Assembly (NCBI GenBank): GCA_002707645.1
Contig: PANN01000014.1
Location: 6,120-63,113 of the forward strand
Source of the DNA: Fidelibacterota bacterium
GTDB lineage: Bacteria; Fidelibacterota; Marinisomatia; SCGC-AAA003-L08; D37C17
Length of the DNA stretch: 56,994 nt
Direction of reading: 5' to 3'
Positions 1 through 56,994 of the stretch are shown piece by piece. Both the position numbers and the translations under genes were made by a program. The number at the start of each line of letters is the position of its first letter. The stretch's first letter is position 1. The notes below the pieces were generated by a model. It was not told the DNA's origin, searched no databases, and saw only the letters and a program-made list of their open reading frames with translations.

Positions 1-462
1 ATTTTTTTTGTTTAATGTTTCTCCAGAAACCATAGCTAGGGTCCAAAGATTATCACGAGGATATTCAATTAAAACAACCTTTTGAAAAGCTTTTGTATTA
101 TCTTTGGTAAAAGTATTAGTTATCTGTTTGGTAGTTTGGTAAACCTTATTAACAATTGGAATTTTATTAAGAAGCGATTCAAATAATGAATATATTTTTT
201 TTCCAAAAACATTAGATATTACAGCCCCTAGAAAAAATAAAAATAGTATAGTTAGAAGGAATCCTATTAAATACGAAAAGTACATATAAAAGTTATATAT
301 AAATGGAAAATTACTAATAAATGTATAATCGAAAATTATATCAACAATATACTTTCCAGGCTCGGAAAAAAACATAAATAAGTATTTAATTAACCAATAG
401 GTTAAAGCTAGAGGTATAATAGAAACAATACCAGTAATTATATATTTTCTTATGTTATTCAT
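1..462 (-). CDS. DUF502 family membrane protein (C-terminus cut by window edge)
   Basis: Not in the ORF track; reverse-strand translation from ATG at 462: MNNIRKYIITGIVSIIPLALTYWLIKYLFMFF...FLGAVISNVFGKKIYSLFESLLNKIPIVNKVYQTTKQITNTF...VVLIEYPRDNLWTLAMVSGE, matching the DUF502 pattern. Confidence 0.85.
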   Translation of the reverse strand, partial: MNNIRKYIITGIVSIIPLALTYWLIKYLFMFFSEPGKYIVDIIFDYTFISNFPFIYNFYMYFSYLIGFLLTILFLFFLGAVISNVFGKKIYSLFESLLNKIPIVNKVYQTTKQITNTFTKDNTKAFQKVVLIEYPRDNLWTLAMVSGETLNKKN

Positions 463-493
463 AAAATTAGAATGATTTAATTTAAACTTTTTA

Positions 494-2195
494 TTAAATC
501 CTTTCAAATCTTTTATCTAAATCATTAATACTAAGATTAATGATTATGGGCCTACCATGAGGACAATAATAAGGATGTTCAGTAGCAAAAAGCTTATCAA
601 TTAAATTTATACACTCAGATTCATCCAGTTTATCTCCAGCTTTTATAGCAGCCTTGCAAGAATAGGTAGCTGCCATATAATCTATAAAAGAAGAATTTAA
701 TTGCTTATGTTCAATATAATTATCAAGAATATCATTTATAACATCTTTTTCTTTTCCATTTGACAATTCAGGTGGGGATCCTTCTATTATAACAGAATTA
801 TTACCAAATTCTCTTATATCAAATCCTATTCTATTTAAATAAGGAAGTATCTCTAGTAAACTATTAAAATCCTCATGACTATAATCTAGAGTTATTGGAA
901 ACATTATTTTCTGAGAATTTAAACCATCACCTTCTAACGATTTCTTGGCCATTTCATATAATATTCTTTCATGAGCAACGTGTTGATCAATTATAACAAG
1001 CCCTGAAGATATTTCAGTAATGAGGTATTTGTTATGTATCTGCCATACTTTAATATCGTTATCTATTTTCAAAGAATTATCAAAAAACATTTTATTAATT
1101 TTTTCATCACTAATATCATTATTAAGATTATTACTTTCATCGAATGGTAAGTTTATTATTTGACTATCAAAATTTTCTTTTGGTGTATACATGCTTGGAA
1201 TTACTTTTAATGTATTTTTTAAAGACTTAGAAACTGATTTTTTTACCAAGTGCTGTATTTGCATTTCATTTTTAAATTTAATTTCTGTTTTCTTAGGATG
1301 GACATTAATATCAATAAGAGAATTTTCAACACTAATATTAATAATAAAAAAAGGAAATTCTCCTCTATTAATAAGTGAATCATAAGAGTTATAGATAGTT
1401 TGATTAATTAATGAATTTATAATGTACCTACCATTAATAAAAGAGTATTGATTTCCTCGTCTTTTTTTTACTAAGGATAAATTACCTATATAACCTGTAA
1501 TTTTGTAGTTATCTTGTGAGTAATCAACTTCGATTAGTGAGTCATTATAATCATATCCAAATATATTTACAATTCGTGATTTTAAATTAGACGATGGTAA
1601 GTTATAAACTTCTTTATTATCATTGAACAATGTAAAAGCTATTTCAGGATTTGAAAGAGAAAAAACCTTAAATAAAACTAATATTTTTTGATATTCATTA
1701 CTGTCTTTTTTTTAAAAATTTAAGTCTAGCTGGTACATTATAAAATAGGTTTTTAACTAATATTGAAGTTCCTTTATCAATGCTGTCTGGTTTAGAATTT
1801 ACTAGCTTACCACCTTCAATGTTTAACTGATGACCAGTATTGCTTTTATATTTTGATTTTATTAATATTTGAGAAACAGATGCAATACTTGGTAAAGCTT
1901 CACCTCTAAATCCTAGGGTACATATATTTTCTAAATCTTTTTGATTTTCTATTTTACTTGTTGCAAATCTTTCAAATGCATTAACTAAATCCTTTTCATG
2001 CATCCCGTGGCCATCATCATTGATTAGAATACTTTTTTTTCCACCATTTTCAATATATATATCTATTGACTTGCTTTTTGCATCAATGGAATTTTCTATT
2101 AATTCTTTTAAAACAGAGGATGGATTATCAACTACTTCACCAGCAGCAATTTGATTAATCAGATTATCATTAAGCTTTATGACTTTATTTATCAT
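494..2195 (-). pseudogene. mutL: DNA mismatch repair protein MutL, interrupted by a frameshift in a poly-A tract (ORFs 1698..2195 and 494..1630)
   Basis: N-terminal ORF has GHKL motifs (IAAGEVVDNPSSVLKELIENSIDA, GFRGEALPSIASV, FYNVPARLKFLK). The C-terminal ORF continues in another frame (DSNEYQKILVLFKVFSLSNPEIAFTLFNDNKE...; DQHVAHERI; CKAAIKAGDKL; CPHGRP). Frames are joined at an A8 run (T8 on + strand, 1706-1713). Confidence 0.9.
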
Positions 2196-3867
2196 TATTT
2201 ATACCTAGTTCATTTTCAACGAAACTATTGATTTGCAAATAATAATTATTTATTTGTTTAATATAGTAATTAGCATTTTCTTTATATTTTTTTGTTTTAT
2301 TGGGATTAATGTCTTTAAGATTGATGATTACATTAAATAAAGCGCTATTTGCACCAGCTAATATAGAATAATTAGCTACACCAATATCTGAAATACAATT
2401 CAAGTTTGAATGTTTAAGAATTTCAAAAATTGTTTTATGTACTTCTAAGCATAGTTCCAAAACTTTAAGTGGAGTTTCTATGGCAAAGAGGGTTGAGTTA
2501 TATATTTCTTTATTTCTTATTAAAATTTGCTCATTTGTTTTTTTAGGTAATCTTATTGAATCAATTATTTTATTGTAGGCATTAGTATCTTCATTTATTA
2601 ATAATAATAATTCACTTGATAGAGATTGTAATTTTTTAGAACTTTTAAAATGTATATCTTTTTTATCGTTATATTTTTTATTATCATAAGTTAAATTGCT
2701 GACCATACATGTTAATGAAGATCCTAAAAGACCTAGCAATGCTGATACACTTCCTCCACCAGGAGCAAATGAATTCCTAGATAATTCATCGGAAAAATCT
2801 TTAATTGTAAAATTTGATAAATCTTTACTGTAATCAATAAGTGAATTTTCTATGATTTTCTTTTTTGGATTAAAATCAACTATATCTGATAATCCCAATG
2901 ATTTAATAGCAAGGTTTATTATATCTGTTTCTGGAATTCCAACAGACTTGCCTTGCTTATTTAAATAATAGCATCCTGCATCAATAAGTGCTTTTTTAGG
3001 TACTAATCCAACAATTTCACTACCTGTTACTCTGAAGCCTCTTTTTCTAGCTTGAATTCTAACCTCATCAAATACTTTATGAATTGATGTTTTGTTATAG
3101 TTTGTAAGATTAATAGATACCTGAGCTTGATTATACTCATCAATAAACCACCCTACGGCTTTACAAAACTTAAATTTACCGGGCTTTTTAAGGCCTTTAC
3201 CGTTACTATCTCTTAGAATTGTACCTTTTATATCTCTTTTTAATCTCCCTGCCTCTCTTATGTCTAGTGCAATATCCGTTGCAATTTTTTTATCTGTAGT
3301 GTTAAGGTTTATATTATAGGCTACTAAAAACTCTCTTGCTCCAATAGCAGTTACTCCAGATTTTACATTAAAGGAATTTGTAGGGAAATCAGGTATCCAT
3401 TTTTCTTTTAAAATTTTTTCATTCATTTCTTCATACTCACCACTACGTAAATTTGATAAATTACTTCTTTCTTTAGATTTAGCAGAGTTTTCATATAAGT
3501 ATATAGGAATATTTAAATTATTAGAAACTTTTTTTGATAAGATTTTTGAAAATTTGACACACTCTTTCATCGATACATTTTGCAATGGAATTAAAGGACA
3601 AACATCGGTTGCTCCCATTCTTGGATGAGCACCTTTATGATTCCGCATATCAATGAATTCAGAAGCATATTTAATTAATTGATAAGCAGTATCTATTACA
3701 GATTCAGGTTCACCTATAAAAGTTAAAACGGTTCTGTTTGTATCATAACCTGGATCAATATCTAGAAAATGAACATTTTCTGAATTGATGACAATAGTTT
3801 TTAACTCATTGATAAAAACTTTATTTCTTCCCTCACTAAAATTTGGCACACATTCTATAATTTTCAT
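2185..3867 (-). CDS. ftcD: Bifunctional glutamate formimidoyltransferase / formimidoyltetrahydrofolate cyclodeaminase
   Basis: MKIIECVPNFSEGRN, HKGAHPRMGATDVCPLIP, and C-terminal cyclodeaminase region FSDELSRNSFAPGGGSVSALLG. Confidence 0.93.
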   Translation of the reverse strand: MKIIECVPNFSEGRNKVFINELKTIVINSENVHFLDIDPGYDTNRTVLTFIGEPESVIDTAYQLIKYASEFIDMRNHKGAHPRMGATDVCPLIPLQNVSMKECVKFSKILSKKVSNNLNIPIYLYENSAKSKERSNLSNLRSGEYEEMNEKILKEKWIPDFPTNSFNVKSGVTAIGAREFLVAYNINLNTTDKKIATDIALDIREAGRLKRDIKGTILRDSNGKGLKKPGKFKFCKAVGWFIDEYNQAQVSINLTNYNKTSIHKVFDEVRIQARKRGFRVTGSEIVGLVPKKALIDAGCYYLNKQGKSVGIPETDIINLAIKSLGLSDIVDFNPKKKIIENSLIDYSKDLSNFTIKDFSDELSRNSFAPGGGSVSALLGLLGSSLTCMVSNLTYDNKKYNDKKDIHFKSSKKLQSLSSELLLLINEDTNAYNKIIDSIRLPKKTNEQILIRNKEIYNSTLFAIETPLKVLELCLEVHKTIFEILKHSNLNCISDIGVANYSILAGANSALFNVIINLKDINPNKTKKYKENANYYIKQINNYYLQINSFVENELGINNDK

Positions 3868-3982
3868 ATAAACCTTATATAATTAATAATATATACTATT
3901 ACAAATAGTATAAATAAATTTTTTAAAATATTTTTTTTTAAAGCTCTATTTTTCCAATTGGTATTTCTTAATTTTTTCATCT

Positions 3983-4642
3983 TTAAAACAAGTTAAAGAA
4001 AAAAGAAATAATAAGTCTAAAAAAACCATCTATTAGGTAATAAAAAGGCTGTAATATAAAACTTATTATAGAAACACCACTTAGAATACCAATTAGTATC
4101 ATAGCAAGTAAAATCTTTGGGCCATAGATGAATAATTGTTGGTTAAAATTAGGATAATACTTTGAAATAATATTTCCAAAAATTTGCCCCCCATCTAATG
4201 GATATATTGGTATTAAATTAAAAATAGCTAAATAAATATTTATTTGGATAAAAATTCTAAAAAAAAAGTGTAATGAATTATTAAATAATGGTTGAATAAA
4301 AGTATAAATAAAATACATAATAAAGTAGGCTAAAAATGCTAAAATTAAATTGGAAATTGGTCCAGCAGCAGCTACTTTTACGATATCTTTTTTAGGATTG
4401 TTTAAATTGAATGTATTTACAGGGACAGGTTTTGCATAACCAAAACCGATAAATAACAGCATCATAGAGCCCATAGGATCTAAGTGTTTAATTGGATTTA
4501 ATGTCAATCTTCCATACTTATATGCAGTATCGTCTCCATAGTAATATGCTGTAATGCCATGAGAAAATTCATGAACACACAAAGAGAAAATTAAAGCAGG
4601 AATTAATAAAATTAATATTTCAAAATCTAATCGTAATAACAA
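3983..4642 (-). CDS. Site-2 protease family (M50) membrane metalloprotease
   Basis: HEFSHG zinc motif, NLIPIYPLDGGQIFG, multiple TM segments. Confidence 0.88.
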   Translation of the reverse strand: MLLRLDFEILILLIPALIFSLCVHEFSHGITAYYYGDDTAYKYGRLTLNPIKHLDPMGSMMLLFIGFGYAKPVPVNTFNLNNPKKDIVKVAAAGPISNLILAFLAYFIMYFIYTFIQPLFNNSLHFFFRIFIQINIYLAIFNLIPIYPLDGGQIFGNIISKYYPNFNQQLFIYGPKILLAMILIGILSGVSIISFILQPFYYLIDGFFRLIISFFFNLF

Positions 4643-4644
4643 AT

Positions 4645-5580
4645 CTATCCTCTTGGGTGAAATTGTTTATGAATTTCTTTTAAGTATGTTTTATCTAAAT
4701 GCGTATATATTTGAGTTGTAGATATACTTGAATGACCTAATAATTCTTGTACTATTCTCAAATCTGCTCCACCCTCAAGAAGGTGTGAAGCAAAACTATG
4801 TCTAAACGTGTGAGGTGAAATATTTTTATTTGGATAACATTTTTTTGAATGATTGCTTACAATATTCCATGTCGTTTTTCTTGACAATGCATTACCTCTA
4901 TTGCTTAAAAATAAATATCCTTTAGAATCTTTTTTTCTAGCTAATTTAGGTCTTTCTTGTTCGAGGTATTTTAATAAATCATCTTTTGCTTTAGATCCTA
5001 TTGGAACTATACGTTCTTTTTTTCCTTTGCCTAACACTCTTATTACATCCTCATCTAGATTTATATTTGTTAGATTCAAACCTAATAGTTCACTAACTCT
5101 TAAACCACATGAGTAAAGCATAGAAATAATACTTTTATCTCTTAGTGAATTAGCTTTATTGATATTAATACTTGATAAAATATTAATAATTTCCTCATGA
5201 TTCAATGTCATAGGAATTTTTCGTGATTGTTTTACAGATTGAAATAGATTTGTAGTATTTAATTTAGATTTATTGTTTATAAATAAATATTTATGAAAAC
5301 CTTTTAAGCTTGAAATTTTTCTATTTATACTTGAATGTGAATAATTTGATGCGTAGGAATATTTACATAGATGATTAATGTAAGATTTTATAATAATGGA
5401 TTTAGCTTTGCTTAAGCACGAGATTTCTTTATCGTAATAAAGATATTCAATATAATATTTTAGATCGTGATAATATGATTCTGTTGTATTAACAGACATA
5501 TTCCTTTCAAATTGTAAGTAAGCTAGATATTTTTTAACCTCATTTAATAAGTTATTAAATTTTTTATCACCATTAATCAT
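4645..5580 (-). CDS. Tyrosine recombinase XerC/XerD family
   Basis: SAM-like N-terminal domain; catalytic motifs GLRVSELLGL, HTFRHSFASHLLEGGADLRIVQELLGHSSISTTQIYTH. Confidence 0.93.
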   Translation of the reverse strand: MINGDKKFNNLLNEVKKYLAYLQFERNMSVNTTESYYHDLKYYIEYLYYDKEISCLSKAKSIIIKSYINHLCKYSYASNYSHSSINRKISSLKGFHKYLFINNKSKLNTTNLFQSVKQSRKIPMTLNHEEIINILSSININKANSLRDKSIISMLYSCGLRVSELLGLNLTNINLDEDVIRVLGKGKKERIVPIGSKAKDDLLKYLEQERPKLARKKDSKGYLFLSNRGNALSRKTTWNIVSNHSKKCYPNKNISPHTFRHSFASHLLEGGADLRIVQELLGHSSISTTQIYTHLDKTYLKEIHKQFHPRG

Positions 5581-6259
5581 TGGTTAAATCAATGAGCTTA
5601 TCAAAAGCTACATTTAATCCTCTGTTAGTGTAAGATATAAACTTCATATTAGAATCTAATAGCGATATCGCTGGTATACCAGTGGGTTTAAACAATTTGT
5701 GTAATTCTTTATTATTATCAGAAAGAACTATTGTGTGTTTATCTGGATAATTATCATACCATTCATATACAGTATCATAAGTAGCATTATTTCTGTTTTC
5801 ATCCTCATATAGAATAGTAATAAAGATAACTTCGTTATTATTAATTAACTCTTTTATCTGTTTATATTCTGGTTTCCACCATCTTTTGTTTTGAATTTCA
5901 TTATCATCCCAGGTCAACCAGCTTGCTAGAACATTGCATGGAGCACACCACGTAGTTCCCATTTCTAATAAAACATACTTTCCTTTGGTTTTAATATTAT
6001 TGATACTAATAAGCTCTTCAAATTGATTTAGTGAAAAAAAATCAGGAAAATAATCACCTTCAGATGGCATACAAAAACCTCCTTTAGGAATTTTAAAGCA
6101 ATTACCATTGAAACAGTCATTTTGTTTTTCACAATCACACCCTATATTTCCTGGACAAGTAAAATCTATTTTATGATTTAATAAGTCCATATTTTTAGAT
6201 TCTGGTAGCGAGCATGAAAGAAGAATAATTATTAAAATATATAACATATTAGAAATCAA
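5573..6259 (-). CDS. Thioredoxin-fold lipoprotein with N-terminal cysteine-rich module
   Basis: Lipobox-like ILLSC; Cys-rich CPGNIGCDCEKQNDCFNGNCFKIPKGGFC; thioredoxin WCAPC. Confidence 0.78.
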   Translation of the reverse strand: MISNMLYILIIILLSCSLPESKNMDLLNHKIDFTCPGNIGCDCEKQNDCFNGNCFKIPKGGFCMPSEGDYFPDFFSLNQFEELISINNIKTKGKYVLLEMGTTWCAPCNVLASWLTWDDNEIQNKRWWKPEYKQIKELINNNEVIFITILYEDENRNNATYDTVYEWYDNYPDKHTIVLSDNNKELHKLFKPTGIPAISLLDSNMKFISYTNRGLNVAFDKLIDLTND

Positions 6260-6884
6260 ATTTTATTGGCAAGTTGCTGTTACTTTCTTCATCAGAATGT
6301 AGAATCTTAAAATTTATAATTTTATCGTCATCAAAAGTAAATATCCAAGGTTCGCACCAACCAATTTCGGTTTTTAATATATCCTCTTCTGATATATTAA
6401 ATAGATATTTTACTATTGCTCTTATACTATTTCCGTGTGCAGAAATTAGAATATTTTCATCGAGATTGAAAATTTCTTTAAAATAAGGAATACAGCGATT
6501 ATATGTATCTTTTAAAGATTCACCATCAGGTGGTGGAATATCATAGCTTCGTCTCCATATTTGTACTTGATTTGCACCATATTTAGCAGCTGCTTCTTCT
6601 TTATTTTGATCTACGAGACTTCCATAATCACGTTCATTTAATCGTTCATCTTTGATTATAGGAATATCTAATTTTAAATCTTTTAATATTATTGAAAGGG
6701 TTTTTTGTGCTCTTTTTAGATTTGATGTGTATGAATTATCTATTTTATAATCTTTTAATAATATTGCGGCATTATGGGCTTCCTGAATTCCTTTATCAGT
6801 CAAATCGACATCTTTCCAACCAGTAAATCTGTTTTGAAGATTGTAAATAGATTGACCGTGACGTACTAAAATTAATTTCTTCAT
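6249..6884 (-). CDS. gpmA: 2,3-bisphosphoglycerate-dependent phosphoglycerate mutase
   Basis: LVRHGQSIYNLQNRFTGWKDVDLTDKG, NERDYGSLVDQNK, SAHGNSIRA. Confidence 0.92.
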   Translation of the reverse strand: MKKLILVRHGQSIYNLQNRFTGWKDVDLTDKGIQEAHNAAILLKDYKIDNSYTSNLKRAQKTLSIILKDLKLDIPIIKDERLNERDYGSLVDQNKEEAAAKYGANQVQIWRRSYDIPPPDGESLKDTYNRCIPYFKEIFNLDENILISAHGNSIRAIVKYLFNISEEDILKTEIGWCEPWIFTFDDDKIINFKILHSDEESNSNLPIKFDF

Positions 6885-6888
6885 ATTG

Positions 6889-7230
6889 CTATCCTATCGC
6901 TCTGTTTAGTTTTTTTCCACCTAATAAGTGTAAATGTAAGTGATATACTGTTTGTCCACCATCGTCATTGCAGTTAAACACTAATCTAAAGCCGTTACTA
7001 TCAATCTTATTTTTTTTGGCAATTTTTTTTGCTACATACACCAAATGACCAACTATATTTATATCATCTTCATTTAAATCATTGATTGTAGGTATTTCTT
7101 TTTTAGGAATAATAAGGATGTGTACAGGAGCAACAGGTTTTATATCATTTATTGCAATACACAAATCATCTTCATATAAAAAAGCAGTTGGTATTTCTCT
7201 ATTAATTATTTTTTTGAAAATATTACTCAT
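6889..7230 (-). CDS. HIT family protein (histidine triad hydrolase)
   Basis: [29 protein letters not shown] motif [11 protein letters not shown]. Confidence 0.95.
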
Positions 7231-7718
7231 TTAAACAATTTAAGATATTTCTTATATCCTTCCTGTTCAAGCTCGCTTAATGGAATAAATTTCAATGAAG
7301 CAGAATTTATACAATACCTCAAACCAGTTTTATCCTTTGGACCATCATTAAAAACATGACCTAGGTGTGATTTTGACTTTGATGACTTTATTTCATTTCT
7401 TTCATAGCCTAGTTTATTATCTTTATGCATCTCAAATGATTCGTTATTTATAACTTCATAGAAAGATGGCCAACCTGTACCAGAATCATATTTATGTTTT
7501 GAACAGAACAATGGTGTTCCATCTGTTATGTCAACATAAAGTCCTTCCTCTTTATTATCCCAGTACTCATTATTGAATGGAGGTTCAGTACCACAGTTTT
7601 GAGTAACTTCATGCTGAAGTTTAGTTAGTTTTTTACCCATATAATCCTTTTTAATTGTTGATGAACAAGAAATAAAAAAAAGTAATCCTAATAGAAAAAT
7701 TTTAAATAAATAAAACAT
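7227..7718 (-). CDS. msrB: Peptide-methionine (R)-S-oxide reductase, lipoprotein
   Basis: Lipobox-like [59 protein letters not shown]. Confidence 0.93.
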
Positions 7719-8191
7719 TATAATTTAATAGAAAAATATGAAATTGATGTTACAATAAATGAGCTAATTAACAATCCGACGCATATAGCTAATACTGATT
7801 TTTTTTTACTCAAGCCAAACAAGTATGCAGCAAGAGATCCTGTCCATACACCAGTTAACGGAAGCGGAATTCCCACGAAAAGTATTAAGCCATAGAATTT
7901 TAATAAATAAATCATTCTACCTTTTTTTTTAGTTCTGTTAAAAATAAACCTTAAAATATTCTTAAAAAAATAATTTTTAGATAGTAACTTCATAAAGGGG
8001 CCCAAAGCATATAAAACTATAACACCTATAAATGCATTACCTAATAATGATAATATTACTATTTCAAGCAGAGAAAGTGAGTAATATTTAAATGCCCAGG
8101 GAATTGAAGCCCTAAGTTCTGTTATTGGTAACATAGACATTATTATTACTTTTAAATATTCATTATTTAATAATATATCTAAATAATTCAT
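7718..8191 (-). CDS. Small multidrug export protein-like membrane protein (COG2426-like)
   Basis: [42 protein letters not shown]. Confidence 0.8.
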
Positions 8192-8300
8192 ACTTTAATA
8201 TAATATTTCTGTTAATATAATTTATTTAAAAGTATAATAAATATAATTGATAATTTTTATGTTATAATAATATTAAAAAAATGAAAGAAAGTAAATTTTA

Positions 8301-9836
8301 CTAATTTAGTATAAGATTAACTACGGATACAATATCAAGAACATTTAAATATCCATCAGTATTGAAATCAGCAGCTAAAAATTCATTTTGCGAAGGTTCT
8401 GAAGTATCTAAAATGTAGTTAACAAGCATAACGATATCTAAAACATTAATTAAACTATCAGAATTTATATCACCGGATTCATATGTATTTATAGATATAT
8501 TTTCTATATGTTCAAATCCAGTTTGACCATAAATATTAGTTACTAATAGCTTTACCTCAAAATCTCCGCTTTGGGTATATGTATGATTTGCAAATCCAGA
8601 AGTATTAATTTCAGTTGAACCGTCACCAAAATCCCATGTCCAAGTACTTAATTGTTCTGTGTTTACGACTTCAGATAAATCTATAAATGTAACTGAATTA
8701 TCTATAACTTCGTATTCAAATAATGCTATTGGGCTTTCATAGATATTAGGTATTAAATCAATTAAAGCATTTTGCCAAGTATCGAAACCTCCCATTGTAC
8801 TCAAATTGAAATAACCATTATTGTAGCCTCCCCAACCCCAATTACAATGTAAATTATTACCTTGATATCCATCAACATTCCAAGCATGTCCTCCATTGCC
8901 ATAACTATCACTAAATCCACTAAATAGAATAGGCTTTGAGTTATCTAACTGGTCTTTTAGGATATTTCTAAAATCTGTTATGTCATCAATGACATCTCCA
9001 TCAGCGTTGCTTACAATATCTGAATATTTAAAAAAGGTTTGCATGGCATACTCAGCAGATGGGTATACACCCTCACACTGAGCACCTGAACCGCTATTAT
9101 CATAATCCATATTAACAGCCACTCCACTATGATATAATAATAATCTTGATGGGTTAGTAGCATAAGTAGGAGCCATCGAATCAAAATCATAAAAAGAAGT
9201 ACTAAAATCAACTGAAAGCTCACCTAAATCATTCTCAATGTATGTATTAGAACCTTGACCTTGTTCAGGAAATCCCCAATAATACATAATTTGGGCCATA
9301 GAAACTGCAACACATCCAACTGGACCGTTAAAACCAGTTTCTGATGTAAGAGTATTATTCCATGATCCAGATTGATCAAATTCTGCATCAATAAGAGGGC
9401 TAACATTGCGGTAATCCCTGTTTGAGAATTCATTATTCATAAAAACGTTCCATTCTCTTTCAGATTCATCACTTATCTGAAAGTTAGAATTCAATGAATT
9501 ATAAATACTATTTTTCTGACTATTTATAAAAAAGTCGAAATTATCAGGCAAATCAATAGTTTTGAAATTTGAATCAAAACTATAACCAACTATGGGATTT
9601 ACTTTATCAGAAGCAGCAATAAGAATAAAACCTCTAGGAGCTAAATGATGCAAATACATTACAGTTGTGTTATTTTTTTTAATAGAGATAGTTTCAATTA
9701 TAGTATAATTCTCTTTATTTGGAGAAGAATTATATTGCTTATTAACATTTAATGCAACAATTGTAGAATTGTGCAAACTAACAGGTGCAGCAAAAGCGAA
9801 ACTAAGTAGGTATAATATAATAGATAATTTAACCAT
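8301..9836 (-). CDS. Secreted C10 (streptopain-like) cysteine peptidase with PKD-like and C-terminal dockerin type I domains
   Basis: Signal peptide; GPVGCVAVSMAQIMYYWGFP (catalytic Cys) and GGHAWNVDGYQ (catalytic His); PKD-like WTWDFGDGS; duplicated dockerin repeats GDINSDSLINVLDIVMLVNYIL and ADFNTDGYLNVLDIVSVVNLIL. Confidence 0.9.
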   Translation of the reverse strand: MVKLSIILYLLSFAFAAPVSLHNSTIVALNVNKQYNSSPNKENYTIIETISIKKNNTTVMYLHHLAPRGFILIAASDKVNPIVGYSFDSNFKTIDLPDNFDFFINSQKNSIYNSLNSNFQISDESEREWNVFMNNEFSNRDYRNVSPLIDAEFDQSGSWNNTLTSETGFNGPVGCVAVSMAQIMYYWGFPEQGQGSNTYIENDLGELSVDFSTSFYDFDSMAPTYATNPSRLLLYHSGVAVNMDYDNSGSGAQCEGVYPSAEYAMQTFFKYSDIVSNADGDVIDDITDFRNILKDQLDNSKPILFSGFSDSYGNGGHAWNVDGYQGNNLHCNWGWGGYNNGYFNLSTMGGFDTWQNALIDLIPNIYESPIALFEYEVIDNSVTFIDLSEVVNTEQLSTWTWDFGDGSTEINTSGFANHTYTQSGDFEVKLLVTNIYGQTGFEHIENISINTYESGDINSDSLINVLDIVMLVNYILDTSEPSQNEFLAADFNTDGYLNVLDIVSVVNLILN

Positions 9837-9901
9837 GAAGTATTTTATAATAGATTTAATTAATATAAAAGATAGAGTTTGTAAAAAGTTATAACAGTAT
9901 T

Positions 9902-10336
9902 TTACTGTGGTGTTTCAAATTTTAATACTTTATCAATTTTCATTTTAATGGCATTTTCATATGATTCTTTTAATAGTTTAAAATCTTTTATGGGTTTATT
10001 ATCTATTGTACAGTATTTAGTCGCCCATTTATATCCATCATCTACTGAGAAATTTAAATCACCAGATTTGATTAATTTATTTATAGCAAGAGCGCATCTC
10101 CATAAATCAGAAAAATCTTTTGTTTCAAGATTAATAACTTTTTTATAGTTTTTGTCTAGAAAATCTAGACGTTCAAATTGATTTTTGAACTTCATTAAAT
10201 TTCCACTTTCATCGTAATCATAATGTTTTTTAACAGTAAACTCACCAGATTTCCAATCTCCTCTATATTCAATAACCATTTTTTTTTGACCATTTACATA
10301 GTACTCAGTTGTTTTTCTTTTAATTTTTATTTTCAT
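9902..10336 (-). CDS. Hypothetical protein with MORN-like N-terminal strand repeats
   Basis: Complete ORF in operon context; TTEYYVNGQKKMVIEYRGDWKSGEFTVKKHYDYDESGNLMKF. Confidence 0.6.
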   Translation of the reverse strand: MKIKIKRKTTEYYVNGQKKMVIEYRGDWKSGEFTVKKHYDYDESGNLMKFKNQFERLDFLDKNYKKVINLETKDFSDLWRCALAINKLIKSGDLNFSVDDGYKWATKYCTIDNKPIKDFKLLKESYENAIKMKIDKVLKFETPQ

Positions 10337-10644
10337 TTACATTTTAATGATTTACTAATAATTTCTGATAAAATAGAAAACTTTTTGTGAGAATCTTTCA
10401 AACTTCTATCGACCCTGCTGATATATAACGCAATATCATCACATTTATCTAAAGTATTACAAAATATTTTTTTTTCATTATCTGGCATAATTCTTATCAC
10501 TTGTTCATTAAAGTCTTCAGAATTTCTTGATATTCTTTTATCAACAAGCAAAGAATTTTTTTTCCATGTTTTACCTAAAAGTTGTAATAGTTTTATATAA
10601 TCAAATTTTAATTTCTGTTTATTTCTTATTTCTTTTTTTTTCAT
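10333..10644 (-). CDS. Hypothetical protein
   Basis: ORF overlaps the downstream start (ATGA-type coupling); no recognised family. Confidence 0.55.
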   Translation of the reverse strand: MKKKEIRNKQKLKFDYIKLLQLLGKTWKKNSLLVDKRISRNSEDFNEQVIRIMPDNEKKIFCNTLDKCDDIALYISRVDRSLKDSHKKFSILSEIISKSLKCK

Positions 10645-10660
10645 TTTAAGTTATATAATG

Positions 10661-10828
10661 TTAGAAAAATCTTCGAAAAAAAACTGTTAAAAAAAACTTT
10701 ACTAAGTTAGATCTTAAAAAACTATTTATCTTTAATGTTTCTAGTAAGCTCTTATAAAGAAACTTATATTTTTTTAAAAAGGAGTAAAGTAACAAAAATA
10801 CAAGTAAAATTATAATTAATCTATTCAT
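10661..10828 (-). CDS. Possible 55-aa small membrane protein (below ORF-track cutoff)
   Basis: Reverse-strand translation MNRLIIILLVFLLLYSFLKKYKFLYKSLLETLKINSFLRSNLVKFFLTVFFRRFF*. Confidence 0.35.
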   Translation of the reverse strand: MNRLIIILLVFLLLYSFLKKYKFLYKSLLETLKINSFLRSNLVKFFLTVFFRRFF

Positions 10829-10888
10829 TTTTCTAAGGTTAATAAAATGTTATTCATAATTGATAAATCGTATAATATTAAGATAAAA

Positions 10889-11104
10889 TTAATTTTTTCT
10901 TCTATTATCATTCCGTCTATCTTTAATCCTTCTATCTGTAAAGGTTATAGAAATATGTTTTATTCTTCTATTGTTATTTCTTCTATTTTTTTTTCGTCTA
11001 TCTTTATACACATTTAGTCCTTTTTTATAATTAAGATCTTTAAGTTGTTCATTCATTGGTCTTGGTATTCTATTTGGATTGGATGAGCCTAGTTTATTTG
11101 TCAT
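10889..11104 (-). CDS. Small basic protein with repeated DRR/NRR motifs
   Basis: KDRRKKNRRNNNRRIK...TDRRIKDRRNDNRRKN. Confidence 0.55.
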   Translation of the reverse strand: MTNKLGSSNPNRIPRPMNEQLKDLNYKKGLNVYKDRRKKNRRNNNRRIKHISITFTDRRIKDRRNDNRRKN

Positions 11105-11179
11105 AAATTAGTATAGTTAGTTTTTTTATATCTTTATTTATTTTAGTTAGCAAAACCAAAGAAACCTGTTTGAAATATC

Positions 11180-11306
11180 GTGGAGTAGTTCGACCTCCAT
11201 TGACGGGGTGTGAGGCTTCACAGACACCCACCTACTCCACAAGCTTCTAAAATGATAATACGAGCTTAAGGTTGCACGTAAGACCTTAACGTTTACGAAG
11301 TATTAT
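11180..11306. ncRNA. Candidate structured RNA (class unrecognised, strand undetermined)
   Basis: GC-rich island (35 of 61 nt G/C at 11180-11240 by hand count) in very AT-rich intergenic DNA. Stems GTGGAGTAG(11180-11188)/CTACTCCAC(11232-11240), GGGTGT(11206-11211)/ACACCC(11224-11229), ATAATAC(11255-11261)/GTATTAT(11300-11306), TTAAGGT(11266-11272)/ACCTTAA(11283-11289). Confidence 0.6.
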
Positions 11307-11493
11307 ATTAAAACGAATAGATTATAAAAACAAGTATTTTCAGTTCGAAAAAAGACATGTTGCGATATAGAATTATCAAGATATTGTCTATATTCATTAC
11401 CTGTTATTTTAATAAAAAAGATTTTATTATTTCAATTCTGAATTAGCATTTAGCAATGTAGTTTAATTTAATATCATAAAAAATGATTAAAAT

Positions 11494-11524
11494 AAAAAAC
11501 CCATCTAAAAATAGAAAGGTTTTT
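11494..11524 (-). terminator. Probable intrinsic terminator downstream of tRNA-Pro
   Basis: Hairpin AAAAACC...TCTA AAAA TAGA...GGTTTTT with flanking A/T tracts on both sides. Confidence 0.55.
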
Positions 11525-11540
11525 AAGTTTTACATCGGTG

Positions 11541-11614
11541 TCGGAACGGCTAGATTTGAACTGGCGACCTCTTGACCCCCAGTCTAGTGCGCTACCAAAT
11601 TGCGCCACGTCCCG
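11541..11614 (-). tRNA. tRNA-Pro (anticodon GGG), with two stem mismatches
   Basis: CGGGACGTGGCGCAATTTGGTAGCGCACTAGACTGGGGGTCAAGAGGTCGCCAGTTCAAATCTAGCCGTTCCGA; D-arm GCGC/GCGC, anticodon loop CTGGGGG, T-loop TTCAAAT; no encoded CCA. Confidence 0.88.
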
Positions 11615-11974
11615 TTAGTCTTTATATTTTTGTATTAAACTAACTATATCAGTAAGTGAGTTTTTGATATTTTTTAAATCTTTTTTAATATCATCTATAC
11701 TGCTAACAGATTGATTTTTAGGATAATTGAAATCATTACTAAGATGTAGCTTAGCACCTTTAATAGTATATTTTTTTTTATAAAGTAATTCTTGTATATA
11801 CTTAATCAATTTAATATCACTATCTTTATAAATACGATTTCCAGCAGAGTTTTTGACAGGTTTTAAAACAGAAAATTCAGTTTCCCAATACCTTAAAACA
11901 TACTGCTTTAAGCCAGTTATCTCGCTAACATCTCCTATAGAGTAATAAAGTTTACTAATTTTTTTAAGTGCCAT
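11615..11974 (-). CDS. MerR family transcriptional regulator
   Basis: YSIGDVSEITGLKQYVLRYWETEFSVLKPVKNSAGNRIYKDSDIKLIKYI. Confidence 0.92.
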   Translation of the reverse strand: MALKKISKLYYSIGDVSEITGLKQYVLRYWETEFSVLKPVKNSAGNRIYKDSDIKLIKYIQELLYKKKYTIKGAKLHLSNDFNYPKNQSVSSIDDIKKDLKNIKNSLTDIVSLIQKYKD

Positions 11975-12063
11975 AATCTTATTTTTTATAGTTAAAGTAC
12001 TACTTTAAATATATGGAAGAAAGAGATTAAAAAAAAGGGTATTTAACAATTTGTTACAAATAA

Positions 12064-13158
12064 CTAAACTAAAGGACTAAAATTAAGATTAAATGCTTCA
12101 GCTACACCCCTGTGGTTAACTATACCATTAGAAATGTTTGTACCAGTACTTAGAAAGCTTGATGAATTTCCAACACCATTTAAAGCTAATTCTTTAATGT
12201 AAGGAAGAGTAACATTTGTTAGGGCTAATGTAGAGGTATAAGGAACGGAACCAGGCATATTTGAAACGCAGTAATGTACTACATTATTGACTTCATAGGT
12301 TGGTTGTTTATGTGTAGTAGGCTCACATGTTTCAACACAACCACCTTGATCTACAGCTACATCTACAATAACGGAACCTGAGCTCATTAAATTTAACATA
12401 TCTTTTGTAACTAGATTAGGAGCTTTACTGCCAACAATTAAAACTGAGCCTATCAATAAATCAGTATGTGATAATAAACTACAAATATTTTCAAAATTTG
12501 AATACATTGTTTGAACATTAGCAGGCATTACATCATCTAGATAGCGCAATCTTTGCATATTAACATCAAGTATATAAACCTTTGCACCAAGACCAGCAGC
12601 AAGCTTTGCAGCATTAGAGCCAACAATTCCACCACCTAATACAGTAACAGTAGATGAATCTACACCAGGCACGCCGCCGAGAAGCTTTCCTTTACCATTC
12701 ATATTAGCCTCAAGGCACTTAGCACCATTTTGAACAGACATACGACCAGCTACTTCACTCATTGGTATAAGAATTGGTAATGAACCATCATTATTTTGAA
12801 CTGTTTCATATGCAATGGCAGTACAACCGCTTTTAATAATGCCTCTAGTAAGAGATTCTGATGCAGCAAAGTGAAAAAAAGTAAATATGATATGGTTAGG
12901 CTTAATTAATTTAATTTCACTAGTTTGAGGTTCTTTAACTTTAATAATAAGTGTCGACTTTTCATATATATCTTCTAATGTATCTAAAATATCAGCACCA
13001 CTATCAATATAGTCTTGATCAGAAAAGCCACTACCTAAACCAGCACTTTTTTGAACAAAAACCTTATTTTTTAATTTTACTAATTCAGAAACTCCAAAGG
13101 GTGTTAAAGAAATTCTTTGTTCATTGTCTTTAATTTCTTTTGGTATACCTAAGATCAT
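12064..13158 (-). CDS. ald: Alanine dehydrogenase
   Basis: [58 protein letters not shown]. Confidence 0.95.
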
Positions 13159-13159
13159 A

Positions 13160-15238
13160 CTAATCCTTCAATAGTGCTTTCATACTAAGACTAATCTTAC
13201 CAGAATCATCTACTTTGATAATTTTAACATCAATCTTATCACCAATATTTAAGCAGTCAGTAACTTTATTGACTCTCTCCTTCTTTATTTCAGAAATATG
13301 AACAAGACCATCTTTAGTTGGAGAAATTTTAACAAATGCACCAAAATCTAAAATTCTTACAACTTCACCGTTTAGAATATCTCCAGTTTTTGGAACATAT
13401 GTCATTCTTTTTATGTAATCTAATACACTATTTATATTATTTTGGTCTAGACCAAGAACAGTAGCAGATCCATCTTCCTCAACATTGATTTCAACTTCAT
13501 ATTCCTCAGCAAGCCCTTTAATATTTTTCCCACCTGGGCCAATGAACGCGCCTATCATATCAGTTGGCATACTAGTTTGACCAATTTTAGGAGCATGAAC
13601 TGAAAGACTATCTCTGTGCTTATCTATTGATTTATTCATCTCATTTAAAATATGTACTCTACCATCTTTAGCTTGATGCAATGCTTCTCTTAAAATATCT
13701 GAAGATAATCCATCAACTTTAATATCCATTTGAATAGCTGTTATACCGTCAATCGAGCCTGCAACTTTAAAATCCATATCTCCAATATGATCTTCAGTCC
13801 CAAGAATATCTGTTAAAATTGCATACTTACCATTATCATCCATTATTAAACCCATAGCTACACCTGCTATTGGGTTTTTAATTGGTACACCAGCATCCAT
13901 TAAAGCTAAAGAACTTCCACATACTGATGCCATTGAAGAAGAACCATTAGATTCAAGAATTTCTGAAACTAATCTTATTGTATAGGGGAAATCTTCAAAT
14001 GAAGGCAAAGTTGGCAATATTGACCTCTCTGCTAGATTACCGTGACCAACTTCACGTCTAGATAGGCTGAATTTCCCTCTGGCTTCACCAACACAAAAAG
14101 AGGGGAAATTATAATGAAGCATAACTCTCTTATATGATAAGCCTTCAATACTATCAATCATCTGCTCATCTCTTTTACCACCAAGAGTTGCAGCTATTAA
14201 TGCTTGAGTTTCTCCCCTAGTAAATGTAGCAGAGCCGTGAGAACGAGGTAACACAGAAGTTTCTATATTAATATCTCTTACAGTTATCAAATCTCTCCCA
14301 TCAGCTCTTTTACCATTTAAAGTTTTTTCTCTTAGATCTGCAGCAACTAAACCATCGATATATTTTTTAATTTCTGATTGAGAATCAGGATATTCTTCTG
14401 TTAACGCATCTACTACAGAGGATATAAAATTATCTACATCTGAATAACGTGTATGTTTATCTTTTGGATCATTTAAAGGTGAAATTTTACCTTTAACTAG
14501 TTTATCAATAGACTTATTTAAAACTTCATTTACTTCTTTTAAAGGAACATCACGTTTAACAACTTTCATTTCAGATAATAAATCTTCTTGCAATTGTACA
14601 AGCTCTTTAATACCTTCATGACCATACTGTATTGCCATTAGAACATCTTCTTCGGATACAAATTCACATTTACCTTCAACCATAACAATAGATTCCTTAC
14701 TACCGGATAATACAAGATCATAATCAGATTCAAGCATCTGCTCTTTTGTTGGATTCATAATTAATTCATCATTAACTCTACCGACTCTTACTGAAGCTAT
14801 AGGTCCGTTAAAAGGTATATCTGATAATGAGAGAGCAAAGGAAGCTCCTAGAGCAGCAAAAACATCAGGTTCATTAACTTCATCGTATGAAATAACATTT
14901 ATATCTAATCTAGTTTCATTATTAAAACCATCAGCAAATAAAGGTCTTAAGGGTCTATCTGTTAGTCTTGAAGATAGAATTTCTTTTTCTGTTGGTCTTG
15001 CCTCTCTCTTAAAAAATCCACCAGGTATTTTTCCAGAAGCATAGTATTTTTCTCTATACTCAACAGACAGCGGGAAAAACCCTCTATCTTCTTCTTGTCC
15101 TTTACTTGAAGTTGCAGCAACGAGCAACATGGTTTCACCATAAGTTACTACACAAGAACCACTTGCCTGCTTTGCTAAATGTCCAGTTTCTAATATTAAT
15201 TTTCTACCACCAAATTCTATTTCTTTTTTCAATTTCAT
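13160..15238 (-). CDS. pnp: Polyribonucleotide nucleotidyltransferase (PNPase)
   Basis: RNase PH domains, KH GAFIGPGGKNIKGL, S1 domain GEVVRILDFGAFVKISPTKDGLVHIS. Confidence 0.97.
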   Translation of the reverse strand: MKLKKEIEFGGRKLILETGHLAKQASGSCVVTYGETMLLVAATSSKGQEEDRGFFPLSVEYREKYYASGKIPGGFFKREARPTEKEILSSRLTDRPLRPLFADGFNNETRLDINVISYDEVNEPDVFAALGASFALSLSDIPFNGPIASVRVGRVNDELIMNPTKEQMLESDYDLVLSGSKESIVMVEGKCEFVSEEDVLMAIQYGHEGIKELVQLQEDLLSEMKVVKRDVPLKEVNEVLNKSIDKLVKGKISPLNDPKDKHTRYSDVDNFISSVVDALTEEYPDSQSEIKKYIDGLVAADLREKTLNGKRADGRDLITVRDINIETSVLPRSHGSATFTRGETQALIAATLGGKRDEQMIDSIEGLSYKRVMLHYNFPSFCVGEARGKFSLSRREVGHGNLAERSILPTLPSFEDFPYTIRLVSEILESNGSSSMASVCGSSLALMDAGVPIKNPIAGVAMGLIMDDNGKYAILTDILGTEDHIGDMDFKVAGSIDGITAIQMDIKVDGLSSDILREALHQAKDGRVHILNEMNKSIDKHRDSLSVHAPKIGQTSMPTDMIGAFIGPGGKNIKGLAEEYEVEINVEEDGSATVLGLDQNNINSVLDYIKRMTYVPKTGDILNGEVVRILDFGAFVKISPTKDGLVHISEIKKERVNKVTDCLNIGDKIDVKIIKVDDSGKISLSMKALLKD

Positions 15239-15239
15239 T

Positions 15240-15491
15240 TTACTTCCTTATGTTAAGCTTTTTAATTAAACCAGTATATGATTTAATATCGTTTCTTTGT
15301 AAATATTTTAATAGCTTCCTTCTTTTTGAAACCATTATCATTAGACCTCTTCTTGAAGAATTATCTTTTTTATTAATCTTAAGATGCTCATTTAATTGAT
15401 TAATTCTTCCTGTAAATAATGCAATCTGTGCTTCTGTTGAGCCAGAATCACTTTTATTTTTTCCATATTTCTCTATTACTTTATCAGTCAC
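15240..15491 (-). CDS. rpsO: 30S ribosomal protein S15
   Basis: DSGSTEAQIALFTGRINQLNEHLKINKKDNSSRRGLMIMVSKRRKLLKYL. Confidence 0.97.
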   Translation of the reverse strand: MTDKVIEKYGKNKSDSGSTEAQIALFTGRINQLNEHLKINKKDNSSRRGLMIMVSKRRKLLKYLQRNDIKSYTGLIKKLNIRK

Positions 15492-15503
15492 TATTTTTCC
15501 CTT

Positions 15504-16418
15504 TCAAATTACTTGGTCTATATCTTTCATTATTTGATTTTTTAAATCATTTTCGTTATTAAATTTAATCTCTTTTCTTATAAAACTAATAAACTCTACT
15601 AATACAATTTTATCGTACAAATTAATTTCTTTATTTATAACATGAACTTCCAATGTTATTTTACTGCAATTTTTTTTTATCGTTGGACAAAACCCAATAT
15701 TACAAATACTTTTATATTTGACATCATTAGCTGTTAAAGTTACGGAATATACACCATTAGGTGGTATCAATTGTTCAAATGACATAATTTCAATATTTGC
15801 TGTCGGATAGCCTAGAGATTTCCCCCTATTTTCTCCCTTTACAACTTTTCCATTTAGCGAATAATTGCGTCCTAAAAGCTTATTTGCCTCTTCAATATTA
15901 TAATTAAGAATATTTTCTTTAATTGCAGTAGTGGTGACTTTTTTATTGCTTTTATTATAGTACGCTTCACAATTATCAACTTTAATATTTGATTTCCTTA
16001 AATATTTACTTATAATTTCAAAATCACCCTTTTGATTTTTTCCAATTTTATTATCATATCCAAATAAAACAATTGAAGGATTATATTTATCAACTATCAT
16101 ATTTATAAAATCTTCATAACTTTTATTTTTAAGATTTTTATTAAAACTAACCTCGCAAATAATATCAATAGATAGACACTCTGCTAAATGAACTTTATCA
16201 TTAAACGTTGTCAAAACTTTAAAATTTTTATTACTAACAATATTCTTTGTATGAGGATTAAATGTTACTAGAACAGAGTTTAGATCATGAATTATAGATA
16301 ATTTATTTAACTTATCAATTAAAAATCTATGACCTAAATGAAATCCATCATAATTACCAATTGTAATAATGGTTTTCTTATTGCTTTTATTTGTATCATT
16401 TAAATTATGAACATACAT
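15504..16418 (-). CDS. ribF: Bifunctional riboflavin kinase / FAD synthetase
   Basis: TIGNYDGFHLGHRFLI, GRNYSLNGKVVKGENRGKSLGYPTANI. Start moved to internal MYVHNLND (ORF-track start at 16463 reads into truB). Confidence 0.92.
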   Translation of the reverse strand: MYVHNLNDTNKSNKKTIITIGNYDGFHLGHRFLIDKLNKLSIIHDLNSVLVTFNPHTKNIVSNKNFKVLTTFNDKVHLAECLSIDIICEVSFNKNLKNKSYEDFINMIVDKYNPSIVLFGYDNKIGKNQKGDFEIISKYLRKSNIKVDNCEAYYNKSNKKVTTTAIKENILNYNIEEANKLLGRNYSLNGKVVKGENRGKSLGYPTANIEIMSFEQLIPPNGVYSVTLTANDVKYKSICNIGFCPTIKKNCSKITLEVHVINKEINLYDKIVLVEFISFIRKEIKFNNENDLKNQIMKDIDQVI

Positions 16419-17058
16419 CTGGTAAATCCTCAATTTGATAGCAATTAGAAATATTATATTCACCTATTTCTGATCTTATCAATTCCTTTAAATATCCGTA
16501 TGTTTTTAACTTGTAGGCTAAGTCTCTAGCAATAGATCTTATATAGACGCCTTTACCACAATTAACTTTAATTTTAATCGAAGAATTTGAGTAACTTTTT
16601 AAAGATATTGAATGTATATCAACTAAAGAAGGTTTTCTTCTTATAAATATATCATTTCGAGCGTATTCATACATTTTTAATCCATGAAATTTTTTAGCAG
16701 AAAAATAAGGTGGTATCTGACAAATATTTATTCCAGTAAGGTCTGATATAGATTTTTCAATATTTTTTTTCGTGATTTCTATACTTTTATTATTTTTCTT
16801 AATAATTCTACCTGTTAAATCTAGTGTATCTGTTTCTTCATTTAAATTTATACTAGCATGATAAACTTTATTTAATAACATAAATTTTGATATATTTTTC
16901 GTGTTTTTTCCAATGCATAGTAGCAAGACACCTGAAGCAAAAGGATCCAATGTTCCGCAGTGGCCAACTTTAATTTCACTATTAATAGATTGAATTATTC
17001 TAATAACATCATAAGATGTCATATTTGTAGGTTTCCAAACTGGTATTAAATCTTTCAT
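16405..17058 (-). CDS. truB: tRNA pseudouridine(55) synthase
   Basis: VWKPTNMTSYDVIRII, KVGHCGTLDPFASGVLLLCIGKNTK, GVYIRSIARDLA. Confidence 0.95.
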   Translation of the reverse strand: MKDLIPVWKPTNMTSYDVIRIIQSINSEIKVGHCGTLDPFASGVLLLCIGKNTKNISKFMLLNKVYHASINLNEETDTLDLTGRIIKKNNKSIEITKKNIEKSISDLTGINICQIPPYFSAKKFHGLKMYEYARNDIFIRRKPSLVDIHSISLKSYSNSSIKIKVNCGKGVYIRSIARDLAYKLKTYGYLKELIRSEIGEYNISNCYQIEDLPDVCS

Positions 17059-17409
17059 CTATTTCTTCAGAAGTATATTAATTTCATCATACGATTGCAT
17101 ACTATTGTCTAAATGAAATTTTAAATCAGGGACAAACTTTGATTTTAACTTAATACCCATCTTAAATTTAATTTCTTTCTTCTTAAGTATAAGTAAATCC
17201 ATTATTTCAGCAGTAGTTTTGTCTCCTGATGAAAAAATACTTATATGAATATTAGCTAGTTTAATATCTCTGGATAGATTAACATCTGTTATAGAAATGA
17301 TAGAATTATCAATATTAATATCTTTCAAAAATACACTGCTTAAAATTTTTTTTATTTGATTAGATAAACGTGTTGAACGTTTATATGGTTTAATAGAATT
17401 TATACTTAT
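17059..17409 (-). CDS. rbfA: Ribosome-binding factor A, probably with a non-canonical start codon
   Basis: ORF track starts at a TTG at 17328 inside the family domain. The open frame upstream encodes the RbfA-like N-terminus [59 protein letters not shown]; candidate starts are ATA (17409) or ATT (17415). Confidence 0.8.
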   Translation of the reverse strand: MSINSIKPYKRSTRLSNQIKKILSSVFLKDINIDNSIISITDVNLSRDIKLANIHISIFSSGDKTTAEIMDLLILKKKEIKFKMGIKLKSKFVPDLKFHLDNSMQSYDEINILLKK

Positions 17410-19691
17410 TTCAATTTCCTTTTTACTTCTTTATTTTCATATACTTCAATTACATCATTAACTTCAAATTCTTTAAAGTTATCGATTCCTATCCCGCATT
17501 CAAATCCCTCAAGAACTTCATTAGCGTCATCTTTAAAACGTTTTAATGATGTTAAGTGACCTTCGTAGATAATCTCACCTTCTCTTAAGAGTCTTAATTT
17601 TGAATTACGTATAACTTTACCTTTGCTAATATGACATCCAGCAATCATTCCAATTTTTGGAATTTTGAAAATATCTCTAACTTCAGCTGAACCTACAGAT
17701 TCTTCAATAATGTCTGGTTTAAGGAGACCCTCTAGAGCTAATCTAATTTCTTCGATTGCTTCATAAATTATTGAATAATGTTTTATATCAACTCCTAATT
17801 CTCTAGAAAGTTTTCTTGCTATAACAGAACTGCTAACATTAAAGCATATAATTATAGCTTTAGAAGCAGACGCTAACCTAACATCAGTTTGGCTAACCAT
17901 TCCTACAGATTTAAGAATAATATTTACCCTTACTTCATTGTTAGATAAATTCATTAAAGAGTCACTAAGAGCTTCTATAGAACCATCAACATCACCTTTA
18001 ATTAGAATATTTAGTTCAGATGCCTTACCAGATTTAATTTCTTCAGAAATTTGATCCAATGTAATCTTTGAATGCATCTGGTGAATAGCTTCTCTTTCTA
18101 ATCTAGAACGTTCTAATGATATTTTTTTAGCATCTCTCTCTTCATTATAAATGATAAAAGATTCACCAGATACCGGAACTTTTTCAAAACCTAAAATTTG
18201 AACAGGATCAGAGGGGAGTGCCATCGAAACACTTTCGCCTCTCTCGTTTAATAAATCTCTTACTTTAGAGTATTGAGAACCACAAACAAAAATTTGACCT
18301 TTTTTTAATGTTCCTTGTTGAATTATTACTGTACCAACAGGTCCTAAACCTTTATCAAGTCTAGATTCTAAAACCATACCTTTTGCTAAACATTCTTTTG
18401 GAGCTTTTAAAGTTAAAACTTCTGCTTCTAATAATATTTTATCTAATAAATCATCAATTCCTGTTCCCATCTTAGCTGATATATGGGCACATTGAATTTT
18501 GCCTCCCCAATCTTCAACTAAAATATTTTTTTCTGATAATTGTTTTTTAATATTATCAGGATTAGAACCAGGCTTATCAATTTTATTAATAGCAATAATC
18601 ATAGGTACTGATGCAGCTTTAGCGTGATCTATAGCCTCAATAGTTTGAGGCATCAAACCATCATCAGCGGCAACAATTAAAATGACAATATCAGTAACCT
18701 GTGCACCTCTAGCTCTCATAGCAGTAAAAGCTTCATGGCCTGGAGTATCAATGAAAGTAATTTTTTTATCTTTAACATCTACTTCATAAGCACCAACATG
18801 CTGAGTTATACCACCAGATTCTCCAGCTATCACATTAGTCTCTCTAATATAATCTAATAAAGATGTTTTACCATGGTCTACATGCCCCATTACTGTAACT
18901 ACTGGGGGTCTATCTTCCATTAGAGATTCATCTATAACCTCTTGCTCAATATCTTCTTTGAATATATCTATAGTTTCAATTTCAAAACCAAATTCATTAG
19001 CAATCATGGAAATTATTTCCATATCAAGCCTTTGATTGATTGTTACCATAAGACCCAAATCCATACACTGCATAATAATATCTTGAGCAGGTAATTTCAT
19101 CATTTTTGATAGTTCATCAACAGTTAAAAACTCAGGGACTTTAATTGTTTTAACTTCTAATGAATCTTCAATATTTTCATCTTCAACCTTTTTTTTGATT
19201 TTCTTTTTAGATTTTTTATTAAGTTTTGATAAAGATTCTGCAATATTTATTTTTTTTGCTGGACCTCTAGATTTAGTACTTTTATTTTCTGTTATTTTTG
19301 ATATATCTACTTTTTTGAGATTTGTTTCAGCTATTATTTCTTTATTTTTAAGTTCACTTTGGAGTTTTTCTTTAGACTTTCTTATAGATTCTTTAAGATC
19401 AAGTTTTACATTCTTATTCTTTGGTTTATCTTCTTTTAGCTCTGCATCTGCAGAAGCTTGCTTGATTTGGTTGTTTGTTACTATAGCTTGACGAGCTTTT
19501 TCTTTTTGAACTCTTTCAACTTGAGTTTTTTCCTTTGAAAACTCAGTCAAAATAAGAGAGTAAACCTCATTAGACACAGGCATCATATGATTTGAGACTT
19601 TAAAGCCATTGTTTTCAACGAATTTCATTATTTCATGATGAGAAATATTTAATTCTTTAGATATTTGATATATACGTTTTTCTTTCATCAA
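17406..19691 (-). CDS. infB: Translation initiation factor IF-2
   Basis: [57 protein letters not shown]. Confidence 0.97.
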
Positions 19692-20935
19692 TTATTTTTT
19701 CTAAGTTCATCCTTTATATTTAGAGTTATTTTCTCTAGAGTTTTTTCACCTAAACCTTTAAGTGCCAAGAGAGTATCTTTTTCAGTTTTTAAAAATGATG
19801 CAGTATCTTTAATATTATTATCAATTAATAATTTTTTAAATTTATCTGTTAAATTTGACAAGTCACTTATTTTTAAACTCTTAGATAAAGCATGCTGACT
19901 TTCACTTTTGGCCTCTATAGTATAACCAGTAACAGATTCAGTTAACTTTAAATTTGATCCATTTCTTCCTATTGCCATTGCTAATTCATCATCGTTAAAT
20001 ATTGCTACGGCTATTTTTTTATTTTCATCTATATATAAATCAATTGGTTTTGCTGGAGATAGTGCTCTTGAAATAATCAAAGCAGGTTGCTCACTAAAAT
20101 TAATAATATCAATTTTTTCACCATTTAATTCTCTTACGACAGATTGTATACGACTACCTTTCATGCCTACACATGCGCCAACTGCATCAATTCTTCTATC
20201 AGATGAAAATACAACGATTTTGCTCCTATCCCCTGGAGCTCTTGCAATATTCTTGATCTCAATTATACCATCTTCAATTTCTGGCACTTCCAACTCAAAT
20301 AATTTTTGAAGAAATATATTACTAGTTCTAGACATAATAATTTCTGGTGACTTACCAAACTTTAAATCAACAGATTTAATTAATCCTCTAATCTGGTCTC
20401 CTCTTTTAAAATGGTCATTGTATATTTGCTCAGTTTTTGGAAGTATAATTTCAATCTTATTATTATCTGTAACAAAGATTCTATCTCGTTGAATCTGATG
20501 AACATATCCTGAATATATTGAATCAATCTTGTTATTAAAATCATTATAAATAGATTCTTTTTCTATATCTTTAATTCTAGTTGATAAATGCTGTTTAGCA
20601 TGAGAAATTAATCTTCTACCAAAACTATCTGGATTTATAATATCAATGTACATATCACCAGTTATTAATGTATCATCAGTTTTAATTGCATCTTCAATAG
20701 ATATTTCTCTTACTTCATCTTTAACAATATCAACAACAAGTTTTTCGTGAAAAATTTCAATATCACCACGGTCCATATTTACAATAATACTAAAAATATC
20801 TTCGTTTTCATCTCCATATTTTTTTAACAGCATAGATTTAAATATATCTTCAATAATACTTGCTAGGTATGTTTTCTCAACATTTTTATCTTTTGAAAGC
20901 AATGTAAAAGCTTCAATTATTTGTTTACTATCCAA
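19688..20935 (-). CDS. nusA: Transcription termination/antitermination factor NusA
   Basis: EVPEIEDGIIEIKNIARAPGDRSKIVVFSSDRRIDAVGACVGMKGSRIQSVVRELNGEKIDII; KH and helix-hairpin-helix C-terminus. Confidence 0.96.
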   Translation of the reverse strand: MDSKQIIEAFTLLSKDKNVEKTYLASIIEDIFKSMLLKKYGDENEDIFSIIVNMDRGDIEIFHEKLVVDIVKDEVREISIEDAIKTDDTLITGDMYIDIINPDSFGRRLISHAKQHLSTRIKDIEKESIYNDFNNKIDSIYSGYVHQIQRDRIFVTDNNKIEIILPKTEQIYNDHFKRGDQIRGLIKSVDLKFGKSPEIIMSRTSNIFLQKLFELEVPEIEDGIIEIKNIARAPGDRSKIVVFSSDRRIDAVGACVGMKGSRIQSVVRELNGEKIDIINFSEQPALIISRALSPAKPIDLYIDENKKIAVAIFNDDELAMAIGRNGSNLKLTESVTGYTIEAKSESQHALSKSLKISDLSNLTDKFKKLLIDNNIKDTASFLKTEKDTLLALKGLGEKTLEKITLNIKDELRKNN

Positions 20936-20961
20936 TTTTTACCTCATTTTATAATTTGCAT

Positions 20962-20991
20962 AAAAAAAGTGGGGATAATTCCCCACTTTTA
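20962..20991 (-). terminator. Intrinsic terminator downstream of the TPR-like gene, upstream of nusA
   Basis: Hairpin AAAGTGGGG/CCCCACTTT followed by a T run on the minus strand. Confidence 0.85.
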
Positions 20992-21030
20992 TTAGTCGTA
21001 ATTTAAATATAAATAACTGTTCAATCAAAA

Positions 21031-21678
21031 TTAATTTTTATTAATCATCTGTTCATACATCGACTTTAGCTGAAAATCTGAAATTTTGTCAATTTCAATA
21101 GTAGAATAAAGATTATTGTAATCGTCAAACATTAAAAGATCATTGAAAATCATACATAATTTTAATTTTGCATAAACTTTTCTATCGTAAATATTAAAAA
21201 GATTTATAGCATTTTTATATTTTTCAATTGACATTTCTATATTATTTTGTCTTAAATAAAAATCGCCATACATAAGATTTAAAGATGCTTCAATATTATC
21301 GTCATTAGAATTGAACTTACTATTTTCAATCATAGTATTAATACTGTCTAATAAATTATTTTGCATATAGTAGTTAAACATATAAATGTAAGCTTGATTA
21401 TATGATTCAGAGGAAGAATAATCACTTAATACTTCCTTAAAGCCTGGTATACTTAAATCTGTTTGATTATCTAAATGTTTGTTAGTTGTAATACTTATAA
21501 GCTTATTATGTGCTAAATCTGTTTTATTAGTATTGTTACTATAAAAGATAAATAGTAAAAGAACAATTAAAATTACAGATGAAATTTTTAAAACATTATT
21601 AGGATTTGATGATATATAAGTCAATCCTTTTAGAAAGGAATCTCTTACAGGATCATATTTTATTTCTTCTTTATTCAT
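21031..21678 (-). CDS. Membrane-anchored TPR-like protein
   Basis: Single TM (VLKISSVILIVLLLFIFY) followed by helical repeats LNLMYGDFYLRQNNIEMSIEKYKNAINLF. Confidence 0.65.
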   Translation of the reverse strand: MNKEEIKYDPVRDSFLKGLTYISSNPNNVLKISSVILIVLLLFIFYSNNTNKTDLAHNKLISITTNKHLDNQTDLSIPGFKEVLSDYSSSESYNQAYIYMFNYYMQNNLLDSINTMIENSKFNSNDDNIEASLNLMYGDFYLRQNNIEMSIEKYKNAINLFNIYDRKVYAKLKLCMIFNDLLMFDDYNNLYSTIEIDKISDFQLKSMYEQMINKN

Positions 21679-21685
21679 ATTAGTG

Positions 21686-21759
21686 TACCCTTGCCCAGAA
21701 TCGAACTGGGAGCCTTTCGCTTAGGAGGCGAACGCTCTATCCAATTGAGCTACAAGGGC
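21686..21759 (-). tRNA. tRNA-Arg (anticodon CCT)
   Basis: GCCCTTGTAGCTCAATTGGATAGAGCGTTCGCCTCCTAAGCGAAAGGCTCCCAGTTCGATTCTGGGCAAGGGTA; anticodon stem TTCGC/GCGAA, loop CTCCTAA. Confidence 0.96.
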
Positions 21760-21820
21760 ATCCTTTTTTTTAATTTTATATATCCCTTAAGTTAAATCTA
21801 TATATTTTTTAAATACAATA

Positions 21821-22801
21821 TTATTTTTCATCTTTTAAAGTTCTACCCATTAGTCCAGTAATTGATTCTTTAATATTTGCATTTTTATAAATAATTTTAT
21901 AGACCTCAACACATATTGGCATATTAAGATTGTATCTTTTTATAATGTTATATAAAACCTTTGAAGTAAATACCCCCTCAGATACCATGCCAATTTTTAA
22001 CTTTGATGTTTTAATATCTATACCTTGAGCTAGAAGTAATCCAATTTTTTTATTTCTACTAAACTTACTGTAACATGTACAGGCCAAGTCTCCAAGTCCC
22101 GATAGACCATACAAGGTATTCAAATTAAATTTATATATCTTTGCTAGTTGGGTAGTCTCGTGCAAACCCCTAGTAACTAGAGTTGCTTGAGCATTATCAC
22201 CAAGCCCTAATCCCTCACACATTCCTGAAGCAATTGCAATAACATTTTTCACAGCTCCACCTATTTGTACTCCCATTATATCATCTGATGTATATATTCT
22301 AAATGTACTGCTTGAAATTTTATTTTGTAATAGTTTTCTGAAAGGTTTATTACGTGAAGCGACTATAGATGCTGTTGGATTTTCCTTTATCACTTCTTCA
22401 GCGTGATTAGGTCCTGATAATATTGCAATATTATCAATGTTATAACGAAAAATAGATATCAACATATCTGAAATAAACATTTTTTTTCTACCCTCGATAC
22501 CTTTCGATAGTAAAAGTAATTTAGTATTTGATAAATCATGCTTTGATATAAAATCATAGATACTATTAATAGGTATAGCAAGTACGGTTATATCATTTAG
22601 GCTTAAATCAGTAAATTTAGCAGTATAATTTATTCTAGAAGATATTAATGATTTAGGTAGATATGGATGAAAATTTTTTTTTAAAAGTTTTTTTGAAGTA
22701 AGTGAATTTCTATGTAAGACAGTAACACTGAGTTTTTTCTTAATCAACATATTAGCAAAAGTAATACCCCATGAACCAGAGCCAATAATATTAACATTCA
22801 T
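21821..22801 (-). CDS. gpsA: Glycerol-3-phosphate dehydrogenase [NAD(P)+]
   Basis: NIIGSGSWGITFANML, LSGPNHAEEV, GGAVKNVIAIASGMCEGLGLGDNAQATLVTRGL, LSGLGDLACTC. Confidence 0.96.
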   Translation of the reverse strand: MNVNIIGSGSWGITFANMLIKKKLSVTVLHRNSLTSKKLLKKNFHPYLPKSLISSRINYTAKFTDLSLNDITVLAIPINSIYDFISKHDLSNTKLLLLSKGIEGRKKMFISDMLISIFRYNIDNIAILSGPNHAEEVIKENPTASIVASRNKPFRKLLQNKISSSTFRIYTSDDIMGVQIGGAVKNVIAIASGMCEGLGLGDNAQATLVTRGLHETTQLAKIYKFNLNTLYGLSGLGDLACTCYSKFSRNKKIGLLLAQGIDIKTSKLKIGMVSEGVFTSKVLYNIIKRYNLNMPICVEVYKIIYKNANIKESITGLMGRTLKDEK

Positions 22802-22803
22802 TA

Positions 22804-23796
22804 CTAAATGACTTCTCCGATTTGATGATATACTTGATTAGATTCATCTAAGTAGGATTCTAATTCTTCTAAATTGGTTTTATTTATAATTAAAACCATA
22901 CCAATTCCTAAATTAAATGGTCTAACCATATCATCAAATTTAATATTGCCCTCTTCTTGAATTAACTTAAAAATATTTGGCCACTCCCATGAACTCCAAT
23001 TAATTTTAACATCTTGATTTTTTTCTAAAACTCTATGAGTATTTTCTATCAATCCACCACCAGTAATGTGAGATAAAGCTTTTAACCAAGGCTTATCTAA
23101 TATTGGTGATAATACATTTAAGTAAGACTTATGAATTTTCAATAATTCTTCATCAACTGAACATCCGAGAGAATCAATATTTACACCAACTTTATATTTA
23201 TCTAATAGTACTTTTCTTGCTAGCGAATAACCATTTGTATGCAATCCGTTTGAAGGAAGACCAATTAAAACATCTCCTTTTTTAGTTTTTCTATTTGACA
23301 ACATATTATTTCTTTCAACTACACCAATTACAGTACCACTTACATCATATTTTTTATTGTCATAAAAACCAGGCATTTCAGCAGTTTCACCACCAATTAG
23401 AACACATTTATTTTGTTTACATGCAATAGAAAAGCCTTTAATAACATTATCAAGAATATCATTATCGAGCTTTCCAGCAGCGAAGTAATCTAGAAAAAAT
23501 AATGGTTTAGCACCAATTACAAGTATATCATTGACACAGTGATTAACTAGACACTGGCCAATAGTATCATGACGATTGGCAAGATTAGCTATTAAAAGCT
23601 TAGTACCAACACCGTCAACACTTGATACTAATACAGGATTAGAAAAATCTTTACTCGGAAAATTAAAACATCCACCAAAAGATCCTATATCGGATAAAGT
23701 ATGCTTATTGAAAGTTGTTTTAGCATGTTTTTTAACTTTTTCAAGAGCATTATTTGCAGCGTCAATATCAACACCAGCTTCTTTGTATGTAGTCAT
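22804..23796 (-). CDS. purM: Phosphoribosylformylglycinamidine cyclo-ligase
   Basis: YKEAGVDIDAANNAL, SSVDGVGTKLLIA, GGETAEMPGFY, HITGGGLIEN. Confidence 0.96.
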   Translation of the reverse strand: MTTYKEAGVDIDAANNALEKVKKHAKTTFNKHTLSDIGSFGGCFNFPSKDFSNPVLVSSVDGVGTKLLIANLANRHDTIGQCLVNHCVNDILVIGAKPLFFLDYFAAGKLDNDILDNVIKGFSIACKQNKCVLIGGETAEMPGFYDNKKYDVSGTVIGVVERNNMLSNRKTKKGDVLIGLPSNGLHTNGYSLARKVLLDKYKVGVNIDSLGCSVDEELLKIHKSYLNVLSPILDKPWLKALSHITGGGLIENTHRVLEKNQDVKINWSSWEWPNIFKLIQEEGNIKFDDMVRPFNLGIGMVLIINKTNLEELESYLDESNQVYHQIGEVI

Positions 23797-25619
23797 GTTT
23801 TGTAAATCGTTTCTATTAAGTATTCGTAATTAGATATTGCTTTTTTTCTAACGATGGACATTTTAGGTGTCATCTCGCCTTTTTCTATTGAAAATTCGTT
23901 TGGTAGAAGTTTGTATTTTTTTACAGTTTCAAACTGTGCAAATTTATTCATAATTGTTTTAATTTCTAAATTAAATAAATTTAATACTTCTGGGTGATCA
24001 ACCATCGCTTCATTACTTAAATTTTCTTTATTTATAGAATTAAGATAAATATTTACATTTTCGAAATTAGGAACAATTAATGCACTAATGAAATTTCGCT
24101 TATCACCAATAATTAATGATTGTTGTATGTATTGAGATTGATTAAGAGCAATTTCAAGAGGTAAAGGAGCAATGTTTTTGCCAGCTGATGTTACTAAAAT
24201 ACTTTTTTTTCTATCTGTAATTTTCAGAAATCCATCATCATCGATAATTCCAATATCACCTGTATGAAACCAGCCATCTTTATCAAAAACTTCATCTGTA
24301 GCTTCTTGATTGTTATAATAACCAAGCATAATGTTTGGACCTTTAGCTAGGATTTCTCCATCATCTGCAATTTTTAAATTAACATTATCTAACTTAACAC
24401 CAACAGTTCCAAATCTAATATTCACGGGTGTATTGCTTGTAAGCACTGGTGAGGTTTCAGTTAATCCATAACCTTCCAATATTGTAATTCCAATACCTGA
24501 GAAAAATTCTGCTATTTTTTGAGGTAGTGGTGCACCACCAGAAATAAAAAATTTAATTTTGCCTCCAAGCTTTTGTCTTACTTTGCTATAAATTAATTTA
24601 TCAGCAATTTTGTGTTTAATTTTTAATAAAAATGGAATTGTGTGCTTAGCGTGCGTTAAGTTAGTAAAATCTTTTCCAACTTTTAAGGACCAATAAAATA
24701 ACTTTTGTTTCAAACTACCTGAGTCTTGTATTCCAAACATAATCTTATCATACATTTTTTCAAAGAAACGAGGAACACAAACAACAATAGTTGGTGATAC
24801 TTCTGACATGTTTTCTCCTACAGTTTCAACACTTTCAGCGTAGTAAATTTTTGATTTTATATACATAGGAAAAAAATGTCCTGCCATACGCTCTAATACG
24901 TGGCTAAGTGGCAGAAAAGATAAAAAAGATTCCTTAAAGAGATTATCTTGCAACTTAACTACTTCAGATAAATTTGATATTAGATTTTTGTGGGATAACA
25001 TTACTCCTTTTGGCATGCCAGTTGTTCCAGAAGTATATATTAAAGAAACCAAATCATCCTCAGAAATACTTTTAACATAGTCATTAAAAATAGAAATATT
25101 ATTATTCTTTAAGTGACTAGCACCTAGAGATTTTAATTCTGAAAAAGTAAAAGAATACTCATAATCGCTTGATATAGAATCGTCATCCATTAAAACTATA
25201 TATTCAAGAGATTTACATTCATTAAAGATTTTATTTATTTTATCAAATTGAATTTTATTTTCTACGAAAACTAATTTACTTGCAGAGTCGTTTAATATGA
25301 ATTTAACTTGCTCATCAATTAAAGTTGGATAAATTGTTGTGGTTGTCATGCCAGCTGATAGAATGCCATAATCTGATAATGACCAAAGATGCGATGTTGA
25401 TGAAAGTATTGCTATCTTATCCTTTGGTTTTAAACCGAGGTACAAGAGAGATGAGGACAAATTACAAACAATATCTTTAACTTCATTACCAAGTAACGGT
25501 TTCCAAACACCATTACTTTTGTAATTAAACACATTATTATTTTTTTGCTCTTCAATTACTGAAAAGAACATTTCTGGAATTGTTTTATAATTCATATTAT
25601 ATATATAATTAATTATCAT
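23793..25619 (-). CDS. Long-chain acyl-CoA synthetase (AMP-forming)
   Basis: LIYTSGTTGMPKGVMLSHKN, EGYGLTETSPVL, GWFHTGDIGIIDDDGFLKITDRKKS. Confidence 0.94.
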   Translation of the reverse strand: MIINYIYNMNYKTIPEMFFSVIEEQKNNNVFNYKSNGVWKPLLGNEVKDIVCNLSSSLLYLGLKPKDKIAILSSTSHLWSLSDYGILSAGMTTTTIYPTLIDEQVKFILNDSASKLVFVENKIQFDKINKIFNECKSLEYIVLMDDDSISSDYEYSFTFSELKSLGASHLKNNNISIFNDYVKSISEDDLVSLIYTSGTTGMPKGVMLSHKNLISNLSEVVKLQDNLFKESFLSFLPLSHVLERMAGHFFPMYIKSKIYYAESVETVGENMSEVSPTIVVCVPRFFEKMYDKIMFGIQDSGSLKQKLFYWSLKVGKDFTNLTHAKHTIPFLLKIKHKIADKLIYSKVRQKLGGKIKFFISGGAPLPQKIAEFFSGIGITILEGYGLTETSPVLTSNTPVNIRFGTVGVKLDNVNLKIADDGEILAKGPNIMLGYYNNQEATDEVFDKDGWFHTGDIGIIDDDGFLKITDRKKSILVTSAGKNIAPLPLEIALNQSQYIQQSLIIGDKRNFISALIVPNFENVNIYLNSINKENLSNEAMVDHPEVLNLFNLEIKTIMNKFAQFETVKKYKLLPNEFSIEKGEMTPKMSIVRKKAISNYEYLIETIYKT

Positions 25620-25661
25620 TAATTTATAAATAAATAATAATAATAAAATAAATTAATTTTT

Positions 25662-25745
25662 GCCGAGGTGGTGAAATTGGTAGACACGTTGGATTCAAAA
25701 TCCAATGTTTTTCGGAACGTGTGGGTTCGAGTCCCACCCTCGGTA
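25662..25745 (+). tRNA. tRNA-Leu (anticodon CAA)
   Basis: GCCGAGGTGGTGAAATTGGTAGACACGTTGGATTCAAAATCCAATG...CGTGTGGGTTCGAGTCCCACCCTCGGTA; anticodon stem TTGGA/TCCAA, loop TTCAAAA, long variable arm. Confidence 0.96.
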
Positions 25746-25748
25746 CTT

Positions 25749-25970
25749 ATGGATATAATTGACTTGCATGGCTTGAAACATAGTGACGGTAAATTAAAGG
25801 TACTTTTATTTATCGAAAAAAATCTTGATAATCTTCCAATTGAGATTATTACTGGAAATTCTATAGAAATGCAAAAAATTGTTAAGGATGTAGCAGATTC
25901 TTTTGAACTTAAAATTTCGTTTCCAAATCATAAAAATCTTGGATCTTTGATAATAACAGAAAAATATTAA
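25749..25970 (+). CDS. Small Smr-domain-like protein
   Basis: MDIIDLHGLKHSDGKLKVLLFIEKNLDNLPIEIITGNSIEMQKIVKDVADSFELKISFPNHKNLGSLIITEKY; IDLHGL is Smr-like. The track ORF start at 25668 lies inside tRNA-Leu and was rejected. Confidence 0.65.
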   Translation: MDIIDLHGLKHSDGKLKVLLFIEKNLDNLPIEIITGNSIEMQKIVKDVADSFELKISFPNHKNLGSLIITEKY

Positions 25971-25974
25971 ATAA

Positions 25975-26259
25975 TTATTTTTTACTATTTGATATTTCTT
26001 GTAATTGATTTGACAAATCATTTAAAGCCTTACCAGCTTCATTTATCATTGGTTTTATTATTTGTTCTGATTCGCCGGGAAGATCGCCATCTGTATATAT
26101 TAAAAAAGATATATAAACTATAATTGAAATAAAAGTAATCATTAAAAGCTTGAAAAACTTTTTTAGAATACTATATATTATTATTAATAAAAAAATTATT
26201 ACTAATGACAGGTATATAGGCTCACTTATAATTGTTTTGTAAATGCTTTCATAATCCAT
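25975..26259 (-). CDS. Small membrane protein, hypothetical
   Basis: Two hydrophobic segments then an amphipathic tail. Confidence 0.55.
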   Translation of the reverse strand: MDYESIYKTIISEPIYLSLVIIFLLIIIYSILKKFFKLLMITFISIIVYISFLIYTDGDLPGESEQIIKPMINEAGKALNDLSNQLQEISNSKK

Positions 26260-26378
26260 GATTTAATTTAAAATATTTGTGATACAATTAACATTTATTA
26301 TTTTTTAAACTTTTTTGTGACATAGTTCTCATTTAAAATTCTTTTTATTCATTAAAATTAAAAAAAAGTAAATTTGAT

Positions 26379-26564
26379 ATGAAAAACAATAAAAAAGAAA
26401 TAATGAAACTAATAATAAAACTTAACTTAATACTTGGTATGTATAATCTATTTTTATATGCCCAAGGTCACATGTTTTTTAACTTACTTATTGGATCAGT
26501 TAATATAGGTGTCTGGGTTTTCTATAAAGATATTAAAAATATAATTTCAAATAAACTATCTTGA
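26379..26564 (+). CDS. Small membrane protein, hypothetical (61 aa)
   Basis: MKNNKKEIMKLIIKLNLILGMYNLFLYAQGHMFFNLLIGSVNIGVWVFYKDIKNIISNKLS; protein-like composition with two hydrophobic segments. Confidence 0.5.
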   Translation: MKNNKKEIMKLIIKLNLILGMYNLFLYAQGHMFFNLLIGSVNIGVWVFYKDIKNIISNKLS

Positions 26565-27311
26565 GTTGCCATTCTCATCATAAGATTCTAAAATATCGAC
26601 TAAAAGTCCATCTTTATATAATTTGAGATATTTTATCTGACCATTACTAAACCAGTATCTTGAAATACCATTTAAAATATCATTGTTATAATTTGATTCA
26701 CTTTTTATATTCCCATTTTCATACCATTTTTTTTGTAAACCATCAAGTTTTCCATTTTCATAGTTATACTTTATGGATAATTGATTGTTTAAATACCACT
26801 TCTTTTGAACGCCGTTTTTTTTACCGTTTTTATAATTATATTCAATTTTAACATTCCCATTATCATAGTACTCTTTTAATATACCATCCTCTACATCAAC
26901 ATCTGATTCATTATTGAAATTTCCATAGACCCAAAATGTCAATTCACATTCAAGGTACTTGTATTTAGAAGTATCAAATGTTAAAATTGAATTATTATCA
27001 TCTAAATATATTTTATCACTAATCTCTAATTCATTGTTACATTGTTTAATAATAATCTCATAAGAATTAGAAATTATTGAAAAATCAACATCGCATATCT
27101 CTATGATTATTTTCTTTTTTCTTTCCAGATTAATATTATCAATAGAAATTAATTCAAGTAAATAATTTCCATTGAAATTATTTATTAAATCTTTCATATC
27201 AACTTCTGATTCATATTTGTTTTTATAAATATTGTATTCTCTAATTGAAATATCATTTTGTGAAAATAATAATGTAGAAATAATAATAAAAAAAACTTTA
27301 AAATTATTCAT
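26556..27311 (-). CDS. Exported protein with MORN/YwqK-like repeats
   Basis: Signal peptide; repeats KEYYDNGNVKIEYNYKNGKKNGVQKKWYLNNQLSIKYNYENGKLDGLQKKWYENGNIKSESNYNNDILNGISRYW. Confidence 0.75.
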   Translation of the reverse strand: MNNFKVFFIIISTLLFSQNDISIREYNIYKNKYESEVDMKDLINNFNGNYLLELISIDNINLERKKKIIIEICDVDFSIISNSYEIIIKQCNNELEISDKIYLDDNNSILTFDTSKYKYLECELTFWVYGNFNNESDVDVEDGILKEYYDNGNVKIEYNYKNGKKNGVQKKWYLNNQLSIKYNYENGKLDGLQKKWYENGNIKSESNYNNDILNGISRYWFSNGQIKYLKLYKDGLLVDILESYDENGNSR

Positions 27312-28083
27312 TATTCCAATTTGGTTTTCGTTTATTTAAAAATGCATCTAAAGCTTCGTCTCTATCTTTGCTTTTAAGAGTTATTTTATAGTTATTACGT
27401 TCTGCTTTTAAACATTGATCCCTATTTGTTTCAAATAAACTCATATTTATAGCTTTCTTAGCACTTTTCACTGCAATAGGAGCATTTTTAAGAATATCTT
27501 TAGCGATCGACATTCCTTCATCAAAAAGATTAGAAAATTTTACACAGTTGATAGCAAAGCCATAATTAATAGTTTCTTTTCCTGTAAATTTTTTTGCTGT
27601 AAATATCCAATATTTTGCATTTTGAACACCAATAACTCTCGGTAGTCTAAATGTTCCACCAGCACCAGGAATAATTCCAATACTTGTTTCAGGCAAACCT
27701 ATTTGAGACTCATAAGAAACAACTCTAATATCGCATGACAATGCAAGCTCTGTACCTCCACCTAAGCAAAAACCATTTACAAGGCATATGGTTGGAATAT
27801 TTAAATTTTCTATAGAATTAAAACAATTATTAAAAATATCCAATGCTTTGTGAGATTCTAGTTTAGACATTATTTTTCTTTCTTTCAAATCAGCACCTAC
27901 AGAAAAATTATCTAAGCTTGATTTAATAATTAAAACTCTGCAATCTAAATTTTTACTTATATCTTTAATAATATTTTGTATTTGTAATAAAAAATCTGAG
28001 GATAGAGCATTAAAAGGACTTCGACTCAGTGTTAAACATCCAATATGTTTATCTATTATTTTAAAATCTATATTACTAATCAT
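27304..28083 (-). CDS. Enoyl-CoA hydratase/isomerase family protein
   Basis: NFSVGADLKERK, NGFCLGGGTELALSCDIRV, GLPETSIGIIPGAGGTFRLPRVIG. Confidence 0.94.
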   Translation of the reverse strand: MISNIDFKIIDKHIGCLTLSRSPFNALSSDFLLQIQNIIKDISKNLDCRVLIIKSSLDNFSVGADLKERKIMSKLESHKALDIFNNCFNSIENLNIPTICLVNGFCLGGGTELALSCDIRVVSYESQIGLPETSIGIIPGAGGTFRLPRVIGVQNAKYWIFTAKKFTGKETINYGFAINCVKFSNLFDEGMSIAKDILKNAPIAVKSAKKAINMSLFETNRDQCLKAERNNYKITLKSKDRDEALDAFLNKRKPNWNNE

Positions 28084-28417
28084 TTATATATTTTCTCAAT
28101 TCTAAAGGAATTTCAACTTCCATTAAAAGTATAGCTTGACCGTAGGTTTTTCCTTGTGCATCATTTATTAAGGAATCACTTCCACCGCCTCCTAAGCTAT
28201 CTTCTAAAATAAAATTCAAAGATAATAAATTATCTAATTCAAATCTTATAACATCTCCTTTAACTATATCTTTAAAAAAATCCTCAACTCTTGATGAGGT
28301 AATATTTTTTTTTGCCCAATTATAGGTGTCAATATTGTCAAATATTATACCAACATTTGAATTCTTACCCTTATCGCCTGAACGAGAACATGCGATTGCT
28401 CCTAATTTAAGTATCAT
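28076..28417 (-). CDS. AtuA-family C-terminal (ferredoxin-fold-like) domain protein, separate ORF
   Basis: LGAIACSRSGDKGKNSNVGII...LGGGGSDSLINDAQGKTYGQAILLMEVEI; 4-nt overlap with the upstream AtuA-like ORF. Confidence 0.75.
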   Translation of the reverse strand: MILKLGAIACSRSGDKGKNSNVGIIFDNIDTYNWAKKNITSSRVEDFFKDIVKGDVIRFELDNLLSLNFILEDSLGGGGSDSLINDAQGKTYGQAILLMEVEIPLELRKYIND

Positions 28418-29761
28418 AATATTTTAACTTTTGTTGTAATTAATTTTTTATCAATTAAGGCAGGCCAAAAAGATATTACCTCTTGAACTTTTGGTCTTCC
28501 TCCAGCAAATCCAGTAACTCCTGGTGGTCCAGATGTTATAATTGGAGATATTTCCTTGCTGAATCTTTCTACTTTCTTTCTGTTATCATCTTTAACAGAT
28601 AATCTGAGAACAATTTCATTAGCACCACTATATTTAAGGTTTATGTTTTTATGGCATGAGTTAAAACCTAAATATTCAGTATTTTTTTTATTAAAAGTAG
28701 TCCCTGCTAACTTAAGTCTTTCCCAAATGGTTTTAGCGACAAGTTTTGCTTTATCATATGAGTTTGGACCTGAAATTGTTAATTGAGCAGAACATTTATA
28801 TCCAGAAAAATAACTTATTGAGACTTTATATGTAGATGTTGGTTTAAAGCCTATTACATTATTTATAGAAACTACATTTTTTTTAATTTCCATTAAATTA
28901 AATGAAGTAAAATCTACACATACATCTGGTGATATGTATTTATTTGGATCACCCATCTCATACAATACTTGCTCTGTTACTGATAAACGATTTACTACAC
29001 CAGAAGTATATGGAGGCTTTGTTACTAAAAAATCTCCATTTCTTTTTACTTCAACAATAGGGTAACCAATATTTGATATATCATCTAATTCATACCATTT
29101 AGTATAATTTCCACCTGTACATTGAGCACCACATTCAATAATATGACCGGCTAACGTTCCTGATGCTAATTTATTATAATCATTACTTTTCCATTGATAT
29201 TCATGCAATAGTGGTCCAAGTGTTAAACCTGGATCAGAAACTCTTCCTGCTAAAACTATATCTGCACCTTTGTCTAAAGCATCCTTTACAGAAAAACTAT
29301 CTATATATACATTGGCTGAAGTAATATTAGTTAAAATTTTAGAAATATTTTCACCAGTTTCAAGATTTTTAAATTTTTCCCCATTCTTAATCATACCATC
29401 AATTTGATTAAAGATGTCATCGCCTTGAATTACTCCAATCTTAAAATCATTTGCTTTTTTTAATCTCCTTTTTATAGCCATAGCACATTCTAAAGGATTA
29501 ACGCCACCAGCATTAGTTATTATTTTAATTTTATTTTTTTTTTATGTTTTCTTGGTTATCTATAACTAAATCAACAAAATCTCTAGCATAACCAAACATT
29601 TTATTTTTAAGCTTTTGTTTTTGCATGATTGAAATAGTAACCTCTGCCAAATAATCTAATGTTAAATAATCAATTTTTCCATACTTAAGCAATTTAGTTG
29701 GTGCATCTATACTATCACCCCAAAAGCCTTGACCGTTAGCAATTTTAATAAGATTTTTCAT
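28414..29761 (-). pseudogene. AtuA-like (acyclic terpene utilisation family, DUF1446) protein, interrupted by a frameshift in a poly-A tract (ORFs 29531..29761 and 28414..29481)
   Basis: N-terminal [47 protein letters not shown]...; the downstream frame continues [30 protein letters not shown]. Joined at A10 (T10 on + strand, 29534-29543). Confidence 0.85.
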
Positions 29762-31392
29762 ACTTGAAAAACTCCATAATTTGGCTTTTCACTAATATTA
29801 CTATTAGATACTAAGCAAAGACTTTTAATTAGAACTAACCTTGTATCTTTAGGTTCAATTATTTCATCGACCCACAATCGTGCTGCACCATATTTAATGT
29901 CTGATTGTTTATCATAAGAAGATTTAATTTTATTATAAATTTCACTTTTATCTTTATCACTTATTTTACCTAGTTTTGATAATTTTAATGATGTTAGAGT
30001 TTTTGCAGCTTGATCTCCACCCATTACAGCAATTTTAGAATTAGGCCATGCAAATATAAACGATGGGTTATAAGCTTTTCCTGACATTGCATAATTACCA
30101 GCACCATAACTACCACCAATAATTAAAGTTATTTTAGGAACAATACTGTTAGAAACTGCATTGACCATTTTCGCACCATCTTTTGCTATGCCTGACCATT
30201 CAGCATGTTTTCCAACCATAAAACCATTAACATCATGAATAAAAATAATAGGAACTTTATCTTGATTACAATTCATGATAAATCGTGCCCCTTTGTCTGC
30301 AGAGTCATTATAGATAACTCCACCTAATTGAATTTGATTATCAGTTGTTTTAATTATAGTTTTTTGATTTGCAACTATTCCAACTTTAAAACCTCCAATT
30401 CTAGCATTAACGCAAACAATAGTTTTTCCATAATTTTCTTTAAACTCTATAAATTTACTCTCGTCAACAATCCTTGCTATTAATTCTTTGATATCATATT
30501 GCGATTTATTATCAACATCTATGTAATTATATAAATCTTCAAAATTATAATCTGGGTTTTTTACTTCATTTGAATTATTATTTTTTGATAAATTTATATT
30601 TGAAATAATTTCTTTAATTTTCAATAGTGCCTTATAATCATCACCAACTTCATAGTCTACAATACCACTTATACTGGAATGCGTATTACTTCCACCAAGA
30701 GTTTCAGCATCGATTTCTTGACCAACAGCAGCTTTTACTAAAGCAGGTCCAGCTAAAAACATATTGGAACCCTTGGTCATTATATATTTATCGCACATTA
30801 CTGGTAAATAAGCACCACCTGCTACACATGGGCCCATAACAGAAGCAATTTGAATATTTCCATTTGATGATAGTTTGGCATTATTGTAAAAAATTTTTCC
30901 AAAGTGACCTTCATCTGGAAAAACCTGATCTTGTAAAGGTAAGAAAACACCGGCTGAATCAACTAAATAAATAATAGGTAAATTATTTTTGTATGCTATT
31001 TCTTGAGCTCTTAAAGTTTTCTTTAACGTTACTTCAAAATATGCACCAGCTTTTACCGTTGCATCATTAGCAATAATCATAAAATTATAATTATTAATAA
31101 TTCCAATACCCATTATTAAGCCACCACATGGACAACCTCCATAATCATTGTACATATTGTACCCAGCAAACTTGGCTAACTCTAAAAAATAGGTGTTTTC
31201 ATCTATTAAATGTGCAATTCTTTCTCTTGCTGTTAATCTTCCTTTATCATGTTGTTTTTGAACAGAAGCTTTCCCACCAGATTCTTTAATTAAATCTATT
31301 TTATCATTAAATTCATTAATTAATTTTACAAACTTAATTTTAAGATCATTATCATCTAGATTAACAATGTTACTTACGTAATTACTTTTCAT
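29758..31392 (-). CDS. Acyl-CoA carboxylase carboxyltransferase (beta) subunit, methylcrotonyl/geranyl-CoA carboxylase-like
   Basis: [85 protein letters not shown]. Likely start is the internal MKSNYVSN at 31392. Confidence 0.92.
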
Positions 31393-32344
31393 TATTATAA
31401 ACACCAATATTATTATATTTATTAATTCTTTCTTCCACAAGTTTTGACTTTGTTAAGCTACTTAAATATTTATGTTCAACACAAATTACTTCAGCCACAT
31501 CATTATAAACTGTATTTTCATCATTATGTGCACCACCAACAGGCTCATTAATAATCTTATCAGCAATATTCATTTCGAAAAGATCCCTAGAATTAACTTT
31601 TAACATTTCTGCAGCATCTTTATTAAAAGAAGAATCACCAAAAAGTATAGAAGCACAACCTTCTGGTGATATAACAGAATACCAAGAATATTCGAGACAT
31701 ATGATTCTATCAGCAAGACCTATTGCAAGAGCTCCCCCAGAAGCACCCTCTCCGATAACTACAGAAATAATAGGTACTTCTAATGTTGACATTGTAAATA
31801 GATTATCTGCAATAGCTTGAGATTGACCTCTTTCTTCTGCACCAATACCAGGATATGCTCCAGGTGTATCAATTAAAGATAGAATAGGTAAATTAAATTT
31901 TTCAGCTAATTTCATTACTCTTAATGCTTTTCTATAACCTTCAGGTTTTGACATTCCAAAATTATGTTTAAGCTTTTCTTTAGTATTACGACCCTTTTCC
32001 TGACCAATTATAGCAAACTTAATGTTATTAATGTAACCAAAACCAGCTATCATTGCTTTATCATCTGAAAATTTACGATCTCCATGAATTTCAAACCAGT
32101 TTGTACATATATTATTAATGAAGTCACTAGAATGGGGTCTCATAGGGTGTCTAGCTATTTCGACCTTTTGCCATCTTGTAAGATTAGAATAAATGGTATT
32201 TTTTTCCCTTTCTAGCTGCAATTCTAAAGAATTAATTAAGTCTGTATTATTAATACCGCTAGTATTATTAAGACTTCTTGCATGAATTATTCTTTCATGT
32301 AAATCTTTTAATGGTTTTTCAAATTCTAATGTAAATAGTGACAT
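31382..32344 (-). CDS. accA: Acetyl-CoA carboxylase carboxyltransferase subunit alpha
   Basis: LEFEKPLKDL, RHPMRPHSSDFI, GDRKFSDDKAMIAGF, SLIDTPGAYPGIGAEERGQSQAIA. Confidence 0.96.
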   Translation of the reverse strand: MSLFTLEFEKPLKDLHERIIHARSLNNTSGINNTDLINSLELQLEREKNTIYSNLTRWQKVEIARHPMRPHSSDFINNICTNWFEIHGDRKFSDDKAMIAGFGYINNIKFAIIGQEKGRNTKEKLKHNFGMSKPEGYRKALRVMKLAEKFNLPILSLIDTPGAYPGIGAEERGQSQAIADNLFTMSTLEVPIISVVIGEGASGGALAIGLADRIICLEYSWYSVISPEGCASILFGDSSFNKDAAEMLKVNSRDLFEMNIADKIINEPVGGAHNDENTVYNDVAEVICVEHKYLSSLTKSKLVEERINKYNNIGVYNNEK

Positions 32345-32356
32345 ATAATATAATTA

Positions 32357-33136
32357 TTAATTATTTAATTTAAAAAAAATTCTGTTGTATTTAAGTATAA
32401 ACTTTAAAAATGATAAATAAAAAGTTATTGTTACAAATAAATAATTAATATAATTACGACTACCATTTTTTAAATGAATGATTTCTGCTTTTGGATAATA
32501 AGTGTTATTTAAACCTAGTTTAGTAACTTTATAACAAAAATCTGTATCTTCAAAATACAAAAAAAATTGTTCATCAAAGCCTCCGACAGAAGAATAAACG
32601 TCTTTATTAAACATCATAAAACAACCACTTACAGCATCTACCTTGTGAATTTTTTCATTTGATAAATCCATGTAGTTATATCTATTTGTAAAACCAAAAC
32701 TATGAAACTTTAAAATATATGGAATTATAATATTTAAAGATGGAAATCTTCTTCTTGAGGATTTTTGAAAGGATTTATCTATATTTAATACTTTACAACC
32801 TATAATACCTATATCATTATTACTTTTAAAATGATTGAAAATTTGAGAGATAGAATTTTTCTTTAATTCAACATCTGGGTTCATTGTAATAAGTGTTTTA
32901 TAAGACGCCTCAAGAATACCAATATTAATAGCTTTTGAGTAACCGATATTTTTACCTATAAAAATATTTTTTAATGATAAAGTATCTTTTTTTATACTTA
33001 TTTTGCATTGTCTTTTATTGTTGTGAACAATAATAATTTCTATCTTAATATCATTTAAACTAGAATTACAAATTGATTCTAAACATTTATTTAAAAGTAA
33101 ATCTGAATTATAATTAACTATAACTATACTTATCAT
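32357..33136 (-). CDS. Glycosyltransferase family 2
   Basis: ISIVIVNYNSDLLLNKCLESI, NIGYSKAINIGI, GGFDEQFFLYFEDTDFCYK. Confidence 0.92.
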   Translation of the reverse strand: MISIVIVNYNSDLLLNKCLESICNSSLNDIKIEIIIVHNNKRQCKISIKKDTLSLKNIFIGKNIGYSKAINIGILEASYKTLITMNPDVELKKNSISQIFNHFKSNNDIGIIGCKVLNIDKSFQKSSRRRFPSLNIIIPYILKFHSFGFTNRYNYMDLSNEKIHKVDAVSGCFMMFNKDVYSSVGGFDEQFFLYFEDTDFCYKVTKLGLNNTYYPKAEIIHLKNGSRNYINYLFVTITFYLSFLKFILKYNRIFFKLNN

Positions 33137-33849
33137 TTTAGTAGATTGAATATGTTTTTTAAACGAAGCAAAGGAACAATAATAATGGCTTCTAAAATTA
33201 TTTTTTTAGACATTTTTGATTTTCCTATTGTTCTATCAGTAAAAATAATTGGAACCTCTTTTACTTCATATTTATTTAGATGTGCCCTATAGTTAATTTC
33301 TATTTGAAATGAATATCCTTGACTATTGATATTATTAATATTTATTGACTTTAGAACGTCAATATCAATACATTTAAATCCTCCTGTACAATCATTTATT
33401 TTTAATCCGGTTAATATTTTAGCATATAAATTGGCGAAATAGCTTAAAGCTAATCTACTTAGAGGCCAATTTATTATTCTAATTCCATCTATATATCTAC
33501 TACCAATAACTAACTTATATGAATCTGAATAATCTAATAATTTATTTATATCATTAGGATTATGGGACATATCAGCATCAATTTGAATAACTTTGTTATA
33601 ATTATTACTTATTGCATATTCAAAGCCCTTAATATATGCATTACCAATACCTGATTTTTTTTTATTTATAATTAAGAAAATATTTTTATATTTTTTTTGT
33701 ATTTCTTGAACTTTTTCATAAGTTTTATCTGGTGAATTATCATCAACTACTAAAATATCTAAATTTAAATCAAGCTTAATAATTTTATTAATTATTATTT
33801 CTATATTATTTATTTCATTATATGTTGGTATAATAACTAGTTTTTTCAT
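33133..33849 (-). CDS. Polyprenol monophosphomannose synthase-like GT2
   Basis: VIIPTYNEINNIEIII, VDDNSPDKTYE, QIDADMSHNPNDI, VIGSRYIDG. Confidence 0.9.
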   Translation of the reverse strand: MKKLVIIPTYNEINNIEIIINKIIKLDLNLDILVVDDNSPDKTYEKVQEIQKKYKNIFLIINKKKSGIGNAYIKGFEYAISNNYNKVIQIDADMSHNPNDINKLLDYSDSYKLVIGSRYIDGIRIINWPLSRLALSYFANLYAKILTGLKINDCTGGFKCIDIDVLKSININNINSQGYSFQIEINYRAHLNKYEVKEVPIIFTDRTIGKSKMSKKIILEAIIIVPLLRLKNIFNLLK

Positions 33850-34700
33850 TTAACTCCATTAATGTATTCTAAGGTAGCTTTACTATCAAAAAGTCTTAAT
33901 TTCATTTGATTGCAAAGCTCTAAGTCAAAACTTGTGTTAAGAGGTCTCTGAGCTTTAAAGTTAATATTGGAGGTTTTAACAACTTTAATTAGGTTATCAT
34001 CCAAATTGTTAACTTTGGCTATCTCGTAAGCAAAACCTGACCTACTTATACTATTTTTGCTTCCAAAGTTTATTTTACCATCATAATCGAGTAGTATTAA
34101 ATCATAGATAAAGTTTGTTAGATTTAAAGCATAGCAAGGATTTGATATTTGATCATTTACTACATGAATGATATTATTTTTTGATAATTCACTATAAACC
34201 CAATTATAAAAGTTATTTAAATAGTTAGAAAATAATGTTGAAACTCTAATAATTATATTTTTTTTATTTGAAGAAAGTAAAATATTTTCTGCTTCTAATT
34301 TAGTTTTACCATAGTAATTCAAAGGATTTGGCTGAGAATTTTCATTATATGAACCATCTATACCATCATAAATAAAATCCGAAGATATTTGTATGATTTT
34401 AGTATTAAAATTAGAGTGTTTAATTAAATTTTTCAGACCATCAACATTAATTTTACGTGCTAATAATTTATTAGTCTGACATAAATCAACTTTAGTTAAA
34501 GCTGCAGTATTTATTATAATATCAGGTTCATATTTATTTAAAACATATGATACTTGTTTTTCATTCGTTATATCCATTTGCTCATACTTAGGAGCCTTAC
34601 TTTTATGAGTCTTAATGAAATTAAATAGTGATGATTTATCTATGATATTAAAATGTGATCCTAATTGACCTTTAGAACCTGTAATTAATATTTTAAGCAC
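33846..34700 (-). CDS. dTDP-4-dehydrorhamnose reductase-like SDR
   Basis: ILITGSKGQLGSHF, NTAALTKVDLCQ, SSDFIYDGIDGSYNENSQPNPLNYYGKTKLEAE. Confidence 0.9.
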   Translation of the reverse strand: MLKILITGSKGQLGSHFNIIDKSSLFNFIKTHKSKAPKYEQMDITNEKQVSYVLNKYEPDIIINTAALTKVDLCQTNKLLARKINVDGLKNLIKHSNFNTKIIQISSDFIYDGIDGSYNENSQPNPLNYYGKTKLEAENILLSSNKKNIIIRVSTLFSNYLNNFYNWVYSELSKNNIIHVVNDQISNPCYALNLTNFIYDLILLDYDGKINFGSKNSISRSGFAYEIAKVNNLDDNLIKVVKTSNINFKAQRPLNTSFDLELCNQMKLRLFDSKATLEYINGVK

Positions 34701-35160
34701 TTATTGTTGCACCATTACTTTTAAACATATCTAATTTTGATAAAATTTCTTCATCATTTAAGGATAGAACTTCTGCACAAAAAATTGCAGAATTTATTGC
34801 TCCTGACTTTCCAACAGACATTGTTGCTACAGGAACACCTTTGGGCATCTGCACTGTTGATAATAGTGAATCTAAGCCATCCATCATACCACCAGGCAAT
34901 GGAACTCCAATAACAGGTAATGTTGTGTTAGCTTTTACTGCGCCTCCTAAATGAGCTGCCATACCAGCGCCACATATTAAAATTGAATAACCATTATCCC
35001 TCGCATTACTTGAAAACTCTGATACTTCTTTTGGATTTCTATGAGCAGACATCACTAGCAGATCTAATTTAATATTAAAATATTTAAAGTAATCCATTGA
35101 TGTTTCAGCTATTTTCCTGTCACTTTCACTACCTATTAAAAACGCAACTTTGTAGTTCAT
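34693..35160 (-). CDS. purE: 5-(carboxyamino)imidazole ribonucleotide mutase
   Basis: GSESDRKIAETSMDYF, VMSAHRNPKEV, CGAGMAAHLGGAVKANTTLPVIGVPLPGG. Confidence 0.96.
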   Translation of the reverse strand: MNYKVAFLIGSESDRKIAETSMDYFKYFNIKLDLLVMSAHRNPKEVSEFSSNARDNGYSILICGAGMAAHLGGAVKANTTLPVIGVPLPGGMMDGLDSLLSTVQMPKGVPVATMSVGKSGAINSAIFCAEVLSLNDEEILSKLDMFKSNGATISA

Positions 35161-35164
35161 AATT

Positions 35165-36103
35165 TTATTCCTTTATGTTTTGAAAAATCGACTCTAGTTG
35201 TTTTAACAATAAAATTTTGTCTTTACCTGGATTATTAACGAATCCAGATATATATAATTTAAAATCTTTATAAATATCTTCATAAACATATGTAACAAAA
35301 GGGCCCCCTGTATCGGAGTCTGTATGTTCATAAAGACCTCTTAAAACAATATTAGAATTATATTGCTCCTCAGATCTAAATCTCTCAGGTATAATGACAC
35401 TGGTTAGATTAGATTCATGTAGTAATTTAAGATTTTTAAAATCTTCAATATTATTCTTTTTTACTTTATTGATAACAATCCATCTGTATGGATATCCCCT
35501 TCCAATCCATATCATAGAGCTATTTTTTTTTATTATTTTATAGCTATCATCTATTTTAAGATTAATATTAAACATTTCATGCACTAAGGTATTTATCTGT
35601 TTTGATTTATCTTCCTTATTATAATCATGTAAAATATTTTTACTTATATTTTGATTTATCTCATTTTTAATCCATTTAGAATTAATTGCATTTTGTCTTA
35701 TTAGTTGATCAATATCATGAGCATTTATATAAACCAAAACTTGATTTTTTGAATATAAATCATTTAATGATAATAATTGTTTATTAAATTTATCTAAAAA
35801 CTTATTACTTAATAAATCTATGGTTGAATCTTGCGGAAAATCTAAAGAAAGAATTATCATATTTTTATTAAATTTATTTTTAATAAAATCACTTGGATCA
35901 ATATACTTAATATTGTAGCTGCTCTTCAAAATGGGGGTATAAATACTATCTTTAAAAACTTCAGATATAAAAATATTAACATATTCCCGATCTTCAATAG
36001 ATGATACAATTGTAATGTCATTATATCCTCCTGTACTATCAGGAAGTCTTTTACAAGAAAAAATACACAAAATGAATAATAATATAATTATATTTTTTTG
36101 CAT
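35165..36103 (-). CDS. Lipoprotein, possibly DUF4837-like
   Basis: Lipobox CIFSC; LPDSTGGYNDITIVSS; late EHTDSDTGGPFVTYVYED. Confidence 0.55.
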   Translation of the reverse strand: MQKNIIILLFILCIFSCKRLPDSTGGYNDITIVSSIEDREYVNIFISEVFKDSIYTPILKSSYNIKYIDPSDFIKNKFNKNMIILSLDFPQDSTIDLLSNKFLDKFNKQLLSLNDLYSKNQVLVYINAHDIDQLIRQNAINSKWIKNEINQNISKNILHDYNKEDKSKQINTLVHEMFNINLKIDDSYKIIKKNSSMIWIGRGYPYRWIVINKVKKNNIEDFKNLKLLHESNLTSVIIPERFRSEEQYNSNIVLRGLYEHTDSDTGGPFVTYVYEDIYKDFKLYISGFVNNPGKDKILLLKQLESIFQNIKE

Positions 36104-36909
36104 ACGTAAACAAGTGATGATGATTTTTTAATATTTATGAGCTGATTTACAAAACATCGAAACAGAATTAATATTTTATATAAAGCATTAGTATTTCTAG
36201 ACATAAAAATATTGTAAAAAGTATCAATTTTTAAATTCTTAACTCCTTCTATGGTAAATCCATGCTTTTCTAAAAAAATACTCATTGAATTATAATTGAA
36301 ATGATAAATATGTCTTGGTAAATCATAAGCAGCCCAGTTATTATTCAAATAATCAACTTCCTTACTATCTATATTGGGACATGCAATAAATAAGAAACCA
36401 CTATCAGATAGAATATTATTAACATTTTTAAACACACTATTAATATCGTACATGTGTTCTATTGAATGCCAAATGGTAATCGAATTAAATGATTTTTTAT
36501 TTAATTTTAATAAACTCTTTATATCAGTGTCACAGGGATTAAACTTGTCATAACTTGAAGAAACCCATCCTAAATCATTTAATTTTTTAGAAAAAAAACT
36601 ATCCCCTGAACCAATATCTAAATTATTTTTATTTTTCCCTACATATTCAATTATTATTTTTTTTTTAATATAAAAATTAATATATCTAATAATTTTATAA
36701 ATACTATTTATAAAATTTTTCTTTTTTTGGAAAGGTTTATAATTTTCATTGTAATATTTTCCTATATCAGATTCACTCAATCTAGGATTAAGAAAAACAA
36801 GCGAACATTTTAGACATTTAACTAACGTAAATTTTTTATTATCAAACTCTAAAAGTTTAAAAATATCAAAACTGCTTTTGTTACAAATTATACAATTTGT
36901 ACTTTCCAC
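36088..36909 (-). CDS. Class I SAM-dependent methyltransferase with N-terminal zinc ribbon
   Basis: CIIC...CLKCSLVFLNPRLS; NLDIGSGDSFFSKKL; WHSIEHMYD. Confidence 0.88.
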   Translation of the reverse strand: MESTNCIICNKSSFDIFKLLEFDNKKFTLVKCLKCSLVFLNPRLSESDIGKYYNENYKPFQKKKNFINSIYKIIRYINFYIKKKIIIEYVGKNKNNLDIGSGDSFFSKKLNDLGWVSSSYDKFNPCDTDIKSLLKLNKKSFNSITIWHSIEHMYDINSVFKNVNNILSDSGFLFIACPNIDSKEVDYLNNNWAAYDLPRHIYHFNYNSMSIFLEKHGFTIEGVKNLKIDTFYNIFMSRNTNALYKILILFRCFVNQLINIKKSSSLVYVCKKI

Positions 36910-37785
36910 TTAAAGCTTTGATCTGTTAAAATACATTAAAAGTGTTGATGATAATATCATTATAATTGATATTAACTGAGCACTTGATAAATCATAATAA
37001 TAAGATGGATTTAATCTAAGAAATTCGATAATAAAACGTGAAAACCCAGCTAAAAAAAGATATTCTAAAAAAACTTGCCCATCATATTTTTTTAATTCTC
37101 TGATTTTAAGCAAGTATAAAAATACTATGAAATAAATTAAAAATTCATACAGTTGTGTAGGGTGAACTTTTATTAAATCTCCAAATTTATAAAAAGGTTT
37201 AACAAGTGAATTAAAAATTTCGGGATGATTATATTGAAATGATTCATAGGTAGTTGGTGGACGACCATTTTTAAATGGAAAAAGCCAAGATATATTTGTT
37301 GGCTTGCCGTAACAACACCCAACGAAAAAACAACCCAATCGTCCTATACCTTGTCCTAAAATTATATATGGTGCAACCCAATCTGATACAATGGTCCATG
37401 TTAATTTTTCTTTATATACATAATATGATACAGAAATAAAACCACCGAAAAGTCCCCCCAAAAAAACCAATCCAGAACCAAATTTATTAATACCCAATAT
37501 TAATAAGTCTAAATTAAAAGTAAATAATCCCTTAAATATCGAAATAAGACCTTGGATATTAGCATATCCATCAGTTTCATAATATTCAATAATGTAAAAA
37601 ATTTTAGCACCAACAATACCACCTATAGCTGCATAAAAAATTATATCTTCAGCTATTTGGCCGTTTTTACCAATAGATATAAGGTACCGTTTTAATAAAA
37701 AATTGTTAACGATAAAGGCCAACATTAACATAAATCCATATGTTGATATTTGAAGAGATCCTATTTGAAATAAAATAGGATACAT
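36910..37785 (-). CDS. lgt: Prolipoprotein diacylglyceryl transferase
   Basis: LGQGIGRLGCFFVGCCYGKPT, HPTQLYEF. Confidence 0.95.
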   Translation of the reverse strand: MYPILFQIGSLQISTYGFMLMLAFIVNNFLLKRYLISIGKNGQIAEDIIFYAAIGGIVGAKIFYIIEYYETDGYANIQGLISIFKGLFTFNLDLLILGINKFGSGLVFLGGLFGGFISVSYYVYKEKLTWTIVSDWVAPYIILGQGIGRLGCFFVGCCYGKPTNISWLFPFKNGRPPTTYESFQYNHPEIFNSLVKPFYKFGDLIKVHPTQLYEFLIYFIVFLYLLKIRELKKYDGQVFLEYLFLAGFSRFIIEFLRLNPSYYYDLSSAQLISIIMILSSTLLMYFNRSKL

Positions 37786-38486
37786 TAAAAAACCGGGACA
37801 GTTACTAGTATAAAATCATAAATTATGTGAGATATCATCGATATACCTAAACCCCTATATAAATAAAGAATACTTAAAAAAATACCACCTATAAATCTAA
37901 CAATAAATGTATATAACATAAAAACATCTCCTGAACTTCCAATATAATGAAATAATGAAAATAAAAAAGATGAAACTAAAACTGAAATAATAAAGGCATA
38001 ATTATAATTAAGAACTTTTATAGTACCTGACAAAAAAATATTTAATAAAATTAGTCTAAATAATATTTCTTCCCAAATCCCTGCACCTAAACATGAGTAA
38101 AACATAAAAGTATAATCGTAGAGAAAATATGAATTATTATAATTAAAAAAAGAAAATCCGTTTAAAATTATTACTAAAATAAATCCAAATAAAATACCTT
38201 CTAAAAACATAAAAAAAATATAGCTGATTTTAAATTCGTAAATATTTTTATTGAAATTATATAGTATATATAATAAAATAAAAATTAAAAGAATATTATT
38301 ATATGTTAAAAAAGTGTTTTGTGTTAAAATTGATAAAAAATCTCTTAATATTATATCAGCGGAATTTCTAATTACATAATCTGTCGTATCGAATAAAAAA
38401 AAAGCCAAAACTTCGTACATTAAAAAAAAAGGAAAGATAAATAATATTGATATTAGATTATTTTTTGTATAATTATAATATTTCAT
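37785..38486 (-). CDS. CPBP family intramembrane metalloprotease-like protein
   Basis: GIWEEILFRLILL, SSFLFSLFHYIG, SMISHIIYDFILV. Confidence 0.85.
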   Translation of the reverse strand: MKYYNYTKNNLISILFIFPFFLMYEVLAFFLFDTTDYVIRNSADIILRDFLSILTQNTFLTYNNILLIFILLYILYNFNKNIYEFKISYIFFMFLEGILFGFILVIILNGFSFFNYNNSYFLYDYTFMFYSCLGAGIWEEILFRLILLNIFLSGTIKVLNYNYAFIISVLVSSFLFSLFHYIGSSGDVFMLYTFIVRFIGGIFLSILYLYRGLGISMISHIIYDFILVTVPVF

Positions 38487-38491
38487 TTACT

Positions 38492-40291
38492 TTAGTTATC
38501 AGACTTAAGGATAGCAAGAAATGCTTCCTGTGGTAATTGAACATTTCCAATTTGTTTCATTCTCTTCTTGCCTGCTTTTTGTTTTTCTAATAATTTTCTT
38601 TTCCTAGATATATCACCACCATAACATTTTGCTGTAACATTTTTTCTAAGTGCTTTTACTGTTTCTCTAGCAATAACTTTTTGACCTATTGTTGCTTGTA
38701 TTGGTATTTCAAATTGATGCCTATCAATTTCAGATTTCAATCTTTTACATAATACTCTACCTTTTGAATAAGAATTATCTTTATGAACGATTATACTTAG
38801 TGCATCAACAATCTCAGTAGCAACCTTAACATCAAGCTTAACCAAAGCACCTGGTTTGCTTTCGATTAGTTCATAATCAAGAGATGCGTAACCTTTAGAA
38901 GTTGACTTTAGATTCTCAAAAAAATCAAATATAATTTCTGCTAATGGCATTTCAAAAACTAGCTGAACTCTATCAACAGATAAATAATTAGTTGATAAAT
39001 ATTTACCTCTATGATTGGTACAGAGATTCATAATATTTCCTATGTATTCTTTTGGAACAATGATTTCTGATTTAATGTAAGGTTCAAATATTTTATCAAT
39101 TTCATTTGATGTTGGCATTTCAGAAGGATTATCTACTAAAGTTTCCGTTCCGTCTTTAAGTAAAATATTATAACTAACATTAGGACATGTAGTAATTAAA
39201 TCTATATTAAATTCTCTTTCTAGTCTTTCTTGAACAATTTCCATATGTAAAGGTCCTAAAAACCCACATCTAAATCCAAAACCTAAAGCTAAAGATGTAT
39301 TTGGTTCATAAGTTAAAGATGAATCGTTTAATTTAAGTCTATCAAGACTAACTTTTAAATCTTCATAATCTTTAGAATCTATTGGATACAAACCACTAAA
39401 GACCATAGGTTTAACTATCTTGTAACCTGGTAATGATTTCTCGCAAGGATTATCTTTTGTAGTTATTGTATCACCAACTTTAATATTTGATACATCTTTA
39501 ATATTAAGTATTAAATAACCTACATCCCCATCACATAGTATATCTTTTTTAACTCTATCTATTTGCAAGATACCAACTTCTAATATTTCATGATTAGCAT
39601 GGTAATTGAAAAATTTTGCAATCATACCTCTTTTAACTAAGCCTGAAAATACCCTAACGTAAATTATGACTCCTCTATATTGATCAAAATATGAATCAAA
39701 AATCAATGCTGAGAAAGAGGATTGATTTTGACTTGTAGGTGAAGGTATATTTTGAATAACTTTTGGAAAAATTTTCTCAACGCCAGTACCATCTTTTGAG
39801 CTAATGTACATTATGTCACTTTTATTACAACCAAGCAACTCTATGATTTGAGTCTCTGCTGACTCTATATCTGCATTTTTCATATCGATTTTATTTATAA
39901 CTGGAATTATTTCCAAATCAGATTCAATAGCTAAATAGGTATTAGATACAGTTTGAGCCTCGACTCCTTGAGTACAATCAATTAATAATAAAGCGCCTTC
40001 ACAAGCTGCCATACTTCTTGATACTTCATAGGTGAAATCAACATGACCTGGCGTATCAATTAAATTAATTTTATATGAAATATTTTCATAGTTGTAATAC
40101 ATTTGAATTGGATGAGATTTAATTGTTATTCCACGTTCTTGCTCAATATCCATATTATCTAAAACTTGATTGTTATAAATTGTTTTATCTAATGTTTGAG
40201 TTAGCTCTAATAGTCTATCAGCTAAGGTCGACTTTCCATGATCAATATGAGCAATAATACAGAAATTTCTAATATGTGATAATTTCGTCAT
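38492..40291 (-). CDS. lepA: Elongation factor 4
   Basis: IAHIDHGKSTLADRLLE, EQERGITIK, DTPGHVDF, GALLLIDCTQGVEAQTVSN; C-terminal CYGGDISRKRKLLEKQKAGKKRMKQ. Confidence 0.98.
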   Translation of the reverse strand: MTKLSHIRNFCIIAHIDHGKSTLADRLLELTQTLDKTIYNNQVLDNMDIEQERGITIKSHPIQMYYNYENISYKINLIDTPGHVDFTYEVSRSMAACEGALLLIDCTQGVEAQTVSNTYLAIESDLEIIPVINKIDMKNADIESAETQIIELLGCNKSDIMYISSKDGTGVEKIFPKVIQNIPSPTSQNQSSFSALIFDSYFDQYRGVIIYVRVFSGLVKRGMIAKFFNYHANHEILEVGILQIDRVKKDILCDGDVGYLILNIKDVSNIKVGDTITTKDNPCEKSLPGYKIVKPMVFSGLYPIDSKDYEDLKVSLDRLKLNDSSLTYEPNTSLALGFGFRCGFLGPLHMEIVQERLEREFNIDLITTCPNVSYNILLKDGTETLVDNPSEMPTSNEIDKIFEPYIKSEIIVPKEYIGNIMNLCTNHRGKYLSTNYLSVDRVQLVFEMPLAEIIFDFFENLKSTSKGYASLDYELIESKPGALVKLDVKVATEIVDALSIIVHKDNSYSKGRVLCKRLKSEIDRHQFEIPIQATIGQKVIARETVKALRKNVTAKCYGGDISRKRKLLEKQKAGKKRMKQIGNVQLPQEAFLAILKSDN

Positions 40292-40300
40292 TTAATATAA

Positions 40301-41770
40301 TTATTTAAAAAATATTCTACTTATTAAAACCATTACAGTAAATATTTCTAATCTACCTAAAAGCATACAAAATGTAGAAATAATCTTTACGGTATTTGGT
40401 AAATGACCCCAGTTATCAAAAGGACCAATAGAACCAAGACCAGGTCCAATATTACCAATTGAGGATGCTGATATTGAGATAGCAGAAATAAGATCGATAT
40501 TATAGAAAGATATGAAAACAGTAAATATTACAAAAATCATTATATAAAAAAGATAAAACCCTAAAGTATTTTTAATTATATCTTCATTAATAATTTTTTT
40601 TCCAATTTTTATATTATACACAACATTTGGATGTATTAATCTTTTTATTTCAAAATAAATATATTTGAATATCACCAATGTTCGTATAATTTTTATACCT
40701 CCAGTTGTTGAACCAGCAGAAGCTCCAATAAAAAAAAGGAAAAAACATAGCGCTATACTAAGATTAGGCCACACTTCAAAATTTTCAGTGGTAAATCCAG
40801 TGGTAGATAACAAGGAAACAGTAGTAAAAGCAGCATGTCTAATACCTTCAAAGCTACTTAAATAAACACTATTAATAATAAGATTAAATGATATTATTAC
40901 TGTAATAGCTAAAAACAAAAAAGCATAAAACTTAAATTCTTCATCTTTGAAATATTTAAATTTAAATTTTCCTAAAAAAATATAATGTAAAGTAAAATTA
41001 GTGGCAGATATAAACATAAAAAGAATAATGGTCCATTCGATTAATGAGCTGTTGAAATAAGCTATACTATTAGAATGTGTTGAAAAACCACCAGTTGACA
41101 CAGTTGAAAATGAATGACATAGCGAATCAAAAAAAGACATACCAAAAAAATATAATAATATTGTTTCTAAAATAGTAAAAGTTATATAAATAGACCACAA
41201 TAATTTTGCAGTCTGTTTTATTCTTGGAGTTATTTTATCAGCTGTAGGACCTGCAACTTCCGCTCTAAATAACTGAACACCACCTATTCCAAGCAGTGGT
41301 AATAGAGCTATACTGAATACAATTATACCCATACCACCTAAGAACTGCGTAAAGCTACGCCAAAACAATAGCCCATATCCAAGGGATTCAATTTTAAGGC
41401 TATTTTCCCCAAATATTGTTGCACCTGTTGTTGTAAATCCTGACATTGATTCAAAATAACAATCTACAAAACTTAGACTATTTTGTGAAAAGTAAAATGG
41501 GAGTGAACCAAATAATCCAATTAGCAACCATCCTATAGTAACTATTGTGAAAGCATCAACTGAAGAAACATCGTTTATATTTTCACTAAAAAAATAACTA
41601 CTTAAATAAACTAGAAGAGATAAAAACAACGTTATTGATATTGAATAAAAAAAGGAAATTAATACCTCCGTTTCATTGTAGTATAGTGACCATAAGACTG
41701 AAGGTAACATTGAAAATGCAAGGAAGCATAAAAGCATTCCTAAAATCTTCAAAATTTTATTATTTAACAT
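40301..41770 (-). CDS. trkH: TrkH family potassium uptake protein
   Basis: ESMSGFTTTGATIF, FWRSFTQFLGGMGIIV, STVSTGGFSTHSNS, SAGSTTGGIKIIR. Confidence 0.94.
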   Translation of the reverse strand: MLNNKILKILGMLLCFLAFSMLPSVLWSLYYNETEVLISFFYSISITLFLSLLVYLSSYFFSENINDVSSVDAFTIVTIGWLLIGLFGSLPFYFSQNSLSFVDCYFESMSGFTTTGATIFGENSLKIESLGYGLLFWRSFTQFLGGMGIIVFSIALLPLLGIGGVQLFRAEVAGPTADKITPRIKQTAKLLWSIYITFTILETILLYFFGMSFFDSLCHSFSTVSTGGFSTHSNSIAYFNSSLIEWTIILFMFISATNFTLHYIFLGKFKFKYFKDEEFKFYAFLFLAITVIISFNLIINSVYLSSFEGIRHAAFTTVSLLSTTGFTTENFEVWPNLSIALCFFLFFIGASAGSTTGGIKIIRTLVIFKYIYFEIKRLIHPNVVYNIKIGKKIINEDIIKNTLGFYLFYIMIFVIFTVFISFYNIDLISAISISASSIGNIGPGLGSIGPFDNWGHLPNTVKIISTFCMLLGRLEIFTVMVLISRIFFK

Positions 41771-43123
41771 TTACTTAAATAAGCTTTCTATTTTAGATAA
41801 GGACTCAGGATTTAGAAAAATTAGTAATTTATCATTTTCTTCTATTATCGACTTATTCATATTAGGAATTATAATTTCCATGTTTCTTAATATTCCTGCT
41901 AAGCATATATTAACAGGCAAGTCATCAATTGTATAATTTTTAGAAAAATACTTACAACCAGGATTTGCAACAATTTCAAGAGCATCAATATGCATATCTT
42001 CAAAAGGTGTAATATTGATATCTTCACTTTTAGAATGAATAATTTTAAAAACATCATTAACGGCAGAGATATTTTTACTTACAACTGCATCTATACCTAT
42101 TTTTCTCATAGATTTAAAATAATTAGTTGTTGAAACATGCATAATAACTTGTTTTACACCTTTATACTTAGCTATTAAACTAGCTAGCATATTTGTTTTG
42201 TCATTCTCTGTTGTTGCTATAAAGCAATCGATTTCGTGAATTGACTCTGATTCTAGAAACTCTTCATCTAGACCATCACCAACCAATATTAAAGATTCAT
42301 CTAAGGTTTCGCTGTATTTTTTAGCTTTCTCTTTATTTATTTCTAAAACCTTAACATTATAATCATTGCCAAGTGACTTAGCAAGCATTCTTGAAATTTT
42401 CCCAAGCCCTAAAATCATGATATTTTTTACTTTAAAAGTAGTTTTTCCTGTTAGCTTATATAGATCATCAACAGATTCTTTATTACAAGTAAAATATATC
42501 ACATCATTTTTTTGATACAAAGTATCTCCATGAGGTATGAATGTATTATCGTTTCTATAAATTAATGGTGTTTTATGTAACACATATGGATTTGATAAAT
42601 AAACATTATTAATAGTTCTATCAATTAAAGAAGAATTATGATCTAATGTTATTCCTAATAATTTTATTTTATCTTCAAAAAATGATTTAACTTCAACTGC
42701 TGAGGAATCGCGAACTAAGTTCTCAATTTCCATTTGAGCTGATTTCTCTGGGTATATAACATCATCAATTCCGAAGTTTTTTGGAGATACTAAAGCTTTA
42801 GAATGAATATACTCGGTGTTCCTTAAACGGGCGATAATATTCTTTGAACCCATTTTTTTAGCAATTGTTGAAGCAACTAAATTTATTTCATCAATTTTTG
42901 TTAGTGCTAAGAAATAATCAACTTCACTAAAATCAATTGATTGCAAAACTCTTTGTGAACACCCATCACCTTCGATAACTCTTGCATCAATAGTATTTTT
43001 TATACGATTACATTTAATAGGATTTATATCTATAACAGTAAGATTGTAATTCTCTTTTGAAAGAAATTTTGATAAATTGAAACCGACTTCACCGGCTCCC
43101 ACTAAAACAATATTTAATAACAT
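41771..43123 (-). CDS. trkA: Trk system potassium transporter TrkA
   Basis: Duplicated Rossmann/RCK modules: IVLVGAGEVGFNLSKFLSKENYNLTVID and IMILGLGKISRMLAKSLGNDYNVKVLEIN. Confidence 0.94.
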   Translation of the reverse strand: MLLNIVLVGAGEVGFNLSKFLSKENYNLTVIDINPIKCNRIKNTIDARVIEGDGCSQRVLQSIDFSEVDYFLALTKIDEINLVASTIAKKMGSKNIIARLRNTEYIHSKALVSPKNFGIDDVIYPEKSAQMEIENLVRDSSAVEVKSFFEDKIKLLGITLDHNSSLIDRTINNVYLSNPYVLHKTPLIYRNDNTFIPHGDTLYQKNDVIYFTCNKESVDDLYKLTGKTTFKVKNIMILGLGKISRMLAKSLGNDYNVKVLEINKEKAKKYSETLDESLILVGDGLDEEFLESESIHEIDCFIATTENDKTNMLASLIAKYKGVKQVIMHVSTTNYFKSMRKIGIDAVVSKNISAVNDVFKIIHSKSEDINITPFEDMHIDALEIVANPGCKYFSKNYTIDDLPVNICLAGILRNMEIIIPNMNKSIIEENDKLLIFLNPESLSKIESLFK

Positions 43124-43143
43124 AGTTTTTTTATTCTTTATAT

Positions 43144-43177
43144 AAAAAAAGCCCCCAGCTTTGAACTAGGGGCTTTC
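43144..43177 (-). terminator. Intrinsic terminator after the cohesin-like/T9SS-tail gene
   Basis: Minus strand AAAGCCCCTAG TTCAAAG CTGGGGGCTTTTTTT. Confidence 0.88.
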
Positions 43178-43196
43178 TAAAATGAGTATAATTAAT

Positions 43197-43949
43197 TTAT
43201 TTTAATAATGTCATATTTATAACATCAGTAAAGCCAGGAGCAGTAATTCTTGCGAAATACTGACCACTTGCAACACTACTTGCATCCCAATTAAATGTAT
43301 AACCTTGAGCTGCATCTAACATTCCATTGTGTAAACTTGCTACTTTACGTCCTTGTAAATCGTAAACAGTAACATCAACAACACCAGCATTAGCTAAGTC
43401 AAATTCTATTGTTGTTGTTGGATTAAATGGATTTGGGTAGTTTCCTACAATTGAAGTTTCGTATGGTGATAAACCATCATTTAAATCAAAAGTAAAATCA
43501 ATACTATTATCAATAGCTACCTCTTCACCGTGAGAACCAGCTGCTACGATATTTGAAACAGAAACTAGTGTTGAACCTTTAAAAGAATCAACAGACTCGT
43601 AAGAAAGTTGAATAACTTTTTCTAAATTGTTAGCTTCCAAAATAGCTGTACCACCTAAATCAAACATTATAACTCTAGCTAAACCAGGTTCTTTTATTTT
43701 ACTGTAAACACTCATGTTTGATCTTACATCTGAACCTGAGAATAAATGAGAAATATTATTTTCATTCAATTTTAATTGTGCTGGATCATAATTTACATCA
43801 AACTGTAAACCATATACATCAACACTTGATTCTAATTTTATTTGCAAATCATTTAGATTTGCTTTTTCTACGTTTAATTTAGCATTAGTTGAAACTTGTG
43901 CACCTAAAGCTAAAGAAAGTACTAAACCTATTGTTAAGATATTCTTCAT
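43197..43949 (-). CDS. Secreted cohesin-like domain protein with T9SS type A sorting domain
   Basis: Signal peptide; cohesin-like VDVYGLQFDVNYDPAQLKL; T9SS tail GNYPNPFNPTTTIEFDLANAGVVDVTVYDLQGRKVASLHNG...SGQYFARITAPGFTDVINMTLLK; strong SD AAGGAG. Confidence 0.82.
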   Translation of the reverse strand: MKNILTIGLVLSLALGAQVSTNAKLNVEKANLNDLQIKLESSVDVYGLQFDVNYDPAQLKLNENNISHLFSGSDVRSNMSVYSKIKEPGLARVIMFDLGGTAILEANNLEKVIQLSYESVDSFKGSTLVSVSNIVAAGSHGEEVAIDNSIDFTFDLNDGLSPYETSIVGNYPNPFNPTTTIEFDLANAGVVDVTVYDLQGRKVASLHNGMLDAAQGYTFNWDASSVASGQYFARITAPGFTDVINMTLLK

Positions 43950-44081
43950 GTTAAACTCCTTTTTATACTCATTTTATTTTTTAAAAAAATCGTTACAAAA
44001 GCAACATCATTAAATTAAAAGATAATATTAATATATACAAATTATTTATTCCTTATATTTGTAACAATATATTTCATGAAT

Positions 44082-45338
44082 CTATTCATTTACTCTTTTA
44101 ATAATTGCACCTAAACTTAAAAGCTTATTTTCAATTTTTTCATACCCTCTATCAATATGATATATCCTACTAAGGTGAGTTTCACCATATGATGCAAGTG
44201 CAGCAATTATCAAAGATGCGCTTGCTCTTATATCTGTAGACATTACTTTTGCAGCAAATAATTTTTTAACACCTACAACATTTGCATTATTTTGATGCAT
44301 ATCTATTTTTGCACCAAGTCTAACTAGCTCAGGTACATGTGTAAATCTATCCATGTAAATAGTATCTTTTATCGAACTTGTATTATTTGATAATGACATC
44401 AAAGCAATCCATTGTGCTTGTAAATCTGTAGGAAAGCCAGGATATACATCAGTTTCAAGTGATACAGAATTAATTTCCTTTTTCATTTTAATTGAAACAG
44501 AATCATTATCAAAGAAGATGGAAGCTCCAACCTCTTTTAGTTTGTCGATGACAACATCTAAATGCTTATAATTACATTTATTAATCTTAATACTTCCTTT
44601 AGTTGCTGTTGCAGCAATTAAAAATGTTCCAGCTTCTATTCTATCTGGAATTATTGAGTAGTCAATATTAATCTCTTCTTTAATTTTAATTCCCTTAATT
44701 GATAACTTATTAGTTCCCACACCATTAATGATTACGCCACATTTAATATAAAAATTGCATAAATCAACAATTTCAGGCTCCATTGATGCATTTTCAATAA
44801 TTACTTCTTGCTCAAGATTAACACATGCCATGATTACATTACCAGTCGCTCCAACACTTGGTATTGGGAATTTTATTTTTGCTGATTTTAATTTACCTTC
44901 AGTTAATATATAACCAGAATCTAAAGTTACTTTTGCACCTAACTTTTTAAATGCTTCTAAATGAAAATTTATTGGTCTTGGTCCCCAAGCGCAACCACCT
45001 GGTAAAGAAACCTTAGCATACTCAAATCTAGATAATAATGGTCCCAACACATAAAATGAAGCTCTCATTGTTTTAACTAAATCATAAGGAGCTTCTGGAT
45101 TATTACATTTTGTTGTATCTATAATTATTGAATTATCTAAATAAGATATTTTACAACCTATAATCTCTAATAATTTGAGCATTGTTTTCGTATCTCTCAA
45201 ATCAGGTATATTAGATAAAGTATATTTGCCAGGAAATGCTAAGCAAGCACACATTATTGGCAGAGCAGCATTTTTAGATCCGCTTATATCAACTTCACCA
45301 TTAAGTCTAACCGGTCCGTTAATAACAAATTTATCCAT
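44082..45338 (-). CDS. murA: UDP-N-acetylglucosamine 1-carboxyvinyltransferase
   Basis: LNGEVDISGSKNAALPIMCA, LPGGCAWGPRPINFHLEAF, DVYPGFPTDLQAQW. Confidence 0.97.
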   Translation of the reverse strand: MDKFVINGPVRLNGEVDISGSKNAALPIMCACLAFPGKYTLSNIPDLRDTKTMLKLLEIIGCKISYLDNSIIIDTTKCNNPEAPYDLVKTMRASFYVLGPLLSRFEYAKVSLPGGCAWGPRPINFHLEAFKKLGAKVTLDSGYILTEGKLKSAKIKFPIPSVGATGNVIMACVNLEQEVIIENASMEPEIVDLCNFYIKCGVIINGVGTNKLSIKGIKIKEEINIDYSIIPDRIEAGTFLIAATATKGSIKINKCNYKHLDVVIDKLKEVGASIFFDNDSVSIKMKKEINSVSLETDVYPGFPTDLQAQWIALMSLSNNTSSIKDTIYMDRFTHVPELVRLGAKIDMHQNNANVVGVKKLFAAKVMSTDIRASASLIIAALASYGETHLSRIYHIDRGYEKIENKLLSLGAIIKRVNE

Positions 45339-45693
45339 TTTTATACCTGTACATTAAATAATATAAACCCATACCCATATAACATCCTAAATAATCAAAT
45401 AAAGCATCATAAATACTAGCGATTCTATTTGGTACAAATAATTGTATTGATTCATCAATAATAGGAATTAATGATATAAAGAACACAGGATATAACATCT
45501 TTATTTTAAAATCTTGATTATACAATGCATTCAAATACAATATTCCCAAAATAAAATATTCAGAAAAATGAATAATTTTATCATACTTCCAAATGTCTTT
45601 ATATGGAATTATGCTAAATGATAAAAAAGAATTACATATAAGAAGAAATAAATAACTTGCAAACAACCATAAACTTTTAGATTTATAATTCAC
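45331..45693 (-). CDS. VanZ-like membrane protein
   Basis: YDKIIHFSEYFILGILYLNA, IPIIDESIQLFVPNRIASIYDALFDYLGCYMG; likely GTG start overlapping the nnr stop. Confidence 0.83.
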   Translation of the reverse strand: MNYKSKSLWLFASYLFLLICNSFLSFSIIPYKDIWKYDKIIHFSEYFILGILYLNALYNQDFKIKMLYPVFFISLIPIIDESIQLFVPNRIASIYDALFDYLGCYMGMGLYYLMYRYKNG

Positions 45694-47122
45694 TATTTTT
45701 CCTAAGCTCATTAAATGCATGAGGAATACAATCTATCAGATCTGATGCTGTCATTCCATCTTTAGATATATTATTCATATAATAGTTCGCTGCCTCTGCA
45801 TGTAAATATGTTCCAAAAATTGATGCTTCTAATCTACTATATCCTTGAGATAAAAGACTAACTAAAATTCCAGATAAAACATCACCAGTTCCTGATGTTG
45901 CAAGAATACTTGGACCTCTGTCCATTATATATATCAAATCTTTTTTAATAATAAATGTATTAAATGACTTTAAAATAATTATTTGTTCTTCAATAATACT
46001 CTGCAATGATAATAAAACATTAAGATTTAAATAATCTACATCTTTAAATCCATAAATTTTCTTAAGCTCTCCCATATGTGGAGTTAAGATAGAATTAGAA
46101 GGATAATGGTTAATGTTTCGATTTTTTTCTATTGCACCAGCATCGACAATGATATCATTACAATCAATATGATCAATTGAAATATAATCTATATCATTAT
46201 CTCCAGGACCTATTAAAATTGGTGTTTTAGTATCTTTCTTATCTAATATCTCACTTGTTATTATTGCTTCGGGAATTAATAGGTCTATCTTATCTAACAT
46301 TCTATATGAATTATCGTAATATAAATTGACGTAACTGGACCCTGTTTTCAGGCAAGCTCTAGTAGATAAAATTGTAGCGCCAGAATATTTTATACCACCA
46401 TAAATAAAACATTTACCATTTGAATATTTATGTATATCACTCTTTTTATTAATAAATTTCAAAATATTATTTATATCTGAAAAGCCTATTTTTTGAAAAT
46501 TACTTGATATTGGTTTAAAACCAATATCTAATTGAAACAAATTATTTATCGGTACTAAATAATGTCCTAATTTTGAAAAACCAAATGTTACAGTAAATTC
46601 AGAATTAATAACTTTATCTTTATGATAAAAAGAACCGCCATCAGAAAAAGCCCCAGTTGGAATATCAATAGATATTATTTTTTTATTTTTATTTATTTTT
46701 TCAATTATTTTCATATACTTATCTGTTAAATCTCTTGACAAGCCAATTCCAAATATTGCATCAATAATCCAATCATATTTACCAAATTTAATTTTATAAT
46801 TATAAAAAGAAAATTCACTTTTAGATATTTTATATTTTTTTAATAATTTAGAATGTCCATGATTTTTTTCTGTAAAAACTATTTTTGATGGTACGTTGTA
46901 TTTTTTAAGATATGAATGAACAATAACACCATCTCCACCGTTATTGCCTTTTCCACAAACAACTACTACATTTTTTGAAAATGGATTTTGTATTTTTTCA
47001 CAAAAAAATTGTGCGACAGCCTTACCTGCATTGTCCATAAGTTCTTCTTGTGATAAATGACCACTTTCTATGGTGTCTTTATCTAACTTATAAGCTTGCT
47101 CTTTTGTAAGTACTGGAATCAT
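45683..47122 (-). CDS. nnr: Bifunctional NAD(P)H-hydrate epimerase/dehydratase
   Basis: VVCGKGNNGGDGVIVHSYL, DAIFGIGLSR, LTPHMGELKKIYG, ATSGTGDVLSGILVSLLSQG. Confidence 0.94.
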   Translation of the reverse strand: MIPVLTKEQAYKLDKDTIESGHLSQEELMDNAGKAVAQFFCEKIQNPFSKNVVVVCGKGNNGGDGVIVHSYLKKYNVPSKIVFTEKNHGHSKLLKKYKISKSEFSFYNYKIKFGKYDWIIDAIFGIGLSRDLTDKYMKIIEKINKNKKIISIDIPTGAFSDGGSFYHKDKVINSEFTVTFGFSKLGHYLVPINNLFQLDIGFKPISSNFQKIGFSDINNILKFINKKSDIHKYSNGKCFIYGGIKYSGATILSTRACLKTGSSYVNLYYDNSYRMLDKIDLLIPEAIITSEILDKKDTKTPILIGPGDNDIDYISIDHIDCNDIIVDAGAIEKNRNINHYPSNSILTPHMGELKKIYGFKDVDYLNLNVLLSLQSIIEEQIIILKSFNTFIIKKDLIYIMDRGPSILATSGTGDVLSGILVSLLSQGYSRLEASIFGTYLHAEAANYYMNNISKDGMTASDLIDCIPHAFNELRKNSEL

Positions 47123-47466
47123 TTTTCTATTATAACAAATGCGATAGCATAATCTCCATCATGAGATATTGATACATTGCATTTAATATTATTAACGTTA
47201 ATTAATTTAATATAAGGAGATTTGTCTTTATTATTTAAAACTTCTATATCAATTAGTGAAATAGTTTTAACAATCTTCGCGCTTAATAAAGCCTTCTTGA
47301 CGGCTTCTTTAGCTGCATATTTACCGCTTAAATGAATATAGGGATCTTTGTAACTATTGCAATATTCAAATTCTAAGGCGGAAAATACTTTATTTAGGAA
47401 TTTTGAATCTTTATAAAGAGCTTTTATTCTATCAATTTTTACAATATCTGTACCAATTGATAACAT
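47119..47466 (-). CDS. acpS: Holo-[acyl-carrier-protein] synthase
   Basis: MLSIGTDIVKIDRI, GKYAAKEAVKKAL, SISHDGDYAIAFV. Confidence 0.95.
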   Translation of the reverse strand: MLSIGTDIVKIDRIKALYKDSKFLNKVFSALEFEYCNSYKDPYIHLSGKYAAKEAVKKALLSAKIVKTISLIDIEVLNNKDKSPYIKLINVNNIKCNVSISHDGDYAIAFVIIEK

Positions 47467-47472
47467 TATTAT

Positions 47473-48153
47473 TTATTTATTTATTTGATTAATAATATCA
47501 ACAACTTCAGATAAACTATCTAAATCAAAATCAGCACCAGAATCTATAATATCTTCAGTGCTTCCATATTTTGCAAAAGCTGTCTTCATTCCTAATTGGC
47601 CTGCACCTTTGATATCTCTTTCCGGCCAATCACCAATCATAATACATTCTTCTAGATTAGCATTTAGTTTTTCTGAAATTTTAATAAATGGTTCTTTTGC
47701 AGGTTTGTAAAAACCAGTATCATTGAAAGTAACTACCTCATCAAAAAAACTATGAAGATCAAGTGTATATAATCTCATCCATGCTTCTCGACTTGGAGCA
47801 TCAGAAACAATACCTAAGTTTAAATTCATACTAAGTAGTTTATTTAATGTAGGAATAACATCAGGATAAAGGTTTAATGAAATTTCTTTAGCTTTTTTAT
47901 ACTCAACTATCGCTGCAGCAAGATACTTGTAATTAATTATACCAATTTTATTTATTATAAATTCGTTAAAAACCTCTTGATGTTCATAGCCCTTAGTATC
48001 ATATATTGTAAATATTTCATTTACTGACTTTTCTTTATCAATGTCCATACCCATATTAATCATAGCTTCAACTGCAGCATTAATTGATACAGATTTCATT
48101 TTCATAAAGTCTAGCAAGGTATTATCTAGGTCAAAGATTACAGATTTTATCAT
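47473..48153 (-). CDS. HAD family hydrolase
   Basis: VIFDLDNTLLDFM, LGIVSDAPS, MIGDWPERDIKGAGQLGMKTAFA. Confidence 0.93.
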   Translation of the reverse strand: MIKSVIFDLDNTLLDFMKMKSVSINAAVEAMINMGMDIDKEKSVNEIFTIYDTKGYEHQEVFNEFIINKIGIINYKYLAAAIVEYKKAKEISLNLYPDVIPTLNKLLSMNLNLGIVSDAPSREAWMRLYTLDLHSFFDEVVTFNDTGFYKPAKEPFIKISEKLNANLEECIMIGDWPERDIKGAGQLGMKTAFAKYGSTEDIIDSGADFDLDSLSEVVDIINQINK

Positions 48154-48171
48154 GATTAGAATAAACTAATA

Positions 48172-49455
48172 TTATTCACAATGCTTTGTATAGTATTCGA
48201 AGTTTTCAGATTTTAAATAATTATTAGCAGTTTTTCTATAATTTCTATCTCTTTTACACTTCGTAAAAGCATCTTTGGCTGCTAGTTTATTACATAGGTT
48301 CATTTCTGACACTCCAAGTTCAAACAGAGCTGGAGCATAATTTCTTTTATTTTTTAAACTTAATTTTGCATTATCTTTAGCTCTTTGATAATCTAACTTT
48401 TCATTATAAACAGATGCTAATCTTGCTAGAATACTATATGCACTAGGATTAGATTTTAACGCCATATTTGCATAAGAAATTGCATTATCTAAATTAGATT
48501 CGCCTATTTCTAAATCCATTAACAACTCGTATGCCCTATAGTAAGTATCATCTAGAACTATTAAATCGTTAAGGATAGTTTTAGTCTTTTCAATCTCACC
48601 TTTGGATTTATATAATTTTGCTTTTTCAAAAAAAGCTTTAGTATAATCTGGTTTTATTAAAATCGCTTCATCTAGGAAAGATTGAGCTTTATCATAATCA
48701 TCAACAGCTATGTAACACTTAGAAATCATATACAAAACCTTATAATTTTTTGGCTGAAGTTTTATACCTTTTTCCAAAATCTCTGCAGCTTTTCCATAAT
48801 CTTTAATAGCATAATAGATATTACCTATTCTAAACATAGCAGAAGTATTCCCTGGATCGTAAGATAAAGCTTTATTAAAATGTTCTAAAGCAGTTTGATA
48901 ATCCTTAACATCATAAGCCTCTTTACCTTTTAGAATTTCTAAATTAGCAATGTATTTGATTTCATCTTGATACAATGAATTATAAGGGTTTAGTTGGTTA
49001 GCTTTATTAAAATTAGCAATTGCGTTTACATAATCCTTATTTTCTTTATAAGCATATCCTAATCTGTAATAAACAATTGAATTATCTTTATACTTTTTAA
49101 GTAAAATCTCTGTTTCTTCAATTGCTTCTAGAACAAAACCACTAGATAAAGTTTTACTTACATTTTTGAGATCATTAATTAAGTCACCTAATAAAGAACC
49201 TTCTTCAGCATATTTGTCTGGGCTACTTTTCATAGCTAATTGTAAACTTTTATTAGCATTGTTTAGATCATCTAATTTTAAATATATCTGATATGATAGA
49301 TAATGAAAACTTTCATCTTTCTCTTCGACAAGTTCAAGAAAAGACTGAGCGTTTAATATATCATCTGCAAGGAACAAAGATTCTACTTCTTCTAAAGATA
49401 CGCTTGAAAAAATAAAAGAATTTAATAAAAATAATAATGAAAAAAGTCGTTTCAA
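48172..49455 (-). CDS. Exported tetratricopeptide repeat protein
   Basis: Signal peptide and repeated TPR motifs (NAIANFNKANQLNPYNS, TALEHFNKALSYDPGNTSAMFRIGNIYYAIKDYGKAAEILEKG). Confidence 0.92.
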   Translation of the reverse strand: MKRLFSLLFLLNSFIFSSVSLEEVESLFLADDILNAQSFLELVEEKDESFHYLSYQIYLKLDDLNNANKSLQLAMKSSPDKYAEEGSLLGDLINDLKNVSKTLSSGFVLEAIEETEILLKKYKDNSIVYYRLGYAYKENKDYVNAIANFNKANQLNPYNSLYQDEIKYIANLEILKGKEAYDVKDYQTALEHFNKALSYDPGNTSAMFRIGNIYYAIKDYGKAAEILEKGIKLQPKNYKVLYMISKCYIAVDDYDKAQSFLDEAILIKPDYTKAFFEKAKLYKSKGEIEKTKTILNDLIVLDDTYYRAYELLMDLEIGESNLDNAISYANMALKSNPSAYSILARLASVYNEKLDYQRAKDNAKLSLKNKRNYAPALFELGVSEMNLCNKLAAKDAFTKCKRDRNYRKTANNYLKSENFEYYTKHCE

Positions 49456-49472
49456 AATAATCTCCTTAATTG

Positions 49473-49557
49473 TGCTGAAGGCGGGATTTGAACCCGCACG
49501 AGAAATATTCTCACTGCCCCCTCAAGACAGCGTGTATACCAGTTCCACCACTTCAGC
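49473..49557 (-). tRNA. tRNA-Leu (anticodon GAG)
   Basis: GCTGAAGTGGTGGAACTGGTATACACGCTGTCTTGAGGGGGCAGTGAGAATATTTCTCGTGCGGGTTCAAATCCCGCCTTCAGCA; anticodon stem CTGTC/GGCAG, loop TTGAGGG. Confidence 0.96.
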
Positions 49558-49577
49558 TATATTGACTGAAGTGAATC

Positions 49578-49925
49578 TTATTCAGTTTCTTCAACTTCTA
49601 TTGGAACATTAATTACTGGCGCAATATCTTCAAGTTTATTTCTATCTAAAATAGGATCACTAGTAGATGTTGAAACATCTATTGATCCAGGTGTAGAAAT
49701 AACATTTAAGGATATTGCAAAAATCATAAATAAAGCAGCAAGAATTGCTGTTGTACGAACAAGTAATTTATCGGCAGCTTCACCACCAAATGCTGAATTT
49801 AAAACATTACCTGTCATTGCACTTCCCATTCCACCAGTTTTACTCGACTGCATTAGAATAATACTAACGAGCAGAAAACAAACTAAAACAAATAAAATTA
49901 AGATTACATAATATAATGCGTCCAA
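49578..49925 (-). CDS. secG: Preprotein translocase subunit SecG
   Basis: SIILMQSSKTGGMGSAMTGNVLNSAFGGEAADKLLVRTTAILAALFM; next to tRNA-Leu(GAG). Confidence 0.95.
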   Translation of the reverse strand: MDALYYVILILFVLVCFLLVSIILMQSSKTGGMGSAMTGNVLNSAFGGEAADKLLVRTTAILAALFMIFAISLNVISTPGSIDVSTSTSDPILDRNKLEDIAPVINVPIEVEETE

Positions 49926-49937
49926 ATTAACTTCTCC

Positions 49938-50681
49938 TTAAAATTTATTATAAATATTATAAAATACATCAGCATCTATAGAAGCTGAGCCTATTAAAAA
50001 ACCATCAACTTCATCAACAGCTAGTATTTCAGAAGCATTTTCCTCATTAACACTACCTCCATACAATAGGCATATATTACAATTATTTAGATTAATTTCA
50101 TTAATAATATTTTTTAAAAATTTATGAATAGAATAAATTGTTTCAGTATCAGCTGATTTACCTGTTCCAATTGCCCAAATTGGTTCATAAGCAATAATAA
50201 ACTCTTTAGATAAATTGAAGTTAATATCATTAAAGATTCTTTTAAATTGATTTTTTAGCACTTCTCTAGTAATTCCTGATTCTCTTTCTTCTAAAGTTTC
50301 ACCTATGCATATTATTGGCGTTACATTTGAATTATTTAAGACTTTTAACTTATTATTAACATCAATATCACTTTCATGAAAAATCTGACGTCTTTCAGAG
50401 TGTCCAATGATTGCAAAATCACAATTTGATTCTTTAATCATTTGCAGAGAGTTTTCGCCAGTATAAGCACCGTTTTCATATTCTGAAACGTTCTGAGATC
50501 CTAAAGATATCGATTTATTGGATTCTGATAGCTTATTCACATAATCAAGATGGATTGAAGAAGGACATATAACAATATTGCAGTTATTATTTAAATCTTT
50601 TGAAAGAAAATTTTCGAAATATGAATCAATATTTTTTTTACTCATATACATTTTCCAATTTGCTATACAATATTTACTCAT
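49938..50681 (-). CDS. tpiA: Triosephosphate isomerase
   Basis: IANWKMYMSKK, GHSERRQIF, AYEPIWAIGTGKSA, YGGSVNEENA. Confidence 0.97.
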   Translation of the reverse strand: MSKYCIANWKMYMSKKNIDSYFENFLSKDLNNNCNIVICPSSIHLDYVNKLSESNKSISLGSQNVSEYENGAYTGENSLQMIKESNCDFAIIGHSERRQIFHESDIDVNNKLKVLNNSNVTPIICIGETLEERESGITREVLKNQFKRIFNDINFNLSKEFIIAYEPIWAIGTGKSADTETIYSIHKFLKNIINEINLNNCNICLLYGGSVNEENASEILAVDEVDGFLIGSASIDADVFYNIYNKF

Positions 50682-51851
50682 TTAATACATCTCCCATGAT
50701 TTAGTTAGATTTAATTTTTCTCCACTTAATAATTTCAATGATGCTCCTCCTCCTGTTGATACATGAGTAAAGCCACTTAAATTGTCATACATTTCTATTG
50801 CACTTACTGTGTCTCCGCCACCAATTATTGTTATTTTATTTTTCATTCTTTTTACAAATTTTGAAACTTTTATTGTTCCATTAGAAAAATTTTTGTTTTC
50901 AAGCAAACCTAATGGGCCATTCCATATTACTTTATCCAATTTATTTATTTTTTTCCTAAAAATATTTAAGGTTTCAGGACCTATATCAAGACCTATATCA
51001 TTATCCTCAAGATTATTAATATTTTTTATAAATATTTTATTAGAATCAATATTATCTTTGACGCAAACCACATCTACAGGTAATATAATATTTTTATTTA
51101 TTGATTTTGATTTTTCTATAATTTCTTTTGCAATATCAAGCATATGATTTTCAACCATACTAAGGCCTACGTTAAGACCTTTAGACTTTAAAAAAGTAAA
51201 TGCCATTGCACCACCAATTAAAATATAATCTGCGTTATCTAAAAAAAAATTAATCATTTTAATTTTAGTAGATATCTTGGCACCTCCAATAATAATTCCA
51301 GTTCCTAACGATTTTTTTTGATATAAAAAATCAAATTCCCTAATCATTAACAATCCAATACATCTATGTTTAAAAAAATTTAAAATTTTAGAGTTTGAGG
51401 CATGTGATCTATGAGATGTTCCAAATGAATCACAAACATAAATATTACCATGACTTGATAATTTTTTTGAAAATTCTCTATTATTATCTGTTTCTTGTTT
51501 ATAAAATCTTAAATTTTCAAGTAAATGAATTTGACCTGGTTTTAAAGATTTAGAAATATCTATTGATTCACTGCTAATACAATCATCTGAAAAATATATT
51601 TTATTTTTGTAGTACTTATTTAAATATTTTTGAACAGGTTTTAAGCTTAAATCGGAGTTTCTCCCATTGGGTCTACCAAGATGACTCATTATAACAATTG
51701 ATGCATTTTGAGATAAACAATAATTAATAGTTTCAAATGAGGCTTTTATTCTAAAATCATTAATTATTTTACCTTTATTGATTGGCACATTATAATCAAA
51801 TCGTATAAGAACGGTTTTATTAGTTATATCTAATTCATTTATAGCCTTCAT
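50682..51851 (-). CDS. pgk: Phosphoglycerate kinase
   Basis: VLIRFDYNVPINKGKI, MSHLGRPNG, ENLRFYKQE, GGGDTVSAIE, HVSTGGGASLKLLSGE. Confidence 0.97.
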   Translation of the reverse strand: MKAINELDITNKTVLIRFDYNVPINKGKIINDFRIKASFETINYCLSQNASIVIMSHLGRPNGRNSDLSLKPVQKYLNKYYKNKIYFSDDCISSESIDISKSLKPGQIHLLENLRFYKQETDNNREFSKKLSSHGNIYVCDSFGTSHRSHASNSKILNFFKHRCIGLLMIREFDFLYQKKSLGTGIIIGGAKISTKIKMINFFLDNADYILIGGAMAFTFLKSKGLNVGLSMVENHMLDIAKEIIEKSKSINKNIILPVDVVCVKDNIDSNKIFIKNINNLEDNDIGLDIGPETLNIFRKKINKLDKVIWNGPLGLLENKNFSNGTIKVSKFVKRMKNKITIIGGGDTVSAIEMYDNLSGFTHVSTGGGASLKLLSGEKLNLTKSWEMY

Positions 51852-51909
51852 TTTAAGAAATTAGCATGAGGGGAACTATAATAATTAATTTTAATCTTTT
51901 TTAAAATTA

Positions 51910-52038
51910 TCATTCTACTTCCTCAAACTCTGCATCAATTACATTTTTTTGGTTACTGGTAGATTTATTTTCAAGGAATAAATTTTTAAAGATTAACCGT
52001 AAAAGATAAAAAAAAACTAATATAAGAAAAAATTTCAT
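51910..52038 (-). CDS. 42-aa small single-TM protein with acidic C-terminus (below ORF-track cutoff)
   Basis: MKFFLILVFFYLLRLIFKNLFLENKSTSNQKNVIDAEFEEVE*; TM plus conserved-looking tail, tightly spaced downstream of the kinase ORF. Confidence 0.6.
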   Translation of the reverse strand: MKFFLILVFFYLLRLIFKNLFLENKSTSNQKNVIDAEFEEVE

Positions 52039-52041
52039 TAA

Positions 52042-52686
52042 TTAATTTTCAACTTTTAGTGGATTGTAATATTTAGTTCCGTTTATTGGACTTCTGATAA
52101 CATTGAGGATTTCTTTTAAATCATTTTTATTATTTACAAAGTCGATATCATTTGTATTTATAATAAGCAAGGGGGACTTGTTATATCTAAAAAAATATTC
52201 ATTATACATTTGATTTAAAGAGTCAATATAATTCCAATCCATATTATTCTCATACAATCTACCTCTTTGTTTAATATTATCCATTAATCTTGAAGTTTCA
52301 GATTGCAAAAAAATTATTAAATCAGGATAAACAATATTCTTTTCAAGAATTGTGGCAATTGAATTATATAAATCCATTTCTTTATCGTCTAGATTTAAAG
52401 CAGCAAAGATTCTATCTTTCATAAACATATAATCAGAAACTACATACTTATTAAATAGATCAGTTTGTTTAAATTCATCTTGTTGTTTATATCTTGATAA
52501 TAAAAAAAATAATTGTGTTTGAAAAGCATATTGCTTAGAATTTTTATAAAATTCTGATAAAAATGGATTTTCTTCAAATTTTTCTAAAATTGATTGTGCC
52601 TGAAATTCATCAGCTAGAATCTTAGCCAAACTAGTTTTACCAACCCCTATACTGCCTTCAACTGTAATATGATAATTTATTTTCAT
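52042..52686 (-). CDS. Deoxynucleoside kinase family protein
   Basis: ITVEGSIGVGKTSLAKIL, LEKFEENPFLSEFY, DLIIFLQSETSRLMDNIKQRGRLYE. Confidence 0.93.
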   Translation of the reverse strand: MKINYHITVEGSIGVGKTSLAKILADEFQAQSILEKFEENPFLSEFYKNSKQYAFQTQLFFLLSRYKQQDEFKQTDLFNKYVVSDYMFMKDRIFAALNLDDKEMDLYNSIATILEKNIVYPDLIIFLQSETSRLMDNIKQRGRLYENNMDWNYIDSLNQMYNEYFFRYNKSPLLIINTNDIDFVNNKNDLKEILNVIRSPINGTKYYNPLKVEN

Positions 52687-52690
52687 AATT

Positions 52691-53182
52691 TTATATCTCT
52701 AATTTACAAATTTTAGATGTATCTTTAACATTATTCAATAAATAATTAACAGATTTATTATATTTTGGTAATATATATTCTCCAGCTATTTCTGACCAAG
52801 GTAATAGAACAAATCTTCTATCATATAATCTAGGATGTGGAATAACTAAAAATTCAGATTTATAAACTTTATTGTTAAAAGTAAGTATGTCAATATCTAT
52901 AATTCTTGGCATATTTGGATTATTTTTAATTTTTCTTCCCATCTTTACTTCAATAGACTCAGTCAAACTAAAAAAACTCAATAGATCTAATGTTGTTTGA
53001 ATTTTAACAACTAAATTATAAAAATTCTTATCACTCAGTGAATCTAGTGGTTCCGATTTATATATTGATGAATTGCTTAGAATAATAACATTACTGTTTT
53101 TAAGTTTTTCAAATAGAAGCTTTATATTATTAATTCTATCACCACTATTTGAACCTATTGATAAAAAAGAGAAATTATCCAT
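52691..53182 (-). CDS. folK: 2-amino-4-hydroxy-6-hydroxymethyldihydropteridine diphosphokinase
   Basis: FLSIGSNSGDRINNI, SEPLDSLSDKNFYNLVVKI, PRIIDIDILTF, IPHPRLYDRRFVLLPWSEI. Confidence 0.95.
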   Translation of the reverse strand: MDNFSFLSIGSNSGDRINNIKLLFEKLKNSNVIILSNSSIYKSEPLDSLSDKNFYNLVVKIQTTLDLLSFFSLTESIEVKMGRKIKNNPNMPRIIDIDILTFNNKVYKSEFLVIPHPRLYDRRFVLLPWSEIAGEYILPKYNKSVNYLLNNVKDTSKICKLEI

Positions 53183-53522
53183 TATAAAGAGTTGATATAT
53201 ATTCTACCTCATCATTTAAAGTAGGATTAATCTTTTTTATTTCAATTGATAAATTAATTACTGGAAACCTAGATGTTAAATAATCATAAATATCTTTACA
53301 TAAATTCTCCATTAAAACATATCTTTTAGATTTAAATATAAATTTTGTATGCTTTATAATCATTGAATAATCTATAACATCATGAATTTCATCTTTAATA
53401 TCATTACTATTTTTGACTTCGTATGATATAGTTATAAAAAAATTTTGACCATTTTCTTTTTCTTCTTCATATAAACCATGATAACCGTGAAATTTTAAAT
53501 CTTTTATTTTGTATTTATGCAT
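53175..53522 (-). CDS. folB: Dihydroneopterin aldolase
   Basis: KIKDLKFHGYHGLYEEEKENGQNFFITI, DVIDYSMIIKH, LMENLCKDIYDYL. Confidence 0.92.
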   Translation of the reverse strand: MHKYKIKDLKFHGYHGLYEEEKENGQNFFITISYEVKNSNDIKDEIHDVIDYSMIIKHTKFIFKSKRYVLMENLCKDIYDYLTSRFPVINLSIEIKKINPTLNDEVEYISTLYNG

Positions 53523-54150
53523 TATGATTTATTTTTTTATATTCAGCAATATACTCAATCCCTTTTCTTTTTTGTATACTCAAATTATTAGGATAAAGTT
53601 TCTCTAATTCAAAAAAAGAACAAAAATTATCTTCAAGCTCATTTAAAGTCACTTCAAATGGAGGATTTGAAGCAACTGTATTATCTCCTATTGGAAGCAT
53701 AATACCAATAACCATTCCACTATCTTTTAGCAATTTATTGCAATTCTTGACGTATAATAACCTTTTTGATGGATTGATAGCACAATAAAAAGTGTATTCT
53801 AATATATAATCAAAAAAACTATTATATTGATTATTTAAATTAAAGAAATCCTGATGGATTAACTTTATATCTGTATTATTTTGCTTATTACAAAAATATA
53901 AAGTTTTTATTGCAGTATCAGAAAAATCACATGCAAATACATTAAAACCGCTTTTAGCTAAGAAAATAACATCACTACTAATACCACAGCCAGGAATTAA
54001 TATATTTTTTGAATTTTTATTTTTAATTGATTTAGACCAATTTACAAAAAAGGGAGTTGGCTTACCTATATCCCAAGAAAATTCATTTTTTTTGTACTTA
54101 TTGTCCCAGAATAATGAATTATCAACTTCTAAAGATTTATCTGTCATCAA
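53515..54150 (-). CDS. SAM-dependent methyltransferase (thiopurine S-methyltransferase-like)
   Basis: FWDNKYKKNEFSWDIGKPTPFFVNW, ILIPGCGISSDVIFLAKSGFNVFACDFSDTAI. Confidence 0.88.
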   Translation of the reverse strand: MMTDKSLEVDNSLFWDNKYKKNEFSWDIGKPTPFFVNWSKSIKNKNSKNILIPGCGISSDVIFLAKSGFNVFACDFSDTAIKTLYFCNKQNNTDIKLIHQDFFNLNNQYNSFFDYILEYTFYCAINPSKRLLYVKNCNKLLKDSGMVIGIMLPIGDNTVASNPPFEVTLNELEDNFCSFFELEKLYPNNLSIQKRKGIEYIAEYKKINHNA

Positions 54151-54344
54151 ATATGTGAAACATTTTCAGCTTCATCACCTCGCTGAGTAATTGTAGAATC
54201 AAACTTAACTTCCATACCTTCTCTTATTTTTAAACCTGGTCTAACTTTAGATATATGAAAAAAATAATCTTGATCATCTTCGTCACACTCAATAAAGCCC
54301 CAACCTTTTAATTTATCCCATTCTTTAATATATCCAACTTTCAT
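54147..54344 (-). CDS. Cold-shock-domain-like protein
   Basis: GYIKEWDKLKGWGFIECDEDDQDYFFHISKV...EGMEVKFDS. Confidence 0.85.
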   Translation of the reverse strand: MKVGYIKEWDKLKGWGFIECDEDDQDYFFHISKVRPGLKIREGMEVKFDSTITQRGDEAENVSHI

Positions 54345-54652
54345 TTTGTATCCTTATTAGTTTTAAATCCTATATCTTTATCAAATTCAGATGGAAAATC
54401 ATAACCTTCTCTATCAGGATAATGCATAATATTTTTGACATTATTCCAACTCACTAAAAAATTTGCATCTATAGTTTTTTTTTTATTTTTTTTTGTTAAT
54501 AAATTAGGGTGAGCCAACCATATTCCTATATGATCATATCCCTTGACAAGGAAATGTTTTATATTACTGTTTATGCCAATTTCGTTATAAACTGAAATAT
54601 CTAAAAAATCTATATAAACAACATCACCAATTATATCCTCAATATTAAACAT
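54341..54652 (-). CDS. Hypothetical protein
   Basis: 4-nt overlap with the downstream CSD gene; FLVKGYDHIGIWLAHPNLL. Confidence 0.55.
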   Translation of the reverse strand: MFNIEDIIGDVVYIDFLDISVYNEIGINSNIKHFLVKGYDHIGIWLAHPNLLTKKNKKKTIDANFLVSWNNVKNIMHYPDREGYDFPSEFDKDIGFKTNKDTK

Positions 54653-54666
54653 ATTGAATATAATTA

Positions 54667-55152
54667 TTAGTCATCTAGTTCTTTTTTAATTGTATCTATA
54701 TCTTCTTTTAAAGATTCTAAAGATTTGTTTATCTTTCTTACATCTCTTTGAGTAGTTCTCTTGTAGCTAGAAAACTCTTCAGATAATGACTCCAAAGATT
54801 CATTTAAATCTTCTAGTCTATCTGAAAGTGTTTCATTAATTTGATCTAATTTAAATTCTAATCTTTCAAAAGTATTATTAACTGAGTCAACTTTAGCATT
54901 GTATGCTCTGTAGTGAATATTTGTTTCTTCTTGAAGGGTTTTTACATGCTTTGAAATTCCAATATACTTTAATTCTAATCTATTATACACCTCACTCCAC
55001 TCATTTACATCGCCACTTAAAGTAAAGTCACTTTCTTGTAAATCACCCATCTTCTCAACTCTATCATAATCTACAACAGTCCAGTAATAAAGTCCTGTCA
55101 AAGTCAAAACTGTTAAAAAAATCCATACTCCTCTATCTTTTATAATATCCAT
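54667..55152 (-). CDS. Membrane-anchored coiled-coil protein, hypothetical
   Basis: N-terminal TM then long heptad-rich region (LDQINETLSDRLEDLNESLESLSEEF...INKSLESLKEDIDTIKKEL). Confidence 0.7.
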   Translation of the reverse strand: MDIIKDRGVWIFLTVLTLTGLYYWTVVDYDRVEKMGDLQESDFTLSGDVNEWSEVYNRLELKYIGISKHVKTLQEETNIHYRAYNAKVDSVNNTFERLEFKLDQINETLSDRLEDLNESLESLSEEFSSYKRTTQRDVRKINKSLESLKEDIDTIKKELDD

Positions 55153-55170
55153 TTATTTTCCTTAGATTTA

Positions 55171-55458
55171 TTATTTTTCAACTTCTTCTAATTTTTTTTC
55201 CCAATCTGTTTTGGAATTTTTATTTTCATTAGAGTTTAAAGATGCATAAAAAGCTTCTTTGTCTTCTGTCTTTTTCTTTAATAATGAGAAAGCTTCTTCC
55301 ATTTCATTGTTAAATTCAGTAATAGTTTTTTCAAGACGAGTTTCTAATTCTTTCAATAGTGTTGGACCATAACTATCATTAATTCCAACTAACAAATCAT
55401 CAAGATAATCTCTTAAAAAATTACTCCTACCCTCTTTAGTATTTAAATCTTTAGCCAT
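55171..55458 (-). CDS. Hypothetical helical protein
   Basis: MAKDLNTKEGRSNFLRDYLDDLLVGINDSYGPTLLKELETRLEKTITEFNNEMEEAFSLLKKK; helical, charged. Confidence 0.65.
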   Translation of the reverse strand: MAKDLNTKEGRSNFLRDYLDDLLVGINDSYGPTLLKELETRLEKTITEFNNEMEEAFSLLKKKTEDKEAFYASLNSNENKNSKTDWEKKLEEVEK

Positions 55459-55541
55459 TATTTATTAAATATTAGTTTAAACATAGTATAAATTTTTAAA
55501 TTTTTTTTCTATAAAACAATAATTATTATTTTCACTAATTA

Positions 55542-55964
55542 TTATACCACATCGTCATTATCTAATTTATCTTCATTAACAAAAAATTCATTAAACTGCT
55601 CAAAATACATACTATTGACATAATAAATAAGGTTCAATAGTAATACGATAAAGAAATAATTCAATGAGATTAAAATTATATTTGAGAATAATATTAAATA
55701 TAATTCTTTATTTTTATCATCTGAAAATATATGCAATAAAAAGACAAGTGAAACTGGTACTAATCCTACCAAATATACTACGAACGAAGCATCATATGAG
55801 AAATTATATAAACAAGAAAGAATACTTACGCTAGACAATGTAAGTATTGAAAGATTATTATTTTTTATCAGATTTATTTTTTCTTTTGATATATAATTAA
55901 CAGCAAATAGAAGTAATAAAACTGATATAAAACACTTAAGAATAAATGAAAATATTAAAATCAT
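55542..55964 (-). CDS. Hypothetical multi-TM membrane protein
   Basis: Four hydrophobic segments. Confidence 0.6.
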   Translation of the reverse strand: MILIFSFILKCFISVLLLLFAVNYISKEKINLIKNNNLSILTLSSVSILSCLYNFSYDASFVVYLVGLVPVSLVFLLHIFSDDKNKELYLILFSNIILISLNYFFIVLLLNLIYYVNSMYFEQFNEFFVNEDKLDNDDVV

Positions 55965-55977
55965 TGTTATAATTTAC

Positions 55978-56994
55978 TTAATTAATTACTTTCATTCTAA
56001 AATTAAAATTTGCCATATTAATTATTGAATATACAGGAACACCTAGGATATTATAATCAGGCACAAAGCCCCAAAATCTTGAATCATAACTATTGTCACG
56101 ATTATCTCCCATTAAAAAATAGTAATTATGTTTAACTACATATTTATCGATACTACTAATATATTTACCATTAATTTTCAGATTTTCTAAAATATATTTT
56201 TTATCTTTTACCTTATTTGCAATCCTAGGATCCCAAGGAGTTATGATTTTATTATCATTATTTTTCATTACTAATTGTTCTGCATGTTTAATTTGTTCAT
56301 TATTTTGTTTCGTCTGAAGTTTTCTCCTAGCATCAACACTACTGCCTGAAAAAATACCAAGTATTTTGTATTTAATTAGTCCACGCAATCTGCTTATGTG
56401 TTCAGGATCGATAAGAGTAAATTGCCAACCATCAAGCTCAAGATTATTCCCATCAAGCAATAGTAGATTTACTAACGATTCCCAATCATTAACTTCTTTA
56501 ATATTGTAAGAAAAACCTTCGTCCCATAATCCATTAGAATTAATGTCTTCAAATACTTCTCCAATATCGTAATTATTATTATTATTATTATCAATAAATG
56601 ATTCAGACTTATATGGGACTGTAAATTTACTTATATTATCAATATTACCGTAATCCCATTTATTGTTATTATTTCTATCATTATATTCTTCAGAATCTTT
56701 ATCATAGAAGTAATTATTATTTAAATCATCAAAGCTTTCACATTTAAATTGAGAATATAAATAGTCTGAATTCCAGGTCATATTTTTAGTAAGTACATTA
56801 CTTTTATCAGGAAGACGTTTTAAATATTGCCCTTCGGAAGGGAATTCTAATAGTTCATCATTTACATAAATTTTTCCTTCATGCATGCTGATTCTATCTC
56901 CAGATAAACCTATACATCTTTTAACATATTTTTGAAAAGGATCTCTTGGAAATTCGAAAATAGTAACATCACCATTTTTAATTTCTCTAAATTC
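55978..56994 (-). CDS. lepB: Signal peptidase I with D/N-rich repeat insertion (N-terminus beyond window)
   Basis: Frame continues past the ORF-track start to the window edge: EFREIKNGDVTIFEFPRDPFQKYVKRCIGLSGDRISMHEGKIYVND (catalytic Lys region). C-terminal box NYYFLMGDNRDNSYDSRFWGFVP. Confidence 0.92.
   Translation of the reverse strand, partial: EFREIKNGDVTIFEFPRDPFQKYVKRCIGLSGDRISMHEGKIYVNDELLEFPSEGQYLKRLPDKSNVLTKNMTWNSDYLYSQFKCESFDDLNNNYFYDKDSEEYNDRNNNNKWDYGNIDNISKFTVPYKSESFIDNNNNNNYDIGEVFEDINSNGLWDEGFSYNIKEVNDWESLVNLLLLDGNNLELDGWQFTLIDPEHISRLRGLIKYKILGIFSGSSVDARRKLQTKQNNEQIKHAEQLVMKNNDNKIITPWDPRIANKVKDKKYILENLKINGKYISSIDKYVVKHNYYFLMGDNRDNSYDSRFWGFVPDYNILGVPVYSIINMANFNFRMKVIN

Follow-up and report, generated by a model that had tools for sequence, protein, structure and literature searches.

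What is the G+C-rich island that lies between a small open reading frame and a tRNA-Pro gene in the AT-rich DNA of this Fidelibacterota bacterium? The host genome is 1.2 Mb in size and 79% complete, and the window (the whole stretch of 56,994 nucleotides that was analysed) has a G+C content of 26.9%. When the composition of the window was scanned in 60-base segments, positions 11179-11238 reached 58.3% G+C and ranked second of all such segments. Ranks 1, 3 and 4 were tRNA genes and the next-richest islands (9035 and 12666) sit within coding genes, so that the element is the sole non-tRNA, non-coding island among the top G+C segments. A preliminary description of this DNA had reported a GC-rich island in a coding-free gap, and both statements are correct, the latter for 11105-11539, from a 71-aa ORF to tRNA-Pro(GGG). 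Ranking intergenic regions by G+C is an established route to structured RNAs in AT-rich marine genomes (PMC2704228, PMC6429828). The element, a single copy in the genome, is probably a small RNA without a name, confined to a few close relatives. It and its surroundings comprise the following features; G002 is another species of the same genus.

11180 to 11240, putative plus strand: core of the element, a three-way junction by its folds and its conservation in G002.
11174 to 11266, putative plus strand: extended conserved block, aligned without gaps and identical at 80 of 93 positions in G002; basis of covariance model R1.
11256 to 11305, no strand assigned: second hairpin, which folds in the present species and lies outside the conserved fold.
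10889 to 11104, minus strand: small basic ORF of 71 aa (MTNKLGSSNPNRIP...DRRKKNRR...), with homologues.
11490 to 11524, minus strand: terminator-like hairpin (AAAAACC..GGTTTTTT) 3' of tRNA-Pro, found by eye.
11540 to 11614, minus strand: tRNA-Pro (GGG).

The outer stem of the core is a perfect 9-bp helix, GTGGAGTAG (11180-11188) paired with CTACTCCAC (11232-11240). Such a stem with an inner hairpin had been described before, and it was found at exactly the positions claimed. Within it two hairpins are predicted, UCGA/UUGA (11190-11193/11200-11203) and GGGUGU/ACACCC (DNA GGGTGT/ACACCC; 11206-11211/11224-11229), and the extended block takes in an unpaired AU-rich 3' part. Folding of 11150-11320 gave -41.8 kcal/mol on the plus strand (z -3.35), and 1 of 200 dinucleotide shuffles was equally stable; the minus strand of the same segment gave z -0.81 against dinucleotide shuffles. 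When the core of the present species was folded alone, both strands folded about equally well (z -2.80 and -2.88). The stability beyond composition-matched shuffles that is generally looked for in structured RNAs is found here, both in the single sequence (z -3.35) and in the consensus of two species (z -4.08).

The search of the window against Rfam 15 at the gathering cut-off returned tRNA only. At E values up to 5, the region 10640-11640 gave, beyond tRNA, only a match to RefA9 (19.7 bits against a cut-off of 49), which lies outside the element at 11468-11523 and was treated as chance. The G002 copy of the element matched no Rfam family over cut-off. The preliminary description had recognised none of the RNA families whose hallmarks it looked for; the Rfam search gave no relevant match at gathering or permissive thresholds. 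Like tmRNA (RF00023), the bacterial small SRP RNA (RF00169) and RNase P RNA class A (RF00010), the element is a GC-rich, RNA-like island in an AT-rich genome. Unlike the element, these three each score over cut-off elsewhere in the genome (C23:2177-2550, C1:5163-5260 and C23:7786-8129, respectively), so the element is none of them, and its identification as a missing copy of any one was rejected. 6S RNA (RF00013) is a long hairpin-like RNA, whereas the shorter element folds into a three-way junction; 6S RNA is also expected in all genomes of the genus, whereas the element is missing from two of four. The RF00013 model had no match in the four genus genomes, the element included, a null result that is weak by itself because the control search also misses 6S in most of the distant phyla.

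The homology search that the preliminary description had called for yielded one homologue, syntenic and strongly conserved, that retains the core fold. By BLAST and covariance model, G002 carries the element between tRNA-Pro and the small ORF, as the present species does. No copy turned up in the other two genomes of the genus (G001 and G003), and beyond G002 nothing above chance was found among 245 genomes of the phylum. Weak matches of R1 in G031, G148, G043 and G006 were taken as chance, the best two because about 0.7 such matches are expected over 245 genomes and both lie inside unrelated genes. Phage, plasmid and viral-contig collections contained no match to the element at the sensitivities used. 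A near-identical strain contig (L048, JAHXBT010000017.1), filed under a Rickettsiales MAG and, judging by its sequence, probably mis-binned or mislabelled, shares 99.7% identity with the window across 8 kb and therefore offers no independent comparison.

Between the present species and G002, 60 of 67 positions of the core, 80 of 93 of the extended element and 65 of 75 of tRNA-Pro are identical. The four neighbouring genes each have 74% DNA identity, and their fourfold-degenerate sites are 43-61% identical, which is near saturation. Set against these genes and sites, strong purifying selection appears to act on the island, and the alignment suggests that the element is held about as tightly as tRNA-Pro. 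Coding in any frame was rejected, as the six frames have mostly nonsynonymous changes and most contain stops. The seven differences in the core fall at 1 of 38 paired and 6 of 29 unpaired positions (Fisher p 0.037), a marginal test whose structure comes from the same sequences. The one change at a paired position costs the outer stem of G002 the innermost of its 9 base pairs. Since there are two distinct sequences in all and none of the 21 predicted pairs has a two-sided compensatory change, the RNA status rests on conservation plus folding.

Which strand would be the RNA was judged from the same pair of species. The consensus fold has z -4.08 on the plus and -3.12 on the minus strand against column shuffles, and the pairing probability common to both species is 14.7 on the plus and 9.5 on the minus strand, the minus-strand folds differing more between species than the plus-strand folds. 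Reading the sequences also shows an alternative inner hairpin, UGUGA/UCACA, in which every pair is preserved in G002: three changes there make G-U pairs on the plus strand that would be mismatches on the minus strand. The outer stem has two extra conserved pairs on the minus strand. Taking the consensus scores, the common pairing and the G-U changes together, the plus strand is mildly favoured.

The preliminary description had also included a second nested hairpin and a minus-strand -10-like element. The hairpin does fold at about 11256-11305 (z -2.43), but the form described is not kept in G002, in which the homologous bases pair differently into a shorter hairpin (ACGAGCAT/ATGCTCGT) with a run of T's after it on the minus strand. 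This arrangement resembles a terminator for tRNA-Pro. The -10-like AATATAATA does occur within 11300-11312, but the sequence around it has no counterpart in G002. Its TATAAT is preceded at a distance of 17 bases by a poor hexamer, TTTTTA, and it was not among the sites reported by the promoter scan. On this comparison, both the second hairpin and AATATAATA should be left out of the conserved element. A structured RNA, as first proposed, is the best-supported reading of the locus, given the lack of an Rfam match, the syntenic homologue and the housekeeping RNAs elsewhere, but these two parts are not conserved in G002 in the form described.

Along the minus strand we find a MerR-type regulator, tRNA-Pro(GGG), the terminator-like hairpin, the island, the 71-aa basic ORF, a 103-aa ORF and a 144-aa ORF. 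The MerR and tRNA-Pro pair is kept throughout the order. By eye, the hairpin at 11490-11524 resembles those 3' of tRNA-Pro in other genera; the consensus terminator scan did not report it. The hairpin is A/T-symmetrical and could therefore equally stop plus-strand transcription. Downstream of the element, the plus strand carries nothing in sense orientation but merely the antisense of tRNA-Pro; an RNA read from this strand would therefore be free-standing. No plus-strand promoter is recognisable upstream of the element in either species, and no plus-strand terminator follows it in G002, where the tRNA comes at once. Between the element and the terminator, a short hydrophobic frame (MNIDNILIILYRNMSFFELKILVFIIYSF, 11312-11401, minus strand) was seen by eye in the present species only and is probably a chance frame in AT-rich DNA.

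In G001 and G003, a homologue of the 103-aa ORF (homology by eye) stands directly after the tRNA. The identity of MerR to that of the window is 81% in G002, 76% in G003 and 63% in G001. Together with the distribution of the island, these values make the island and the small ORF look like a single gain in the ancestor shared by the present species and G002, after which G002 would have lost the 103-aa ORF, a scenario drawn from four incomplete genomes. The alternative is that the element and the small ORF were lost in G001 and G003.

We tentatively prefer, at somewhat under an even chance, a free-standing, plus-strand, lineage-restricted small structured RNA of Neomarinimicrobiota. The island would be the template of this RNA, most likely on its plus strand, and the 61-base core would form a three-way junction, with the outer stem around the UCGA/UUGA and GGGUGU/ACACCC hairpins. 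The element and the small basic ORF were probably gained together between tRNA-Pro and the older downstream genes, and purifying selection since then would have been about as tight as on a tRNA. As a free-standing RNA, its rigid junction may be protein-bound or act in trans, possibly with the divergent small ORF or its product as the target.

The main rival, a possible reading though one we doubt, is that the element is a cis-regulatory leader on the minus strand, situated in the untranslated region 5' of the small basic ORF, and that its fold controls this ORF by attenuation or by binding of a ligand or protein. The element and the small ORF occur together and in the same order in both species, with 76 bases (about 57 in G002) from the element to the downstream start of the ORF on the minus strand, and in G002 no promoter is recognisable between the two. 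However, a copy of the small ORF in G001 sits at another locus and lacks the element upstream, so this ORF can do without it as a leader; the element is also absent upstream of more distant relatives of the ORF in G015. A promoter-like TTGAAA-18-TAAAAT is found upstream of the element on the minus strand in the present species (11435-11406), which would suit a leader, but the number of promoter-like sites equals the shuffle expectation. The two further conserved pairs of the outer stem on the minus strand speak for a leader, and the greater difference between the minus-strand folds of the two species speaks against it. Among published well-folded GC islands most are cis-regulatory rather than base-pairing small RNAs (PMC6429828), which again suits a leader.

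We consider it unlikely that the island works as a DNA site, in which a dyad or hairpin would be recognised by a protein or would serve a mobile element that inserted after tRNA-Pro. The insertion-like difference at the 3' end of the tRNA, where the next gene follows directly in G001 and G003, would fit such a site, as would the presence of the small ORF at other loci in relatives. Against it, the element has its single genomic copy and no match in phages, plasmids or viral contigs, and no duplicated tRNA end that would mark an integration was found (no tRNA repeat of at least 11 bases in the window). Moreover, the full 61-base junction is conserved, much unpaired sequence included, which is long for a protein site.

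It is very improbable that the island is what is left of a protein-coding gene such as mlaE, or an overlooked part of one: R1 matches the antisense of an mlaE-like gene in G031 (E 0.0028) and one minus-strand frame reads IIILEACGVGG against IIIADVCGVFG, but the R1 match falls within the chance expectation given above, a second R1 match of equal score lies in an unrelated gene, the match to mlaE has 18 bits and occurs in one species only, the 58% G+C is unlike the genes of the window, and the idea was rejected on the single-species match and the non-coding pattern of all frames. What remains of our weighting goes to readings not named here.

GC-rich intergenic RNA candidates have been described from Cand. 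Pelagibacter ubique (PMC2704228) and from HIMB5 and others (PMC6429828). Like them, the present element is an intergenic, GC-rich island with a good fold, comes from a small and AT-rich marine genome and had no family name before; some of those candidates are narrowly distributed too. Unlike them, it comes from a different phylum, is represented by two distinct sequences without covariation support, and has no regulated gene class identified. On present evidence, it is a new, unnamed and narrowly distributed candidate of a known kind and not a new kind of system. As a long shot, the three-way-junction RNA and the small basic protein might have been gained together as a two-part module beside tRNA-Pro and might work as a pair, in regulation or as a ribonucleoprotein, which would make a new RNA class of Neomarinimicrobiota. 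Among open-licence papers, almost nothing was found on noncoding RNAs of Neomarinimicrobiota (SAR406). If the preferred reading of a small RNA is true, a lineage-restricted RNA held as tightly as a tRNA is a concrete target for marine metatranscriptomes, and relatives with and without the element at the same tRNA could show the birth of a small RNA locus.

Two minor observations concern proteins. The minus-strand gene at 8301-9836 encodes a C10 peptidase that looks secreted and combines a Spi-type inhibitor prodomain with one PKD and one dockerin domain. The 71-aa ORF itself has no Pfam match; its N-terminal motif, MTNKLGSSNPNRIPK/R, is common to the ORF at 10889-11104 (minus strand), the moved G001 copy and the start of a longer protein of G015 (loci beyond the window ORF: L037:1501, L038:1501 and L039:250). 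By eye, the longer G015 protein is like a zinc metallopeptidase (HELVHTNIKNHSKEFW), and these sequences give the impression of a short N-terminal segment that moves from one protein to another. In G015, a tRNA-SeC (TCA) gene (L038:1296-1387) closely precedes the MTNKLGSSNPNRIPK ORF; the motif is thus found behind a tRNA gene in two settings at least.
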